From assembly GCF_014529625.1 (NCBI RefSeq), contig NZ_CP076039.1, positions 1,984,001-2,048,000 on the forward strand: a DNA stretch of 64,000 bases. The letters run 5' to 3'. The first letter of the stretch is position 1. Each line of letters opens with the position of its first letter. The position numbers and the translations under genes are program-made. Source of the stretch: Candidatus Pelagisphaera phototrophica (GTDB lineage: Bacteria > Verrucomicrobiota > Verrucomicrobiia > Opitutales > Opitutaceae). Shown here in pieces: positions 1 to 64,000 of this stretch. The notes below the pieces were generated by a model. It did not search any database and was not told where the DNA came from. It saw only the letters and a program-made list of their open reading frames with translations.

Positions 1-3000
1 TCCGAAACAGGTTTGCGCATATTCATCCCATGGGTAGGCTGGTTTAGACCAAGCATTTTGGGAGTCGTCGACGAGAAGCGATTTGCTCAAGGAGACGAAT
101 TCATCTTCCTCGAATTGAACCGTTCGCTTTTCCAGTTTTTCGAGAGCATCCCAACTCAATTGTGGGAAAAATGAAAGGGGACGCTCTTGACCTCTAAGAA
201 AGAGGGAAAGCAGGTCTTCGAGAATGCTGATGGCATCAACAATCGGTGGAAGTTCTATGGGAGACTCGGAATCCTGGAGGGATTGGATAAGTGACTTTTG
301 CGGTTTGATCGCATTTGACAAAAGATGGCGTACCCAAAATTCAATTCTGGATTTTGCTTTCCATCTGCCCGGGTGGAGAAAAAATTGCTGATCTTGAGAG
401 GCGCCACTTATTTGCTGTCCTGCGAGGCGATGAGTGTTTAGGCTTAGGTCAAGTGAGAGAATCTCTTGTTGAATAGGGCTTTTCAACTGTTCCCGCATCC
501 TCTCTATGCTCAAAGCTTGTTCGCGAAGCTTTTCGTAGGACAGTCTTTCCAGGTATCCGGGGGGAAGCAGTTTGAGTGAGGCAACCAGCGTCCGATCGAT
601 TGATTCAATGGATTGATTGTTCTGTATTGCTTCCGCGAATCGGTGTTGAATCTTGTACTGGTCGAGAGGGTTCTGGATTAGCGAATCTATTTCAGGGGGA
701 TTGTCCTCAATGGTGGTAAAGCGAGCGCCCAGTACGTTGGTGACAAAGTATTTTTGTGGATCCTTGAAAAACCTGATAAAAGACTCGACTGGAATGTCCG
801 CTTTCTTTGCCTCGATCGGCGTCGGTTCGAATTTAATTGCTGAATCCTCACGTTCCTTGGAAATCGTTCGGGCCAAGTATGTTTGGCAATTCATGGCCCT
901 TTGGCTCGAGTAAGTATAGAGGAACTCCTCTTTGAAGTATTCAGGATCGTATGACTGCCTCTTGTGCGTTACGATGCGACTGTTCTTTGGAGAAGCGGGT
1001 TCAGCTTTTTCAAGATAGTCGAGTAGCTCCGAGACGACGATTGAAGGCTCCCGCTTGATGTCGCTGACCGGAGCGAGCCCTTTGTAGCTAATGAAAAGGC
1101 GGTCTCGGGCGGCCAGCAACGTTTCCAGAAAGAATTGTTTGTCCTCGTCCCGCGTGTTTCGGTCTCCCCTTTTTGGATCCTGGGCTAGAAGATCAAAGGG
1201 AGCCCGTATCGACTTGCGAGGAAAAGTGTCATTATCCATCCCTATCAGGCAAATCACTTTAGCTGGAATGCTTCGCATAGGCTTGAGCGAGCAGAACGTG
1301 ACCCTTCCGCTCAAATAGCCGCTGACCGGGGCGGCGCTTTCCAGGGCTTTGATCGTGCAAGATAAGGCCTCTCGACCATTCGCGAACACTCTTGATTGTT
1401 CGGGAAGCGCGTCTTGGAGAGACTCGATCGAAGCCTGAAATCGGTTAAGTTCGATTTCGTCCGCTGGTTTGAGTCGATCGAGTGTCAGGCAAAGCCGCTG
1501 ATTCCAGTAGCCAATGGTTTCGATGCGATCAGCGTCTTTCCTAATGTCTTGAAGGAAGTCGAGAAACTCGAGGAAGCGTCCGGCAAGTTCGGCGCTTTCG
1601 CCTTCAATTTCAGTAAATGGGGAGTGATTTCCTGGTATCAGTAAGCCACTGTCTCGAAAAGCGATTCCGGCAGCTAAGCGAGTTCGAAACTCAGACCAAG
1701 TATTTCGGTTTGTGGGGAACGCATTAAAGGCAGAACGGTGTGAAGCATCCCATCCCCAAACCACTCCTGTTTCGCGTATCCAGTACTCGATGCGTTCGAA
1801 ATCCGATTCCGAGAAACGGAACGCTTCCAGAGTGATCGGATGTTTCAAAAGCTCGATGATTTCAAGTGCCGTAACTCGCTTATTAGAAAGTTCCAAGTAC
1901 TCGATCGCTCCTGATATGAATACGGATTCCTGTGGTCCGGACTGGTCGGCTATGGAGAAAGGGATAGCCTTGTTGGCGTCTTCCTGGATTGAGAATACTG
2001 ACTCAATATGGCCGACATATTGCTGGATTTCGGGGGCCATAACGAGAACGTCCGACGCTTGTGCGTGTGGATGGTTTGAGAAATAGTCGACAAGATAGTC
2101 CCAGAGAGACTCGACTTCCCTCCTTGCCCCAGCGGAGCGGTGGATTTGTATAGTACTGTCGTAACTGGGAAACGGATACTCAGTCTCTTCCTCAGGGGAA
2201 CGATTCTGAAGGAGAAACAGATCGGATTGGAGGCAACCCAATTGAGTGCTGGGATCAGGTTCTCTGAAGGCGCTGTCATCGTGAATGGGGTCCTTGTCGA
2301 GAGCGAGGTCCAGAAAACCCTGGCCCTGTCTTCCAAAGGAAGGGAGTAGGGGATTGCCCAGGTCGTAGGTAGCGTCTTCAATATCGAAGTCTGTAATACG
2401 ATCGGTTGGGGTCCTGCGTTGGGAGGCCCGAGCGATTTGCTTGGTAGACCTCAAGTCAGCCCAATACATTTCGGAAGGCTGAAGGAGATAAAGGTGTACC
2501 GGACGGAATCGCGAGACGACGTCCAGAATGTCTAGATATAAGGGCGGGAGAGAAGAGACTCCGAAGACGGATATGCGAGAAGGCCAGCGGGCGCTATCTG
2601 GTCTTATATGGTTTGGATCGCTGGCCTTTAGTTGCTGCCAAATTCGGGCAATGTGCTGAGGGCGTCCCGTATTGGGAAAGGCTCGTTCGCAAAGTCGTCG
2701 CCAAATTTCCGCCTGCCAGTCATTGGAGTCCCGTCCCGATTCCCAATCGGTGATCGATTCTGGACGATAGAGCAAGTATTGGTCGTAAAGCCAAGCGAGA
2801 CGGTTGGCTAGCTGTAGACGGCGTGCAGAACTCGGTTCGCAATATCGATTGAGAAGAGCGAATTCGGGGCGATCCTCAAGGTTGTCAAGAATGTCGAACA
2901 ACTCCCAACGAGCACTGTTCTCATCTAAAATACCTGTCTCTGGATGGGTGGGATCAAATCCCGTAAATATGCTCTGGAAAAATTTCCCCGGGAACGGGAA

Positions 3001-3195
3001 TTCCCAGCCGAAGGATACACCGAGGGAACGGGCAATTTGGAACCGGAGCCAGCGGGCCATACCGGGGTTCAGAGTCATGACTGTTTCTTGTTCCAGTAGA
3101 CCTTGTAACGGGTCTTCGCGTGACACTTCGACGAGTCGCTCAGCGAGCGATTCGATTCGATTGGAAGTGTGCAGGTAAAGCTCTTTAGCTTTCAT
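1..3195 (-). CDS. recC: RecC, exodeoxyribonuclease V gamma subunit (3' end beyond window)
   Basis: RecC is the Chi-recognising, inactive-nuclease-fold scaffold of the RecBCD helicase-nuclease, which processes double-strand breaks for RecA. Translating the minus strand from ATG at 3195 gives 1065 codons with no stop, leaving the window at base 1. The N-terminus carries TLNPGMARWLRFQIARSLG, the family's opening helicase-like segment. Near residues 648-662 is CLIGMDNDTFPRKS, matching the conserved RecC 'GMxxxxFPR' block. E. coli RecC is about 1120 residues, so only the last few dozen residues should be missing. No clear Shine-Dalgarno precedes the ATG. recB and recD are expected outside the left edge; neither is visible here. 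Confidence 0.9.
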   Translation of the reverse strand, partial: MKAKELYLHTSNRIESLAERLVEVSREDPLQGLLEQETVMTLNPGMARWLRFQIARSLGVSFGWEFPFPGKFFQSIFTGFDPTHPETGILDENSARWELFDILDNLEDRPEFALLNRYCEPSSARRLQLANRLAWLYDQYLLYRPESITDWESGRDSNDWQAEIWRRLCERAFPNTGRPQHIARIWQQLKASDPNHIRPDSARWPSRISVFGVSSLPPLYLDILDVVSRFRPVHLYLLQPSEMYWADLRSTKQIARASQRRTPTDRITDFDIEDATYDLGNPLLPSFGRQGQGFLDLALDKDPIHDDSAFREPDPSTQLGCLQSDLFLLQNRSPEEETEYPFPSYDSTIQIHRSAGARREVESLWDYLVDYFSNHPHAQASDVLVMAPEIQQYVGHIESVFSIQEDANKAIPFSIADQSGPQESVFISGAIEYLELSNKRVTALEIIELLKHPITLEAFRFSESDFERIEYWIRETGVVWGWDASHRSAFNAFPTNRNTWSEFRTRLAAGIAFRDSGLLIPGNHSPFTEIEGESAELAGRFLEFLDFLQDIRKDADRIETIGYWNQRLCLTLDRLKPADEIELNRFQASIESLQDALPEQSRVFANGREALSCTIKALESAAPVSGYLSGRVTFCSLKPMRSIPAKVICLIGMDNDTFPRKSIRAPFDLLAQDPKRGDRNTRDEDKQFFLETLLAARDRLFISYKGLAPVSDIKREPSIVVSELLDYLEKAEPASPKNSRIVTHKRQSYDPEYFKEEFLYTYSSQRAMNCQTYLARTISKEREDSAIKFEPTPIEAKKADIPVESFIRFFKDPQKYFVTNVLGARFTTIEDNPPEIDSLIQNPLDQYKIQHRFAEAIQNNQSIESIDRTLVASLKLLPPGYLERLSYEKLREQALSIERMREQLKSPIQQEILSLDLSLNTHRLAGQQISGASQDQQFFLHPGRWKAKSRIEFWVRHLLSNAIKPQKSLIQSLQDSESPIELPPIVDAISILEDLLSLFLRGQERPLSFFPQLSWDALEKLEKRTVQFEEDEFVSLSKSLLVDDSQNAWSKPAYPWDEYAQTCFG

Positions 3196-3285
3196 GAGTT
3201 TTTTAATATGAGAGGGCAGGATCGCGAGCTTGGCAATTAGGAATGAGAAGGAATAGCTAATGCTGTCGCGATACATTGGCTTCAA

Positions 3286-4008
3286 GTGTCTGGGCAGGCA
3301 GAGGATCCACCGTTCGAACCACTGGAGGAATTGGTCTTTGTAGATGCTCACCTTGACGAAGTAGAAGGAGTTGAAGGATCGGATGGCAGCTACGATATGG
3401 TTATTTTCCCCGATGGTGAATTTCTCTACGCCGTTTCGGTGTTTGACGGCGCTTTAGTAACCTTTTCACGAAACATCGATACGGGCAATTTAGCGTTCCT
3501 CTGACGAATCTAGGATGGGGAAACGGGGGTAGACAGTTTGGACGGCTATCGTTCAATTTCTATTTCACCTGATGGGCTCAACCTCCACGTGGGTGGATGG
3601 GACGACAATGCGGTCGCTCTTTTTAGCCGGGATACCGCTATAGGTGCGGCAAGCTTTTTAGGCAGATTGAAGCCTGGGGAGGACGATTTTTTCTTTGGAT
3701 GCGCCGCACTTTCTGACGGTGAGCCCGGATGGAGAAAATGTATATCAGGGCCTACCCAATCCATTTGCGGATCCGATATTACATTGTATTCAGGATCTGA
3801 GAACCTGCGGGAAAACGACGATTGGGAGAAGATAGTGCAAGTGAAAAGCTACAAGTATTTGCGGACGTTGGCCCGTTTTCATTGGCCTGAGGTAGCCCAA
3901 AATGCGGCCATGCTCGTTACAATGGGACAAGGGCTTTACACCGTTATTCTAGATGGCGGGGTAGGTGATACCGGTATAGAGCTTTTTGAGATATACGTTA
4001 CAGATTAG
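3286..4008 (+). pseudogene. decayed β-propeller (lactonase-like) protein with C-terminal secreted-protein domain
   Basis: One reading frame is interrupted by TGA (3502-3504) and TAG (3508-3513 region). Before the stops the peptide reads VIFPDGEFLYAVSVFDGALVTFSR; after them, in the same frame, ISISPDGLNLHVGGWDDNAVALFSR. These are successive β-propeller repeats of the 'SPDGxxLYVxxxxDNAVxxFSRD' kind seen in secreted Verrucomicrobiota and proteobacterial proteins. The tail (GSDITLYSGSENL...NAAMLVTMGQGLYTVILDG...GIELFEIY) resembles a C-terminal domain I recall from Opitutales secreted proteins. The propeller is far too short, and the join to the tail is abrupt, so an internal deletion is likely. 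No intact start or signal peptide is present. A functional short protein from 3538 is possible but unlikely. Confidence 0.7.
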
Positions 4009-4035
4009 GAATGCCGATAGTGGGCTGGGGTAAAG

Positions 4036-4087
4036 GAAACCTCGGTCGCCAGGCTTGGCCGGCGACATTTTTGTTGAGCGAGGTTTC
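4036..4087 (+). terminator. nested hairpin with U-tract, likely terminator
   Basis: An inner stem GTCGCC (4045-4050)/GGCGAC (4061-4066) is followed by ATTTTT, as in a plus-strand intrinsic terminator. An outer arm pair GAAACCTCG (4036-4044)/CGAGGTTTC (4079-4087) encloses it. The element lies between the 3' ends of the convergent pseudogene and ovoA, so it could act on either side. The U-tract fits the plus strand best. Confidence 0.55.
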
Positions 4088-4132
4088 TTTAGACTGGAAT
4101 CTGTCGACTGACGATCTTCTAAGGTTCTTATT

Positions 4133-6271
4133 TTAGCTCTGTTTTTCCCAGACAGTGACTTGGACGATATTGTGATCGAAAGACCGCCTGTGCTTGCGTA
4201 ATACTTGCTGAATGTCGATTGGCTTATCGCTTTGTTTGAAATGAGGGGAGAGGATCGACTGCAGGCTGTCGAGAGTTGTGGTGTTTTCACCATTAACCTT
4301 AAAGCCGCCTAGCCATTGGTCTCTATCCGTACGTTCGCTCTTCCAGTCGTAATTAGAAGCGATAATTAAGATGCCGTTGGCATTGAGACGAGTATGGACG
4401 GAATCAAGAAACTTTTTCGGGTTGTATGCCTTCTCTAACGAAGTATCCACTAAGATGAGGTCGTATCCAGAAAACAGATTTTTCATATTGGAAATATCCG
4501 CTTGCATGAATTCAACATTTTCTCGCGAACGATCAAGGCCGAGTTCCTGAAGGTTTTTCTGATGGAAAGAGACGATCTCACCTTCCTCGGGAAGCGTATA
4601 TTGGGTGTATCCCTTTTCCTTGAGGTCGACGCCGATTCTTATCATGCGAGCGGAAAAGTCGGTCGCGGTAACGCTCTCGAATTCGACGCCGAGTTCAAAA
4701 GCCGTTCGACCCGTTTTGCAACCGATGTTTAGGGCCTTATTCTTGTTGCGGCCCTGAACGTGATTGAGAGCGACTTGGGCCAGTTTTTCAGGATAGTTCT
4801 CAACGTTGAAATAGTCAGAGCCGTAATGAAGCTCGCAGTAGTGAATAACCTCAGGATCCGTTTCGTAACTGTCGTCCGGAATTTCCACCGGTGCATCCGA
4901 CAAAATATAGCGAAAGCCCGCATGTTGATAGAAATGGCGTCGGAAGGCGTAGCGTGAGTCTCGGATAATTTCGTTACCTGTTGAGATCCACGAACCTCCT
5001 TTTATCAGGTTGTGTTTCGTATCAAATGTTGGGGTGGAGAAGTCGTCATAGAGAGGGTGGACCTCGAATCCTGGAAAACCGCGAATAGGGGTTTCGGTAT
5101 GCTGCCAAACGTTGCCAAGGACATCGTAAAAGCCTTTGCCAAATGCGTAGCGGTCAACCGGAACCGACGATGCGGCGTCCTCCAAGTTGAGGTTACCAGG
5201 TGTTTTTTCCCATTCTGGGGCATCTGGAGTTTCCGTGTAGTCGAGGAGACGGTACCACTCTTCCTCTGTTGGAAGTCGAATCGGCTCGCCAGTTGTCGAA
5301 GTCTTCCAATTACAGAACGCTTTCGCCTCGAGGTAGTTAGTTTCGGCGGGCCAGGACCATGGCATTTCTATTTCTTCGAGCATGGCCCGAAAACGAAATG
5401 AGCCGTCTGCCTGCGGCACCCAGAACAATGGACAGGTTGGCTCTTTAAACTGGACCCAACTCCAGCCTTCAGGAGTCCAGTAACCCTCCTTTTGGTAGCC
5501 GCCGGCTTCGACGAACTCTAAAAATTCTTGGTTGGAAACGAGGAACTTTGACGCTTTGAAGTCCGCAATCTGGGCAGTGAACTGCCCGTACTCGTTATCC
5601 CATCCATATAAACTGTCTTGTTGAGACTTTCCAAGTTTAACCGTTCCTCCGGAAACGGCCAGTAATTCGTTTTGCGGCGCCACGCCCTCGATTTTGTCGC
5701 AAATTTGCCAGGCAGCACTCGTCGCATCGAGCAATTCAGCCGGAAGTTGGCGGATGAGCACCGAACTGGTCTCGAGGTGGATGCGTTCATGCTCAATCCC
5801 CATCATGATGACCCAGTATAGACTGTCCCAGTCTACGGGGAGGGCGAGGGGCGTTTCGTCAATCAGCTTGTCGATGACCGTGCGAATTTGATTTCGGTAC
5901 TCGCTCACCTCCTTGACCGCCGGCCAATCATAGTGGGCCTCGTTCAAGTCGTCCCACGACATTTCATCGACTCCAATTGCGAAAGTGGACTCGAACTTCG
6001 GATTGACTCGCTGGGTGAGAAATTTGCCGAGAAGTAGCTTGTTCAGGAAAAAGGTCGCTGTGTGCCCGTAGTAGAAAATCAAGGGGTGTCGTAAGGGGTC
6101 CGCACGACGGTAAAAAGCCTCGTCGTTAGACAATGTCTCGAAAAGAATTTCGTAGGCGTCGAACGTTTCATGGAAGTACTGCCGTATTTCTTCTCGCTTC
6201 GCTTCTGGGTCTCCCTCGTTGAGGAGGACGGTGAAGGGTTTGCGAAGTTCCTTAGTAGCCGTGTCTGCCAT
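4133..6271 (-). CDS. ovoA: OvoA, 5-histidylcysteine sulfoxide synthase / mercaptohistidine N-methyltransferase
   Basis: OvoA joins cysteine to C5 of histidine using oxygen and non-haem iron. Its C-terminal part is thought to N-methylate the thiohistidine to make the antioxidant ovothiol A. The 712-residue protein has the three expected parts. A DinB-like region (about 30-200) carries the iron ligands H161-x3-H165-x-E167 within HERIHLETSS. An FGE-sulfatase-fold region (about 205-450) includes GGSWISTGNEI and FRRHFYQHAGFRY. A SAM methyltransferase domain (about 470-712) carries NIGCKTGRTAFELG. The ELHYG...NYP block before the methyltransferase is typical of the OvoA C-terminal domain rather than EgtB/EgtD. 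The gene is monocistronic. The sulfoxide lyase (OvoB) is not adjacent. Confidence 0.93.
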   Translation of the reverse strand: MADTATKELRKPFTVLLNEGDPEAKREEIRQYFHETFDAYEILFETLSNDEAFYRRADPLRHPLIFYYGHTATFFLNKLLLGKFLTQRVNPKFESTFAIGVDEMSWDDLNEAHYDWPAVKEVSEYRNQIRTVIDKLIDETPLALPVDWDSLYWVIMMGIEHERIHLETSSVLIRQLPAELLDATSAAWQICDKIEGVAPQNELLAVSGGTVKLGKSQQDSLYGWDNEYGQFTAQIADFKASKFLVSNQEFLEFVEAGGYQKEGYWTPEGWSWVQFKEPTCPLFWVPQADGSFRFRAMLEEIEMPWSWPAETNYLEAKAFCNWKTSTTGEPIRLPTEEEWYRLLDYTETPDAPEWEKTPGNLNLEDAASSVPVDRYAFGKGFYDVLGNVWQHTETPIRGFPGFEVHPLYDDFSTPTFDTKHNLIKGGSWISTGNEIIRDSRYAFRRHFYQHAGFRYILSDAPVEIPDDSYETDPEVIHYCELHYGSDYFNVENYPEKLAQVALNHVQGRNKNKALNIGCKTGRTAFELGVEFESVTATDFSARMIRIGVDLKEKGYTQYTLPEEGEIVSFHQKNLQELGLDRSRENVEFMQADISNMKNLFSGYDLILVDTSLEKAYNPKKFLDSVHTRLNANGILIIASNYDWKSERTDRDQWLGGFKVNGENTTTLDSLQSILSPHFKQSDKPIDIQQVLRKHRRSFDHNIVQVTVWEKQS

Positions 6272-6765
6272 ATTTGGTTAATTGTGTTTGATTTCAGGTT
6301 GGTCGGGGGAAGCGGAGAACCCCAAAAAAAAACGTAAACTGATTTAGTGAACTATTGTGGCAACGAGAATCTCGCCGTTTCTGTGAAAGGGCTATATTTT
6401 GGAGAGGATTTTTCGTACTTGTAACCGCAGGGCGTTGATTCGCGTTTGTCTAGTACAATAGCCATGGAATCAGTTACGGATAGAAGTTTGGAACGAATAC
6501 GATCGGACGTGAAAACCTCTTTAGGCAATGATTTCTCGGTGGGTGAGATCCTTTTGGGGTGGGGTATCGATCTCAGATCTGATAGAATTGTTAGTGTTTG
6601 CTCAGAGAATGCGTCATGATGCTAGCTACAATAGCGGTAGATTTTGGAAGAGCCCGTATTCTATCGGGTTTAAATAATAGTGGCTACGGTGAATCGGTTT
6701 CTCTCGCCAAGTCGAAAAATGCATCCAAGCTACGAAGTGTTTATAAATCGGAGTTGGATCACTTT
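6272..6765. other. intergenic region between ovoA and the ECF sigma operon
   Basis: This stretch separates divergent genes and must hold both promoters; none could be assigned with confidence. One small open frame (6464-6619, 51 codons, ATG, starting MESVTDRSLERIRSDVK) is present without a recognisable ribosome site or family and is not called as a gene. The sigma frame also extends upstream to 6598, but that extension lacks sigma-factor similarity. Confidence 0.5.
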
Positions 6766-7365
6766 ATGCGTGATTATAGTGCTTCAGAAGATGAAGACCT
6801 TGTCAGAGCCTCGCTCGATGGTAACTTAAATGCTTTCGATGAGGTTGTCCGACGCCACCAGTCAATGATCACCCGTTGTCTTTACCGGTTTTGTCCCTAT
6901 CAGGCAGACTTGGAAGACCTCGTCCAGGAAACCTTTGTTAAAGCCTTTCGTAAGCTGGAGTCATGGCAGGCGACGGCCCCCTTCGAGAATTGGCTAAGGA
7001 AGATAGCGTACAATACGGGCTACGACTACTTTCGTAAAAATTCGCGCAACCCTGCTTCGATATCGGTCAATCACTCTGAAGAAACCGACTACGTGTTGGA
7101 GACGCTTTCTGAGGGTATCGATCAGAGGCGTTCGTACGAAATGACGGAGCAAGCTCAGAAAGTCCTGGCCCTGCTGCAAAGCGAGGATCGCCTTCTCCTG
7201 ACGCTTCAGTACCTAGAAGAGTTACCTTTAGCGGAAATTGCGGCCCAAATGGGCTGGGGTTTGTCGAAAACTAAGGTGAAGAGCTTCCGCGCCCGTAAGA
7301 AACTAAAAAAATTATTGATAAACAATGGAATCGCACAGGAAACAGACCAGTCCCACCTGGGATGA
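6766..7365 (+). CDS. ECF-type RNA polymerase sigma factor
   Basis: This is a group 4 sigma-70 protein of about 199 residues that directs RNA polymerase to a stress or envelope regulon. Region 2 is clear: AFDEVVRRHQ, then DLEDLVQETFVKAFRKLESW, and FENWLRKIAYNTGYDYFRK. Region 4 holds LTLQYLEELPLAEIAAQMGW and KVKSFRARKKLKKLL (helix-turn-helix). The ATG at 6766 is preferred because the sigma homology starts at once (SEDEDLVRASLDGN) and GGAG lies about 12 bases upstream. An in-frame ATG at 6598 would add 56 residues with no sigma similarity. The 3' end overlaps the next gene by 41 bases, implying coupling with a likely anti-sigma partner. Confidence 0.88.
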   Translation: MRDYSASEDEDLVRASLDGNLNAFDEVVRRHQSMITRCLYRFCPYQADLEDLVQETFVKAFRKLESWQATAPFENWLRKIAYNTGYDYFRKNSRNPASISVNHSEETDYVLETLSEGIDQRRSYEMTEQAQKVLALLQSEDRLLLTLQYLEELPLAEIAAQMGWGLSKTKVKSFRARKKLKKLLINNGIAQETDQSHLG

Positions 7366-7684
7366 AATAATAAAGAAGAGTCGCGAGGAAGTTCATCCGG
7401 AAATAGATGTGCGTCCACATGTTCGAGCACGCGTCGAGAGTGAGCTGCGTTTACCGGTAAAGTCTCGGCCGGATTCTGCCGTCGGCATGCTGGATGGCGT
7501 TATTGAACTGTTTTCGAAACCGTTTGCCCGCATTTCTTTGGGAGCCTGCCTCGGGCTCTCCGCTTTATTAGCAATTGCGACTACATCCACGGTTGAGGTT
7601 ACGGAGCTCACAGGAAATGAAATTGAAGTTGTGGAGAATTTCGATGAGGAACTGGTTAGAGTAGACTGGACGGAGTACCTATGA
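7325..7684 (+). CDS. small single-pass membrane protein, candidate anti-sigma factor
   Basis: I do not recognise a family. The 119-residue product is hydrophilic for about 55 residues (many Arg/Glu). It has one hydrophobic segment (about 58-78: SLGACLGLSALLAIATT) and ends in an acidic tail (VTELTGNEIEVVENFDEELV). Type II topology with a short cytoplasmic N-domain, its position inside the sigma operon and the 41-base overlap with the sigma gene suggest an anti-sigma role, as in CnrY- or RsiW-like systems. This is inference; no zinc-binding HxxxCxxC motif is present. The next gene overlaps by ATGA. Confidence 0.6.
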   Translation: MESHRKQTSPTWDEIIKKSREEVHPEIDVRPHVRARVESELRLPVKSRPDSAVGMLDGVIELFSKPFARISLGACLGLSALLAIATTSTVEVTELTGNEIEVVENFDEELVRVDWTEYL

Positions 7685-8208
7685 GCGCAAAAAGTAAATT
7701 TAGCGCAGTGGTTATTCTGGCCGTCGTTTTTACGATCGGTGGCTTGTTTGGTGTCGGCGGCACGGTCGCCTATTTAAAGCAGACCCGCGGGAATCGAGTC
7801 GATCGGTCAGCCCGCACCGAACGTTCGCCACGCGACATTTACCGTTTTCAAGTGGACCGCATGATGGAACGCTTGGAGAAGTCGCTCTCGTTGACGGAGA
7901 GCCAAGTGCCTCTTGTCCGAGCCGAAGTCACCAAATTCGGGGATGTTATGCTCGAGGTTCACGAATCAATGCGTCAGCGTTTCCATGCTTTGGTGGAGGA
8001 GCGATCCCTTGCGATCGAAAGTCACTTGAACGAGGAGCAGCTAGCAGCCTTCCGCGAAGATCGGAAAAAGCATCGAGACCGAGACAAGGCCATTCGAGAG
8101 TGGAGAAAAGACGGAGGTAAGGATGGAGCAATGCTCGATCGGATATGGAAGCCGAGTTCAAGCCCTAGCGCCAGCAGGGAACGGATGTGTCGGAAAGACA
8201 CCTGTTAG
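7681..8208 (+). CDS. periplasmic heavy-metal sensor-like (CnrX/Spy/CpxP-type) protein
   Basis: The 175-residue protein has an N-terminal hydrophobic anchor (VVILAVVFTIGGLFGVGGTVAYL, about 10-32). A charged, predicted all-helical periplasmic part follows (DRMMERLEKSLSLTESQVPLVRAEV, HESMRQRFHALVEERSLAIESHLNEEQLAAF). The 'LxLTxxQ...L...EQ' pattern matches the LTXXQ/CnrX-type fold of envelope stress or metal sensors. It overlaps the upstream gene by four bases (ATGA), completing a sigma / membrane partner / sensor operon like CnrH-CnrY-CnrX. The C-terminus (KPSSSPSASRERMCRKDTC) is unlike the rest and may reflect a late frameshift. Confidence 0.65.
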   Translation: MSAKSKFSAVVILAVVFTIGGLFGVGGTVAYLKQTRGNRVDRSARTERSPRDIYRFQVDRMMERLEKSLSLTESQVPLVRAEVTKFGDVMLEVHESMRQRFHALVEERSLAIESHLNEEQLAAFREDRKKHRDRDKAIREWRKDGGKDGAMLDRIWKPSSSPSASRERMCRKDTC

Positions 8209-8275
8209 TCGAATGCCATCTATCGCATTGAATTCGTGTCGCTGGCCTTGATGGGGCCATTCTATTGGACGTGAG

Positions 8276-8731
8276 CTATTCGTTTTCGTCGATTTTCGGG
8301 AGCACGTTGTTGGTCTTCAAGATTGTAACGGGGAGCTTCGTCTTGATGGCTACGTTCTGCTCTTTTTGAAACTTGGTGCCGACCGCTTCGCACGCTTCGC
8401 CAATGCTCCTGACCGGATACTTGCGTCCCTTTTTCGATATGTTATACTCATAGGCACTGCGTTTGATACGCTCGATGGCCGTGCCCGGATTGTCGTCCTC
8501 GGGAATTTGCACGACCCATCCCACGTAGTCCTCGTCGGGAGCAGTTCCTCTTGGATCGCTTAAGACGATTATAAACTGCTTTTTAACCACCGGTTCGCGC
8601 TGGGCCTTTTCCTCGTCCGCCAACATCTGGGCCATGTGCGCAATGTCGTTCATCACTTTGGATATCGTTTCCTGATCCAGGTTGTTACCGTTTAGGGCTT
8701 CAGCGATGATTTCTATAGGAATTTTAGACAT
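8276..8731 (-). CDS. conserved hypothetical protein, 151 residues
   Basis: I do not recognise a named domain. From ATG at 8731 the protein begins MSKIPIEIIAEALNGNNLDQETISK, then a Glu/Gln-rich helix (IAHMAQMLADEEKAQREPVVKK). A likely α/β part follows: FIIVLSDPRG, YVGWVVQIPEDDNPGTAIERIKRSAYEYN, and a Lys-rich tail. A longer frame reaches 9175 but runs antisense to the NUDIX gene and has shadow composition, so the short start is chosen. No signal peptide is seen; it is probably cytoplasmic. The gene is divergent from the NUDIX gene across about 90 bases. Confidence 0.6.
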   Translation of the reverse strand: MSKIPIEIIAEALNGNNLDQETISKVMNDIAHMAQMLADEEKAQREPVVKKQFIIVLSDPRGTAPDEDYVGWVVQIPEDDNPGTAIERIKRSAYEYNISKKGRKYPVRSIGEACEAVGTKFQKEQNVAIKTKLPVTILKTNNVLPKIDENE

Positions 8732-8821
8732 AAAGAAAAATCTGATAAATAGGCTGGTAATTTTGCCGGAGCGAATGTGATATGTGATCGTGCTCGACAC
8801 GCTTTCGACGATCCAAATTTC

Positions 8822-9337
8822 ATGCAAGAAGATATTTTCGACATCGTAGATGAATTTGATAACGTGATCGGTCAGCGACCGAGAAGTGAAGTTCACACTG
8901 AAGGGTTGCGACACCGGGCGGTGCATATACTCGTGTTTAATGACGAGAACGAAATCTTCATGCAAAAGCGTTCTGCCAAAAAGGATACTTGGCCAGGCGC
9001 TTGGGACGGGTCGTGCACAGGACATGTGGATACAGGTGAAGCGTATCGGGAAGCGGCTTACCGAGAACTGATGGAAGAGCTTGGATGGCAGCCCACCAAC
9101 GAACTGGAGTTTCTTTTCAAGCTGAATCCTTGCGAAGAAACCGGCCAGGAGTTCATCGAGGTGTATCGGGTGCAAGGCAGTGGACCCTTCCGGCTCAACA
9201 TGGATGAAATTGAGGTAGGTGAATGGATGGACTTAAACAATCTGATCCAGAGGGTCGGGTTTACTCCGAAGCGGTTTACCAGTTCCTTTCGCCTCGTTCT
9301 CGAACGATTGCGGGCGTTGGCGTTGATCAGGGTTTAA
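8822..9337 (+). CDS. NUDIX hydrolase of the isopentenyl-diphosphate isomerase-like (YfcD) group
   Basis: NUDIX enzymes cleave nucleoside diphosphate-X substrates using a metal bound by the Nudix box. Here the box is complete: G-HVDTG-E-AYREAAY-RELMEELG (consensus GX5EX7REUXEEXGU). The N-terminus FDIVDEFDNVIGQRPRSEVHTEGLRHRAVHILVF and QKRSAKKDTWPGAWDGSCTGH are typical of the branch related to IPP isomerase. The start at 8822 matches the family's N-terminal length; an in-frame ATG at 8777 adds 15 unrelated residues. The next gene starts four bases after the stop, so the two are probably one transcript. The substrate cannot be read from sequence. Confidence 0.88.
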   Translation: MQEDIFDIVDEFDNVIGQRPRSEVHTEGLRHRAVHILVFNDENEIFMQKRSAKKDTWPGAWDGSCTGHVDTGEAYREAAYRELMEELGWQPTNELEFLFKLNPCEETGQEFIEVYRVQGSGPFRLNMDEIEVGEWMDLNNLIQRVGFTPKRFTSSFRLVLERLRALALIRV

Positions 9338-9341
9338 ACGG

Positions 9342-10097
9342 GTGCCTAGCCGCTCAGGAATTCCGCTGGTCATCGCCCATCGGGGGTATACTGCGGTTGC
9401 TCCTGAAAACACTCTGGCCGCTTTCAGACTGGGGTGGGAATCGGGGGCAGATGGTGTTGAGTGCGATGTCCATTTAACCGCTGACGGTCAAGTGGTCTGT
9501 ATACACGATTACGATACGAAAAGGGTTTCAGAACAAAACCGGGTTGTCGCTACAACAGCCTGGGATGATCTCAGGGGCTTGGATGTCGGTGGCTGGAAAG
9601 GCAAGGAATGGGCAGGTGAGCCCATTCCGCTGCTTGAGGAAGCGATGCAAGCAAGCCCGTCCTCATTGATTTGGGTCGTTGAAATCAAGTGCGGACCAGA
9701 AATTGTGGAGCCACTTCTCGATGCGATAGATGCGGGCGGTCACGATTGGAGACGTGTCATCGTAATCTCTTTCATTCAAGAATCTCTGGCTGAATTGAAG
9801 GCACAAAGGCCCAGTGTTGCCGCCTACTGGCTGTCTTATCTAGACGAACAGCCCGATGGTAGTTTCAGGCCTTCTATTGGGGAGATTATTGGAACCGTGA
9901 AATCGCTGCAGCTAGAAGGGTTTGGCGGCCAATCGGGAAGAGGCGTTTCTGCTGAACTAGTTTCAGCTTTAAAGGATTGGGGTATGGAACTAAATGTCTG
10001 GACCGTCGACGAACCCAAAGAGGCGCGCCGCATGCGAGACATCGGAGTAAACTCGGTGACGACGAACGATCCCAGATTAATTCTGGAGGATCTCTGA
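9342..10097 (+). CDS. glycerophosphodiester phosphodiesterase
   Basis: It hydrolyses glycerophosphodiesters to glycerol 3-phosphate and an alcohol. GDPD TIM-barrel marks are clear: AHRGYTAVAPENTLAAF (catalytic His and substrate Arg) at the start, GADGVECDVHLTADGQVVCIHD (metal-binding Glu/Asp and second catalytic His), VVEIKCG (metal Glu), and MELNVWTVDEPKEARRM near the end. Length (251) is normal for the cytoplasmic form and no signal peptide is present. The start codon is GTG at 9342, four bases after the NUDIX stop, suggesting one transcript. Confidence 0.92.
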   Translation: MPSRSGIPLVIAHRGYTAVAPENTLAAFRLGWESGADGVECDVHLTADGQVVCIHDYDTKRVSEQNRVVATTAWDDLRGLDVGGWKGKEWAGEPIPLLEEAMQASPSSLIWVVEIKCGPEIVEPLLDAIDAGGHDWRRVIVISFIQESLAELKAQRPSVAAYWLSYLDEQPDGSFRPSIGEIIGTVKSLQLEGFGGQSGRGVSAELVSALKDWGMELNVWTVDEPKEARRMRDIGVNSVTTNDPRLILEDL

Positions 10098-10142
10098 ATC
10101 ACTTTGGCGATGGCTTGTTTGCGGCCCTTGGGATTTGTAAAG

Positions 10143-10172
10143 GTAGGGCAACTCGCAGCGGTACGCCGCGTT
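10143..10172 (+). repeat. possible REP-like element (GTAG + imperfect hairpin)
   Basis: GTAG (10143-10146) is followed by an imperfect hairpin: AAC (10150-10152) with GTT (10170-10172), and GCGG (10158-10161) with CCGC (10166-10169). A related sequence, in reverse orientation, lies near 10328-10345 (the CAACTCG core is shared). The whole gap 10098-10351 holds no gene. Similar GTAG-headed hairpins are at 15217 and 57601. This is the weakest of the three. Confidence 0.35.
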
Positions 10173-10351
10173 ACTGTATCCCTCTATTGCGGGAGGCCCA
10201 GAGGTCGTTGACCTACCTATTACCTATAGCTATCGCTCCTTTCACTCCGCTTTGCCGTCAAGCTCATGGTCCTTCAGGCAAGAGCTAGCACTACAAAAAG
10301 GCGACTCTCAATAAGGTAGGCAGCGCCGAGTTGTCGTACCCTGGCATTGCC

Positions 10352-11899
10352 TCAGCTCTCGTTGGAGAGGCAATACAGATGGGTGTGGCTACGGATGAAC
10401 ATTTGGTCGCCAACGATGACAGGTGAGGCATCGATGGGGTCGTCGAGCGTGTTTACAGACACAATTTCAAAGGTATCCGAATCCTTGATGACGACCGTGG
10501 CCCCCTCTTTTCCCGCGATGTAGATATGTCCGTTCGCAGCAATGGGCGAGGCGTACACGCCACGTATGCCTTCCAGTGACTCGTCTTGGTACAGCACCTC
10601 ACCTGTTGAAGCGTTAAAGCAGGTGAAGTAGGCATCATTGCCCTTGTTCATGTAAAGGCGGTTCTTCGACAGTAAGGGCGAGGCGACATAGGGTGCACTG
10701 TGAGAGGCGCTCCAAATAATGTTGTCCGTTCCTGAAACGTCTCCTTTGGAGGACAGCTTTATCGCTTGGACGGCTCGGCCTTGGTATCCGCTGGCTACGT
10801 ACACGATGCCCTTTCCAATTACGGGAGTGGGAATCACGTTACTGGTGAGCCCGCTGGCTTCCCAGATGATATCTCCATTTTCAGGATTGTAGGCACGTGT
10901 TTTATTCGATCCCGCAATGATAGCCTGTTGCATGCCATCGACCTCGACGATCACGGGAGTGGTCCAGGACGTTCGCTCGTCCCTCTCTTTCCGCCAGACC
11001 TCTTCGCCTGTGCCCTTGTCGAGAGCGACAATGTAAGACTGGTCTTCTTGGTCCCATGTAAGGAGGAGGTGGTTCCCCGCGAGTGCCGGCTGAACTGCCT
11101 CACCGAATCCCATCCTGGATCGGATGTCTCCTAGATCAGTTTCCCATACTTTAACACCGTCAAGGCTGTAGCAGTAGATGCCTCTTGAGCCGAAGGAGAC
11201 CCAAAGATGCTCGCCGTCGGTAACGGGAGAGGCGGAAGCAAATCCGTTAGTCGCGTGATGGCCTTCATGAGGGGTCTGAGAACTAGATGTTCTGCTCCAG
11301 AGTACTTCTCCGGAAGAGCGATCAATAGCCATTACATTGAACTCATGCTCCTGTTGAGGCGTAGGGTGACCGCCTCCACGTGATCCGCCACGATTGGGTC
11401 TCCCAACTCCGGCGCGGCGTTCAGTTTGACCTCTTCCGCTACCGCCAAAACTGGCTCGCATTGCCTTGCGCTCTTCATCGTTAAGCTGGCCGTCCCCGTC
11501 CTTATCAAATCGTTTCAAGATTTCCTCTCGATTGAATCCGCCTCCGCCACCGGGTCCACTTTGACTGGGTCCTCCCGCGGGTTGCTGATCTTTGTTGACT
11601 TGGTTGGGAGCAGGGGAGGTCGCCACTCCTTTAGAAATTGCAGTGACCAGGAAGATCTGGTTCTTCCAAATCACAGGTGTCGCCAGGCCGGATCCTGGGA
11701 TCTCGGTTTTCCACTTCACATTTTCCGTTTCGCTCCAATTGACCGGTGGCTTGGCCCCTTCAACCACTCCGGTCAGAGAAGTTCCTCTCCAAGTGGGCCA
11801 AGAGTCATTAGAGGACGCAAAAGAAGTCGTCACAAAAGCAAGTGCGGAAACGAGTGTGGTGATAGATTTCTGGGTAGATAGTTGGGTAAGTGTGTTCAT
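10352..11899 (-). CDS. secreted PQQ-like β-propeller protein with inserted EF-hand
   Basis: The 515-residue exported protein has a signal peptide (about 1-29, ending SFASS) and 'WPTWRG' just after it, the usual opening of Verrucomicrobiota/Planctomycetota outer-membrane-assembly-type (BamB/PQQ-like) propellers. Blade motifs recur: DRSSGEVLWSR, LDKGTGEEVWRKE, YNPENGDIIWEAS, FNASTGEVLYQDE. Between blades (about 115-175) is a Gly/Arg-rich insertion carrying one canonical EF-hand loop, DKDGDGQLNDEE. Function is unknown: PQQ-enzyme catalytic residues are not evident, so a binding or scaffold role is as likely as an enzyme. It is divergent from the sulfatase at 12110 across a 210-base gap. Confidence 0.82.
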   Translation of the reverse strand: MNTLTQLSTQKSITTLVSALAFVTTSFASSNDSWPTWRGTSLTGVVEGAKPPVNWSETENVKWKTEIPGSGLATPVIWKNQIFLVTAISKGVATSPAPNQVNKDQQPAGGPSQSGPGGGGGFNREEILKRFDKDGDGQLNDEERKAMRASFGGSGRGQTERRAGVGRPNRGGSRGGGHPTPQQEHEFNVMAIDRSSGEVLWSRTSSSQTPHEGHHATNGFASASPVTDGEHLWVSFGSRGIYCYSLDGVKVWETDLGDIRSRMGFGEAVQPALAGNHLLLTWDQEDQSYIVALDKGTGEEVWRKERDERTSWTTPVIVEVDGMQQAIIAGSNKTRAYNPENGDIIWEASGLTSNVIPTPVIGKGIVYVASGYQGRAVQAIKLSSKGDVSGTDNIIWSASHSAPYVASPLLSKNRLYMNKGNDAYFTCFNASTGEVLYQDESLEGIRGVYASPIAANGHIYIAGKEGATVVIKDSDTFEIVSVNTLDDPIDASPVIVGDQMFIRSHTHLYCLSNES

Positions 11900-12109
11900 G
11901 TTGGGTCGTAAATTGAGCGTTCGAAAAGATAACGTAGGGAAAGTAGTTCTAGTTTCAAAGAAATCTATGTTTGCTCCGTTCGGTTTTCTCTGGAATGGAT
12001 CAATGTAGCGGCTTTCGAAACAATCGTTTTAGAATGCGTCTATTGTGAGCTGCGTGACTGGAATAAAGAAGATCATTGAAGGTCGAGTACCGCCGCGCCA
12101 TATTTTCAA

Positions 12110-13702
12110 ATGATCACCTTAAATATGAATGTCCCCCCAATAAACCTCTTTCATCGCGTAGGCGTTTTACTGGCTTTCGCTCTGCTCCCTTTTGCTAAGG
12201 CTGAGGATCGTCCCAATATTATCCTCATGATGGTGGATGATCTCGGTTACGCCGATTTCGGTTGCTATGGGAGTGAAATTGAGACGCCACACATAGATTT
12301 TTTGGCAAATCAGGGTCTAAGATTCTCCCAATTCTATAATACCGCTAAATGCCACTCGTCGCGAATCTGTTTGTTGACTGGTCTCTACACCTACCAAGCT
12401 GGAAATCAGGCATTGGATCGCTCGGTCACTGTAGCCGAGGTGCTTGGTGATTCGGGATACGCTACATCGATGACCGGCAAATGGCACTTGGACGACCAGC
12501 CGACTGACCACGGATTCCAGCAATATTTCGGTCACTTGTCGGGCGCGACGGACTTTTTTAAAGGAGATGACACCTTTCGGATAAACGGGGAGGTCTGGAA
12601 CGACTTCGATGAAGACTTTTACATGACGGATGCGAATGTCGATTACGCAATGGAGTTTATCGATAATTCAGTTGCCACGGGGAAACCGTTTTTCCACTAC
12701 ATCGCGTTCAACGCTCCCCACTATCCACTTCAGGCGCCGAAGGAGGACATTGAAAAGTATCTCGGTCGCTACGATGCGGGTTGGGAAGTCCTCCGACAGG
12801 AGCGTTTCGAAAAACAGAAACGCTTGGGGATGTTCCCGAAGGACATGAAACTTCCCAAACTGCCTCATCACATTAAATCTTGGGATTCACTCAGCAAAAG
12901 GGAGCGAGAAATGGAAAGCTTTCGCATGGCTATTTTTGCCGCTATGGTCGATCGTGTCGACCAAAACATAGGACGGCTACTCGAATATTTGGATGAAAAG
13001 GACCTGCGGGACAACACAATGATCGTCCTATGTTCAGACAATGGGGCTTGTCCGTTCGAACGAAGCCGGAATACGGATATCCCTCCTTGGAAGGCCGATT
13101 CATACTACCTTTACGATGCGAGCTGGGCGACCGTCGGCAACACCCCCTTTCGCCACTACAAGCAAACCCAACACGAAGGCGGGATCTCCTCGCCCCTCAT
13201 TGTGAATTGGCCCGGCAAAGTAGAGAGAGCGGGTGGCTGGGATGACAGCCCTGGCCACTTGATTGATTTGATGGCTACGTTTTTAGATGTCACGGGCGCG
13301 ACGTATCCAAAAAAGCGTAATGGCGAGAAGATCGTCAGCCTCCAGGGGAAGTCACTGTTTCCGATAATCGAAGGCAAGGGACGTGATGGCCACGATTGGC
13401 TCTATTTTCAGTTCGGCACTTGCCGTGCGATTCGGCAGGATGAATGGAAGGCGGTCAGCTTCTACGGGCACGACTGGGAGCTTTACAATATGGCGACAGA
13501 CCGAGTCGAACAGAACGATCTGGCGAAAACCTATCCCGAAAAAACGAAATCCTTGGTAGCCCTTTGGCACAAAGTCGCTTTGGAAGTGGACAGGGCTCCG
13601 GAGAAACAGCGTAAGCCCGTCAATGGAAAACCGGCCTCCCATTCGCAGAAGTCCTGGCATGGAACGGATGAATACGACGACTGGAAAATGCCCCAGTTTT
13701 AG
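12110..13702 (+). CDS. secreted type I sulfatase
   Basis: It hydrolyses sulfate esters, probably on polysaccharide, outside the cytoplasm. An N-terminal signal peptide ends near residue 31 (FAKAEDRPN). The first metal site is MMVDDLGYADFGCYG, and the formylglycine motif is C81-H-S-S-R85 followed by LLTGLY. TGKWHL and the later metal site CSDNGACPFE are present. The 530-residue length is normal. The motif has Ser rather than Pro/Ala at the third place (CxSxR), seen in this arylsulfatase subgroup. Cys81 must be matured by a formylglycine-generating enzyme not encoded here. A second ATG at 12125 could be the true start. Confidence 0.92.
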   Translation: MITLNMNVPPINLFHRVGVLLAFALLPFAKAEDRPNIILMMVDDLGYADFGCYGSEIETPHIDFLANQGLRFSQFYNTAKCHSSRICLLTGLYTYQAGNQALDRSVTVAEVLGDSGYATSMTGKWHLDDQPTDHGFQQYFGHLSGATDFFKGDDTFRINGEVWNDFDEDFYMTDANVDYAMEFIDNSVATGKPFFHYIAFNAPHYPLQAPKEDIEKYLGRYDAGWEVLRQERFEKQKRLGMFPKDMKLPKLPHHIKSWDSLSKREREMESFRMAIFAAMVDRVDQNIGRLLEYLDEKDLRDNTMIVLCSDNGACPFERSRNTDIPPWKADSYYLYDASWATVGNTPFRHYKQTQHEGGISSPLIVNWPGKVERAGGWDDSPGHLIDLMATFLDVTGATYPKKRNGEKIVSLQGKSLFPIIEGKGRDGHDWLYFQFGTCRAIRQDEWKAVSFYGHDWELYNMATDRVEQNDLAKTYPEKTKSLVALWHKVALEVDRAPEKQRKPVNGKPASHSQKSWHGTDEYDDWKMPQF

Positions 13703-13748
13703 TGAATAGTTGCTAAAGCGTTTCGCTAGTTCGACTCATCAACAACGT

Positions 13749-13856
13749 ATGAAAGCGTTTTCAGTTCTATCAACAATTTTCCTGGTTCCGCTCGCCCGGG
13801 CTGAAAATAAGCCGAACATCATCTACATCCTTGCCGATGACCTTGGGCGATTGTAG
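13749..13856 (+). pseudogene. 5' stub of a second sulfatase gene
   Basis: A 35-codon frame encodes a signal peptide (MKAFSVLSTIFLVPLARAE) and the first metal-binding segment of a type I sulfatase (NKPNIIYILADDLGR), then stops at TAG. Everything downstream, including the formylglycine Cys, is gone; the next gene starts 52 bases later and is unrelated. It directly follows an intact sulfatase, so a tandem pair has lost its second member by deletion. Confidence 0.8.
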
Positions 13857-13907
13857 TAGTTCGAGGGCGGTTTTTCTCCCTTATGCGATTCTGGGAAACG
13901 AAAACCG

Positions 13908-14201
13908 ATGAAGCGAATCTACACGAATGCAGATCAGAGTCGCGTGGGAATGTATCAGTCTCTGCTGGAGGAAAACGGCATTCAGACGCTTTTGAAAAAC
14001 AATAATGCGCCCTATAAGGAAGTCTGGCCGGAGGTTTGGGTCGTCAATGATGATCAATACGATGATGCGCTGAAATTGTTTAAGGAATTGGATACCCAAT
14101 TGAGCGTTCCCGTGGCACCGTGGGACTGTCCAGAATGTGGCGAGCGCATAGAAGAGGGATTTGGCGAATGCTGGAATTGTGGCACAGTGAAAGCAAGTTG
14201 A
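13908..14201 (+). CDS. DUF2007-type protein with C-terminal zinc ribbon
   Basis: The 97-residue product starts KRIYTNADQSRVGMYQSLLEENGIQTLLKN, the ferredoxin-like DUF2007 fold ('putative prokaryotic signal transducing protein'), with EVWVVNDDQYDDALKLF. A CPECGERIEEGFGECWNCG zinc-ribbon (two CxxC pairs) ends it. The biochemical role of the family is not established. No signal peptide; cytoplasmic. The neighbours are a sulfatase stub and a broken cupin gene, which give no functional hint. Confidence 0.8.
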   Translation: MKRIYTNADQSRVGMYQSLLEENGIQTLLKNNNAPYKEVWPEVWVVNDDQYDDALKLFKELDTQLSVPVAPWDCPECGERIEEGFGECWNCGTVKAS

Positions 14202-14235
14202 TACGGGGTCGGGAGACCAAAGAAAGAAAAGTGAG

Positions 14236-14707
14236 ATGAAAAAGGTAAGCACTAGCGAAATAATCGAGTATGAGTTTTCTTCTCGGAGCGGAAAATATGA
14301 GGGTGTGGGTTAGAACATTTCCGAAGATTTAGGGAGAGTTCCGGAATCTACGGATTTAAATGAAAGGCATCCATTCGATACTAAAATTTGTCGCGTTCCA
14401 GCGGGTAAGGCACCGTACCCGCTGCATTCGTACACCGTCCAGTGGTAGTTTTATCATGAAACCTCTGGAAAGGAGAAGTTCGTGGTGAAACGGCTGGACC
14501 GAAAGCGCTTCCGGCGACGCGTTTTTGTTCAAGCCTGGTGAAGCCCATCAAATTGAGAACAACAGCGATGAGGATCTTATCCTGAATGTAGTCGCCGATA
14601 ACCCTCTGCGCGAATTTTGCGACCTTCCGGGCATTCATAAATGGGGAGTGCGGCTCACTAAACATAAATTTATTCGCTCTGACTCCTTTGACTACTACGA
14701 TAGGTAG
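14236..14707 (+). pseudogene. broken cupin-domain protein gene
   Basis: From ATG 14236 the frame reads KKVSTSEIIEYEFSS, stops at TAG 14311, continues ISEDLGRVPESTDLNERHPF and CRVPAGKAPYPLHSYTVQW, stops at TAG 14446, then reads FYHETSGKEKFV. After a frameshift it resumes DAFLFKPGEAHQIENNS and ends IRSDSFDYYDR. Together these make a complete single-domain cupin (metal-site segment PLHSYTVQW...FYH and the second box KPGEAHQI). Two nonsense codons plus a frameshift make it non-functional. The short frame 14525-14707 is only its 3' part. Confidence 0.82.
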
Positions 14708-14709
14708 GA

Positions 14710-15105
14710 ATGATTAGGCACGAAACGAAAAAACGACTGATTCGAATAATTCTAGTGGCGATCTTCCTCGTGGGGGTCATTTTTGCTGTACAGCTTCAGA
14801 TGGGGCTAGTGAATGTGGGGCAGGAATTTGGCACCTATGGGCCCTACAATCGTGTGTTGAATGTCGTGGAGGAGATGGAAGATCTGGAAGTCGTAAATTC
14901 GAGATTGAGAAGAAAACTGGAGCTTAAATTCATTACAACCCTGGAAAACTTTGCCATAACCGTGAAGGACGAGACTGGAAGAAAATCGGTAATTTCCTTT
15001 GAAAAAGGCACCGAGGCGTTCGATGAATCGGACCGCGAACGACTCAAGGAAATTATCCTTCGCCGTGCCGCATTAGGATTTCTCAGCAGCACTGATCAGA
15101 GTTGA
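14710..15105 (+). CDS. hypothetical single-pass membrane protein
   Basis: The 131-residue protein is not recognised. It has one N-terminal transmembrane segment (about 11-29: IILVAIFLVGVIFAVQLQM) after a basic start, then a soluble, probably extracytoplasmic part. That part has a charged helical stretch (NVVEEMEDLEVVNSRLRRKLELKF) and an ITVKDETGRKSVISFEKG β-like segment. Codon use and composition look like a real gene. It starts two bases after the cupin pseudogene ends. Confidence 0.55.
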   Translation: MIRHETKKRLIRIILVAIFLVGVIFAVQLQMGLVNVGQEFGTYGPYNRVLNVVEEMEDLEVVNSRLRRKLELKFITTLENFAITVKDETGRKSVISFEKGTEAFDESDRERLKEIILRRAALGFLSSTDQS

Positions 15106-15216
15106 CCTTCGCAGTGGCACCTTTTGAGGTATGGAGTATCGGCTCGGACCTCCTAAAACAGTGTGGTGATCTACTAAACACGGTCTTCATGAATTGAAGT
15201 GCTCCATTAATTCCTT

Positions 15217-15273
15217 GTAGGAGCGGCTTTATGCCGCTCTAAGCACGGGAGCATCGCGTCATAAAGCCGCTCC
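15217..15273 (+). repeat. REP/BIME-like palindromic element
   Basis: GTAG (15217-15220) is followed by a perfect 7-bp hairpin GAGCGGC (15221-15227)/GCCGCTC (15233-15239) with a TTTAT loop. A second, inverted copy of GGAGCGGCTTTATG lies at 15260-15273. A GTAG foot plus hairpin, with two units facing each other, is the layout of REP/BIME elements mobilised by RAYT-type Y1 transposases. No such transposase is in the window. The element sits between convergent genes and could also affect transcript ends. The rest of 15106-15310 shows nothing else. Confidence 0.65.
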
Positions 15274-15310
15274 GTAGTTTAAATTGTCGAAAAAAGAGAA
15301 ATGACTCCTG

Positions 15311-16222
15311 TCACAACGCAAACACCCGATCCATCTGGGCGGAGATTTTCTTTAGTTCGTAAAGGTCACCGCCTTTAACCTCGGCCGCGACCCAGCCATG
15401 GTAGTTGATTTCCAATAGCGCTTCGCGCACGTCTTCGAAGTCTATGTCGCCTTCGCCGATTTGCATGAATTTACCTTCTGCTCGCGAGAATCCCTTTACA
15501 TCCAGTTTGATGACGCGCTTCCCCAAAGTCCGTATCCAATCTCCCATGGATCCGTATTTCCAATGGTTACCAATGTCGAACTGCATACCCACCCAGGGGG
15601 ATTGAAATTCGTCCACATATTTCGCAAATGCGTCGGCTGTTTGTTTGGAGTCTCCGTCATGATTGTAGAGGAACTGATTCCAGACATTCTCAATTACAAT
15701 GGATACGCCTAATTCTGAAGCGAGAGGAAGGGCCTTTTTGATGTTCTCGACGGATCTTGGCCAAATTTCTGACTCCGGTCCGTCCTCGCCTTTTCCGACA
15801 ACGAGCAAAACGGTATGGCCTCCGACGGCGTGTGTGTCGCGGATCGCTGTCTTCAAATCTTCCAAGGCTTGGGCGCGAACCGAAGCGTCGGGGCTGGAGT
15901 GGCGAATCTTCCAATGGGTACTGCAAACCGTGCCATCGACCGGCAGACCGCTTGCAGCGATCGCCGCACGAGTTTCTGCGACATCCATGCCAGGTGAGTT
16001 CATCTCAACGCCCATGAATCCGGCGGTTTTGGCTGCTCTAAACTTTTCCGTTAGCGACGCCTCGATGCGAATCATATTGATTTTGAGGGTCTTGTAGAGC
16101 CGTCCTTTCAGGGGATAGGAAGGGCTGGTTTTGGAAAAAGCATCTTGGGATAGCAATCCGCTGGCCCCGATGGCAACAGCCGATTTTACAAAATGGCGAC
16201 GGTTAAAGCGGGTGTGAAGCAT
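15311..16222 (-). CDS. Tat-exported sugar phosphate isomerase/epimerase-like TIM-barrel protein
   Basis: Start chosen at 16222: it gives MLHTRFNRRHFVKSAVAIGASGLL, a twin-arginine signal peptide. The longer frame to 16312 would bury it. The 303-residue AP-endonuclease-2-like TIM barrel has FRAAKTAGFMGVEMNSPG early, then IVIENVWNQFLY, VGMQFDIGNHWKYG, VIKLDVKGF and WVAAEVKGGD, supplying the Glu/Asp/His metal ligands of this xylose-isomerase-like superfamily. Export by Tat suggests a folded metal-loaded enzyme. The substrate is unknown, probably a sugar or keto-sugar. It is divergent from another Tat-exported protein at 16684. Confidence 0.85.
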   Translation of the reverse strand: MLHTRFNRRHFVKSAVAIGASGLLSQDAFSKTSPSYPLKGRLYKTLKINMIRIEASLTEKFRAAKTAGFMGVEMNSPGMDVAETRAAIAASGLPVDGTVCSTHWKIRHSSPDASVRAQALEDLKTAIRDTHAVGGHTVLLVVGKGEDGPESEIWPRSVENIKKALPLASELGVSIVIENVWNQFLYNHDGDSKQTADAFAKYVDEFQSPWVGMQFDIGNHWKYGSMGDWIRTLGKRVIKLDVKGFSRAEGKFMQIGEGDIDFEDVREALLEINYHGWVAAEVKGGDLYELKKISAQMDRVFAL

Positions 16223-16683
16223 TCTAAAGATCGAACGAATAAACAGATCTTTTGGCAACCATGAATAATCGGAAGGGAGGCGAGAGCGTTTTTCGTAATG
16301 GCCTGTCGCCAAAAGTGGAACACTACGGCTCGGTCCGGTGTGCCGTGCGCATTAGTTGAAAAAACTGATGAGTTTGCGGCAAAGGAATGGGGAACTAAAT
16401 CCCAGACGACGTACATCGACGGACGATATAAAAGTGGTGCAGAATCCAATCACATAACTGTTTTTCCCTGATTTGTATGACGACAATGTGGCAAGAGGTC
16501 CCCTGTATCTAATCTTCTGACCTCAAAAGAATCTGTTGCATACACCATTTTTTGAAAGGCATCCTGGCTGGACATGAGTCCAAATTCCCGTATGGAAGGG
16601 TAAGTCTCACTAAAATCCAATGGCTGCCGAGAGGCCGGGAACTTTCGGAGCGAAATTTAATTCAACCCGCAATAAAGATTATT
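16223..16683. other. intergenic region between divergent Tat-exported genes
   Basis: This stretch presumably contains the two divergent promoters. I see no convincing promoter pair, operator palindrome, RNA gene or additional coding frame in it. The plus-strand frame continues upstream to 16552, but that part lacks family similarity. Confidence 0.5.
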
Positions 16684-17970
16684 ATGGAATTCTCACGACG
16701 CAAATTTGTCCGAACGGCAGCGACTTCAGTCGCTGCCGCCGGGACACTGCTCTCGAGCACGGCAAAAGCCGCTGTATCAAAAAATAAAAAAGTGAAAGTC
16801 GCGGTCATTGGCTGCGGTGGACGCTCGAATCGGGATATCCCAAATTTCATCAAAGCCTGCGATATGCTTGGACTAGAGGCAGAGTACGTGGCGATTGCGG
16901 ACGCCTTCGAGGACAAGGCTTTCGAGCAAGCAGACAAGTACGAAGTCAGTCGGGACAAATGCATCGTTGGTTGGGATGCCTACCAGAAGGTAGCGGAGTC
17001 GGATGCAGAATTCGTCATGCTTATTACACCGCCTTCTTTTCGTCCACAGCATTTGGATACGCTCGTGGAAGCAGGGAAGCATGTGCTCATGCAGAAGCCA
17101 GTGGCGGTTGACGCGCCTGGCTGTCGCCGCGTCATCGCGGCAGGTGAAAGAGCGAAGAAAAAAGGTCTCGCTATTTTGGCCGGCACGCAACGTCGCCACA
17201 CCATCGGCTATATGGAAAACGCAGCTAGGATCCAAAATGGTGCCATAGGGGAAATCCTTGGTGGAACGGTAAGCTGGAACGGCAACGTACCCTGGATCTG
17301 GGAACGTCAAAAGGGGTGGAACGATGCGGACTATCTTGCTCGCAACTGGCTCAATTGGTGGCAGATGTCTGGCGATCATCTCGGCGAGCAGCATGTACAC
17401 AACATCGATGTGGCCAATTGGTACCTCGGCCGGACGCCGCAATCCGCGATTGGATTTGGCGGAAGGGCGCGTCGGGAATCGGGCAATAATTACGATTTCT
17501 TCAGCCTCGACTTGGATTATGGCGATGGTGTTCACATCCACAGCCAATGTCGCCAAATTAGCGGGACCTATCCACGAGTGGGAGAATTCTTCAGGGGAAC
17601 GGAAGGAGAGGTCCAAGGTGGCGGAAAGCTCAAGGGCAAGAATGTGTCGATTCCGGAATTCAACGTCATGGACAAAGATGGTAACGTACAGGAATTGATT
17701 ACCTGGATACAAAGTGCTCGGAGCGGCAATCCGATCAACGAGGCCCGCCAAATCGCTGAATCCACAGCGACCGCAATCATGGGCCGTTACGCGGCCTACA
17801 CGGGCAAGTACGTACGATTCCGGGATCTGATTGAGAATACTGAGTCGGAGTTCTACGATCTCAAAGCAACCGTGCAAGCAGAGGACTTCGAGAAAGGAAC
17901 GGTCGTGCTCCCGGAAGAGAATGTGGTTCCCGTTCCTGGTGACGGTGGCGAAATCCGCAGAAGAGTTTAA
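16684..17970 (+). CDS. Tat-exported Gfo/Idh/MocA family oxidoreductase
   Basis: From ATG 16684 the product (428 residues) opens with a Tat signal, MEFSRRKFVRTAATSVAAAG. The Rossmann dinucleotide-binding motif follows: VKVAVIGCGGRSN. EKP-type residues are here MQKPVAVD (the family's catalytic Lys). The C-terminal α/β part includes HNIDVANWYLGRTPQSAIGFGGRARR. Such exported Verrucomicrobiota members usually carry tightly bound NAD(P) and act on glycosides or sugar derivatives; the substrate here is unknown. The longer frame from 16552 is rejected because it masks the signal peptide. Pairing with a divergent exported TIM-barrel protein fits periplasmic sugar modification. Confidence 0.9.
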   Translation: MEFSRRKFVRTAATSVAAAGTLLSSTAKAAVSKNKKVKVAVIGCGGRSNRDIPNFIKACDMLGLEAEYVAIADAFEDKAFEQADKYEVSRDKCIVGWDAYQKVAESDAEFVMLITPPSFRPQHLDTLVEAGKHVLMQKPVAVDAPGCRRVIAAGERAKKKGLAILAGTQRRHTIGYMENAARIQNGAIGEILGGTVSWNGNVPWIWERQKGWNDADYLARNWLNWWQMSGDHLGEQHVHNIDVANWYLGRTPQSAIGFGGRARRESGNNYDFFSLDLDYGDGVHIHSQCRQISGTYPRVGEFFRGTEGEVQGGGKLKGKNVSIPEFNVMDKDGNVQELITWIQSARSGNPINEARQIAESTATAIMGRYAAYTGKYVRFRDLIENTESEFYDLKATVQAEDFEKGTVVLPEENVVPVPGDGGEIRRRV

Positions 17971-17999
17971 TCTCTACTCAGTATAGTTTTAAAAGCGAC

Positions 18000-18830
18000 G
18001 GTTAACGGACCGTCCCTTTTCTTTGGCGACTTAATTTCTCGTGAATACTCGGCTTTCCGGGATTCCGCAAAAGGAGAAACTAATGGGGTCCCGAGTGAGC
18101 ACCTCCTTGCTTCCCGTTCAGGTGTTACGCCCATTCTCAGTGCAAAAGAATAGGGAGAGATTTCCGCTCGCGGCGGCGAAAGGCTCATCGACTTTAAGTG
18201 CGAACGATCCTGCTAGGTCGACTGGTGCTCGGTAAGACCGGGACCAGTAATTGCCGAATGCTTTATCCGAATCAAAAAGAACCACCGAATGAATTTTGTT
18301 GGACGATGTAACGGATCCAGCTAGTTGAATGTAACGGTCTGAAATTTCGCTCACATTGATGCTGCTCTTGAATCGAGAACTAGAAGACTTGTTAGCGGTT
18401 TTTTTGGAAAATAGGATGATATACTAACATGCCGGCACTGGCTTCGCTCAGGTAAACTTGAGGCTCTTCATAATCGAGTTTTGCTTAGGCTTTAAAGGCT
18501 CGGTTTATCAGGCCCATGAGTGTGTTCCCCAATTGAGTTAACGGTTTGGGGCTTAGATGCGAGTGGCCGAGAGCATGTCCTAATTCTTGGATACAGCCTT
18601 TTAAGTTGAGTGCCCACATTGGTTTTACCGCAAGGTCCATATTAGTCGTGCTCTCCCTGGCGACATCGGGATAGCGGTTGATGAATCGTCCTCCATCGCG
18701 ACCTCATATTCCTCAAGAACCGCGAATTTCATGATCCGAACAATTGTAGAAAATCCACGAGATGGAGCCTTCTTTTTCATAAAAGTCTTTGGCTTCTGCT
18801 TCCACAGCTATCCCCTTGACAATGATGTTT
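18000..18830 (-). pseudogene. ruined zinc metallopeptidase (metzincin-like) gene
   Basis: Minus-strand fragments in several frames line up as one gene. AVEAEAKDFYEKEG comes first, then the region with QELGHALGHSH (18557-18589), LSPKPLTQLGNTLMGLINRAF, EEPQVYLSEASAGML, and a C-terminal β-sandwich-like part (YIQLAGSVTSSNKIHSVVLFDSD...YWSRSYRAPVDLAGSF). The motif is HExxHxxGxxH with its first His replaced by Gln, so the zinc ligand is lost. Multiple stops and frame changes break it. It lies directly upstream of, and divergent from, the TRAP operon. No intact gene is present in 17971-18858. Confidence 0.65.
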
Positions 18831-18858
18831 CTGTGCGTGTTCTCTCGAGTGTTTCCCT

Positions 18859-19878
18859 ATGAGTCGAATAACTACCTCCTATTTCAGCCTCGGATTGATC
18901 GTGGGGGTGTTGTTGACAGTTCTCGCTTTTTCTTTGCTTTCCAATAGCGGTAGCGAATCTGGATCAGATTCACAAACGAAAGTACTCAAGTTGTCCCACA
19001 CCTTGGACCAATCTCACCCGGTTCATCTGGCGATGGAATTTATGCGTGACCGGTTGGCAGAGAAATCGGGAGGGCTGGTGGTCATTGAGATATTTCCTAA
19101 CGGGCAGTTGGGCACGGAAACGGAGACCATCGAGCAGGTGCAGCGAGGTGTGCTCGCCATGGTCAAAGCCTCTGTGGCGCCGATGGAGGCGTTCACGCCC
19201 GAAATGGGCGTATTCGGTTTGCCTTATTTATTTAGGGACGAAGACCATTTCTGGAGGGTTCTAAACGGACCCATCGGCAAAGAGCTTTTGACCTTGGGAA
19301 AACCCAGTGGGCTGCACGGATTGATGTTCTACGAATCCGGTAGTCGAAGCTTCTATACAATCGACAAGCCGATTTTGACGCCTAACGATTTGGATTCCCA
19401 CAAAATCCGTGTGATGCGGAGTAAAATGTCGATGGATATGATTTCCCAAATGGGGGGCTCTCCCACACCAATTCCTTTCGGGGAACTGTACACGGCGCTG
19501 CAGCAGGGCATGGTAGATGGGGCGGAGAACAATGCCCCGAGTTTCGAAACGAGCCGACACTACGAAGTGGCAAAGCACTACTCGCTCGATGAGCACACAC
19601 GCATACCCGACATCGTTTTATTTAGCCAGTCGATTTGGGAGTTACTCGCTCCTCACGAGAAAGCTTGGGTTCAAGAGGCGGCGGATGAATCAGTCGTGTT
19701 CCAGAGGGAGTTATGGCGAGTTGAGACGCAAAATTCGCTGGAGCGACTGCAAAAGAACGGCGTGACCGTTTATCGGCCGAACAAGGAGCCTTTCCTTAAG
19801 AAGATGGCTCCCATGTACCAGCGTTTTGAAGGGACTCCGATTGGATCTCTAGTCGAGCGGATCAGGGAAGTCCGATAA
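18859..19878 (+). CDS. dctP: TRAP transporter substrate-binding protein
   Basis: This is the solute receptor of a tripartite ATP-independent periplasmic transporter, which imports organic acids driven by an ion gradient. An N-terminal hydrophobic anchor/signal (about 8-30) leads into the DctP fold: LSHTLDQSHPVHLAMEFMRDRLAE, IEIFPNGQLGTETETIEQVQRG, GLPYLFRDEDHFWRVL. The specificity segment is KIRVMRSKMSMDMISQMGGSPTPIPFGELYTALQQGMVDGAEN, with the Arg that normally grips the carboxylate (RVMRS). The 339-residue length is normal. Its stop overlaps the next start (TAATG), so the three TRAP genes form one operon. The ligand is likely a carboxylate or sugar acid. Confidence 0.94.
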   Translation: MSRITTSYFSLGLIVGVLLTVLAFSLLSNSGSESGSDSQTKVLKLSHTLDQSHPVHLAMEFMRDRLAEKSGGLVVIEIFPNGQLGTETETIEQVQRGVLAMVKASVAPMEAFTPEMGVFGLPYLFRDEDHFWRVLNGPIGKELLTLGKPSGLHGLMFYESGSRSFYTIDKPILTPNDLDSHKIRVMRSKMSMDMISQMGGSPTPIPFGELYTALQQGMVDGAENNAPSFETSRHYEVAKHYSLDEHTRIPDIVLFSQSIWELLAPHEKAWVQEAADESVVFQRELWRVETQNSLERLQKNGVTVYRPNKEPFLKKMAPMYQRFEGTPIGSLVERIREVR

Positions 19879-20417
19879 TGTCACACGTTCAATCGATTTT
19901 CACTCGCTGCGTTCTTAGGCTCGTTAAAGGGTTGGAGGTGCTGCTTGTGGTGGGAATGGCCGTACTTGTGGTCGATGTTCTTTGGGGTGTGTTTTCTCGG
20001 TACGTTTTGGGAGAGCAAACGCGTTGGACCGAAGAGCTGGCAGTTTATCTTCTCGTCTGGATTTCGCTCATGGGCGCGGCGTTGACCTTTCGGGAGAAAG
20101 GCCATCTGGGGGTAGATTACTTTGTCGGGAAGCTCGAGCCTTCGGCCAGGCGGCTCTCGGCCATATTTGTGGAAGTAATTGTATTCGCCTTTTCCGCTTT
20201 CGCTTTGGTTCATGGAGGATGGAATTTGGTGATTAAAACCTTCGCCTCAGGACAGGTCCTTCCGGCGCTGAATCTTCCGATGGGTTATGTCTATTCGGTC
20301 GTGCCGATTAGTGGCGTCGTCTTTTGCCTTTTTGCCTTTGAACACCTTATGGCGTACCTTTCGGTTGACTTCGACCTAAAGACTTCCCCTCAATCCGCAG
20401 AAAAAGAGTCAGATTAG
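19878..20417 (+). CDS. dctQ: TRAP transporter small permease
   Basis: The 179-residue, four-helix membrane subunit pairs with DctM. Helices lie at about 17-40 (LEVLLVVGMAVLVVDVLWGV), 50-72, 90-112 and 130-155. The DctQ signature region FSRYVLGEQTRWTEELAVYLLVWISLMGAALTFREKGHLGVDYF is easily recognised. Start ATG overlaps the dctP stop by one base; dctM begins two bases after its stop. Confidence 0.93.
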   Translation: MSHVQSIFTRCVLRLVKGLEVLLVVGMAVLVVDVLWGVFSRYVLGEQTRWTEELAVYLLVWISLMGAALTFREKGHLGVDYFVGKLEPSARRLSAIFVEVIVFAFSAFALVHGGWNLVIKTFASGQVLPALNLPMGYVYSVVPISGVVFCLFAFEHLMAYLSVDFDLKTSPQSAEKESD

Positions 20418-20418
20418 G

Positions 20419-21714
20419 ATGGATACAGAAGCACTCATACTACTGACGGGCTTTATTGTTCTCTTGCTGCTCGATGTCCCGATTGCCGTATGTATTGGAG
20501 GAGCGACTGTATTGACTATCTACGCCATAGGCGATGTGCCCACGGGATATGTTGTCGCCCAGCGTATGTCTACGGGAATCGCGAGCTTTCCGCTTCTGGC
20601 GATCCCCTTCTTTGTCTTGTCTGGCGTGCTGATGGGAGAGGGCGGCATGGCGAGACGGCTTATTGACTTCGCCAACTTTTTAGTGGGCGGCTTTCGAGGT
20701 GGGCTGTGTTATGTGAATACGATTACTTGTATGATGTTTGGTGCCGTTTCGGGTTCGGCATCCGCTGCGGTTTCTTCGATAGGGGGATTTATGATCCCAG
20801 AGATGACTCGCAAGGGTTATGGCCGGGAGTTTAGTGTGGCTCTTACCACAACTTCGGCTACGACGGGATTGCTGATCCCTCCGAGCAACATAATGATAGT
20901 TTATGCCGTGGTGGCTAGCAATGTTTCAGTGGCCGCTCTTTTTGTTGGAGGGGTAATACCCGGAATTGTGATCGGATCACTTATAATGTTTGCGGCTTGG
21001 CTTTCAAACCCGTCTCGCACGGCGGTCGAGAGTTTAGATGCCAGCGAACGGCCTAGCTTGTGGGCGGCTTTGATTGGGGCGTTGCCGAGCATGCTGCTGA
21101 TTGTGATTGTACTGGGTGGGATTTTAGGAGGAGTGTTCTCCGCTACCGAGGCATCCGCGGTAGCGGTGGCCTACGCTCTTTTTCTGGGGATTGTGGTGTA
21201 TCGGGAAATCAAGGTCGGCGATCTCCACCGGATTTTGCTTAAAAGCGTCAAGACGACTTCGGTGGTCATGTTTCTAATCGGGGCGAGCCAGGCGATGAGT
21301 TGGGCACTCTCGTTTGAACAGGTGCCACAGGCAGTAAGCGCTGCCTTGTTGGGGATATCCGACAACCCACTGGTCACACTGCTGATTATTAACATTCTCC
21401 TTTTGATAGTGGGGACCTTTATGGATATGACTCCAGCGGTGCTCATCTTCACTCCTATCTTTCTTCCCGTAGTAATGAGTTCAGGAATGGATCCGGTGCA
21501 CTTTGGTGTGCTTATGATTGCCAATCTTTGTATTGGTTTGTGTACCCCACCGGTGGGAACCTGCCTCTTTATTGGATGTGGCGTGGGGGGGACGACTTTG
21601 GCGAAAGTGATTCGACCTCTTTTACCCATATTCATCGCGATGTTTTTTGGCCTTATGCTGATCACCTATTGGCCGGCTCTAACTCTCTGGCTTCCCCGTA
21701 TGTTGGGGCTTTGA
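20419..21714 (+). CDS. dctM: TRAP transporter large permease
   Basis: The 431-residue membrane channel subunit carries the transport step. Family blocks include LLLDVPIAVCIGGATVL, FPLLAIPFFVLSGVLMGEGGMARRLIDF, CMMFGAVSGSASAAVSSIGGFMIPEM, TGLLIPPSNIMIVYAVVA, DMTPAVLIFTPIFLPV and CIGLCTPPVGTCLFIGCGVG, with about twelve hydrophobic spans. It is the last gene of the dctPQM operon. No extra regulatory gene (two-component or LacI) is adjacent. Downstream (21715-21856) nothing is seen. Confidence 0.95.
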   Translation: MDTEALILLTGFIVLLLLDVPIAVCIGGATVLTIYAIGDVPTGYVVAQRMSTGIASFPLLAIPFFVLSGVLMGEGGMARRLIDFANFLVGGFRGGLCYVNTITCMMFGAVSGSASAAVSSIGGFMIPEMTRKGYGREFSVALTTTSATTGLLIPPSNIMIVYAVVASNVSVAALFVGGVIPGIVIGSLIMFAAWLSNPSRTAVESLDASERPSLWAALIGALPSMLLIVIVLGGILGGVFSATEASAVAVAYALFLGIVVYREIKVGDLHRILLKSVKTTSVVMFLIGASQAMSWALSFEQVPQAVSAALLGISDNPLVTLLIINILLLIVGTFMDMTPAVLIFTPIFLPVVMSSGMDPVHFGVLMIANLCIGLCTPPVGTCLFIGCGVGGTTLAKVIRPLLPIFIAMFFGLMLITYWPALTLWLPRMLGL

Positions 21715-21856
21715 CGTGAATTGGGCACTGGGTGATCTTACCTCGGAAAAGCTCACCAACAATAGGGCTTTCGTCGGGCCGAGGGCCTATTATTGTATTA
21801 ATAATTTGTGGGTGATCGGAGATTATCTGTTTCCCACAATACCGTGCCATTCCATT

Positions 21857-22896
21857 CTACAGGGAAATCCGAGAAATGGAGATTTCGGCGGTGGCTAGGC
21901 CCATTTCGCCGGCTATGGTGTAGATTAGGTACGATTGCTCATCGTCATCGTGGAAGATCGCGGGGTCTCGCAATTGCTGCACTTTGATTCTGCCCCCCTT
22001 TTTGAAGGCTTAATGGGAAATTGGATACCTTCGTATTCAGCTTCAGGCCGAAGTATCTCTACTGGACTGCTGGCACTCCACTCGTGCCAGTCGCCTTGAA
22101 GTGAAACGGTGCTCATGAGAATCCGCTCCGGCGCGTCGGCCTTGCGAGTATAGAAACGAAAGAGGGTGTCGTCCATTACCCAGGTTGCGGAGTGGCGTAT
22201 GCGGACATCGTCGCGATTCCCATATTGGTCGTTGACTGTGATGGGAGTGATGAGCTGCTTTTCGGAAATTACCCAATCTCGATCGTAATGGCGAGAACGA
22301 TTGAGATACCCATGGGCATCGATCGCGTAGTGGTGTCCAGAATGCTCAAATACTCGAAAGTAGGCGGAGCCAATCACGAAGTTAGGTGCCTTGAATTCCA
22401 GACCGTTTTTGGAAACGGCGATGGCTGTTTTCTGGTTTTGGTTCTGGCGCGATCCGTGAAAATACATGCGGATTTCTTGAGATTCGTGATCGATATGAAT
22501 GTCGGGTGAAGCAATGTGTCCTATGAAGGCGGGTGAATTCTCCACACGAAGCGTACCAGGCTCGTGTACAGTCTAAGGCCCTTGGATACTGTTTGCGTAG
22601 GCAAGCCGAATGAATTTACTGTCGTGGTGAGCGAAATAGAGGTTGTATTTCCCAAGGGGGTTTTCGATCCAGTCGGGAACTTTGATGAGGGAGGGGCCGT
22701 TTATTTTGGTCCCCAATGTGATGGAGGACTCGTAGGAAATGATGGGGTTTTGCGGGAGCCGTTGGACTTTTATCTCAAATTCGCCAGATTGAATCGTTTT
22801 GAGGGCGAGTGGATCGGGCAGGGAAGCCGTATGGAATAGGGAAGGTAGAAAAGTAATAGCGATTAGAAAAACAGTTCTTTTCATTTTAAGAAACAC
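21857..22896 (-). pseudogene. GH43-like secreted glycosidase-type gene broken by one stop and one frameshift
   Basis: The 5' part (22896-22573) encodes a signal peptide and ...LIKVPDWIENPLGKYNLYFAHH...YANSIQGP, then TAG at 22575-22573. In the same frame it continues TVHEPGTLRVENSPAFIGHIASPDIHID, MYFHG, RHSATWVMDD and LQGDWHEWSASSPVEIL. The interrupting codon stands where Trp (TGG) is expected after GP. A second lesion, one base missing at the A/G homopolymer (G6 at 21993-21998), shifts the end; the other frame restores IKVQQLRDPAIFHDDDEQSY...AEISISRISL and stops at 21859-21857. The fold resembles five-bladed GH43/GH32-like proteins. It is either a recent pseudogene or contains two sequencing errors. 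Confidence 0.75.
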
Positions 22897-23039
22897 AGCA
22901 GAATGGACTGGGGAGTCTAATCAATTCGAATGCCCTCAAACACACGTTCTGTCGAGCACTCTGCCGGCGTTTGATCCTATGCCGGAACCTTTCAGTAGCA
23001 CCTTGCGTTTTGCGATGGGACAACTATGGCTTGGCAAAA

Positions 23040-24122
23040 ATGAATACAGGAAACCAAAAGTACATCGCCTATTACGGCACTAGCGGAACGGGCAGCGACG
23101 ACGGGATTTATTCACAAACGCTCTCACATGCTCCTTTGGAACTTTCTGCGGCGGGATTAGAATGCCATCAAAAGAAGGCTGGATTTCAGCGATTAAACCG
23201 TAATGAAACGGTGCTTTATTCGATTGCTTTAGGTGATGGGGAAAGCGGGTTGGTTCGTTCCTTTCGGATCAATAAGCGAAAGGTGGGATTGGAGTTTATT
23301 AATGAGCAAGAAGCCGCTGGAGAAGGGCTTTGCCACATCAATCTAGATCGCTCAGAAAAATGGCTACTCGGTGCTAGCTACAATGATGCCGTGATAACTG
23401 TGTTCCCTGTAATTGACAGTGGGGTGATTAGTGAAAAAGCTTTCTCTCTGGTTTTGGAAGGGAGTGGAACGGAAGTGAATCCCGACCGACAGGATGCCCC
23501 GCACGCCCACTCGATTTACAGCGATCCATCCAATCGTTTCGTCTTGGTTTGCGACTTGGGAATGGATCGGATTTACGTATACCGCTTTAACAGCGAAAAC
23601 GGAGCGCTCGCACCGGCAGCGACCCCCTACGTTGAGACTGCTCCAGGGGCGGGGCCAAGGCATCTGGCATTCCATGGAAATGGGCGGTGGATCTATGCCA
23701 TAAATGAGCTCAACGGTACGGTGACTCAATATGAGTGGGATGAGGCTGTAGGGGAAATGACTCTCAAAAGCTCAGTTGATACGCTGCCGGATGGTTTTTC
23801 TGAGGAGAGCACAACGGCCGAGATCCTGGTCCATCCTTCCAATCGCTTCCTCTATGGCTCCAATCGAGGACATGATAGCATTGTGGTTTATTCGATTGAT
23901 GAGGGGGACGGTTCTTTATCCTTAATACAGCGGGTTTCCTCAGGAGGCGAGCATCCCCGAAATTTCGTTTTGGACGAAGACGGAAGGCTCCTAGTTGTCG
24001 CTAATCGAGACTCCAGCAATATTGTGTATTTCGAAGTCGATGCGGAATCGGGAGAGCTTTCGAGACAGGAAATCGTCGAAAACGTTCCCATCTGTACCTG
24101 CGTAAGGGTAGTGAAACGATAG
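23040..24122 (+). CDS. lactonase-type seven-bladed β-propeller protein (6-phosphogluconolactonase family)
   Basis: Family members hydrolyse 6-phosphogluconolactone or related sugar lactones. The 360-residue product from ATG 23040 starts MNTGNQKYIAYYGTSG, typical of the family. Motifs include DAPHAHSIYSDPSNRFVLVCDLGMDRIYVYRF, GAGPRHLAFHGNGRWIYAINELNGTVTQYEWD, SNRFLYGSNRGHDSIVVYS and GGEHPRNFVLDEDGRLLVVANRDSSNIVYFEVD, containing the conserved His/Arg/Glu cluster. No signal peptide is seen from this start. The longer frame to 22971 adds unrelated residues. It is divergent from the GH43-like pseudogene, so it may once have been co-regulated with sugar release. Confidence 0.88.
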   Translation: MNTGNQKYIAYYGTSGTGSDDGIYSQTLSHAPLELSAAGLECHQKKAGFQRLNRNETVLYSIALGDGESGLVRSFRINKRKVGLEFINEQEAAGEGLCHINLDRSEKWLLGASYNDAVITVFPVIDSGVISEKAFSLVLEGSGTEVNPDRQDAPHAHSIYSDPSNRFVLVCDLGMDRIYVYRFNSENGALAPAATPYVETAPGAGPRHLAFHGNGRWIYAINELNGTVTQYEWDEAVGEMTLKSSVDTLPDGFSEESTTAEILVHPSNRFLYGSNRGHDSIVVYSIDEGDGSLSLIQRVSSGGEHPRNFVLDEDGRLLVVANRDSSNIVYFEVDAESGELSRQEIVENVPICTCVRVVKR

Positions 24123-24309
24123 CTTAAACTGGGAATGGTTCTCCATCTGACGAACCCTTTGGGAGTCGTTTCCCGTTCGGAATTCGGATCAATCGGGATC
24201 TCTCACTGCTGATATCCTTCATTTTGTTAGCGCAATTGGGTTGAAATTCCTGACTGACTTGCCGAAAAGATCCGTCCTTTTAAAGGGAAACCAAGGTTCC
24301 TAGATTTTT

Positions 24310-27300
24310 ATGAAGAGATTGCTCCTTACACTATCGCTCATCCCCGCAGTATTCGGGGCGGAGTCCGATCCGGCTATCCGTGAGTTTTACGACGAGAAAG
24401 CGGAAATTCGCATGCGGAATTTCGAAAAACCGGACGATGTAGTCATAAAATTGTGGGCGGACGAATCTCAGACACAGAATCCGTCTGCGATCACGTTCGA
24501 CTCTCAAGGCCGCCTTTACGTGGCTGAGATTAATCGCTGGCGGACTGGGGTCGACGATATTCGCGAGCGTCGCATGATGCTGGTTGAGGATATTCAAATT
24601 GAGAGCAATGCGGATCGATTGAAGATGTTCCAGAACCACGCGGCTCAGTTCCCCATGGAATACTATTCGAGCAAGGCGGACCAGATCAGTTTGCTGGAGG
24701 ATACCGACGGGGACGGAAGGGCTGATAGCTCGAAGATATTCGCGGGAGGATTCAATGACCCATTGGATGGTCCTGGCATTGGATTGATTGAGCGCGACGG
24801 TAAAATCTACTACACGAATGTTCCCCATCTCTGGATGCTGGAGGATTTGGACGGGGATGGCGTGTCAGACAAGAGAACGTCTTTGCAGGACGGATTCGGA
24901 ATCCGCATGAGCTTTTCAGGCCATGACATGCATGGCCTGACCTGGGGGCCAGATGGTAAGCTGTATTGGTCAATTGGGGACCGTGGGTACAATGTGAATA
25001 CTAAGGAAGGCGAGCATTTTTTTGGTCCCAATAAAGGGGCTGTCTTTCGCTGCGATCCGGACGGGTCGAATGTAGAACTCTTCTATGACGGATTGAGAAA
25101 CCCACAGGAGCTTGCCTGGGACGACTATGGGAATCTTTTTACGGCGGACAACGATGCGGACGGTGTAGACTTGGAGCGTATCAATTATCTGGTGGAGGGT
25201 GGCGACTCGGGCTGGCACGCAGGGCACCAGTCGATCATGTCGTTTACCAAGGACCTAGAGCTCAGATCCTCGAAATATACCGGTGATGCGAAATTGCCGC
25301 TCAGTTGGATAACTGAGCACGTTTGGGAAGTTCGCAATGACAAGCAGCCAGCATTCATCCTTCCCGGTATAGGGCAGCTGATAGGGGGGCCGTCGGGACT
25401 GGTTTTTAACCCATCAAGCAGCATGGGCGAAAAGTACGACGACAAGTTTTTTGTCATCGTCTACAAAGGTTCTCTGAGCCAGTCCTACATTTCCATGTTC
25501 AATGTAGAGGAAGACGGCGCGTCCTATAAGATGATCAACAACGAGACGTTTTTCCGAGGTTCGAACTGTGTCGACATCGATTTTGGACCGGATGGCAAAC
25601 TGTATATTTCGGATTACAACTATGGAGGTTGGCTGAATCAGGACGTAGGGAATATTTATGCGATGGACGTCCCCGGTCAAATCGACAAGCCGGAAGTCAC
25701 TGAGAATGAGGCAATATTGCTATCTGACTTTGCGCAGTACGAAGTACAGGAATTGGCTGAGATGCTGGGTCGAGACCATTTGCAAATTCGTCAAAAGAGT
25801 CAGTTCGAACTAGCGAAACGTGGTAGGCTGGGAATCGAGGCGTTCACGCGTGCCGCGACACGCGCGGAGCTGCCCACGCTGGTCCGTATTCATGGCGTTT
25901 GGGGATTAGGTCAGATGGCTGCGGATGAAGGACTGTCCATTTTGGAGCCACTCCTTGATTTGCTTTCCGACTCGAACGACCAAGTGCGCATTCAGTCCGC
26001 TCGTGTTTTGGGAGACCTTCGTGTGGTAAAATCAGCTGACCTCCTTGTGAAAGCCCTTCGCGACGAGCATCCTCGAGTGGCGATGTACGCGGGAATTGGC
26101 CTGGGCCGAATCGGCTATGCTCCGGCTGTCTCCGAATTGTATTCAGCCATTGACCGCAACCAAGACAAGGACCTATGGCTGCGTCACGGAGCCATTATGG
26201 GATTAGTGGGAATCGAAAAATCGAACTGGGAGCGCGGAATTGAAGATGATTCGGAATATGTGCGAATGGGGGCGTTGCTCGCCTTGCGAAAGCTTCGAGA
26301 CCCACAGATCGCGGAGTTTCTCCAAGATCCGGAAAAGTCGCTAGCTTACGAGGCTATCCGCGCGATAAACGATCTCCCTCTCTTGTCGGTAGAGGGAGAA
26401 TTGGCAGGTATGATCGGAGATTTTCTTCCGGGTGGTGTTGGCGAAATGCCGGAGACCGATGTAGACGCGTTTATGCACCATCGCATTATTAATGCGAACT
26501 ACTACCAGGCAAAAAAGGAGAATGCCCGAGCGCTCTTGAAATACGCGGCTAACGCAGAATTACCTGCACGTCTTCGTCGCGAGGCACTGGCGGCGATAGA
26601 AGGTTGGAGCGACCAAAACCCAATTGATACGACGACGGGTTTGCCCCGGGATAATCCCGCCGTCCGAGATGCGATCGATGACGTTGTGAAATCCGAGATT
26701 GCGACTATTTTGGAGACTGCGGAAAGCGACGTGTTGATTCAGTCTACGCGTCTCGCATTGCTTTATGGATACGAGGCGGATCGAGAACTACTTTTGGCCC
26801 AACTCGAGAATGAGAAGAACTCGGCAGAGGTTCGAGTCTCTGCCCTGGACGCTTTGACGGAACGCAAGGATCAGGCATTAGAACGGTTGGCCCTTGCGAA
26901 TTTGAAAGATAGGCAAGCGAGTTTGCGTTCGAGTGCGTTGCGAGCCCTGCTCGTTGCGAATCCTGCGAAAGGAGTTCAAGAGGCTATTAGGTTTTCGAAG
27001 TCAGGAGCAATCGTCACGCGTCAAAATGCGATTGCGATGCTTGGAGCCCAGTCAGATTCGGTGTCAGGCAACTACCTGCAAACACAGCTTCAGGCGCTAA
27101 TTGAGGGTAAGGGAAATTCGAAGACGAAATTGGACATTATTGAAGCGGCTCGAAATCGGCCGGATTTGGATATCAAGAAACTGGTTACGAATTACGATCA
27201 ATCGATCGCGTCGGCTGAGCCCATAGTCAAATATGCCGTTAGCCTTCAAGGAGGGGACGTTGATCGTGGAGAGGACGTCTTCATGAACCATGGCGCAGCC

Positions 27301-27699
27301 CAGTGTGTGAGGTGCCATAAAGTGAACGACTATGGAGCGGAAGTCGGTCCTGATTTGACAACGATTGGGCGCAACCACGACCGGGAATACCTATTGGAAG
27401 CGATCGTCGATCCTGGAGCCGTTGTGGCCCCTGGTTTTGGAACGATGGTCCTGACTCGCAAGAATGGTGAAGTGGCGAGCGGGCTCTTAATGGATGACAA
27501 CGAGGATGGAGTGAGCTTGAAACTTCCCGATGGAAAGATAGAAAAGGTCAGCTATTCCGACATCGCTTCGAAGCAACCTCCCATATCCGGAATGCCTCCC
27601 ATGGGACTTCTCCTCAGCCACGGCGAAGTGCGAGATCTGGTCGCCTATCTAAGCAGTCTGAAACACGCACCAAAGTTGGACGGCGACGAGCACGAATAG
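24310..27699 (+). CDS. PVC-type haem-binding CxxCH protein with propeller and HEAT repeats
   Basis: This large exported protein (1129 residues) has a signal peptide (1-17, VFGAES) and a membrane-bound-dehydrogenase-like β-propeller (about 40-480). Asp-rich loops ([28 protein letters not shown]) and [24 protein letters not shown] and [19 protein letters not shown] mark the propeller. A HEAT-repeat region follows (about 500-960). A C-terminal c-type haem domain has C999-VRC-H1003 in [27 protein letters not shown], then the 'Planctomycetes/Verrucomicrobia' putative haem-binding tail ([14 protein letters not shown]). The role is unproven; the domain set suggests an oxidative enzyme feeding electrons to a cytochrome. 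A second such protein lies at 28393. Confidence 0.9.
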   Translation: [1129 protein letters not shown]

Positions 27700-27826
27700 A
27701 GAAGCGGCTGGCCTGCTAATCCCATACAAGAGGGGCTGCAATGCGTTTGAATCATGTCGCTATCAACTCTCTAGTAGGGAAAATTCGTGACATTTCGGGC
27801 AGTTGATGGGCAATGTCTAGCTAGCC

Positions 27827-28219
27827 ATGAAATTCGAGCATTACGCAATAAATGTTGAAGAACCAGTCGCGGTAGCGGACTGGTATGTCGCCCATTGTGA
27901 AATGAGCATCGCCCTCTCTATCGATGGACCTCCTTACATGCGATTCCTGGCGGACAAGACGGGCCGCGTAGTGGTTGAGCTTTATTGCAACCTTGCCGCA
28001 AAAGTGCCGGACTACAAGTCGATGGATCCGATCGAGTATCATTTGGCCTTTGCGGTTGAGGATGCCGAGTCGGAGATGAATCGACTGATTGAAGCCGGTG
28101 CGTCTTTTGTCGTTGAAGTGAACCCACAGGAAGGGAGTCGGCTTATCATGCTGAGAGATCCCTTCGGGATGAGTTTACAGCTTTGCCAAAGGGTGCAGCC
28201 ATTTACGATAAAAGATTAG
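27827..28219 (+). CDS. VOC (glyoxalase/bleomycin-resistance) family protein
   Basis: The 130-residue protein is built from two βαβββ units, as in vicinal-oxygen-chelate proteins. It starts KFEHYAINVEEPVAVADWYVAHC (first metal His in the EHYAINV strand) and includes VVVELYCN, IEYHLAFAVEDAESEMNRLIEAG and LIMLRDPFGMSLQLCQR. Substrate is unknown; members isomerise, cleave or epimerise small molecules. It sits alone between two very large haem-binding proteins. A ribosome site is not obvious. Confidence 0.85.
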   Translation: MKFEHYAINVEEPVAVADWYVAHCEMSIALSIDGPPYMRFLADKTGRVVVELYCNLAAKVPDYKSMDPIEYHLAFAVEDAESEMNRLIEAGASFVVEVNPQEGSRLIMLRDPFGMSLQLCQRVQPFTIKD

Positions 28220-28392
28220 ATAGGCTCAGTCCTAGTTACTTCCTGCGGAATGGCTCATTAACGCGGTTAGACATTTTGTTAGAGACCGGCTACGTGTAAA
28301 ATTTTCTGTCCAATCACTAGCAGTTTGAAATAATTAATAGCTGAATAAGGCCGCCCTCGTTAGGCCGGCTCGCTATCCTAGGAGTTCAGACT

Positions 28393-31059
28393 ATGAAGAA
28401 TCTTTGCTTAAACGCGCTCGTGAATATGAGATCCCATCTGATACGAGCTGGATTAACGGCTGCCATCGCCTCATTTTGGGTAATCGCTGCTCATGCGGCT
28501 GAAAGTGTCCCGGTGGACGCTTTCGATTTGCCGGAAGACCTTGAGGTCACGCTGTGGGCTAGCTCGCCCCTTTTCTACAATCCCACGAATATCGATGTGG
28601 ATCATAAAGGTCGCCTTTGGGTAGCGGAAGGGGTGAACTATCGGAAGTTTCGCAACAAGACGAGTCGGACTCACTCGGTCGGCGACCGGATAATGATCCT
28701 TGAGGATACGGATGGAGACGGCAAAGCGGATAGCTCCAAGGTATTTTGGCAAGATTCGAGCTTGGTGGCTCCTCTCGGAGTTGCCGTAATTGACAACAAA
28801 GTAATCATTTCCCAGCCGCCTAGCTTGATTGCCATTACTGATGTAAACCGAAATGACCGGTTCGACTATGGGGATATTAAAGAGATTCTCCTGACCGGAT
28901 TCGAGGGGTTAGACCACGACCATAGTTTACACTCCGTGACGGTGGGGCCCAATGGGCAATACTATTTCAATACCGGCAATGCAGGTAATGCGGACGTTGA
29001 AAGTGCTGACTTGCGCTTATTCACGGGGAGTTCCTATCTAAACCGCACCGATCGTGCGAAACCAAGCAGCGACGGTCATCAGTATGTCGGTGGCGTTGCG
29101 ATGCGGATGAATCCGGACGGCACAGGGCTCGCCGTTATTGGACACAATTTCCGGAATTCCTACGAGCAGACCATTACTTCATTCGGCGACGTCTTCAATA
29201 ATGACAACGATGACCCACCCGCGGCGCGAACAACCTGGTTGATGGAATATGGAAACCTGGGATTTTCGTCCTACGACGGTTTGCGGACCTGGCGTTCCGA
29301 ACAACGTCCGGACCAATTGACGGCCGAAGCAGAGTGGCGTCAGGGTGACCCCGGAACGATCCCTGCCGGCGATGTCTATGGTGGAGGTGCCCCAACCGGT
29401 ATCACCTACTATGAGGGAGATGCCCTTGGCACTGAGTATAACGGGATGTTGTTAACTTGCGAGCCAACTCGTAATGTAGTTTTTGGATACAAGCCACAAG
29501 CGAAGCAGGCAGGATTCGAGTTGGAGCGTTTTGAGTTTTTCGGGTCGAATCCAACTGGCAAATTTTACGGAGCGGATTTTTCTCAATCGCAAGCTCGCAA
29601 CAAGGAAGCTCGTTTCCAATTCAGGCCTTCCGATATCGCTGTCGGAACGGATGGGGCATTGTATGTTTCAGATTGGTACGATACGCGCGTCGGAGGTCAT
29701 GGGGCGTATGACGAGTCTGGAGTGGGATCTATTTATCGGATCGCGCCTAAAGGGAAGAAACTGAGTACTCCCAAAATCGACTTCTCGACCACGAAGGGAC
29801 TAGTAGAAGCGTTTAAAAACCCATCGCACAATGTGAGAGGAGCTGCATTTTATGGGCTCAAGGACAAAGGAGCAGCGACGGTTTCAGCAGTGGCCAAGCT
29901 TCTTAACGATGACAACAAATACGTTCAGGCTCGCGCCGTTTTCCTCCTGCCGCATTTAGGGCCGAAGGGAGTTGAGTTCGTGGAAAAGAGGCTCGAAGCT
30001 GACGATTCTCAAATGAGAATTGCTGCCTTCCGCGCGTTGAGAGCTACCGGGAGCAACTTTATGAGCCATGCCAAGGCGTTGGCTAAGGATTCCTCCGCGG
30101 CAGTACGGCGCGAAGTGGCCCTAGCTCTCCGAGATGTTCCTTTTGGGGAAATGAAGGAAACCCTTCTGGATATCGTAGACGGTTATGACGGAATAGACCG
30201 CTGGTACTTGGAAGCGGTCGGAACGTCGGTGGCCCTTGAAGAGGCGAAGGCTTACGCGTATTTGAAAAGCAAGCGCGGGAATGATCCGGCTAACTGGTCA
30301 AAGGCTTTTGCTAATATCGCTTGGAGACTGCATCCCGAGTCTGCGGTGGGTGATATGAAGGCCTACGCAATGGACACTTCCAAGGACACTCAATCCCGTG
30401 TCGATATGCTGACAGCGATTGCCTATGTGGAATCCGAGAAAGGGGCCCGAGCGATGGTTGACATCGCGAAAAAGGCCGAGGGTGCCGAGGTGACGACACG
30501 AGCCCGCTGGTTTGTGGAGAACCGGGACAAGTCATACTGGCGCCAGTATAACTTGATGGCGGAAATTGGAGGGCAAAGTGCCACTTTAGTCGATTCGATT
30601 GTCCCCGCCTTTCCCAATGCCAAGGCGGAGACGACACTGGAAGAAGTCCTTTCTTATGCTCCAGATGCGAGTCGTGGTAAAAGGGCGCTGTCAAAGTGCT
30701 TCATGTGCCACAAATTCGGAGATCAAGGAGTCAATTTCGGCCCTGATTTAACGGCGTTTTCCCAAGGCAATCCGAGCGAGACCCTGATCCAGGCGATCAT
30801 TAGTCCTTCCGCAGATATTTCGCATGGATTCGAAGGTTTGGAAGTGAAGACCAAGGATAATAAGACCATTCAGGGTTTTGTTATTTCCGAAGGTAACCCT
30901 CTGGTATTGAGAGTGTTTGGCGGTGCAGATGTGGCGATTGACCAAGACAAAATTGCAAGCCGCGAAAATTTACACTATTCCTTCATGCCCTCCGCGGCCA
31001 GTCTTGATATTAGTGCGGAAAATGTCTCTAACATGGTGGCCTATTTGAAGAGTCTGTAG
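28393..31059 (+). CDS. PVC-type haem-binding CxxCH protein (second copy)
   Basis: The 888-residue exported protein starts at ATG 28393 with a good ribosome site (AGGAG nine bases upstream) and a signal peptide ending AAHAAES (about 36). Propeller: [93 protein letters not shown]. HEAT-like repeats lie at about 470-720. A haem motif C769-FMC-H773 sits in [23 protein letters not shown]. It shares the architecture of the protein at 24310 but is shorter and has different blade loops. Covalent haem, hence periplasmic maturation, is expected. Its substrate is unknown. Confidence 0.9.
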   Translation: [888 protein letters not shown]

Positions 31060-31200
31060 GAGAGTGCCCACTAAATTAGAATACGGAATGCTGGTTTTCG
31101 GGGTGCCTCTTAGATTTTCGTAAGAAGTATTCCACCGATCAGCCCGCCTGTATTTTTCCTTTGGCAAGTGGCCAAGGTAGGGTACGCGGGGGTCTTTGTT

Positions 31201-32622
31201 CTACCTGGCGGGTCCGATGGGTTCCGTGTCTTCGGTCGGTAGCCAAGCGGCGTGTTGTTTCATGATTTTCGCGGTGCCTTTACGAAAGGCGATGTTTGTC
31301 CATTCGTTAGGATCCTCCTCTAGATCGTAGAGTTCCTCGTCACCGTTTTTGTATTTGATGTATCGGTACCGATCGGAACGAACAGCGTGGTTTCCCTGTT
31401 GGTAGGTAATTAAGGCGGGATCCCACTTCGACTTTGGCTTTTTGAGAAGGGGAACCAGACTCTTGCCTTCAAGGTGCTCCGGAGCGGGGAGTCCGCAAAG
31501 TTCAGTGAGTGTAGGGTACAAATCTACAAGCGTGACAGGACGGTGGCAGATCTGGCCTTCCTTGTAGCCAGGGGCGATGATAATATAAGGGATGTGAGTG
31601 GCCTTTTCGTAGAGCACAAACTTTTCCCAGTGATCCTTCTCGCCGAGATGATATCCGTGGTCGGACCAGAGAACAATGATGGTGTTGTCAGCTTTACCGC
31701 TTTTGTCCAAAGCATCCAACAGGCGACCCACTTGATAGTCGGCAAAACTAGCCGATGCCTGGTAGCCTTGGATCGCTTTGTCGAAGATGTAGGCATCTCG
31801 AAGCTTTTCCGCTTCAAAGGTGCTTATGAATTTTCGTCCGGGTGGATGCAGAAGAGCCTTGGCTTCATCTGGCAAGTCTTCAAGGTCGTCCTCTTTGATT
31901 TCGGGTTGCGTCAATCGCCCTAGGGGGTATTGGTCGAACCATTCTTGCGGTGCATAGAAGGGCATGTGGGGCCGGAAAATTCCGGTAGCGATAAAAAAGG
32001 GGGATTTGTTAGCGTCTATTTTTTCGATAGCCCAATCCACTGTGCGATTGTCAATGTGATCATCTGGATTTCGCGGATACACCCCCCAGTCGAAATTGCG
32101 ACTGACAGGGCCTTTCTTCCCGTCTGGTGCGGTCCAGCTCCTGATCCCGTTTAGATTTCCATTCCGAGGCATTGGCATGTCGGGTTGCCGAGCAGGAAAT
32201 TCTACAAAGTCGTCGAATGCCTCATACTTGTGGTATTCAGTGCCATGATGGTGGAAGATTTTTCCGCTAGCATAGGTCTGGTATCCGTGGTTCTTGAAGT
32301 GCTGCGGTAGAATGGTCACATCGGACAAGGCTCGCTTCCAGTCGCTATTATTTCCATACACACCGCTCGTGGAAGGACGTACCCCGCTGAGGACGGAGGC
32401 CCGAGAAGGATTGCAAGCAGGAGAGTTGCAATAGGCCTTTGAGAAAAACATACCACGGGCGGCAAGTCGTTCGATATTGGGAGTCTGAATGGGGTTGGAT
32501 TTGTCGAAGAGGGTTGTCCAGTCATTCATGTCATCGATGGCGATGAAGAGGATGTTTGGAGCTCCGAGAGCTCCAAAATGAAGAATGAAGAGTGAAAAAT
32601 GAAAAATGAATATTGCTTTCAT
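31201..32622 (-). CDS. secreted type I sulfatase, iduronate-2-sulfatase-like
   Basis: The 473-residue sulfatase has a short hydrophobic signal (MKAIFIFHFSLFILHFGALG). First metal site: PNILFIAIDDMNDWTTLF. Formylglycine motif: C70-N-P-S-R74 in ACNPSRASVLSGVRPSTSGVY. Later motifs are ASGKIFHHH, FFIATGIFRPHMPFYAPQEWFDQYP and IIVLWSDHGYHLGEKDHWEKF, the pattern of the iduronate-2-sulfatase subgroup. The signal-peptide DNA is a run of near-direct ATGAA(A) repeats, perhaps slippage-prone. Oriented opposite to the downstream convergent haem protein; upstream is a symporter fragment. Substrate probably a sulfated uronic-acid or fucose-type glycan (inference). Confidence 0.93.
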   Translation of the reverse strand: MKAIFIFHFSLFILHFGALGAPNILFIAIDDMNDWTTLFDKSNPIQTPNIERLAARGMFFSKAYCNSPACNPSRASVLSGVRPSTSGVYGNNSDWKRALSDVTILPQHFKNHGYQTYASGKIFHHHGTEYHKYEAFDDFVEFPARQPDMPMPRNGNLNGIRSWTAPDGKKGPVSRNFDWGVYPRNPDDHIDNRTVDWAIEKIDANKSPFFIATGIFRPHMPFYAPQEWFDQYPLGRLTQPEIKEDDLEDLPDEAKALLHPPGRKFISTFEAEKLRDAYIFDKAIQGYQASASFADYQVGRLLDALDKSGKADNTIIVLWSDHGYHLGEKDHWEKFVLYEKATHIPYIIIAPGYKEGQICHRPVTLVDLYPTLTELCGLPAPEHLEGKSLVPLLKKPKSKWDPALITYQQGNHAVRSDRYRYIKYKNGDEELYDLEEDPNEWTNIAFRKGTAKIMKQHAAWLPTEDTEPIGPAR

Positions 32623-32664
32623 GAAGGTAAGACGAAGACCATTCGGGATTGGCGCGCAACTAGA

Positions 32665-33143
32665 TCAAGCCGATACGGCAGACTCGGAGCCTTTCGGTAT
32701 TGGGAACGATGCAATCAGGCCTACGCCGAAGCAAACACCAATCCCTACTAGCCCGAAGAGAAGACCATTCAGATCACTAAAATATTTGGCGTAGACCAGA
32801 GAGACGAGACTACAGCTCACCCCGATCCATGCGTGCATTGCCGCGGCGTGTTTTACTAATAGACCCATTAGAAAGAGTCCAGCCAATGGACTACCAATCA
32901 GACCCATCAGGCCGATAAGGAAATCGAAAATATACCCGGTATCGATGAGAGACATAATAAGGGCGGCTCCTGTGCTCAATACGCCGAGACAGGCAACGAG
33001 AGTGTGGGTAAAGCTTAATTGGTTTTGATCGCTCCAGTCTTTTTTGAATCGTCCCACAAAATCGTTGGACACTGCGGTACAGATCGAATGCATGGAGCTG
33101 TCAAGACTGGACATGGCGGCGGCGAAGAGCCCGACTAGAGGCA
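32665..33143 (-). pseudogene. 3' fragment of a sodium:solute symporter gene
   Basis: The frame encodes LPLVGLFAAAMSSLDSSMHS, the conserved helix of SSF-family Na+/solute symporters ('FAAAMSSLDSxMxS'). About four more hydrophobic spans follow (ACLGVLSTGAALIMSL, FDFLIGLMGLIGSPLAGLFLMGLL, and others). Only about 160 of the usual 480-550 residues remain. The 5' side ends exactly at the 3' end of the next sulfatase: that sulfatase's TAG lies inside the first codons of this fragment. A deletion or recombination joint therefore lies at about 33140. A start at ATG 33114 is unlikely to give a working carrier. Confidence 0.8.
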
Positions 33144-34514
33144 GTCAGGAGAAGGCGGAGGAATGCTTCCTTTGAGTGGCCTGTTCAAGTAGGGCAGTTT
33201 TAATGGGCCGCTTATCATGGAGTCGAATTGCTTCTTAAGTTTTCGGTACTCGCGATGTTCTTTTCGTTTAAGGTCGCTGACTGAAATCGGGTTGGTCTCG
33301 AGCGGGTCCCTGTCGATGCGATAGAGACTTCCGTCGGAATATAGTTTCCAACGCTTATCGAAAATGAACTTCGCCGCGGGCATTGCTGTGCCGAAGTAGT
33401 CACTTCCCCATTGCGGATCGTAGTGCATGAAAATTGAGTCGCGAGGAGTCTTCTTTTTTTTCTTCTTGGAAATTTTGAGGAGATCGACCCCATCAAGGGG
33501 TACGGGCGAGTTCGCGCCAATTGCCGAAGCAAGGGTAGGGAATACATCCAAAACCTCTACCAAGTCGTCTCGGACGACCCCTTTGGGAAGCTTCTTTTTC
33601 CATTGGAGAATGAAAGGCACATGGGTCCCCGCGTCTTTCGAGTACCATTTTCCTCCTGTAATGGGAATTCCGTGACGATTGGAAGTGATTTGCGGGTGAG
33701 TGCCATTGTCGCCGATGAACCAGATGAGCGTGTTTTCGGACAAGTTGTATTCTTCGAGCTTTCGGATGACTCGACCCACCATCTTGTCCAAATATGACAT
33801 CATCCCGTGGAATTTCTCTTTAGGCGTTTTCGCATCCAGTGAGTCCGGCGTCGTGGTCCATGGATCGTGGGCGAGAACGGGATTGTAGTGAATAAAAAAG
33901 GGCTGGTTGTGATACTTGTCTATGAAATCAAGTACGTAGTCATTGAGGAGAGTCGGGCCGAAGTCGTCTTTACAGTAGGTTTTGGCGATGCCGTCCTCGG
34001 AGAGTGTTGGCTGCCAAAAGCGGCTTCCTTTGAGGGATCGTTCCAGCTGCCATACTAGGTGCTCGTCGTAGCCAATATCACTCGGATATGACCCGACACC
34101 GCCAATCTCCATATTACCAGCGAGTTGCCATTTTCCTACGACGACTGTCTTGTATCCGGCCGTTTTGATGTGCAACGGTAGCGTGTAATAGTCCGGATTC
34201 AGGTGGCCGAAAGCTTCATAGTGTTTGAAATTATAGGTGCCCGTGAGCAGCCGTGTCCGTGAGGTGGTACAGACGGGAGTCGCATAGCCATAATCGAAAC
34301 GGATGCCGTTTTCGGCGAGTGAGTCGATGTGCGGGGTTGAATACTCGCCTCCGTAGGCTCCGATCGTCTCAATGCCAATATCGTCGGCGAAAATTAGGAT
34401 GATGTTGGGCGTGGAATCAGCGAAGGAGATATTCCAAACCGCAAAGAAGGCAGTTGCGGCAACTGTGATGAGTTTTGTACGCCGAGTTGTCGATTTTTCT
34501 GCGAAGGAGGGCAT
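33135..34514 (-). CDS. secreted type I sulfatase with CTTSR motif
   Basis: Start set at 34514 (MPSFAEKSTTRRTKLITVAATAFFAV, signal peptide). The longer frame to 34649 adds 45 unrelated residues. First metal site: PNIILIFADDIGIETIGAYG. Formylglycine motif: C82-T-T-S-R in PVCTTSRTRLLTGTYNF. VVVGKWQLAG, FFIHYNPVLAHDPW and IWFIGDNGTHPQI follow. A Lys-rich stretch (ISKKKKKKTPRDS) sits near residue 350. The C-terminus (LNRPLKGSIPPPSPDCL) runs into the symporter fragment; the last few residues may derive from the joint. It is divergent from the sulfatase at 34930, with a palindrome between them. Confidence 0.9.
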   Translation of the reverse strand: MPSFAEKSTTRRTKLITVAATAFFAVWNISFADSTPNIILIFADDIGIETIGAYGGEYSTPHIDSLAENGIRFDYGYATPVCTTSRTRLLTGTYNFKHYEAFGHLNPDYYTLPLHIKTAGYKTVVVGKWQLAGNMEIGGVGSYPSDIGYDEHLVWQLERSLKGSRFWQPTLSEDGIAKTYCKDDFGPTLLNDYVLDFIDKYHNQPFFIHYNPVLAHDPWTTTPDSLDAKTPKEKFHGMMSYLDKMVGRVIRKLEEYNLSENTLIWFIGDNGTHPQITSNRHGIPITGGKWYSKDAGTHVPFILQWKKKLPKGVVRDDLVEVLDVFPTLASAIGANSPVPLDGVDLLKISKKKKKKTPRDSIFMHYDPQWGSDYFGTAMPAAKFIFDKRWKLYSDGSLYRIDRDPLETNPISVSDLKRKEHREYRKLKKQFDSMISGPLKLPYLNRPLKGSIPPPSPDCL

Positions 34515-34734
34515 GGGGAGGAAACGTCGATGTGAAATATCCGATGCTATGCGACGGTCGTCAACGGTTCTTCTAGGGGCAATTGCCAGCAGGACGAATT
34601 GTGAAAGTGTCGAGTGCAGGCTTTGACAGGTTCCTGATAGCGAATGCATTAAGGAGATGATTTATGGCAATGTTCGTGCCAAATTTGGTTAGCGAGAGTG
34701 CTCGGTTTTTGTAACAATCCGGCCCTGGCATGAA

Positions 34735-34748
34735 ACGAAACGTTTCGT
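34735..34748. promoter_or_regulatory. candidate LacI-type operator palindrome
   Basis: ACGAAACGTTTCGT is a perfect 14-bp palindrome centred on CG, like LacI/GalR-family operators (TGAAACGTTTCA type). It lies in the 415-base gap between divergent sulfatase genes (34514 and 34930), where a shared operator would make sense. No regulator gene is in the window. The rest of 34515-34929 shows no gene or RNA. Confidence 0.45.
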
Positions 34749-34929
34749 GGCGCTTGTAGTTAACAATAAGCACCCCTAAAAATGATCGAAATCGTTACCA
34801 GCTGAAGCCTGGCTGTGGAAGTCGATTGACGATTTTCAACGAAAGGTACGCAGAAAAACCGACAATGAGCTTCCCGTGGAACTGAAATTCCGATTCTATC
34901 TACACTTCTATTTCCCCAATTAGCGTTCG

Positions 34930-36351
34930 ATGAATTTCAAGTCTCTCACTTTAACCGTTTCTGTACTAATCTTGGGATCTCTGGGTCTGTCTTCCGCTCA
35001 AGATCAGCCCAATGTGGTCATCCTCCTCGCGGATGACCTAGGCTACGGCGATGTGGGTTTTCATGGAAGCGACATTCAAACGCCCCATATCGACCGGCTT
35101 GCGAGTGAAGGTGCACAGCTTGAGGCCTTTTATGCCTGTCCCATGTGCACCCCGACTCGGGCAGGATTGATGACGGGGCGGTATCCCATTCGTTTTGGTC
35201 TCATGCGTTCGGTGATACCCCCACAGCGAGACTTTGGCTTGGATACTTCCGAGGAGACGCTAGCTGACGTATTTGCTAAGGCGGGATACAAACGGCGGGG
35301 CATCATGGGAAAATGGCACTTGGGTCATCGTCAAAAGAAATGGCTGCCTTTGGAGCGCGGGTTCACTGACTTTATTGGGCACTACAACGGCGCCATTGAC
35401 TATTTTACGCATGAAAGAGATGGAGAGCTAGATTGGCATCACAATGACCAGTCTGTAAAGGTGGAGGGCTATGCAACCGATTTGATCGGTGAGGGAGCGG
35501 TTGAATTCATTAGATCGACTCCAAAGAATGAACCCTATTTATTGTACGTCCCCTTCAACGCGCCTCACTCACCCTTTCAAGCGAAGGAGGCAGATCTCGA
35601 AAAATATCCTCATAGGACGGGGAGGCAGAAGACTTATGCAGCGATGGTGGATTCCCTGGACCAGGCGATTGGCAAAATTTTGGCCGCGGCCGAAGCTCGA
35701 GGGGATCTCGACGATACGTTTGTCCTTTTTTTCAGTGACAATGGAGGTGTGCGAAACGTGGCCAGCAATGGTGAGCTCAAGGGATCCAAGCTAACGGTTT
35801 ATCAAGGCGGAATCCGTGTGGCCGCCGCCGCTATGTGGAAGAATGGCGGAATCGTTGGGGGAAAGCGGATACGAGAAAATATGGGATACATCGATGTGCT
35901 CCCCACCCTGCGTAGAATGATTGGCGTGAACGATCCCCCTGCGAGGCCGCTCGACGGAATCGATGTGCTAGATGCCTTGAGAGGCAAAGCGAAACTCACA
36001 GACCGGACGTGGTTTACCTATCTCGATCAGAATGACGACAGGATCGAACAATTGGCGGCTAACACCGAGGATTGGAAGCTGGTTTTCCGCCGGCCCGCTC
36101 CCGATTCTGAGGCAAAAGAATCCTCGCTCGAGTTGTACGAAATCGGGAATGATCCCTATGAGAAACTCGATATCTCAAACCGTGATCCGAAATCGGTAAA
36201 AAAGCGTGCTCAGGCGATTGCGGGGGCGAAAGCAAAATTGACGGCGGAAATCGAGACGTTCCTGTCACTGAAATCGGAAAACCAAATCGATCGGTTTAGG
36301 CGTGGCGCCAGTAACACCCCTGTAATTCCCGATTGGACACCGACCCACTAG
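34930..36351 (+). CDS. secreted type I arylsulfatase with CTPTR motif
   Basis: The 473-residue sulfatase has a signal peptide (1-23, SLGLSSAQD). Metal site: PNVVILLADDLGYGDVGFHG. Formylglycine motif: C73-T-P-T-R77 in PMCTPTRAGLMTGRYPIRFGL, the N-acetylgalactosamine-4-sulfatase/arylsulfatase-B type. GIMGKWHLGH, LLYVPFNAPHSPFQAK and VLFFSDNGG complete the active-site set. It is first in a run of same-strand genes (36447, 37997 and on). Confidence 0.94.
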   Translation: MNFKSLTLTVSVLILGSLGLSSAQDQPNVVILLADDLGYGDVGFHGSDIQTPHIDRLASEGAQLEAFYACPMCTPTRAGLMTGRYPIRFGLMRSVIPPQRDFGLDTSEETLADVFAKAGYKRRGIMGKWHLGHRQKKWLPLERGFTDFIGHYNGAIDYFTHERDGELDWHHNDQSVKVEGYATDLIGEGAVEFIRSTPKNEPYLLYVPFNAPHSPFQAKEADLEKYPHRTGRQKTYAAMVDSLDQAIGKILAAAEARGDLDDTFVLFFSDNGGVRNVASNGELKGSKLTVYQGGIRVAAAAMWKNGGIVGGKRIRENMGYIDVLPTLRRMIGVNDPPARPLDGIDVLDALRGKAKLTDRTWFTYLDQNDDRIEQLAANTEDWKLVFRRPAPDSEAKESSLELYEIGNDPYEKLDISNRDPKSVKKRAQAIAGAKAKLTAEIETFLSLKSENQIDRFRRGASNTPVIPDWTPTH

Positions 36352-36446
36352 ATTTGGTAATTTCGAGCACTAATCCTTTTGATCAGGTCCATTGCGGCGT
36401 ATTTGAAAGGTAATAGCTTACATTCGAGTATACTTTCCTTCCAAAT

Positions 36447-37967
36447 ATGCATTCAAATATTTCTTCTTCCCTATTATTGTTCCGCAACGGCAGACGATTA
36501 GGGGCGTTGTCTCTGCTCTTTTGGTGCTGCCTTACCTTTGCAGAGGACAATCGACCCAACATAGTATTTCTCCTCACCGACGACCAGAATCTCTACTCTA
36601 TGGGATGCTATGGGACTCCTGACGTCAAAACTCCGAATTTAGATAAATTGGCCAGCGATGGGATTGTGTTCGACCATCACTATGACACCACGGCGATTTG
36701 CATGGCGAGCCGGGCGAACATAATGACCGGAAAATACGAATACAAGAATGGCACAAATTTTTCGCATGGCGATATGCGAGAGGAAATTTGGGCTGAAGCC
36801 TATCCAATGCTTTTGCGGGAAGCCGGATATAAAACCGCGTTCGCCGGAAAATTCGGGTTCAATATCGGCGATGGCAAAGAGGGGAGAGGGAGACTGCCGG
36901 AAGGAGAATTTGACAGGTGGGGCGGCGGCCCGGGTCAGACTCACTACCAAACTGCCAAAAACAAATCCATGGCGAAGTATGCAGAGGAGTATCCACATTC
37001 GACGCTTTCATATGGGGCTTTCAGTCGTGACTTTATAAAAGAGGCTTCCCAGTCGGAGGAGCCCTTTTGCTTGTCGATCAGTTTTAAGGCGGCGCACCGG
37101 CCAACCACCCCCGATCCGAAGTTTGACGGCGTATATGCCGGCCAAACATTTACGAAACCAGGTAATTACGGGCGGGAATTCTCTGAGCACTTCGCGCTGC
37201 AAAGCAAGCAAGGACGCCAATACGTTCGCTTTGAGGAATGGGGATACAGCGATCGGTATGACGAAGTAATGAAGATCTACTACCAGCAGATTTACGGTGT
37301 AGATGTCGCCGTGGGGATGATACGCGAAGCGCTCGAGGAAGCAGGTGTCAGTGAAAATACGGTTGTAATTTTCACGTCTGACAACGGTTTTTTCTGCGGA
37401 TCTCACGGGTACGGGTCCAAGGTGCTTCCTTACGAAGAAGCGTCTCGAGTCCCTCTGCTGATGTATGACCCGCGGAATGGGAACAGCGGCAAAGGCTACC
37501 GTACCGATGCCTTGACCGGGAACATTGATTTCGCCCCCACAATACTCGAATTGGCTGGATTGGAGATTCCCGAATCAATGGATGGGAGAAGCCTCATGGC
37601 GGTTTACAACGATCCGCAATTGGAGATTCACGAGTCGCTGCAATTGATAAACGCTTGGGGACCTTTGGTGGCACAGAGTTTAGCCGTTCTTACCAAGGAC
37701 TGGAAGTACATCTATTGGCCTTATGGGGCAGATGAGTTTGTCCCCACAGAGGAACTGTACAAAGTGAGCGAAGATCGGCTTGAGCTCCTGAATCGAGTGC
37801 AAAAGAATCAGCCACCGGAAGTCTTGCGAGAAATGAGAAAGCGGTATGACGCAGCAGTCAATGATTGGAGAGAAGGCGCAGTCCCTTTCAATCGCTACGA
37901 TGGATACGCTGATTTCTATGATCGCAGGATTCCATGGGCGAAGAAAAAAGGGAACCTGTCCCAGTGA
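36447..37967 (+). CDS. secreted type I sulfatase with CMASR motif
   Basis: The 506-residue sulfatase has a signal-like start ([27 protein letters not shown]). Metal site: [19 protein letters not shown]. Formylglycine motif: C85-M-A-S-R89 in [29 protein letters not shown] (in place of GKWH), [16 protein letters not shown] and [20 protein letters not shown] follow. The CxAxR form and GKFG are usual in one common Verrucomicrobiota subgroup. The next gene (DUF1552) starts 29 bases after the stop, so they may be co-transcribed. Confidence 0.92.
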
Positions 37968-37996
37968 GCTGAGTTGGACAACGAAACAGAAAAAGT

Positions 37997-39280
37997 ATGA
38001 AGAGAAACACTGGGAACATTGACAGAAGAATATTTCTTCGCGCGGCCGGAGCCGCAATCGCGTTGCCTTTTCTGGAATCTATTTCGCTTCCGCATCATTT
38101 GAGGGCGGCAGACGGGGTGGTTAGAGAGCCGATGCGCATGCTATGTGTCGGCTTGAATTATGGACTCTATCCCGGCGATTTTTTCCCGAAGGAATCGGGT
38201 CGCAAGTACCAGCTTTCAAAATTGTTACAGCCCTTAGCTGGGCTGAAAGACGACTTTACCGTTTTTTCCCAGCTCGATCACCCGGGGGTTAAAGGAGGAC
38301 ACGAAGCGGTGCATACCTTCCTTTCAGGTGTGTTGTCCAAACATGGCAAAGGGAGGCCAGAAGGAAACATCACCCTCGACCAGAAGGCCGCGGAGTTTGT
38401 GGGATCGGACACGCGCTACCCCTCTCTGGCGATTGGTATTGGCGGGGGAAGTCTTTCATGGACACGCAATAACGTCGAAATCCCCCCGATTACGCGCCTC
38501 GAAACGATGTTCGACGCTCTTTTTTTGGAGACTCCGGAATCTAAGCGCAAACGGCTGAGTGATTCCAATAAACTGAACGCCAGCATCCTAGATATTGTAG
38601 GGGAGGATGCGGTGGCTCTGAAAAAGAGAATCAGCCGGAACGATGTGGAAAAGCTCGATGAGTATTTTACGTCAATTCGAGAAGTTGAGAAACGGTTAAC
38701 CCAATCGGAAGCGTGGCTCCGAAGGCCTAAGCCAAAAACTGATTACCAATTACCTCGACCCCTGCCGGACGATTTCTATGGGGAAGTTCCCGTTTTCTAT
38801 GAATTGATGAAGCTAGCCCTACAGACGGATTCCACCCGGATCGTCACTTGTGGGATAGACGGATGGAGCGGTGAATCCGGTCTTCCAGGTGTGACTCAAG
38901 GTTACCATTTTCTGACGCACCACGGACACGATGAGAGTCGGCTCGCTCAGCTGTCGATCATCGAAACCTTTCACACCACTGCTTTCGCAAGTTTTCTGGA
39001 AGGCTTGAAGCGTACGCAAATATCCAACGACGCTTCCCTGTTGGACAAGACCATGGTGCTTTTTGGCAGTGGAATGGGAAATGCCAGTTCTCATTCCAAT
39101 CGAGACCTACCGCTCATACTCGCCGGTGGTGGCTTTAATCACGGAGAACATAAAAAGTATCCAAAGACTACAGGACGACAGACACCCGCCTGCAACCTGT
39201 ACGTCTCCATGTTGCAGCGTTTCGGATTAGAAGTTGAGCAGTTCGGCACAAGCACCGGTTCACTGGATGGGTTTAGTTAA
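37997..39280 (+). CDS. DUF1552 family exported protein
   Basis: The 427-residue protein has a Tat-type signal, RRIFLRAAGAAIALPFLES. The body has family blocks RMLCVGLNYGLYPGDFFPK, DDFTVFSQLDHPGVKGGHEAVHTFLSG, SWTRNNVEIPPI and DKTMVLFGSGMGNASSHSNRDLPLILAGGG. DUF1552 proteins are alkaline-phosphatase/DUF1501-like in fold and are nearly always encoded beside DUF1592 proteins in Planctomycetota and Verrucomicrobiota, as here; their reaction is unknown. The downstream DUF1592 gene starts 16 bases after the stop with a ribosome site in between. Confidence 0.92.
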   Translation: MKRNTGNIDRRIFLRAAGAAIALPFLESISLPHHLRAADGVVREPMRMLCVGLNYGLYPGDFFPKESGRKYQLSKLLQPLAGLKDDFTVFSQLDHPGVKGGHEAVHTFLSGVLSKHGKGRPEGNITLDQKAAEFVGSDTRYPSLAIGIGGGSLSWTRNNVEIPPITRLETMFDALFLETPESKRKRLSDSNKLNASILDIVGEDAVALKKRISRNDVEKLDEYFTSIREVEKRLTQSEAWLRRPKPKTDYQLPRPLPDDFYGEVPVFYELMKLALQTDSTRIVTCGIDGWSGESGLPGVTQGYHFLTHHGHDESRLAQLSIIETFHTTAFASFLEGLKRTQISNDASLLDKTMVLFGSGMGNASSHSNRDLPLILAGGGFNHGEHKKYPKTTGRQTPACNLYVSMLQRFGLEVEQFGTSTGSLDGFS

Positions 39281-39296
39281 GAGAAGGCCATTTGTA

Positions 39297-41918
39297 ATGT
39301 ACTGGTATTGGAAGTTCAATGTAACGCTGGCAGGGTGGATTGGCTTTAATCAACCTCATCGGCCTGCTCTACGTCCCATCAGCGTATTGCGGACTCTCCG
39401 AAGCTTCCTAGTAAGCAATTCTTGGAAGAGGCTTTTATGTTTTTTTAGTTTCTCATCTGGATTAGGTTTAATTACGTATGCCCAGAATATAGATACTGAT
39501 ATCAACCCGAACGAATTTCTAAAGCAGCACTGCATCCGGTGCCACGGAGAGGAGAAGCAAAAAGGGGATCGCCGATTTGACTCGCTCGGGACTGATTTTA
39601 ACAGAGATGACACCGCTTATGATTGGCAGGAGATTCTCGATATGCTTAACCTTGGCGAAATGCCTCCAGAGGAAGAGGCCCCTCCATCGCTGAAGGATTT
39701 GCGCGCCATGGTATCGTGGATAACTGGGGAATTGGAGCTAGCATACGAGCGCCATGCCAGCAATAAAGCTCCGCTCTTACGGAGACTCAACCGCTACGAG
39801 TATCGCTACACGATTCGTGATCTGTTCGGCTTGAATATCGAGTCATTTGATCCCACGGACTCGTTTCCAGCAGACGAGAAATTCGAAGGCTTTGCCAATG
39901 TGGGGGAAGAGTTGATCCTCTCAGACTACTTGCTGGAACAGTACCTAGAGGCCGCATCCCAAACGATAGAGAAAGCAATCGTTGCCAAACAGGACATGAC
40001 CCCGATTCATGAAGTGTTCACTCCAGACGACTTATGCGATCGGACCTATCATTTCCGACCCCAAATCTGGTTTGAGGTAAACGTGGATGGAAGCTATGTG
40101 GATGTAGGTCATGGAGACCGCAAGTCAGAAAGGGTCTATGCCGATCGTTTTGAAAAGGGCGTTCCGGCTGATGGCTATTATACGATAAGAATTAAGTCAG
40201 AGGGTATTAATCGCGAACACCCATACGATTCTAAGTTGTTGGGGATTGACAGAAGCGAGCCGATCAAGATGGAAGTGCTCGTGACAGATCCGAAGATCGG
40301 GTATCCAGGACGACGCTACAATGCTTCGGATCGAACCGTTGCCAGAATTCCTCTATTGGACCATGAGGCGAAAATCTACGAAGTAAGGGTTTGGATGGAC
40401 GAAGGGTTCGTCCCCGTGATCCGATACGCTAATGGCCCTAGACCCTTCAAAGGGGTCCTCAGTAAAATCGCGCCGGTGTACCATCGGGAAGTGCTCCCGA
40501 GTAATTGGAGAGATGGCGTGGCTACCCGGCCTGCCGAGAACCAGGAAATCTACTTGTCCGAAGTGTATCAAGGGCCGAGGATGCGAATCCATTGGATGGA
40601 GATCCAAGGGCCTGAAGCAGGAAACGAAATGGTGGATTGGCTCCAAGTTCCCGATGAAGGTTCCGTTGAGAATATTTCCGAATCAGGCATCGAGCGAATC
40701 ATCGAAGATTTTGCCTTCAAAGCGTTTAGACGTCCTTCGATCCCGTCGGAGATTGATCGCTATGTGGACTTTTATCAAAAGCGGCGTGAATTAGGGGATG
40801 ACGCAGTCAACGCGGTTAAAACGGTTTTCAAGGCAATGCTGTCTTCACCCAATTTTCTTTATGTTGAAACTCCGCTCGACGAGCCGGATGAAAATAAGGC
40901 TTTCACGATTGCGTCGAGATTATCTTATTTCCTCTGGAGTTCAATGCCCGATGAAGTCCTGCTAAATGCTGCGAGTCACGATCGTCTCGGTGATTCAAAG
41001 TCCATCGTAGCTCAGGCTTTGCGGATGCTGCAGGATCCCAAGGCGAGAGCATTTTCGAATCACTTTACCGACAGTTGGCTGCGCTTGAATGAATTGGGAT
41101 CGATGCCGCCAGATTCGAAAAAGTTTAGTCAATATCACGACCGAGAGCTGGAGCCCTTGATGAAAGAAGAGACCCGTTTGTTTTTTGAGGATATCCTGCA
41201 TAACAATAGAAGCATCGAAAATTTCATCCACTCCGACTTTACCTATGTGAATGGCTACCTCGCTGATTTGTATGGTATTGAAGGCGTTTCCTCTGACTCC
41301 TTCAGTAGGGTGAGGCTTCCTGCTAACTCGCCTAGGGGTGGTGTGCTGGGACAAGCAAGCATTTTGACCGTTACGTCCAATGGTGTGGAGACTTCACCCG
41401 TAATGCGGGGTATTTGGGTGCTGGAGAATATTCTGGGGACGCCTCCCGCTCCGCCGCCGCCCGATGTCGAGCCTCTCGAGCCCGATATTCGGGGAGCGAC
41501 TACAATTCGCGAAGAACTAGCGAAGCATCGTAAGGTTGAAACGTGTGCGGATTGTCATCGCAAAATTGATCCGATTGGATTTGCTCTCGAGAGTTTTGAT
41601 CCCATTGGCTCGTACCGTTTTCAATATAAAGACGACGGTGGTAGAAGCTATAGTAATGTGGATACGTCGGGCACTCTGGCTACCGGCGAGAGTTTTACTG
41701 ACGTTTCGGAATTGAAGGGCCTACTTTTGGATCGGAAAAACCAGTTTGCCCGTTGCCTGGTCGAGAAAATGCTCATTTACGCTCTCGGGCGAGAACTGCA
41801 TTTTAGCGATCGTCCCATTGTGGATGGCATCGCCAGCGAACTGGCGGACCGAAATTACGGCTTGAAGGACCTCGTAGAACTGATTGTCACAAGCGAGGCG
41901 TTTAGCGATGTATGGTGA
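39297..41918 (+). CDS. DUF1592-family cytochrome-like exported protein (DUF1587/1592/1588/1585)
   Basis: ATG 39297 is chosen because GAGAAGG (39281-39287) precedes it; the longer frame to 39234 overlaps DUF1552. The product (873 residues) has a hydrophobic export segment (about 45-62: LLCFFSFSSGLGLITYAQ). C79-IRC-H83 lies in LKQHCIRCHGEEKQKGDRRFDSL (planctomycete-type cytochrome c domain). LRRLNRYEYRYTIRDLFGLN (DUF1587), LSYFLWSSMPDE and NHFTDSWLRL (DUF1592), RGGVLGQASILTVTSNGVETSPVMRG with a second C750-ADC-H754 (DUF1588), and the DUF1585 end LIVTSEAFSDVW follow. It probably transfers electrons from an unknown oxidation with its DUF1552 partner. Confidence 0.92.
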   Translation: MYWYWKFNVTLAGWIGFNQPHRPALRPISVLRTLRSFLVSNSWKRLLCFFSFSSGLGLITYAQNIDTDINPNEFLKQHCIRCHGEEKQKGDRRFDSLGTDFNRDDTAYDWQEILDMLNLGEMPPEEEAPPSLKDLRAMVSWITGELELAYERHASNKAPLLRRLNRYEYRYTIRDLFGLNIESFDPTDSFPADEKFEGFANVGEELILSDYLLEQYLEAASQTIEKAIVAKQDMTPIHEVFTPDDLCDRTYHFRPQIWFEVNVDGSYVDVGHGDRKSERVYADRFEKGVPADGYYTIRIKSEGINREHPYDSKLLGIDRSEPIKMEVLVTDPKIGYPGRRYNASDRTVARIPLLDHEAKIYEVRVWMDEGFVPVIRYANGPRPFKGVLSKIAPVYHREVLPSNWRDGVATRPAENQEIYLSEVYQGPRMRIHWMEIQGPEAGNEMVDWLQVPDEGSVENISESGIERIIEDFAFKAFRRPSIPSEIDRYVDFYQKRRELGDDAVNAVKTVFKAMLSSPNFLYVETPLDEPDENKAFTIASRLSYFLWSSMPDEVLLNAASHDRLGDSKSIVAQALRMLQDPKARAFSNHFTDSWLRLNELGSMPPDSKKFSQYHDRELEPLMKEETRLFFEDILHNNRSIENFIHSDFTYVNGYLADLYGIEGVSSDSFSRVRLPANSPRGGVLGQASILTVTSNGVETSPVMRGIWVLENILGTPPAPPPPDVEPLEPDIRGATTIREELAKHRKVETCADCHRKIDPIGFALESFDPIGSYRFQYKDDGGRSYSNVDTSGTLATGESFTDVSELKGLLLDRKNQFARCLVEKMLIYALGRELHFSDRPIVDGIASELADRNYGLKDLVELIVTSEAFSDVW

Positions 41919-41961
41919 AGAGCGGATATTGTTGTCGTTGGCAAATTTGATAGTGCGGAAT

Positions 41962-43752
41962 ATGAATAAAGTACTAGCGGTTTCGAGTTGCTGTTTTCTA
42001 ACGACTATATTTCAGAGCCTTTTCGGTTTAGAACCATTGATTTCAACTAAAGGGGAACTATTGTTTGAGGACCGTTTTGATAACGCTGGCGTGAAGTCCG
42101 CCTGGAATGCGCTACACGGAACACGATGGAGCGTAAAAGATGGGTCCTTTGTTGGAATCCCATCAACAAAAGCGTTTCAGGCAAGTCGAGACAATCACAC
42201 GGGCGCAACTCCGAGCATGAGACTTTATGCGAAAGCCCGAGATTGCATATTGGAAATGTCGGTTATGATATCTGGCGGGTTGAATGCGGCCCACATTGGG
42301 TTTGACGAAGGCAGTACTGCCGATACGTCGGGGCACATTTTTCGACTTATCCTTGGAACGGAATCGGGCGTGGTGCTGCAGAAAGACCGGAATTCCCAGA
42401 AAGAGGGCGACAAGGATCAGATTCTGCAACAGACCGATTGGAATATCGAGCGGGACCGGTGGTACACCGTGATGATTGAAACACGCGGGTCGGAAGTTGT
42501 AGCTCAAATTGAAGGAGGCCCGTCCTTTTTGATGCGGAATGCTCGATTGGATGTTCCGAAAGTCTCAGTTAATTTAAAGGCAAGAGGTAAAGTAGGAGCA
42601 ATCCGTTACGACAATGTGCGCCTCTGGCAAGCCTTGCCACTCAGTGCCAATAATCCCGACTGGAAAAAACACATAGTTGTGAGGCCTGGTTCAGGAGACA
42701 TCAATTCGGCCGTGGCGAACGACTTTGACGGAGATGGCCACAAAGACGTAATCGCCTCCTATGGAGGAAAGGTGAAGCTGCACCGAGGACCTCATTGGGA
42801 GCCGACGGTGATACATGAGTTTCGAGCGGGTCTTTCGCGAAATCGGCCAAGAGCCAATTGCATTCACTCGTGCTTGCTGGATGTGGATGGTGATGGCGAT
42901 TCGGATTTTATAGGATCGAACCTCACGGTGTTCTGGCTGGAATGCCCGGATGACCCGTTTGGCGGGAGTGAATGGACCTATCACACGCTCGATGATGAAA
43001 TTCTCGGTACCCACTGTGTTATTACTGGTGACGTGAACCTCGACGGGAAAGAAGATCTGATAGCCAACTCGTTTCAAAAATCTGAGAGAACCAGTATTCC
43101 AGAGTCGATTCTCTGGTTCGAAACCCCTGGAAGCAGCTCATTGGATGGTGAATGGAACCGTCACATCTTCGCTGATTATGACGCCCCGGGTGGATCCCAC
43201 TATATGGGCATCGGGGATGTCGATGGAGACGGTCGTCCCGACATTGCGGCTGGGGCAAAAGGCGGGATTGGGTTTCCCGGAGGGGAATGGTTTGCCTGGT
43301 GGACGCAACCCAAGGATCCGGTAAAGCCTTGGAAAAAGCGGTTGTTGGCGGAAGGGCAGCCCGGTGCCTCAAATATCATCCCAGGGGACTTGAATGGGGA
43401 TGGAGTCGGGGACCTGCTTGCCTCTCGAGGTCACGGATTCGGTTTAATCTGGTTCAAGGGGCCGAATTTTGAGCTTGTCGAAATCGATGCAAAGATAGTT
43501 GGTCCGCACAGCCTAGTGCTGGAAGACTTGGATGGGGATGGGGACTTGGATGCTGCGACCTGTGGCCACTATGAAACGGGCGTCGTCGCCTGGTACGAAA
43601 ACGACGGGCAAGCGATTTTCACGAAGCATGTCATTGATGTGAACCAGGGTTCCTACGACATGCGGGCCGAAGACATGGACGGGGATGGGGATTTAGATTT
43701 TCTTATTGCGGGCCACTGGACTGGAAACGTTGTCTGGTATGAACAAAAGTGA
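41962..43752 (+). CDS. secreted FG-GAP/VCBS repeat protein with N-terminal jelly-roll-like domain
   Basis: From ATG 41962 (596 residues) a signal peptide (MNKVLAVSSCCFLTTIFQSLFG) precedes a laminin-G/DUF1080-like domain (about 30-225: LFEDRFDN, HIGFDEGS). Seven FG-GAP blades follow, each with a calcium-binding Asp loop: DFDGDGHKD, DVDGDGDSD, DVNLDGKED, DVDGDGRPD, DLNGDGVGD, DLDGDGDLD, DMDGDGDLD. Seven repeats make a complete propeller. Likely a carbohydrate- or protein-binding surface protein. It starts 43 bases after the DUF1592 stop, so it is probably in the same transcript. Confidence 0.87.
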   Translation: MNKVLAVSSCCFLTTIFQSLFGLEPLISTKGELLFEDRFDNAGVKSAWNALHGTRWSVKDGSFVGIPSTKAFQASRDNHTGATPSMRLYAKARDCILEMSVMISGGLNAAHIGFDEGSTADTSGHIFRLILGTESGVVLQKDRNSQKEGDKDQILQQTDWNIERDRWYTVMIETRGSEVVAQIEGGPSFLMRNARLDVPKVSVNLKARGKVGAIRYDNVRLWQALPLSANNPDWKKHIVVRPGSGDINSAVANDFDGDGHKDVIASYGGKVKLHRGPHWEPTVIHEFRAGLSRNRPRANCIHSCLLDVDGDGDSDFIGSNLTVFWLECPDDPFGGSEWTYHTLDDEILGTHCVITGDVNLDGKEDLIANSFQKSERTSIPESILWFETPGSSSLDGEWNRHIFADYDAPGGSHYMGIGDVDGDGRPDIAAGAKGGIGFPGGEWFAWWTQPKDPVKPWKKRLLAEGQPGASNIIPGDLNGDGVGDLLASRGHGFGLIWFKGPNFELVEIDAKIVGPHSLVLEDLDGDGDLDAATCGHYETGVVAWYENDGQAIFTKHVIDVNQGSYDMRAEDMDGDGDLDFLIAGHWTGNVVWYEQK

Positions 43753-43801
43753 GGGTCAATCTCCAGTTAGGTGCACTGGCTAACGAAAAATTTTATCAAC
43801 C

Positions 43802-44164
43802 ATGAGATCAACATTAACGAGCCTCATTAGAACCAGTTCATTCTTGGTTTTATTCAGTTCCTGCTTAGTCGCTGGGGCGAACAAACCGAATATACTCTTC
43901 ATCTTCGCGGATGACCAAAGCCACGAGACGATCGCGGCTCTGGGAAACAAGGAGATAAGGACTCCCAATCTCGACCGCCTTATAAATATGGGAACGGCTT
44001 TCACAAATACCTACAATATGGGTGCATGGAATGGCGCTGTTTGCGTGGCATTCCGCAATATGCTCAACACTGGACGATTCGTCTGGAGAGTGCATGCCAA
44101 GAAACCTGGGTCAATTCAGACACCGGATATGCCAGCTCGGATCTTGCGCCCATCCTTGGACTGA
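43802..44164 (+). pseudogene. truncated sulfatase gene with damaged active-site motif
   Basis: The frame encodes a signal peptide, PNILFIFADDQSHETIAALGN (first metal site) and NMGAWNGAVCVAFRNMLNTGRFVWR. In this sulfatase subgroup the motif is CVASR; here it is C81-V-A-F84-R, Ser replaced by Phe. After FVWR the sequence loses all sulfatase character and stops at residue 120, against about 480 expected. The 3' three quarters are deleted. A small enzyme is not plausible. It stands between the FG-GAP and PQQ genes of an otherwise intact run. Confidence 0.85.
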
Positions 44165-44230
44165 AGCCTTATTCCCTGATAAAGTTCTTTTTGAACCCTT
44201 CCTCGGAGATACCCTGATTGGGACCGGTTT

Positions 44231-46393
44231 ATGAAAATTCCCCCTGAAATCGCATTTTCTTTTTTAGTGGCAGCACTCACTCTTTGCATGAGCTGTTCGA
44301 AACCCTCAAAGGTCAAAACAGTCGGCGACCTCGACAACAGTCGAGACTGGGGAATCTACCGGGGGGACCAGCGATCCAATCAGTTCTCGTCACTTGAACT
44401 GATTAATACGGAAAACGTACAACAACTTGAAGTTGCCTGGACCTACAGGACGGGAGATGCCACGGAAGGCTCTTCTATTCAGTCGAACCCCATCGTCATC
44501 GATGGCATCCTGTATTTCGTTTCGCCTGCGGGCCAACTAACTGCACTTGATGCTGCTAGCGGGGAAGCGGTTTGGAAGCACGATCCCAGAAGCCCTGAGC
44601 AACAAAAGGGAGACTACGCGGTCATTAGTCGGGGAGCGACTTACTGGTCGGATGGAGTTGAACAACGGATTTTCTATTCGACGGATTCTTATATTCATGC
44701 GGTTGATGCCAAAACCGGCGAGAGGATTGATTCATTCGGAGAGAATGGGAAAATTGATTTTAGATACGATCTGGGCGTCGATCCTCAACTTGTGGATACG
44801 GGAATGACATCACCACCAGCGGTATTCGAAAACTTTCTCATCCTCGGCACGCGAGTAGGGGAAGGTTTTGGTTCTTCCCCGGGTCACATCCGCGCGTACG
44901 ATACGGTGACCGGCGAGTTCCGGTGGATTTTTCATACCATTCCTCAAAAAGGAGAATTTGGACACGACACTTGGGATTGGGTTGAGGGAGAAACCTACGG
45001 TGGCGCTAACCCTTGGGGGGGATTGACCGTGGATGAAGAAAGAGGTTGGGTCTTTGCGGCAACGGGATCACCAACCTATGACTTTTATGGTGCCAATCGC
45101 AAGGGGCAGAATCTCTTCGGAAACTGTGTCCTCGCACTCAACGCTCGGACAGGTGAACGAATTTGGCACTACCAAACGGTTCATCACGACATTTGGGATA
45201 TGGACAATCCCCCTGCTCCCATACTTGTGGACCTCAAAATCGAGGGAAAGCCGCGGGACGCAGTAGTCCAAATGACGAAGATGGGCTATCTGTTCGTTTT
45301 GGATCGCGAAACGGGTGAGCCGATTTTCGAAGTCGAAGAACGACCGGTTCCCAAATCGGATGTACCGGGAGAAGAAGCCTGGTCAACTCAACCGTTCCCC
45401 TTGAAGCCGCCACCCCTCGTGCGGCAGGGCTTTACTGAAAACGACTTAGCTAAACGAACTCCAGAAGTGACCGCAAAAGCGAAGGCGGTTTTTGAGGTAT
45501 ACGGCCCGTCTACCATGTTTCAGCCCTTAAGCACGAGAGGTCACGTCCAGTTTCCCGGAATGTCCGGAGGCATGGAGTATCACGGAGCTTCGTTCGACGC
45601 TGATCGCAACCTTCTTTATGTGAATGTTAACGAGAGCTCGAATCTCGTGCGTCTTCAGCCCACCGTATTGCTCAAAGACGACTCTGGCCTAGGCGACTAC
45701 GAAAAAGGTAAACTGCTTTACCAGCTCAATTGCTCCTCTTGTCACGGGCTGGAGCTGAGAGGACTTCCTCCAGCGATTCCGGCTTTGGCGAACAATCCCA
45801 AGTCAAACGAGGAATTAATCCGAACGATTCGCCAGGGCAAAGGGGCCATGCAATCGTACCGGAGCTTTTCGGACGATCAATTGGAAGGTCTAATGAGCTA
45901 CATTCGCGAACCGGACGGAACACCCATTGATCTGCAAGGCCACGAAACAAAAGCGGTTTATCTAATGGACGGTTACACGCGAATGATCGATGAGGAGGAT
46001 GGTCTGCCGTTGTTTTCTCCTCCGTACGGAAGTCTAGTAGCCGTGGATCTAAACGACGGAACCATTAAATGGAAGCAGCCGCTGGGAGAGTACCCTGAAC
46101 TCGTGAAACTAGGAATGAGGAATACCGGAACCCGAAACTTCGGCGGTGCTGTGGCGACAGCTGGGGGACTTGTCTTCATCGGTGCCACCGCGGACGAAAA
46201 ATTTCGAGCATTCGATACGGAAACGGGCGAAGTTCTTTGGGAGTTCCAACTTCCCTACGGAGGCTACGCTACGCCCTCAGTGTACGCAGTAGGGGGACGG
46301 CAGTTCATTGTGGTTTGCGCCGGTGGTGGCCAGAAGGTTCATCGCACCGCGTCAGGCGATTTAGTCTACGCCTTTGCCCTGCCTAAAAAGTAG
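44231..46393 (+). CDS. PQQ-dependent dehydrogenase lipoprotein with inserted cytochrome c domain
   Basis: The 720-residue quinoprotein has a lipoprotein signal (LCMSC, Cys about 21). It opens with DWGIYRGDQRSNQFSSLELINTENVQQLEVAWTYRTGD, the glucose/quinate-type PQQ dehydrogenase start. Further blocks: TSPPAVFENFLILGTRVGEG, GEFGHDTWDWVEGETYGGANPWGGLTVDEERGWVFAATGSP, HHDIWDMDNPPAPILVDL and RNTGTRNFGGAVATAGGLVFIGAT. Between blades, about 490-560, is a class I cytochrome c with C501-SSC-H505 and an AMQSYRSFSDDQ axial-Met region. It would oxidise sugars or alcohols at the membrane surface and pass electrons to haem. PQQ biosynthesis genes are absent from the window. Confidence 0.93.
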   Translation: MKIPPEIAFSFLVAALTLCMSCSKPSKVKTVGDLDNSRDWGIYRGDQRSNQFSSLELINTENVQQLEVAWTYRTGDATEGSSIQSNPIVIDGILYFVSPAGQLTALDAASGEAVWKHDPRSPEQQKGDYAVISRGATYWSDGVEQRIFYSTDSYIHAVDAKTGERIDSFGENGKIDFRYDLGVDPQLVDTGMTSPPAVFENFLILGTRVGEGFGSSPGHIRAYDTVTGEFRWIFHTIPQKGEFGHDTWDWVEGETYGGANPWGGLTVDEERGWVFAATGSPTYDFYGANRKGQNLFGNCVLALNARTGERIWHYQTVHHDIWDMDNPPAPILVDLKIEGKPRDAVVQMTKMGYLFVLDRETGEPIFEVEERPVPKSDVPGEEAWSTQPFPLKPPPLVRQGFTENDLAKRTPEVTAKAKAVFEVYGPSTMFQPLSTRGHVQFPGMSGGMEYHGASFDADRNLLYVNVNESSNLVRLQPTVLLKDDSGLGDYEKGKLLYQLNCSSCHGLELRGLPPAIPALANNPKSNEELIRTIRQGKGAMQSYRSFSDDQLEGLMSYIREPDGTPIDLQGHETKAVYLMDGYTRMIDEEDGLPLFSPPYGSLVAVDLNDGTIKWKQPLGEYPELVKLGMRNTGTRNFGGAVATAGGLVFIGATADEKFRAFDTETGEVLWEFQLPYGGYATPSVYAVGGRQFIVVCAGGGQKVHRTASGDLVYAFALPKK

Positions 46394-46499
46394 AAGTGGC
46401 ATTGAATGAAAAATGATTAGGCGGCTTAGATGCAAGTTTGCGGTGCTTGACCGCAATGCTTGTGATTGACAATCAACTACAAGGCTGATCTTTCCCATT

Positions 46500-47231
46500 T
46501 GTTCCAGTTTAGAAAGCGCAGCCTACACAGCGAGTGGCATAAGGAACGGCAGCTAGCCTATCATTGGGAATGGGATTACCAGATTTTGCGCAGATGCCGT
46601 ACACTCTGTTTGGGGCGACTATTGATGTGGTGGCATTTGTCTGGATCGCGGAGGACCACATCGGCCTTCTGAATCAATTTGAACTGCCGTTTTGGCTCGC
46701 TGCTCTGACCGTATCGATCCTGTTCGATGCCTGGCTTTATGTCTGGCACCGGCTCAACCATGTCCTTCCGTTTTTCTGGCGGTCCATCAAGTCCATCTCA
46801 GTGACCTGGGAATGGACTTTTCAACTGCGTTGCGATTTTATCCAGGAGAAATTCTTTTTTCGTCGATCGTAAATATCGCGGTATTTGCCATTTTGGGAAT
46901 AAGCATAGAGCATCTAGTGATCTATAGAATTATATACAATATCAACATACTGTGGCATCACAGCAATATGGCCCTGCCCGAAAAATGGGACCGGTTGCTT
47001 CGTGCTGTGTTGGTCAGCCCCAGTATGTATCGGGTTCATCACTCTAAGAAAGTCAAGGAGACCAATTCCAACTATTCCAGTGTACTGAGTATCTGGGACC
47101 GCTTGTTTGGTAGCTACCGTTTTAGTGATCCGAAGAAGATCGTTTTTGGATTGGATTACGATCTTGAAGCGGAAGAGCAAATGATCGCCCGCTTGTTGAG
47201 CAGACCATTCAAACCCAAAAACGATCGGTGA
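46500..47231 (+). pseudogene. frameshifted sterol desaturase/fatty acid hydroxylase-family gene
   Basis: One frame gives FELPFWLAALTVSILFDAWLYVWHRLNHVLPFFWR. A second continues VHQVHLSDLGMDFSTALRFYPGEILFSS, HHSNMALPEKWDRLL and VSPSMYRVHHSKKVKETNSNYSS. Together they form a di-iron hydroxylase with His boxes HxxxH, HQVH(L), HHSN and RVHHS. The shift is at about 46783, where one base is missing in CGGTCCATC (a codon for Phe before HQVH is expected). The N-terminus is also out of frame. The third His of the second box is Leu here. The two open frames (46564-46872 and 46692-47231) are not separate genes. Confidence 0.75.
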
Positions 47232-47292
47232 GCTATGTCGTTATGGTTTTGGCTTCCCAGAAAAACGATTTCTGATAAACTTATGATCAAAT

Positions 47293-47616
47293 ATGTTTTG
47301 GAAGTCTGTTAAAAAGATCACAGCGAAAGAAGCGATGGGTCTTATGGAGAATAGGAACGCTTTATTCATCGATGTGAGACTCCCAATGCAATACCGGAAA
47401 GGGCACATAAAGGGGGCTCTAAATGCTAATCGAAAAACGGTTCAGGAGGATCTAGATCTAGATGATAAAACGGTTCCCATTATCTGTTATTGCTACAGTG
47501 GTTTCTCCAGCAAGACCGCTTGCCGGAATTTGGAGCAAACCGGCTATGAAAACGTCTACAACCTAAGGAGGGGATTCCCTGCTTGGAAAAGGGCCGGAGG
47601 CGAAATTGAGAATTAA
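47293..47616 (+). CDS. single-domain rhodanese-like sulfurtransferase
   Basis: The 107-residue GlpE-type rhodanese transfers sulfane sulfur through a cysteine persulfide. Motifs are ALFIDVRLPMQYRKGHIKGALNANR (CH2A region) and IICYCYSGFSSKTACRNL with catalytic C67 in the CxxGxxS loop. NLRRGFPAWKRAGGEIE ends the fold. Cytoplasmic. An SDR gene follows within 80 bases on the same strand. Confidence 0.9.
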   Translation: MFWKSVKKITAKEAMGLMENRNALFIDVRLPMQYRKGHIKGALNANRKTVQEDLDLDDKTVPIICYCYSGFSSKTACRNLEQTGYENVYNLRRGFPAWKRAGGEIEN

Positions 47617-47694
47617 GCGTAGCCTCGTTTCAGGCTGGCTTGCGCATAGACTCGTTTTGTTTCAATAATGCTAGTTAATGGGGATCCGACTAAA

Positions 47695-48387
47695 ATGACC
47701 ACAGTTCTTGTCACAGGTGCCAGCAGAGGGATTGGTTTAGAGTTTGTCAGACAGTATGCGCGCTCAGGATATTCAGTTATCGCGACCTGTAGAACGCCGG
47801 AAAAGGCGAACCAACTGACTGGACTGCTAAAAGGAGCTGTAAACATCTTGGTTGAGCCCTTGGATGTTTCGTCGGACAAAAGTCTCCAAGCATTGATTCA
47901 GGTGTTGAACGAAAGAGCGGTTACGATTGACCTACTAATCTCGAACGCGGGAACTCTAATCAATGAGCGCTTCCTCAATTGGAATCGGGATTCGTTTCGG
48001 AAAACACTGGACACTAATGTAGTCGGTTCGGCCATGCTAGGGCAGTCGCTCGATCCGTTTCTTTCCCAATCGGCTAAAGTGGTCCAACTATCGTCAAGAC
48101 TCGGTTCGTTGGAGTGGGGAGGGAAGGGGATGTCCGACGGAGATTCCTACGCAATCAGCAAGGTCGCTCTCAACATGCTGACGGTCAGGCTAGCTTCAAT
48201 TTACGAAGGAAGTAAACGAATCGCCGTCTCCATGAGCCCTGGCTGGGTAGCCACCGACATGGGGGGATCAGGGGCCACGCTCACAGTGGAAGACTCGGTT
48301 TCGAAGATGATTCCTACTATCGATGCGTTGACAGTATCGGATTCGGGTCGTTTTATTGATAATAAGGGATATTCTCTGCCTTGGTGA
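47695..48387 (+). CDS. short-chain dehydrogenase/reductase
   Basis: The 230-residue Rossmann-fold oxidoreductase starts MTTVLVTGASRGIGLEFVRQY (NAD(P)-binding TGASRGIG; Arg after Ala-Thr-Cys, ATCRTPEK, suggests NADP). ISNAGTL, Ser in VQLSSRLGS and YAISK supply the catalytic Ser-Tyr-Lys, and SPGWVATDMGG the cofactor loop. The longer frame from 47668 adds nine residues. It belongs with the cell-cell-signalling CsgA-like/'sniffer' type of classical SDR. Its stop overlaps the next start (GTGA), coupling it to ExbD genes. Substrate unknown. Confidence 0.9.
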   Translation: MTTVLVTGASRGIGLEFVRQYARSGYSVIATCRTPEKANQLTGLLKGAVNILVEPLDVSSDKSLQALIQVLNERAVTIDLLISNAGTLINERFLNWNRDSFRKTLDTNVVGSAMLGQSLDPFLSQSAKVVQLSSRLGSLEWGGKGMSDGDSYAISKVALNMLTVRLASIYEGSKRIAVSMSPGWVATDMGGSGATLTVEDSVSKMIPTIDALTVSDSGRFIDNKGYSLPW

Positions 48388-48809
48388 AGCAAAAAAAGTC
48401 GAGATTGCCGCTTAAACGACGAGACGCATCGAGCGTCCCGATGGCTCCCATGATTGACATGGTTTTTCTGCTGCTCGTTTTTTTTATGTGTGTCAGCTCG
48501 CTCTCGCAAGCCGGGCACCGAGTGGAGCTCGAGCTGCCGGAATCGACCGCTAGCGAAACGCCCAAAGACCTTTCTAATCGCATCATTCTTTCGATTCAAA
48601 AAGACGGAACGGTTTATCTGGGAGGCGCGAAAGTCGAAGAGGGTAAGCTGGAGGCCCGATTGCTTGAAATGCAGGAGCTCTACCCTGAAATCAAGCTTCG
48701 CATTAGGGCGGATCATGTGACTAAATTTGAGAATGTGAAGCAAGCGATGTCAGCAGCGACCAAAGCGGGAATCAGCGACTACATTTACGGGACGATTCAA
48801 GGGGAATGA
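48384..48809 (+). CDS. ExbD/TolR-family biopolymer transport protein (first copy)
   Basis: ExbD/TolR subunits form, with ExbB/TolQ, proton-driven motors acting on outer-membrane partners. The 141-residue product has the usual plan: basic cytoplasmic start, RRDASSVPMAPMIDMVFLLLVFFMC with the proton-carrying Asp in the single helix (D25), and a periplasmic domain (HRVELELPES, LSIQKDGTVYLGG, KLRIRADHVTKFENVKQAMSAATKAGI). The start is GTG at 48384, overlapping the SDR stop (GTGA); TTG at 48381 is an alternative. The next ExbD overlaps by ATGA. No ExbB gene is adjacent. Confidence 0.88.
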   Translation: MKQKKSRLPLKRRDASSVPMAPMIDMVFLLLVFFMCVSSLSQAGHRVELELPESTASETPKDLSNRIILSIQKDGTVYLGGAKVEEGKLEARLLEMQELYPEIKLRIRADHVTKFENVKQAMSAATKAGISDYIYGTIQGE

Positions 48810-49261
48810 ATATAAAGCGATCCAGTAAAAGGGGGAAGCGAGTTCGTATTGGAATTTTGGAGCTGCCGATTGCACCCATGATCGATGTCGTATTCCTGCT
48901 CTTGTTTTACTTTATGGTTAGTGCCACTCTTCAAAAACAGGAAGCGGACATTAGCTTTAGCTTGCCAGGCAGAATTCAACAGGACGAAGCCATCGAGATA
49001 CCAGACGAGCAGATTGTGCAGATTTTGGCCAATGGCCAAGCGCTCGTGAATGACTATCTCTACGACAGTCCGGAAGTGCCTCGTTATTGGCAACTGGAGA
49101 CGATGCTCAACCGTTTCCGAGAAGCCAGTGAATCGAATCTGGTGGAAGCTCGCATTACATTGGCGCCTGACGACAAGACGGCCCATGAAATGGTGGTTAA
49201 GGTAATGGACGCCTGCTCGCATGCTGGAATCGAGTCCGTTACGTTCGCATTCGCGGATTAG
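48806..49261 (+). CDS. ExbD/TolR-family biopolymer transport protein (second copy)
   Basis: The 151-residue second ExbD has basic N-terminus KRSSKRGKRVRIG, ELPIAPMIDVVFLLLFYFMVSATL with the key Asp (D27) in the helix, and a periplasmic part (DISFSLPGRIQQDEAIEIPDEQIVQILANGQALVND, VEARITLAPDDKTAHEMVVKVMDACSHAGI). Two different ExbD proteins in tandem are common in this phylum, usually after an ExbB, which is missing here. It overlaps the first copy by four bases. argH follows after about 130 bases and is probably separate. Confidence 0.88.
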   Translation: MNIKRSSKRGKRVRIGILELPIAPMIDVVFLLLFYFMVSATLQKQEADISFSLPGRIQQDEAIEIPDEQIVQILANGQALVNDYLYDSPEVPRYWQLETMLNRFREASESNLVEARITLAPDDKTAHEMVVKVMDACSHAGIESVTFAFAD

Positions 49262-49391
49262 ACGTCGAATTGACGATGCGGTTGCCGATCTGTCGGTAAG
49301 TTGAACTTGGTAGAACCACGTTTGGGCCCTGTCTTTGGTGGAGCTCACTATTGTATTGCCTTCAGGAAGGGCTTTTAAAGCATCTTACCGC

Positions 49392-50795
49392 ATGGGTAAA
49401 AAGTCGCAGGCTACATGGGGTGGACGCTTTTCGAAGGGACCGGCTGAACTGATGTTGACGTTCGGCGAATCGGTTTCATTCGACAAGCGCCTAGCGCCGT
49501 TCGATATCGCGGTGAACCGGGCGCACACCGCTATGCTGCACCATGTCGGATTGCTCACTCGCCGAGAGCTCCAAGCCATCCACAAAGGACTCAAGATTAT
49601 AGAAAAGCAGATTGCGGACGGAAAACTGAATTGGAATCCCGCATTCGAGGATGTTCACATGAACATCGAGCAAGCCCTAACCAAAATAGCTCCTGAAGCG
49701 GCTAAAATGCACACGGCACGGAGCCGGAATGACCAAGTGGCCACGGATTCACGTCTCTTTTTTAAGTATGCATGTGAACGCATCCTGTCGTTGTTGCAAA
49801 CGCTACAGAAGTCGATTTTGAAGGTCGCTGAAACCAATCAGAGCGTATCGATTCCTGGATACACGCACTTGCAACGGGCCCAGCCGGTTTCAGTCGCGCA
49901 CCACTTACTGGCTTACGTGGAAATGTTCAGTCGGGATGTCAATCGCTTCAAACGACTGCACGACGATTCCAATTGGTGTCCATTGGGTTCTGGAGCAATC
50001 GCGGGAACGACGTTGCCGATCGATCGGGAATTTACGGCTAAGGAATTGGGATTTGTCGATGCGAAGGGAAAGCCTCGCGTTACTACGAACAGCATGGATG
50101 CGGTTGCGGACCGCGACCTGTTCTTGGATTTTGGTCACGCCTGCGCAACTTGCGCCACCCATTTCTCTCGAATCTCCGAGGACGTCATTTTTTGGAATAG
50201 TACCGAGTTTGGATACGTGAATCTACCCGACGCGTTTTGTACGGGTTCGAGCTTGATGCCGCAGAAAAAGAATCCTGATTCAATGGAATTGCTGCGCGGA
50301 AAGTCCGGTCGGATTATCGGAAATCTCCAATCGCTTTACACGATGGTTAAGGGGCTACCTTTGACTTACAACCGCGATTTACAGGAAGACAAGGTTCAAG
50401 TGTTCGATAGCTTCGACCAAATCGAGCTTTGCCTGCAGGTCTTAGCAGGAACGATTGCTGGCATACGGTTCAATAAAGCCCGATGTAAGGATGCCGTAGC
50501 CGATCCTGGACTGTTAGCAACCGATTTGGCCGACTGGCTGGTGGAGCAAGGTGTGGCATTCCGGGATGCCCATCATGGGGTGGGAGCGATGGTAGCGAGA
50601 GCGGAAGAGCTTAAGATTCCCTTGAATCAGGTCCCGCAAAAAGATGCCGAAACGATTCACCCAAAGCTTAAGGGAGAATGGAGGTGCGTCTTCGATCTAG
50701 ACCGGGCCTTTAATTCACGGAAAGGAACAGGCATGCCGGGACCAGAGCAGATAAAGCGGCAACTGAATCGTTGGAACAAAGCCTACGGTTCTTGA
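49392..50795 (+). CDS. argH: argininosuccinate lyase
   Basis: It splits argininosuccinate into arginine and fumarate, the last step of arginine synthesis. The 467-residue product from ATG 49392 starts [21 protein letters not shown] (usual WGGRF start). Signatures: [65 protein letters not shown] and the fumarase/aspartase-superfamily loop [23 protein letters not shown]. The longer frame from 49335 is not supported. mutL starts 15 bases after the stop, so the two are probably co-transcribed. Confidence 0.97.
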
Positions 50796-50810
50796 TCTAG
50801 CCATTTTTCT

Positions 50811-52652
50811 ATGGCTAGGATTTCCATACTCTCCGATCAGGTTGCGAATCAGATAGCAGCGGGTGAGGTCATCGAGCGGCCGGCATCAATCGTCAAGGAA
50901 CTGGTTGAGAACAGTCTGGATGCAGGAGCGACTTCGATTGAAGTAGAGTTTAAAAAGGGTGGCTCAAACTATATTCGCATCGAAGATAATGGATGCGGAA
51001 TGAGCAAGGATGACGCTCTGCTTTCCCTCGAGCGACATGCAACCAGCAAAATCAAGAGTGCCAGCGACTTGAATCGACTTTCATCCATGGGGTTCCGCGG
51101 CGAGGCAATTCCGTCGATCGCATCAGTATCACGTTTTCTGCTACAAACACGGGAGCCCGAATCGAAAAGTGGAACAGAACTACTGATAGATGCAGGCAAA
51201 CTGATTCATTGCCGCGAATGTGGCATGCCTCCCGGAACCAGAATTACAGTATGGCAACTCTTCAATTCGGTTCCGGTGCGCAGGAAGTTTTTGAAAACAG
51301 TCGCGACGGAGTCGGCACACATCGTTCACCATACGCGTTTGTATGCTCTGGCCCACCCTGAGGTTTCCTTCGCTCTGATAGACGATGGAAGAACGCTCTT
51401 CCAAACCCCTGCCTGCCCGAAATTGAAAGACCGGGTAATGGAGATTTTTGGCAAGGCCGCAACGGGAAATCTCATCGAAGTCAATGAGGAGGAAAGTGGA
51501 CTGCGCCTGAGCGGATTGATTGGGGCTCCCGGACACTCGCGTTCGAGCCGCCATGAGATGCTGATTTTCGTCAATAACCGCCCGGTTGAGAGCCGCACCT
51601 TGGGTTACGCGCTGATTGAATCCTATTACGGCCATATTCCCAAAGGCCGGTATCCGGTGGCCTTTCTCTTTCTCGAAATGCCTCCTTCCCAGGTGGATGT
51701 GAATGTGCATCCGGCAAAAAGGGAAATTCGATTTAGAAACGAGGCGAGTGTGCGAGGTTTTGCGGTTCGCTCGATTTTGAAAGCTCTCAAGGAAACCGTA
51801 GAAATCGCTGTGGGGCCGGTTGAGCTCGAGCTCAGAAAAGCGAACCGTTTGGTCGCCCAAATATCGACCCAACCAGTCCATGCACCTAAGGAAATCTCGC
51901 AGACGGAATCGTCGAGGACTCGGGCAGGGAGCAGTCCCGTTACCCGCGAAAGTCCAGCGCGCGAGGGAACTGAGCACGGGGTTCCACCTGTAGGCGCTCC
52001 GGTTGAAGGTCCTCCCGTCACGGAAGCAGCAACCCCATCTTCTCTTGACCGATCCTGGCAATTCGTGGGATGGGCCCAAGGAGAATTGGCTTTATTCGAC
52101 ACGGAGTCGGGAATCGTGCTTTTGGACGCGAGAGCCGCTCAAAGGAGAATTTGGTATGAGCGCGTACTTATCGCTTACGGAAACCAATCAGTGCAAAGCC
52201 AGACCTTGCTTTTGCCAATTCCCCTGGAACTGGATCCGGTGTCCTCCGCCGTGTTGAGTGACAATATGGAGTTGCTTGAGACGTACGGCATTATCGCATC
52301 CCCGTTCGGACGGAATTTTTTCCGCATAGAATCGGTCCCTACTTGGCTTCCCGAAGGGGATGCGGGCACCTACGTGAGCGATTTGGTTGATCTGCTGCGA
52401 CGGGGCGATCTGAGCGACAAGAACAAGAACGCCAATGAGGATCTACTGGCGAAACATGCCTCGAGAAGAGTGGTCAATGGGACTCCGATTCCGGGAGATG
52501 ATGAGATTCCCAGTCTCTTAGACGAACTTTTTGAAACGAAAAATCCTCTGGCCGATCCAGATGGGAGGCCTACGTTTATTGAAATCCCTAGAAGCGAGTT
52601 GAATCGCCGGTTTCACAGGGGAAGTGTTGACTCTCACAGAGCCGAACTCTAA
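50811..52652 (+). CDS. mutL: DNA mismatch repair protein MutL, endonuclease motifs absent
   Basis: MutL couples MutS mismatch recognition to strand incision. The N-terminal GHKL ATPase is intact: IAAGEVIERPASIVKELVENSLDAGAT (Mg-binding Glu/Asn), RIEDNGCGM, SMGFRGEAIPSIASVS, FVNNRPVESR, QVDVNVHPAKREIRF. In the C-terminal domain the DQHA(x)2E(x)4E motif of nicking MutLs is replaced by D439-ARAAQRRIWYE, and the late CPHGRP motif by D-P-D-G-R-P (582-587). This MutL therefore lacks the recognised endonuclease residues, as in MutH-dependent bacteria. Length (613) is normal. It sits downstream of argH. Confidence 0.95.
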   Translation: MARISILSDQVANQIAAGEVIERPASIVKELVENSLDAGATSIEVEFKKGGSNYIRIEDNGCGMSKDDALLSLERHATSKIKSASDLNRLSSMGFRGEAIPSIASVSRFLLQTREPESKSGTELLIDAGKLIHCRECGMPPGTRITVWQLFNSVPVRRKFLKTVATESAHIVHHTRLYALAHPEVSFALIDDGRTLFQTPACPKLKDRVMEIFGKAATGNLIEVNEEESGLRLSGLIGAPGHSRSSRHEMLIFVNNRPVESRTLGYALIESYYGHIPKGRYPVAFLFLEMPPSQVDVNVHPAKREIRFRNEASVRGFAVRSILKALKETVEIAVGPVELELRKANRLVAQISTQPVHAPKEISQTESSRTRAGSSPVTRESPAREGTEHGVPPVGAPVEGPPVTEAATPSSLDRSWQFVGWAQGELALFDTESGIVLLDARAAQRRIWYERVLIAYGNQSVQSQTLLLPIPLELDPVSSAVLSDNMELLETYGIIASPFGRNFFRIESVPTWLPEGDAGTYVSDLVDLLRRGDLSDKNKNANEDLLAKHASRRVVNGTPIPGDDEIPSLLDELFETKNPLADPDGRPTFIEIPRSELNRRFHRGSVDSHRAEL

Positions 52653-52845
52653 AGGTTCGATCAAAATTGCTCATAAGGTGGTCCTTAAAGGGCGTCAAAA
52701 TATGTGAATGGCCTCGAATTGGACTAGATTAGATCCCTTTCGTTACTGTTGCAGATTCTTACAAGAAATTGGCACAGGAAAGGCTTTTCTCTGACAGATC
52801 GATGCCTATCGCCTCTGGGTCAAACTTTCAGGTCAAAAATTGGAT

Positions 52846-55338
52846 ATGACTACTGTCGCAAAAAAGAAAACCGCTTCTAAGAAAAAAAAGGACGAAGGAT
52901 GCAACTGCCCGCATCCTCCTTTGAAGAATGCTATACTAGAGCACCTTAAGCTAACTTTGGCCCACGATGTCTCAAGGGCGACGAGACACGATTGGTGGCA
53001 CTGCCTATCGTTGGCTGTTCGCGACCGGATGGTAACCCACATGATCGAAACTCAAGCGGTCCATTTCAGCAAGAAGACCCGCCGCACCTATTATTTGTCG
53101 ATGGAGTACCTGATGGGTAGAATGCTCGTCAACAACATGTATAATGCGGGGGTTTACGAGGAAGCCCGTGATGCGATTGAGTCACTCGGTCTTGACTGGG
53201 ATGAGCTGGTGGAAGAGGAAGTAGACATGGGCTTGGGCAATGGGGGCCTAGGTCGCCTCGCCGCCTGTTTTCTTGATTCGTTGGCGACACTGGATTTACC
53301 AGCGATAGGGTATGGAATCTATTACGAGTTCGGTTTGTTCAAACAGGAATTTGTCGATGGGCACCAAGTCGAGCATCCCGACAGCTGGAAGAAATTTGGG
53401 ACCCCTTGGGAGATAGTTCGTCCAGAGTACACCCAGCAGATCAAACTTTACGGAAGAGTAGAGCAAGTCTTCGACGCGAAAGGCGACTATCGGGAAGAGT
53501 GGGTGGATACCAAAACGATCGAAGGAGTCCCCTACGATATTCCAATAGCCGGATACGACACGAAAACGGTGAATTTCCTAAGACTGTGGTCCTCTCGTTC
53601 GTCCGAGGATTTCGATTTGGACGAGTTCAACAAAGGTGACTATGTCGAGGCGGTTCGGGAAAAAGCGATTGGGGAAACGATTTCAAAGGTGCTCTATCCC
53701 AATGACCGGACCGAAAATGGCAAAGAGCTGCGCCTTGTACAGCAGTACTTCTTCGTAACGTGTTCCCTCCACGATATCATTCGCCGTTTCCGTACTACGT
53801 TTGATGACTGGGAAGACTTTCCAAAACAAGTCGCAATCCAATTGAACGATACTCACCCGGCCATCGCCGTGGTAGAGCTGATGCGGATACTGATTGATGA
53901 AGAAGGTCTGGAATGGGATTTCGCCTGGAGCCTAATTAACAAAACCTTTGCCTATACGAATCACACCTTGCTTCCGGAAGCTCTGGAACGCTGGAGTGTA
54001 CCTCTCTTTGAAAAGGTACTCCCTCGCCATCTTAATATTATTTACGGTATTAATAGCCAGCTTATGGATACGGTGGAAGAGAAGTGGCCGGGGGACAACG
54101 CGATCAAGCGCGACGTATCGATCATCGAAGAGAGTCACCCCAAGATGGTTCGCATGGCCAACCTGGCTGTGGTTGCGAGTCATACGGTCAATGGGGTGGC
54201 AGCGATTCACTCGGAGTTGCTCAAAACCCGACTTTTTCCGACTTTTGTATCTCTCTACCCAGCGAAGTTCACCAACATGACAAATGGGATCACTCCGCGT
54301 CGCTGGCTGCGGGCCTGTAATCGTGGATTGTCGCGTTTGATAGATTCAAAAATTGGAAACACCTGGAGTAAGAATCTAAATGAGCTTCAGGGTCTGGAAA
54401 AGTATGCGGATGACAAGTCCTTCCAGAAGGCGTATATGGATATTAAATACGCCAATAAGGTTGCTCTTGCTGAGGTTATCAAGCAGGACTGTGGAATAGA
54501 AGTCGATCCTGCGGCAATGTTCGATGTGCAGATAAAACGACTGCATGAGTATAAGCGTCAACACCTGAGCCTATTGCATATCCTTCACTTGTATCGTAAG
54601 GTACTGCACAATCCAGACCTCGATATCGCCCCGCGCGTATTCATTTTTGGAGCCAAGGCAGCCCCTGGGTACTATCTTGCCAAAACGATCATCAAGGCGA
54701 TCAACGCAGTAGGTGACATCGTCAACAATGACGAGCGAATTGGCGGAAAACTCAAAGTGGCTTTTCTTCCCAACTACCGCGTTTCGTTGGCCGCTCGAAT
54801 TATTCCAGCGGCAGACCTATCGGAGCAAATCTCTACTGCCGGCAAGGAAGCTTCGGGTACTGGGAACATGAAGCTGGCGCTCAACGGGGCCTTGACCATT
54901 GGAACACTTGACGGAGCCAATATTGAGATTAAAGAGGAGGTAGGCGACGACAACATCTTTATCTTCGGGCTCGATGTTGATGAAGTCGCAGAACTTGATG
55001 AGAAGGGGTATGACCCTTTCAAATACTACAATGAAGACGAAAACCTGAAAGCGATCGTCGATTGGGTGGGGTCCAACTACTTTTCGTCGGGCGAACCAGG
55101 AGTGCTGAAGCCTCTAAAAGACAGCCTGCTGGAAGGAGGAGATCCCTTTAAGGCATTGGCTGACTTCAAAGAATATTGCGAGTGCCAGGAAAAGGTGGAT
55201 GAAGCCTTCAAAGATAAAGATCACTGGGCTCGTATGGCAATTCTTAATACCGCACGTGTGGGTAAGTTTTCCTCGGATCGGACTATAAGCGAGTATGCCA
55301 GCAAGATCTGGAAACTAAAACCAGTGGCGATTAAATAA
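52846..55338 (+). CDS. glgP: glycogen/starch phosphorylase
   Basis: This PLP enzyme releases glucose 1-phosphate from storage α-glucan. The 830-residue GT35 protein has a Lys-rich start ([15 protein letters not shown]), [106 protein letters not shown] and the PLP site [31 protein letters not shown] 52846 is preferred over TTG 52840. No other glycogen genes are adjacent; it is transcribed alone. Confidence 0.97.
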
Positions 55339-55371
55339 GGCTTAATGTTTAGTAAGATTGTGGTGTTTGCG

Positions 55372-55394
55372 ACAGCCAGGAAGCGATTGGCTGT
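55372..55394 (+). terminator. weak hairpin after glgP
   Basis: ACAGCCA (55372-55378) pairs with TGGCTGT (55388-55394) around a 9-base loop, 34 bases past the glgP stop. There is no U-tract, so intrinsic termination is uncertain; it may only shield the mRNA end between convergent genes. Confidence 0.3.
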
Positions 55395-55486
55395 TAGCTA
55401 TAATGGGATAGGAAGTACCTAACCCAGCAGCAGTCTCAGGATTGAATGACCTCCCAACGGCTAAACGCCATCCGTTAATAACAGTC

Positions 55487-56392
55487 TCAAAAGCGGACTT
55501 TAGCTTTGACGGGGTAGTGGTCGGAGGGGTAGCGCCCGTTGTCGTTATCGTGAATGATTTCCGCCTTTTCTACTTCGGTGGTGGGTGCGGCGAACACGTA
55601 GTCGATCTTGTTCCCGTCTACTTTTCCGTTCCACATGGTTCCGGTTCCCACGTCTAGCGCGTCCGGGTGGAGGACGCGAAAGGTGTCTACCAAAGGAGCC
55701 TCGTTGGAGTGGGGCGACGCTTTGTTTTTTCCGAGGAGAGTGAGGATCGGAGCCTGGTCTTCGCCGGCATTAAAATCGCCCATCAGGATGTAGGGATCTT
55801 CTGGGTGCTTGCGGTTGGCGATACGTTCGACCAGGAAGCGGGCGCTTTTTTCGCGGGCACTCTCCGATCTGTGGTCAAAATGGGTGTTGAAAATGTAGAA
55901 TCGAGATCCGTTGGCGCGGTTTTCTATTCGCGCGTAAGTGTATATCCGAAAGAGCTTGTTTCCCCAGCTGCTTGAGGGCGTTTCGGGTGTATCCGAAAGC
56001 CAAAAGGTATCCTGCTCCAAGATTTCGAATGTATCTTTTAAGTAGAGAATAGCACAGTGTTCGCCTTGGCCCTCAGGTTCTCGGCCGATGCCGACAGATG
56101 CGAATTGAGGATGCTTCTCAAGTATCTCTTCGATCTGGAAATCGAGGGCTTCCTGCAAGCCTACCACATCAGGAGCGTGATCGGTGAATACATCGAATAC
56201 GAGCGGTTTGCGCTTGTTCCAGTGGTTCTCACCATCGTCGGCTGTTCCGTATCTAATATTGAAAGACATGAAATCTATGTCTTGTTTAGGTGGCTCAGTT
56301 TTGCTGCATCCCCACAGGACGAATGAAAGAATTACGGTTGCAGCTGATAAAACTGGATTAGGCCGTTTGGCTTTTTTTAGTGAAAACTTCAT
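55487..56392 (-). CDS. secreted endonuclease/exonuclease/phosphatase-family lipoprotein
   Basis: Start at 56392 gives a 301-residue lipoprotein precursor (MKFSLKKAKRPNPVLSAATVILSFVLWGCSK; lipobox Cys about 29). The longer frame to 56518 hides the signal. The EEP fold (DNase I / synaptojanin-like) is marked by DFMSFNIRYGTADDGENHWNKRK, PDVVGLQEALDFQ (catalytic Glu), FIFNTHFDH, ILMGDFNAG (Asp-x-Asn) and PSDHYPVKAKV (Asp-His). It cleaves phosphodiester or phosphomonoester bonds; substrate unknown. The RYGTADDGxNxW opening is typical of exported Bacteroidetes/Verrucomicrobiota members. Confidence 0.92.
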   Translation of the reverse strand: MKFSLKKAKRPNPVLSAATVILSFVLWGCSKTEPPKQDIDFMSFNIRYGTADDGENHWNKRKPLVFDVFTDHAPDVVGLQEALDFQIEEILEKHPQFASVGIGREPEGQGEHCAILYLKDTFEILEQDTFWLSDTPETPSSSWGNKLFRIYTYARIENRANGSRFYIFNTHFDHRSESAREKSARFLVERIANRKHPEDPYILMGDFNAGEDQAPILTLLGKNKASPHSNEAPLVDTFRVLHPDALDVGTGTMWNGKVDGNKIDYVFAAPTTEVEKAEIIHDNDNGRYPSDHYPVKAKVRF

Positions 56393-56729
56393 GTGATTTG
56401 AGTGTCTCGCGACTAATATTTCTCCAGTATTTTTCATTATTTCCTGATGAAATAGCTGCCGAATATAATTGAGGGAGTACGCCAATAAAGCAGAAGGTAT
56501 TAATTGTTCTACTCTCAAGGAGATTGTAGATATAACGCTCGGTTATATTCCAGTTGTTGCTTGATTCACCTGCCTTTGGCAATGTTCGATTTCTGCCGAT
56601 ATACACAAAATCGATGTTGCCCTTTAATGGTTGCTTAGAAACGTTCAGTGGTTGTCAAGTTTCAATAGCGATGAGAATTTTCGTCGCTGAGTTGACGCGA
56701 AGGTCATTTACCATTAACAAAATAAGTTC
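56393..56729. other. intergenic region between divergent exported hydrolases
   Basis: This AT-richer stretch must include the promoters of the EEP lipoprotein and SGNH genes. Small frames within it have no family resemblance. I see no RNA gene, clear operator or repeat. Confidence 0.5.
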
Positions 56730-57443
56730 ATGGTAGCTCTCAGTATTAAGCACTTCCTTCTATTCGAAAAAGCGTTTTTTGGTACTTTAATTTTGCTTAC
56801 AGGTTTGTTTCCGACCGCTTTCGCGGATGAAGTAGTGGCGGATCCGCATCGCTTTGACAATGCCATTGCCACGTTTGAAGCGGCAGACAAGGTTTCCATG
56901 CCCGAAACGGGCAAAGTCCTCTTCCTCGGAAGCTCATCGATTCGCCGCTGGGATACGGCAAAAGCTTTTCCGGAGATCGATTCCATCAACCGGGGATTTG
57001 GCGGCTCGCAAACATCGGATTGTATCTATTTTTTTGATCGCATCGTTTTACCTTACAAGCCGAAGGTCATCGTGCTCTATGAAGGGGACAACGATATCGG
57101 AGCGGGCAAGTCGAAGGAACAGGTCGTTAAGGATTTCCAGACGTTTGCGAAACGGGTAAGAGGCAAGCTGCCTGGAACGAAGATCGTGCACATCCCCATT
57201 AAACCAAGTATCAAGCGGGCGAGTCTTTGGACTAAAATGGAATATGTGAACCAAGAGGTCCAGGCGATGGCTGCCGATAGGAAGGGTCTTTACTACGCGG
57301 ATATAGCTACACCGATGCTGACTACGGGATCGCCACCAGACGAAAGTTTGTTCGCCAAGGATGGGCTGCATCCAAGCGACAAGGGATACGCTCTGTGGGC
57401 AAGCGTCATTGGTCCTGTGATTGAAGAAGCGCTGGGAGAATAG
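56730..57443 (+). CDS. exported SGNH/GDSL-family hydrolase
   Basis: The 237-residue esterase-type protein has a signal peptide (about 1-32, PTAFADE). SGNH blocks: VLFLGSSSIRRW (nucleophile Ser about 68-69 with GSSS in place of GDSL), INRGFGGSQTSD (oxyanion Gly), LYEGDNDIGAGKS (oxyanion Asn) and FAKDGLHPSDKGYALWA (Asp-His). Close relatives act as carbohydrate esterases or acylhydrolases; the substrate cannot be told. Start TTG/GTG/ATG choices: ATG 56730 gives the signal peptide. Confidence 0.9.
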   Translation: MVALSIKHFLLFEKAFFGTLILLTGLFPTAFADEVVADPHRFDNAIATFEAADKVSMPETGKVLFLGSSSIRRWDTAKAFPEIDSINRGFGGSQTSDCIYFFDRIVLPYKPKVIVLYEGDNDIGAGKSKEQVVKDFQTFAKRVRGKLPGTKIVHIPIKPSIKRASLWTKMEYVNQEVQAMAADRKGLYYADIATPMLTTGSPPDESLFAKDGLHPSDKGYALWASVIGPVIEEALGE

Positions 57444-57600
57444 TCGGAAGAATCTATTGGGTGGGTGCTCGGAGATCGCCCGCTGCCAGTCAACTCGGTC
57501 TCGCACTGGGGGTGCTTTACCGTTTGTTTCGCATAGAATGTTTGTAATGTGAGCTAGGGCTGCTTATCATCGAGTAACGGAAAAAAAGGACGTTCCAATG

Positions 57601-57627
57601 CGGCTGACTAGGGATAGTCAGTCCTAC
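57601..57627 (-). repeat. REP-like element (GTAG + hairpin)
   Basis: On the minus strand GTAG (57627-57624) is followed by a 6-bp hairpin CTGACT/AGTCAG (57621-57616 with 57609-57604, loop of six). This is the same layout as the element at 15217 but with a different stem. It lies in the 338-base gap 57444-57781 before the permease, where nothing else was recognised. Confidence 0.5.
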
Positions 57628-57781
57628 CACCCTCCTTCATCTTTGAATCTTATTGAACACTCGATTGGGCTTCTTTTTGGCACATTTTTATTGCCGAGAA
57701 GTGGTTGGTGTTCAGGATCTTGACCTGTCGTTCCTGAAATGGAATAATTCCTATCAACCCCAAATTCGATACCTCCTCTCT

Positions 57782-59209
57782 ATGCATTTATATCTTCTCG
57801 CTCAAACGGAAGCTTCTGGATCCTACTGGCCATTCACTGTATTGGCTCTTGGAATACTTTTCGTCGTCGTAGCTATCGCAGTGTTTCGCATACATGCGTT
57901 TATTTCGCTGATATTGGCAGCAGTGCTGGTCGGCACTCTCTCATCAAGTCTTCCAGGAGGCGAAGGAGCCAATCATATTGTAACTGCGATTGGATTGTCG
58001 ATGACTGAGTTTGGTGCAACTGCGGGGAAGATCGCTTGGGTAATCGCTTTGGCGGCGATTATTGGGGTCTGCCTGATGGAAAGTGGTGCGGCTGACAGGA
58101 TCGTTCGCGGAATGGTCAGAACGCTGGGTGAGAAACGAGCCGGCGTGGCACTGGTTTTATGCTCCTTCTTTCTGTCTATACCGGTATTTTTCGACACCGT
58201 ATTTTTTCTCCTCATCCCTTTGGCCCAGGCGCTCGCATTCCGTTTAGGGAAGCACTACCTTTATTTTGTCATGGCGATGTGCAGTGGTGGGGTCATCACC
58301 CATGGATTAGTTCCGCCGACGCCAGGCCCTCTGGTAATGGTGGAAACATTGAATCTGAATCTTGGATTCACTATCATCGCGGGGATTGGTCTGGGGCTCA
58401 TTCCTGCATTTGCAGGGCTCTATTTTGGCAAGTGGCTTGATAGCCGAATGAACATCCAGTTTCGTGAAAGTCCTGGCATTAAAATTGCCGATATTGAGGC
58501 GATCGTGTCCAAAAAGGACAACGAGCTCCCTTCTTTTCTCGTATCTATGTTGCCGGTAGCACTTCCGGTCTTTCTCATAGCTTTCACATCCTTTTTGGCG
58601 ATTTGGACCACGGAAGGGACCTTTTACAGTGCGATGGAGATTCTTGGAAACAAGAACGTCGCTATGTTCATCGGGACTCTGATCGCGTTGCATACGCTCG
58701 CGAAGCAAAAGGGCGTAAGTCTTAAGTCGTTGGGAAATGTGATGGAAGGTCCGCTGGGAACCGCGGGAACGATCATTCTCATCACCTCGGCTGGGGGAGC
58801 TTTTGGGGCCATGATACGCCATGCAGGAGTAGGCGATGCCATTAGTATGGCTTCCAAGGATACCGGGTTGTCGCTGATTATCCTTTCCTGGGTTGTCGCA
58901 GCCGTACTCAAAGTAGCTCAGGGCTCGGGAACCGTCTCCATGATTACGACCTCAGGAATCGTTGCAGCGATCATTGGCAGTGGAATCGATCTCGGCTACA
59001 GTCCGATTTACCTTTTTGCTGCCATCGCCTTTGGGTCTCAAGTAGGATCCTGGATGAACGACAGTGGATTTTGGATTGTCTGCAAGCTCAGCGGTTTCAC
59101 TGAAAAGGAAACACTGCGGACCTGGTCAGCCTTGCTGGCGTTTATTGGCGTTATTGGAATAATTGAGGTACTGATCGTGTCCGCGATCGTTCCCAATTTG
59201 TTCATGTGA
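57782..59209 (+). CDS. GntP-family gluconate/sugar-acid:proton symporter
   Basis: The 475-residue permease has about twelve hydrophobic segments and family blocks FRIHAFISLILAAVLVG, GVCLMESGAADRIVRGMVRTLGEKRAGVALVLCSFFLSIPVFFDTVFFLLIPLAQAL, THGLVPPTPGPLVMVETL, AGGAFGAMIRHAGVGDAI and KVAQGSGTVSMITTSGIVAAI. GntP carriers import gluconate and related aldonates, which fits the lactonase and PQQ dehydrogenase elsewhere in the window, though that link is inference. The ATG at 57782 is preferred; the frame to 57653 adds an atypical N-terminus. It is convergent with the HAD gene (32-base gap). Confidence 0.93.
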   Translation: MHLYLLAQTEASGSYWPFTVLALGILFVVVAIAVFRIHAFISLILAAVLVGTLSSSLPGGEGANHIVTAIGLSMTEFGATAGKIAWVIALAAIIGVCLMESGAADRIVRGMVRTLGEKRAGVALVLCSFFLSIPVFFDTVFFLLIPLAQALAFRLGKHYLYFVMAMCSGGVITHGLVPPTPGPLVMVETLNLNLGFTIIAGIGLGLIPAFAGLYFGKWLDSRMNIQFRESPGIKIADIEAIVSKKDNELPSFLVSMLPVALPVFLIAFTSFLAIWTTEGTFYSAMEILGNKNVAMFIGTLIALHTLAKQKGVSLKSLGNVMEGPLGTAGTIILITSAGGAFGAMIRHAGVGDAISMASKDTGLSLIILSWVVAAVLKVAQGSGTVSMITTSGIVAAIIGSGIDLGYSPIYLFAAIAFGSQVGSWMNDSGFWIVCKLSGFTEKETLRTWSALLAFIGVIGIIEVLIVSAIVPNLFM

Positions 59210-59241
59210 GTGAATTCCGAAACCTGGGAGATCTGAAGTGT

Positions 59242-59913
59242 CTAGCGAGCTCCGTTTTGGATTTCCGATAGAATTTCAAGCAACGGATCCTTTCGAATCT
59301 GGGGTAGTATCCAGGTGGCTCCTTCGCTTTCGAGCGCCTCGATTCGGCTTCCGGTTCCGATAAAGGGAATGCCCAAGGTTCTGCAGGCCCGGATATCCCA
59401 GGTGCCGTCGCCCACGTAAACGACGTCTTCCAAAGGCCGGTCAGAGCGTTCCGCCGCGATGGAAATGATTTCTGAGCGAATGGGCGCATCCGATGAGGTT
59501 GCGTGAATAAAGCGCTCCAAATCGATGCCCGCTACTTCCAGTTTGTATCGAATCGTGTCATACCAATCACCGGTAGCGATGGCTATGTCATATTCGTGGT
59601 GATCCTTAAGATACTCCAAAAGCTCCCTCGTTTCATTCGTGCTGAAAAACTCGTCGGGGGTTCTCTGTCTTTCGACTTTCAGATTTTCGAGGCAACGGTT
59701 CTTAACCAGCTCTTCAAGACGAGTCCGCTCCTCGATGTCTAACTCAGACAAGCCTTCGTGCACGATTGCCGAGGCGGTCACTTCGTCGAGCGTTTTCCAA
59801 AATTCAACCGAGAAGATTTTCCCTGTTATGTCGGTAAAGGCGGCGTTGAAGGATTTCCAATCATATTCTTCACCACCGATAAGGGTTCCGTCTACATCGA
59901 ATATAATGAGCAT
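59242..59913 (-). CDS. HAD-superfamily phosphatase
   Basis: The 223-residue hydrolase has motif I MLIIFDVDGTLIGG (nucleophile D6, acid D8), a helical cap (about 15-90), motif II DIAIATGDWYD, a motif III Arg/Lys region and motif IV VVYVGDGTWDIRACRTLGIPFIGTG (GDxxxD). It resembles phosphoglycolate- or β-phosphoglucomutase-type HADs but the substrate is open. No signal peptide. Downstream of eno on the same strand but separated by eno's terminator, so probably expressed on its own. Confidence 0.88.
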   Translation of the reverse strand: MLIIFDVDGTLIGGEEYDWKSFNAAFTDITGKIFSVEFWKTLDEVTASAIVHEGLSELDIEERTRLEELVKNRCLENLKVERQRTPDEFFSTNETRELLEYLKDHHEYDIAIATGDWYDTIRYKLEVAGIDLERFIHATSSDAPIRSEIISIAAERSDRPLEDVVYVGDGTWDIRACRTLGIPFIGTGSRIEALESEGATWILPQIRKDPLLEILSEIQNGAR

Positions 59914-60018
59914 TTGCTATGCGGTTTTGGCCGAAGAAAAACTAAATGTAGTAGGGCTATTATTCGAACGATACCGAGCAGTTGAACAAAGCGATGTTTT
60001 GTCAGCGCTGGCCCGAGG

Positions 60019-60053
60019 AAAAAAAAGCTCGCAGCAGTGATACTGCGAGCTTT
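60019..60053 (-). terminator. intrinsic terminator of eno
   Basis: On the minus strand AAAGCTCGCAG (60053-60043) pairs perfectly with CTGCGAGCTTT (60034-60024) around an 8-base loop, and the stem runs into eight T (60026-60019). It starts 23 bases past the eno stop. The stem ends are A/T, so it could also work weakly from the other side. Confidence 0.9.
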
Positions 60054-60075
60054 GAAATAAAGTAGTTCGCGAGTC

Positions 60076-61518
<1,443 letters not shown>

Positions 61519-61923
61519 CTAGGGCAGAAGACGGGCCTGCTGGTCGGCATTTGGAATAGGGCAGGACGCTTTCGAAATTAGTGAACGCCGTCTTTCAGCA
61601 ATACGATCGTAGAACCAGTCCCGTAACCCAGTCGGAAGTAGCTTCCCCAGTCTGCACGCTTTCCAGAAACCACCAACCTGACTCAGAATTTCAATCACGG
61701 CATCGGATTTCAAGTACCGCTCGTTGTACGGCGCTAGGTAGACAATCGTCTTCAGGTTCTCTTCAAGACGCAGATCCTTTGGCAACAGTCTCGCAGCGGT
61801 TTCGCCCTGGAGGGGGGCAAACTGGAGCGCCTTTGCGTCGTCGATCGCCATGATCCATCGAACGCTCGTGTCGCAGAACCCACACTCTCCATCGAAGAAT
61901 ACGATATTGTTTTCAGGTTCCAC
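61519..61923 (-). CDS. DCC1-like thiol-disulfide oxidoreductase (DUF393)
   Basis: The 134-residue protein has the family signature near its start, IVFFDGECGFCDTSVRWIM (DxxCxxC), then ALQFAPLQGETAARLL, KSDAVIEILSQVGGFWKACRLGKLLPTGLRDWFYDRIAERR. A thioredoxin-like redox role is assumed for the family. The start is GTG at 61923 and the gene begins 29 bases after speA, likely in one transcript. The C-terminal Cys (KASCPIPNA) is typical. Confidence 0.88.
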   Translation of the reverse strand: MEPENNIVFFDGECGFCDTSVRWIMAIDDAKALQFAPLQGETAARLLPKDLRLEENLKTIVYLAPYNERYLKSDAVIEILSQVGGFWKACRLGKLLPTGLRDWFYDRIAERRRSLISKASCPIPNADQQARLLP

Positions 61924-61952
61924 GGTGTCTAGATTGTGTGAGCGGTAATCGG

Positions 61953-63923
61953 TTAGCTCCCGGTTCGCTTTTTCTGTGCCTTTTTCTTTTTGGGTTCTTC
62001 TGACAATTCCATGTAGGTCTTTTTCTGCATGCTGTTCTCGTACATCTCCATGAACTTGACCCCTTGTCTCGGTTTTACGAGATTACTTTTTGTAGCCTTT
62101 TCGATATGCTTCTTCATCAGTCGACAAAGCATGTCTGATTTGAACTGGACGCCTTCGAGTACATCTTTAACGCGGTCACCCTTGATTGTGTCCTCGATGA
62201 AAAAGCCGTCGTCTTCATCTTCTTCCAGAAATACGTGTGCCTCGTTAACGCGACCAAATAGATTGTGATTGTCACCCATGATGTCCTGGTATGCTCCGAT
62301 CAGAAAAAAGCCGAGAAAGTAGGGCTCGTTTTTTTTGACGGGATGTAGCGGTAGATATTCTTTCTCGTCCTCAAGGTCTATGAATTTGGAGACCTTCCCG
62401 TCGCTGTCGCAAGTGATGTCTACGAGGATGGCATTCACGGATGGACGCTCTTTCAGGCGGGTCAACGGAGCCACTGGAAACAACTGATCCAAGGCCCAGT
62501 GGTCTAGGAGTGATTGGAAAACGGAAAAATTGCAAATGTACTGGTCGGCCAAAAGCTGCTTCAATTCGACCAGTTCTTCAGGAATGTATCCCTTTCCCAC
62601 GCTTTTCTCAAGTTTCTGGCAGATTTGCCAGAAAAGTGACTCGGCCTGGGCACGACCCTGCAAGTCGAGATATCCGTGGTTAAATAGCGAATACGCTTCC
62701 TCCTTCTTTTGAATCGCGTCATGAAACTTTTCCAAGCGGCCATAACGTACTCGGCCATTTGCCATTTCGTACAAATCCTGCACTACTGGGTCTTTGATGT
62801 CCTCTCTTGTTACGCTGAGAATACTTTCCTTCTTGGAGATGGTGTCCACAACTTGGGTTACAAGGATGCTATGTGGGGCGGTAATCGCTCGACCGCTTTC
62901 CGAAACGATATCAGGGCAGGGGACATTGCTAGCGTCACAAATCTGCTTTATGCTGAAGACGACATCACGAGTGTACTCATCTATATTGTAATTGGTTGAG
63001 CTTTCGTAGTTGGTGCACGAGCCGTCGTAGTCGATGCCCAATCCGCCACCGACGTCCAAGTATCCCATCGGAAAGCCAAGCTTCTTCAGCTGGCAATAAA
63101 AGCGAGCCCCTTCAATGACCGCATTTTTCAGAGTTATGATATTCGGAACCTGAGAACCAATGTGGAAGTGGAGTAGCCTGAGCACCTCCGTCATACCGGC
63201 AGCCTTCAGCAGTTCGGCCCCTTTCATCATCTCCATCGTACTGAGACCGAATTTGGCATTGTCGCCCGTTGACAGGGCCCACTTCCCTTCGCCGCGAGCG
63301 TAGAGTTTGGCCCGAAATCCAATTGTTGGGAAAATATCGAGTTCCTGGCTGATGTTGATGATCGCCTTGAGCTCGGACAATTGTTCCGCAACAATCATTA
63401 CCTTCTTGCCAATTTTTTTCCCATAAAGGGCGAGGCGGATATACTCGTAGTCCTTGTAGCCATTGCAGATCAGAAGGGCATCGTTGTTTTCGTGCATTGC
63501 CAGTCCGATGAGCAACTCTGGCTTGCTTCCACATTCGAGTCCGTAGTCGAAGGGTTTTCCTGCGGCTTGAATCTCCTCGATTACCTCCCTAAGCTGATTG
63601 ACCTTGATCGGGAAAACGCCCTGGTACTTCCCATCGTACCCTTCCTCCTCGATAGACCTCTGAAAGGCTTGGTTGAGTTGCTCGACCCGCTGCCTTAACA
63701 GATCCTGGAATCTAATGACGATTGGGGTCCGCAGTCCTTTGGAAGCGGCTTCCTTGACGACGTCGATGATCCGGACCGACCGTTCGTCGCCGGCTGGGTT
63801 GACACATAGGCACCCGTCCGAGTCGATGCGATAGTAAGGTTTGCCCCAACGGTTTAAACCATAGAGCTCTCTTGAATCGGCGACAGTCCAGCGTTTTGAA
63901 TGGGAAGGGTTCACAACGGTCAA
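61953..63923 (-). CDS. speA: biosynthetic arginine decarboxylase
   Basis: It makes agmatine from arginine, the first step towards putrescine and longer polyamines. The 656-residue fold-III PLP enzyme starts with WTVADSRELYGLNRWGKPYYRI. PLP-Lys is in YQGVFPIKVNQLREVIEEI; LECGSKPELLIGLA, LLHFHIGSQVPNI, YLDVGGGLGIDYDG, VSESGRAITAPHSILV and a late dimer/active-site part (CDSDGKVSKF, FLIGAYQDIMGDNHNLFG) follow. Length matches family members (about 630-660). The basic tail (EEPKKKKAQKKRTGS) is unusual but harmless. The last 77 bases of the window are its upstream region. Confidence 0.97.
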   Translation of the reverse strand: MTVVNPSHSKRWTVADSRELYGLNRWGKPYYRIDSDGCLCVNPAGDERSVRIIDVVKEAASKGLRTPIVIRFQDLLRQRVEQLNQAFQRSIEEEGYDGKYQGVFPIKVNQLREVIEEIQAAGKPFDYGLECGSKPELLIGLAMHENNDALLICNGYKDYEYIRLALYGKKIGKKVMIVAEQLSELKAIINISQELDIFPTIGFRAKLYARGEGKWALSTGDNAKFGLSTMEMMKGAELLKAAGMTEVLRLLHFHIGSQVPNIITLKNAVIEGARFYCQLKKLGFPMGYLDVGGGLGIDYDGSCTNYESSTNYNIDEYTRDVVFSIKQICDASNVPCPDIVSESGRAITAPHSILVTQVVDTISKKESILSVTREDIKDPVVQDLYEMANGRVRYGRLEKFHDAIQKKEEAYSLFNHGYLDLQGRAQAESLFWQICQKLEKSVGKGYIPEELVELKQLLADQYICNFSVFQSLLDHWALDQLFPVAPLTRLKERPSVNAILVDITCDSDGKVSKFIDLEDEKEYLPLHPVKKNEPYFLGFFLIGAYQDIMGDNHNLFGRVNEAHVFLEEDEDDGFFIEDTIKGDRVKDVLEGVQFKSDMLCRLMKKHIEKATKSNLVKPRQGVKFMEMYENSMQKKTYMELSEEPKKKKAQKKRTGS

Positions 63924-64000
63924 AATTAGAGAGCTTGGGCGCTTTGAGGGTGGAAAATCTAGGCTTGGTTTTGTTTCAGCCCCTTTCTTCTGCGCTTGCT

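Follow-up and report, generated by a model that had tools for sequence, protein, structure and literature searches.

An ExbD pair translationally coupled to a short-chain dehydrogenase in Candidatus Pelagisphaera phototrophica, and its probable place in an ExbB-ExbD motor dispersed over three loci

The window, a 64,000-nucleotide stretch of the single 4.09 Mb contig of Candidatus Pelagisphaera phototrophica (G000), carries a gene for a short-chain dehydrogenase (SDR), followed on the same strand by genes for two ExbD/TolR subunits, both of which score above the PF02472 cut-off, and by a gene that we take to be argH, encoding argininosuccinate lyase (Table 1). The SDR stop codon (TGA, 48385-48387) overlaps a possible GTG start of exbD1 at 48384 by four bases (GTGA), with an in-frame TTG nearby at 48381, and the end of exbD1 (48809) overlaps the ATG start of exbD2 (48806), again by four bases (ATGA). 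Both overlaps had been described in an earlier note on this DNA, and the coordinates bear them out. No exbB adjoins the SDR-ExbD1-ExbD2 genes at this locus. The order SDR-ExbD1-ExbD2-ArgH is shared by the five congeners whose ExbDs are intact and whose upstream stretch is visible (G002, G004, G005, G007 and G008), and in all five the SDR and exbD1 genes overlap by 4 or 7 bases; in G001 and G010, contig ends cut the stretch 5' of exbD1. ArgH is genomic context and lies outside the machine discussed below.

Table 1. Coordinates of the genes discussed. Single positions refer to the window; positions beginning with C1 or G000:C1 refer to the genome.
Feature	Position	Strand	Remarks
SDR, sniffer/carbonyl-reductase-like short-chain dehydrogenase	47695..48387	+	Alternative start 47668; Pfam adh_short E 1.7e-30
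ExbD1, one of two distinct ExbD/TolR subunits	48384..48809	+	PF02472, E 4.4e-27
ExbD2, second ExbD/TolR subunit	48806..49261	+	PF02472, E 4.4e-20
ArgH (presumed identity)	49392..50795	+	Labelled by similarity to the window gene; in many relatives also 3' of the ExbD genes
TPR941-TPR304-ExbB	G000:C1:248131-252600		Locus 1 of three
ExbD1-ExbD2	C1:2032384-2033261	+	Locus 2 of three, in the window
Lone membrane-anchored vWA gene	C1:900706-901713		Locus 3 of three; no motor gene among neighbours
ExbB_2729 (202 aa), then a TonB-like protein	G000:C1:2728778-2730066 (L056:4279-5567)		Second exbD-less ExbB

The genome as a whole contains 14 MotA_ExbB and 10 ExbD matches, so the description of the pair as being without any ExbB is true of the locus but not of the organism. 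Besides two MotA_ExbB matches that are presumably MotA-like, two ExbBs have no exbD nearby, ExbB_252 and ExbB_2729. ExbB_252, which matches PF01618 above the cut-off, lies 1.78 Mb from the window ExbDs in the order TPR941-TPR304-ExbB-RsmD (L055). In 11 more distant relatives, exbB is located directly 5' of exbD1-exbD2 as one operon, and the best match of this linked ExbB in our genome was ExbB_252 for every relative (11/11, with 5 of the 14 family members as the reference set). In most of these 11, exbB is preceded by a large TPR-type gene and another, smaller one, and linked operons often continue with a vWA-like gene. The smaller gene did not join TPR304 in BLAST clustering; by its position and weak TPR signals, it may be the same part. 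TPR304 has no Pfam match; its predicted structure (mean pLDDT 85.7) places a small beta domain ahead of TPR-like helices. An HDOD gene is found near the large TPR gene at 11 of 23 loci where exbB is split from the ExbD pair. Since these 11 loci are confined to the genus and near family, HDOD was left out of the machine.

Phylogenetic trees separate the split genes from their linked counterparts. Among 50 ExbB/TolQ sequences, including 11 paralogues from our own genome and excluding two MotA proteins, all 25 split-type ExbBs fall into a single clade (SH-aLRT 97) that sits inside a group common with 14 linked ExbBs (SH-aLRT 90) and apart from the 11 paralogues; this tree was built by a quick method with SH-aLRT support only, and has several open forks and long branches among the paralogues. 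Split-type ExbD1, ExbD2 and vWA proteins each fall on one side of a branch (90, 100 and 99, respectively), with linked ExbD2 requiring two changes on the ExbD tree. The earlier note had proposed to look for exbB elsewhere in the genome; ExbB_252 is such a gene, and it belongs to the matching clade.

We used ExbD2 and ExbB profiles to search 196 genomes of the order, and scored genes as linked if they were on the same contig and strand and less than 1000 bases apart. The analysis used the best 111 of 150 listed ExbD2 matches (E 1e-42 or better, rounded) and at least 112 ExbB matches (E about 1e-75 or better, with the weaker G073 and G125 among them). For 61 of these 111 ExbD2 matches, a clade ExbB was located 438-722 bases away, and for 50 it was not. 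Among the matches listed, exactly one clade ExbB was found elsewhere in 47 of the 50 genomes with a split ExbD2; G134 is counted as having both genes; its scores are those of the linked class, and contig ends may have interrupted a linked system there. A clade ExbB without an ExbD2 within 1 kb was found in 51 genomes, and no genome had two split ExbD2s or two split-type ExbBs, again among the matches listed. Both genes are on one contig in 7 of the 47 genomes. They are more than 1 Mb apart in four (G000, G055, G130 and G133), 30.5 kb apart in G073, and clustered in G106 and G223, where they are separated by 1.6 and 2.4 kb with a vWA gene between them and are "unlinked" by the 1000-base cut. 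In the remaining 40 genomes, the two genes are on different contigs of draft assemblies, from which a distance is not readable.

A linked and a split system occur together in 23 genomes, which makes them paralogues of each other and not alternative states of a single system. Among the matches listed, an ExbD pair was found without a clade ExbB in G043, G112 and G151, and likewise in the MAG G060, which was reached by its locus; G043 has the vWA gene nonetheless. Three genomes have the ExbB alone (G145, G150 and G230), because a fourth, G218, has an ExbD2 match below the cut on the same contig and is really linked. Fisher values for co-occurrence range from 5e-12 to 9e-37 (9e-37 for the order survey), but the genomes are related and these values overstate their independence. 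In a nearer set of 57 genomes, ExbB is present in 16 of 17 genomes with split ExbDs, the exception being G043. The G003 assembly is without the SDR-to-ArgH stretch and is therefore uninformative on ExbD there; its ExbB is present.

The separation of exbB from the ExbD pair is old and stable, and is found across the order. Recent local loss of exbB was rejected because the same arrangement is found in all five congeners that are readable upstream, and relatives with exbB between the SDR and exbD genes, which the earlier note had linked to a simple recent loss, were not seen. The suggestion of a rearranged motor operon is borne out and becomes concrete: an exbB of the matching clade, together with TPR genes, and a vWA gene are found at two other loci. 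The rearrangement is an old one.

The same parts are damaged in two genomes, G006 and G009. In G006 (97% complete), frameshifts and stops interrupt both ExbD1 and ExbD2, and the ExbB locus has a gap between an HDOD remnant and the final 14 matched ExbB residues, with both TPR genes missing. Other MotA_ExbB matches are also missing from G006, which has 10 compared to 14 in our genome. In G009 (85% complete), ExbD2 is broken, ExbD1 was undetected, ExbB is reduced to an 83-residue match, and there is no TPR gene at the locus. The break points differ, and the SDR is 91% identical to the window SDR in G006 and 59% identical in G009, from which we infer two separate losses. A TolQ-like ExbB (237 or 233 aa) beside an ExbD is kept in both genomes, as is ExbB_2729. 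In G073 (L213:6412-8773), 30 kb from the ExbD pair, the split-type ExbB has a short frame of 145 aa and the frames of the TPR genes are fragmented; this is possibly a further case of decay.

ExbB_2729 was rejected as the partner of ExbD1 and ExbD2, since G006 and G009 retain it despite their broken ExbDs. The same observation bears on the more general proposal that an ExbD pair with no motor of its own borrows another ExbB/TolQ, such as the TolQ-like one or ExbB_2729. There are many ExbB paralogues in the genome to borrow from, Ton and Tol parts can cross-complement in E. coli according to passages of PMC12215075, and a dedicated ExbB was not found in 3 of the 50 surveyed genomes among the matches listed. 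However, the other 47 do have an ExbB of the matching clade, and neither supposed lender has been lost along with the ExbDs, so we regard borrowing as unlikely. Co-occurrence and co-loss instead point to ExbB_252 as the partner of the window ExbDs.

The remaining locus holds a vWA gene. An AlphaFold model of its product has one transmembrane helix (residues 19-42), a low-confidence linker and a vWA fold (mean pLDDT 75.7). From residue 141, pLDDT is 83-96 per ten-residue block. Foldseek also recovers the vWA fold (E 6.7e-9), while the Pfam vWA match is weak (E 0.013). With the vWA protein of G223 as the query, relatives were detected at E 3.8e-26 or better in all 17 split-ExbD genomes of the nearer set and in G003, and there was no match in G006 or G009. 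Ten weaker matches (4e-16 to 9e-6) are all in linked-operon genomes; nine adjoin the linked ExbDs and that of G051 is elsewhere. In G223 (L209), all six genes are in one cluster, TPR-TPR-ExbB-vWA-ExbD1-ExbD2, and its ExbB, vWA, ExbD1 and ExbD2 all fall within the split-type clades. The vWA gene between ExbB and ExbD1 in G106 (L208:6907-7950) is frame-disrupted, due to either an assembly error or decay, while ExbB, ExbD1 and ExbD2 are open. Both genomes nest among split-type genomes, and their cluster is either a retained ancestral one or a re-assembly.

At one position of the vWA transmembrane helix, 16 of the 17 aligned split-type transducers have Gln, where all 8 aligned linked ones have His. 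Passages of PMC12215075 and PMC8928145 describe the SHLS residues, or the SHLS His, as essential in Ton/Tol, with the His contacting ExbB/TolQ in TonB and TolA. An essential His speaks against a simple His-to-Gln replacement, and makes docking of the vWA protein on ExbB less certain.

Thr161, Glu189, Thr193 and Thr194 of ExbB are conserved in all 22 aligned sequences, as are the transmembrane Asp25 of ExbD1 (20/20 aligned homologues) and Asp27 of ExbD2 (22/22). We take these positions to be equivalent to the E. coli channel residues. Judged from sequence, their conservation makes it likely that the ExbB-ExbD set is a working proton channel, and the maintenance of two ExbD clades side by side suggests a heterodimeric axle. 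Homology, clade membership, channel residues, co-occurrence, co-loss and the clustered relative together argue that a proton-driven ExbB-ExbD1-ExbD2 motor, with a vWA transducer and TPR proteins, is probably encoded over the three loci, with the SDR as a passenger.

In such a machine, ExbD1 and ExbD2 would be the axle subunits of a 5:2-type inner-membrane motor. Five copies of ExbB_252 would enclose an ExbD pair, probably one ExbD1 and one ExbD2, and form the proton channel; protons passing the ExbB Thr and ExbD Asp residues would turn or strain the axle. In the manner of TonB or TolA, the vWA protein would dock on ExbB through its single transmembrane helix, and the periplasmic vWA domain would pull on an envelope target, perhaps via the TPR proteins. 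If the parts do assemble physically in this way, with the ExbDs as a heterodimer, the part list suggests a target and cellular role that would be envelope-mechanical, applying force at the surface or outer membrane. More tentatively, this could be a distinct trans-envelope force machine of the order, with an obligate ExbD1/ExbD2 heterodimer and a Gln-coupled vWA protein, whose genes are mostly dispersed yet are kept or lost as a unit, and are clustered in one genus.

Sniffer-type and other carbonyl reductases (1yo6, 5tqv) are among the solved structures nearest to the SDR. Among 23 related ExbD loci checked, 8 have, like the window, a same-strand SDR gene immediately 5' of exbD1, and none was found in the other 15, in 2 of which ExbD1 was unrecognised and no SDR was labelled. 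Both G006 and G009 have an open SDR frame. In G006 it is intact with a dN/dS of 0.15, similar to those of ArgH (0.11) and MutL (0.17), although both ExbDs of that genome are broken. Apart from co-translation, nothing in the comparisons made ties the SDR to the motor. It was rejected as a motor part on the basis of the 15 loci and of G006, and is probably a passenger, translationally coupled to exbD1 in this genus but otherwise unrelated. On the same evidence, the proposal that a cytoplasmic reductase takes the place of exbB is correct for position and not for function.

The earlier note had also raised the possibility of an ExbD complex with a new use. In one form of this idea, the SDR would act on or with ExbD1 and ExbD2 and no ExbB would be involved. 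Conservation of the 4- or 7-base overlaps in the genus is what such a complex would have in its favour, but it is disfavoured by the loci without the SDR, by the intact enzyme of G006, a genome in which both ExbDs are pseudogenes, and by the retention of the channel Asp in both ExbDs, and we consider it very improbable. Even harder to credit is the idea that the ExbDs are functionless leftovers persisting through coupling to the SDR: decay is seen in G006 and G009, but the G000 ExbDs are intact with the channel Asp, the ExbB, TPR and vWA genes are present, and several families of the order retain the gene set.

The probable three-locus motor has the same channel subunit families and a single-TM transducer in common with Ton (ExbB-ExbD-TonB) and Tol-Pal (TolQ-TolR-TolA), but has two distinct ExbDs, and a vWA domain in place of the C-terminal domain of TonB or TolA. 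Scores against the NCBIfam Tol models are 76.8 bits for ExbB_252 (cut-off 221) and 55.8 and 50.3 bits for ExbD1 and ExbD2 (cut-off 127.3); against the Ton models they are 47.1 (cut-off 206.2), 46.2 and 27.0 bits (cut-off 152.95). TPR941 (L055:132-2957) exceeds the NCBIfam tol-pal YbgF cut-off (117.8 versus 90.1 bits) even though its ExbB and ExbD partners are far below the Tol models. The AglR-AglQ-AglS gliding motor of Myxococcus also has one ExbB/TolQ-like and two ExbD/TolR-like subunits; the subunit count is the same, and the accessory proteins here are TPR and vWA proteins. Its ExbB, ExbD1, ExbD2 and vWA fall in clades separate from those of the linked systems in the order.

The closest kin is the TPR-tolQ-tolR-tolR-vWA cluster of the Tichowtungia family. 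Passages of PMC12204202 (MBE 2025) describe PVC clusters of TPR, tolQ-like and two different tolR-like genes with a vWA force transducer, in which the genes are often, but not always, adjacent and many members have the SHLS His. The same gene set (TPR, tolQ-like, two different tolR-like and TM-anchored vWA genes) is present in our genome. It differs in being spread over three loci rather than one, with a single cluster in the relative G223, and in having no SHLS His in its transducer TM, where Gln is found instead and linked transducers have His. Because of this Gln, we file it as a sister variant, not a member, of the PVC vWA system. Among the papers listed by literature searches for split ExbB, ExbD and vWA genes, PMC12204202 alone looked relevant, and "orphan" and "unlinked" do not occur in its main text. 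What is new here is the conserved dispersal and the Gln in place of the transducer SHLS His. A puzzling gene pair thereby becomes a six-gene system with a defined, testable part list, and an ExbD pair that looks orphaned can be part of a dispersed, co-inherited motor that surveys by operon neighbourhood would miss. The natural His-to-Gln variant also bears on how transducer helices couple to ExbB/TolQ.

Some frames upstream of the ExbD pair also appear disrupted, in the window or in a relative. The rhodanese gene 5' of the SDR (47293-47616) is frame-disrupted in G006 (L120:5820-6127). A 120-aa frame at 43802-44164, the start of which resembles a sulfatase, has an early stop and may be a truncated gene. 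Two overlapping frames of 102 and 179 aa at 46564-47231, which we take to be membrane hydroxylase/desaturase-like, may be one frameshifted gene; a relative (L061:2492-3343) has a single open frame that matches this gene.
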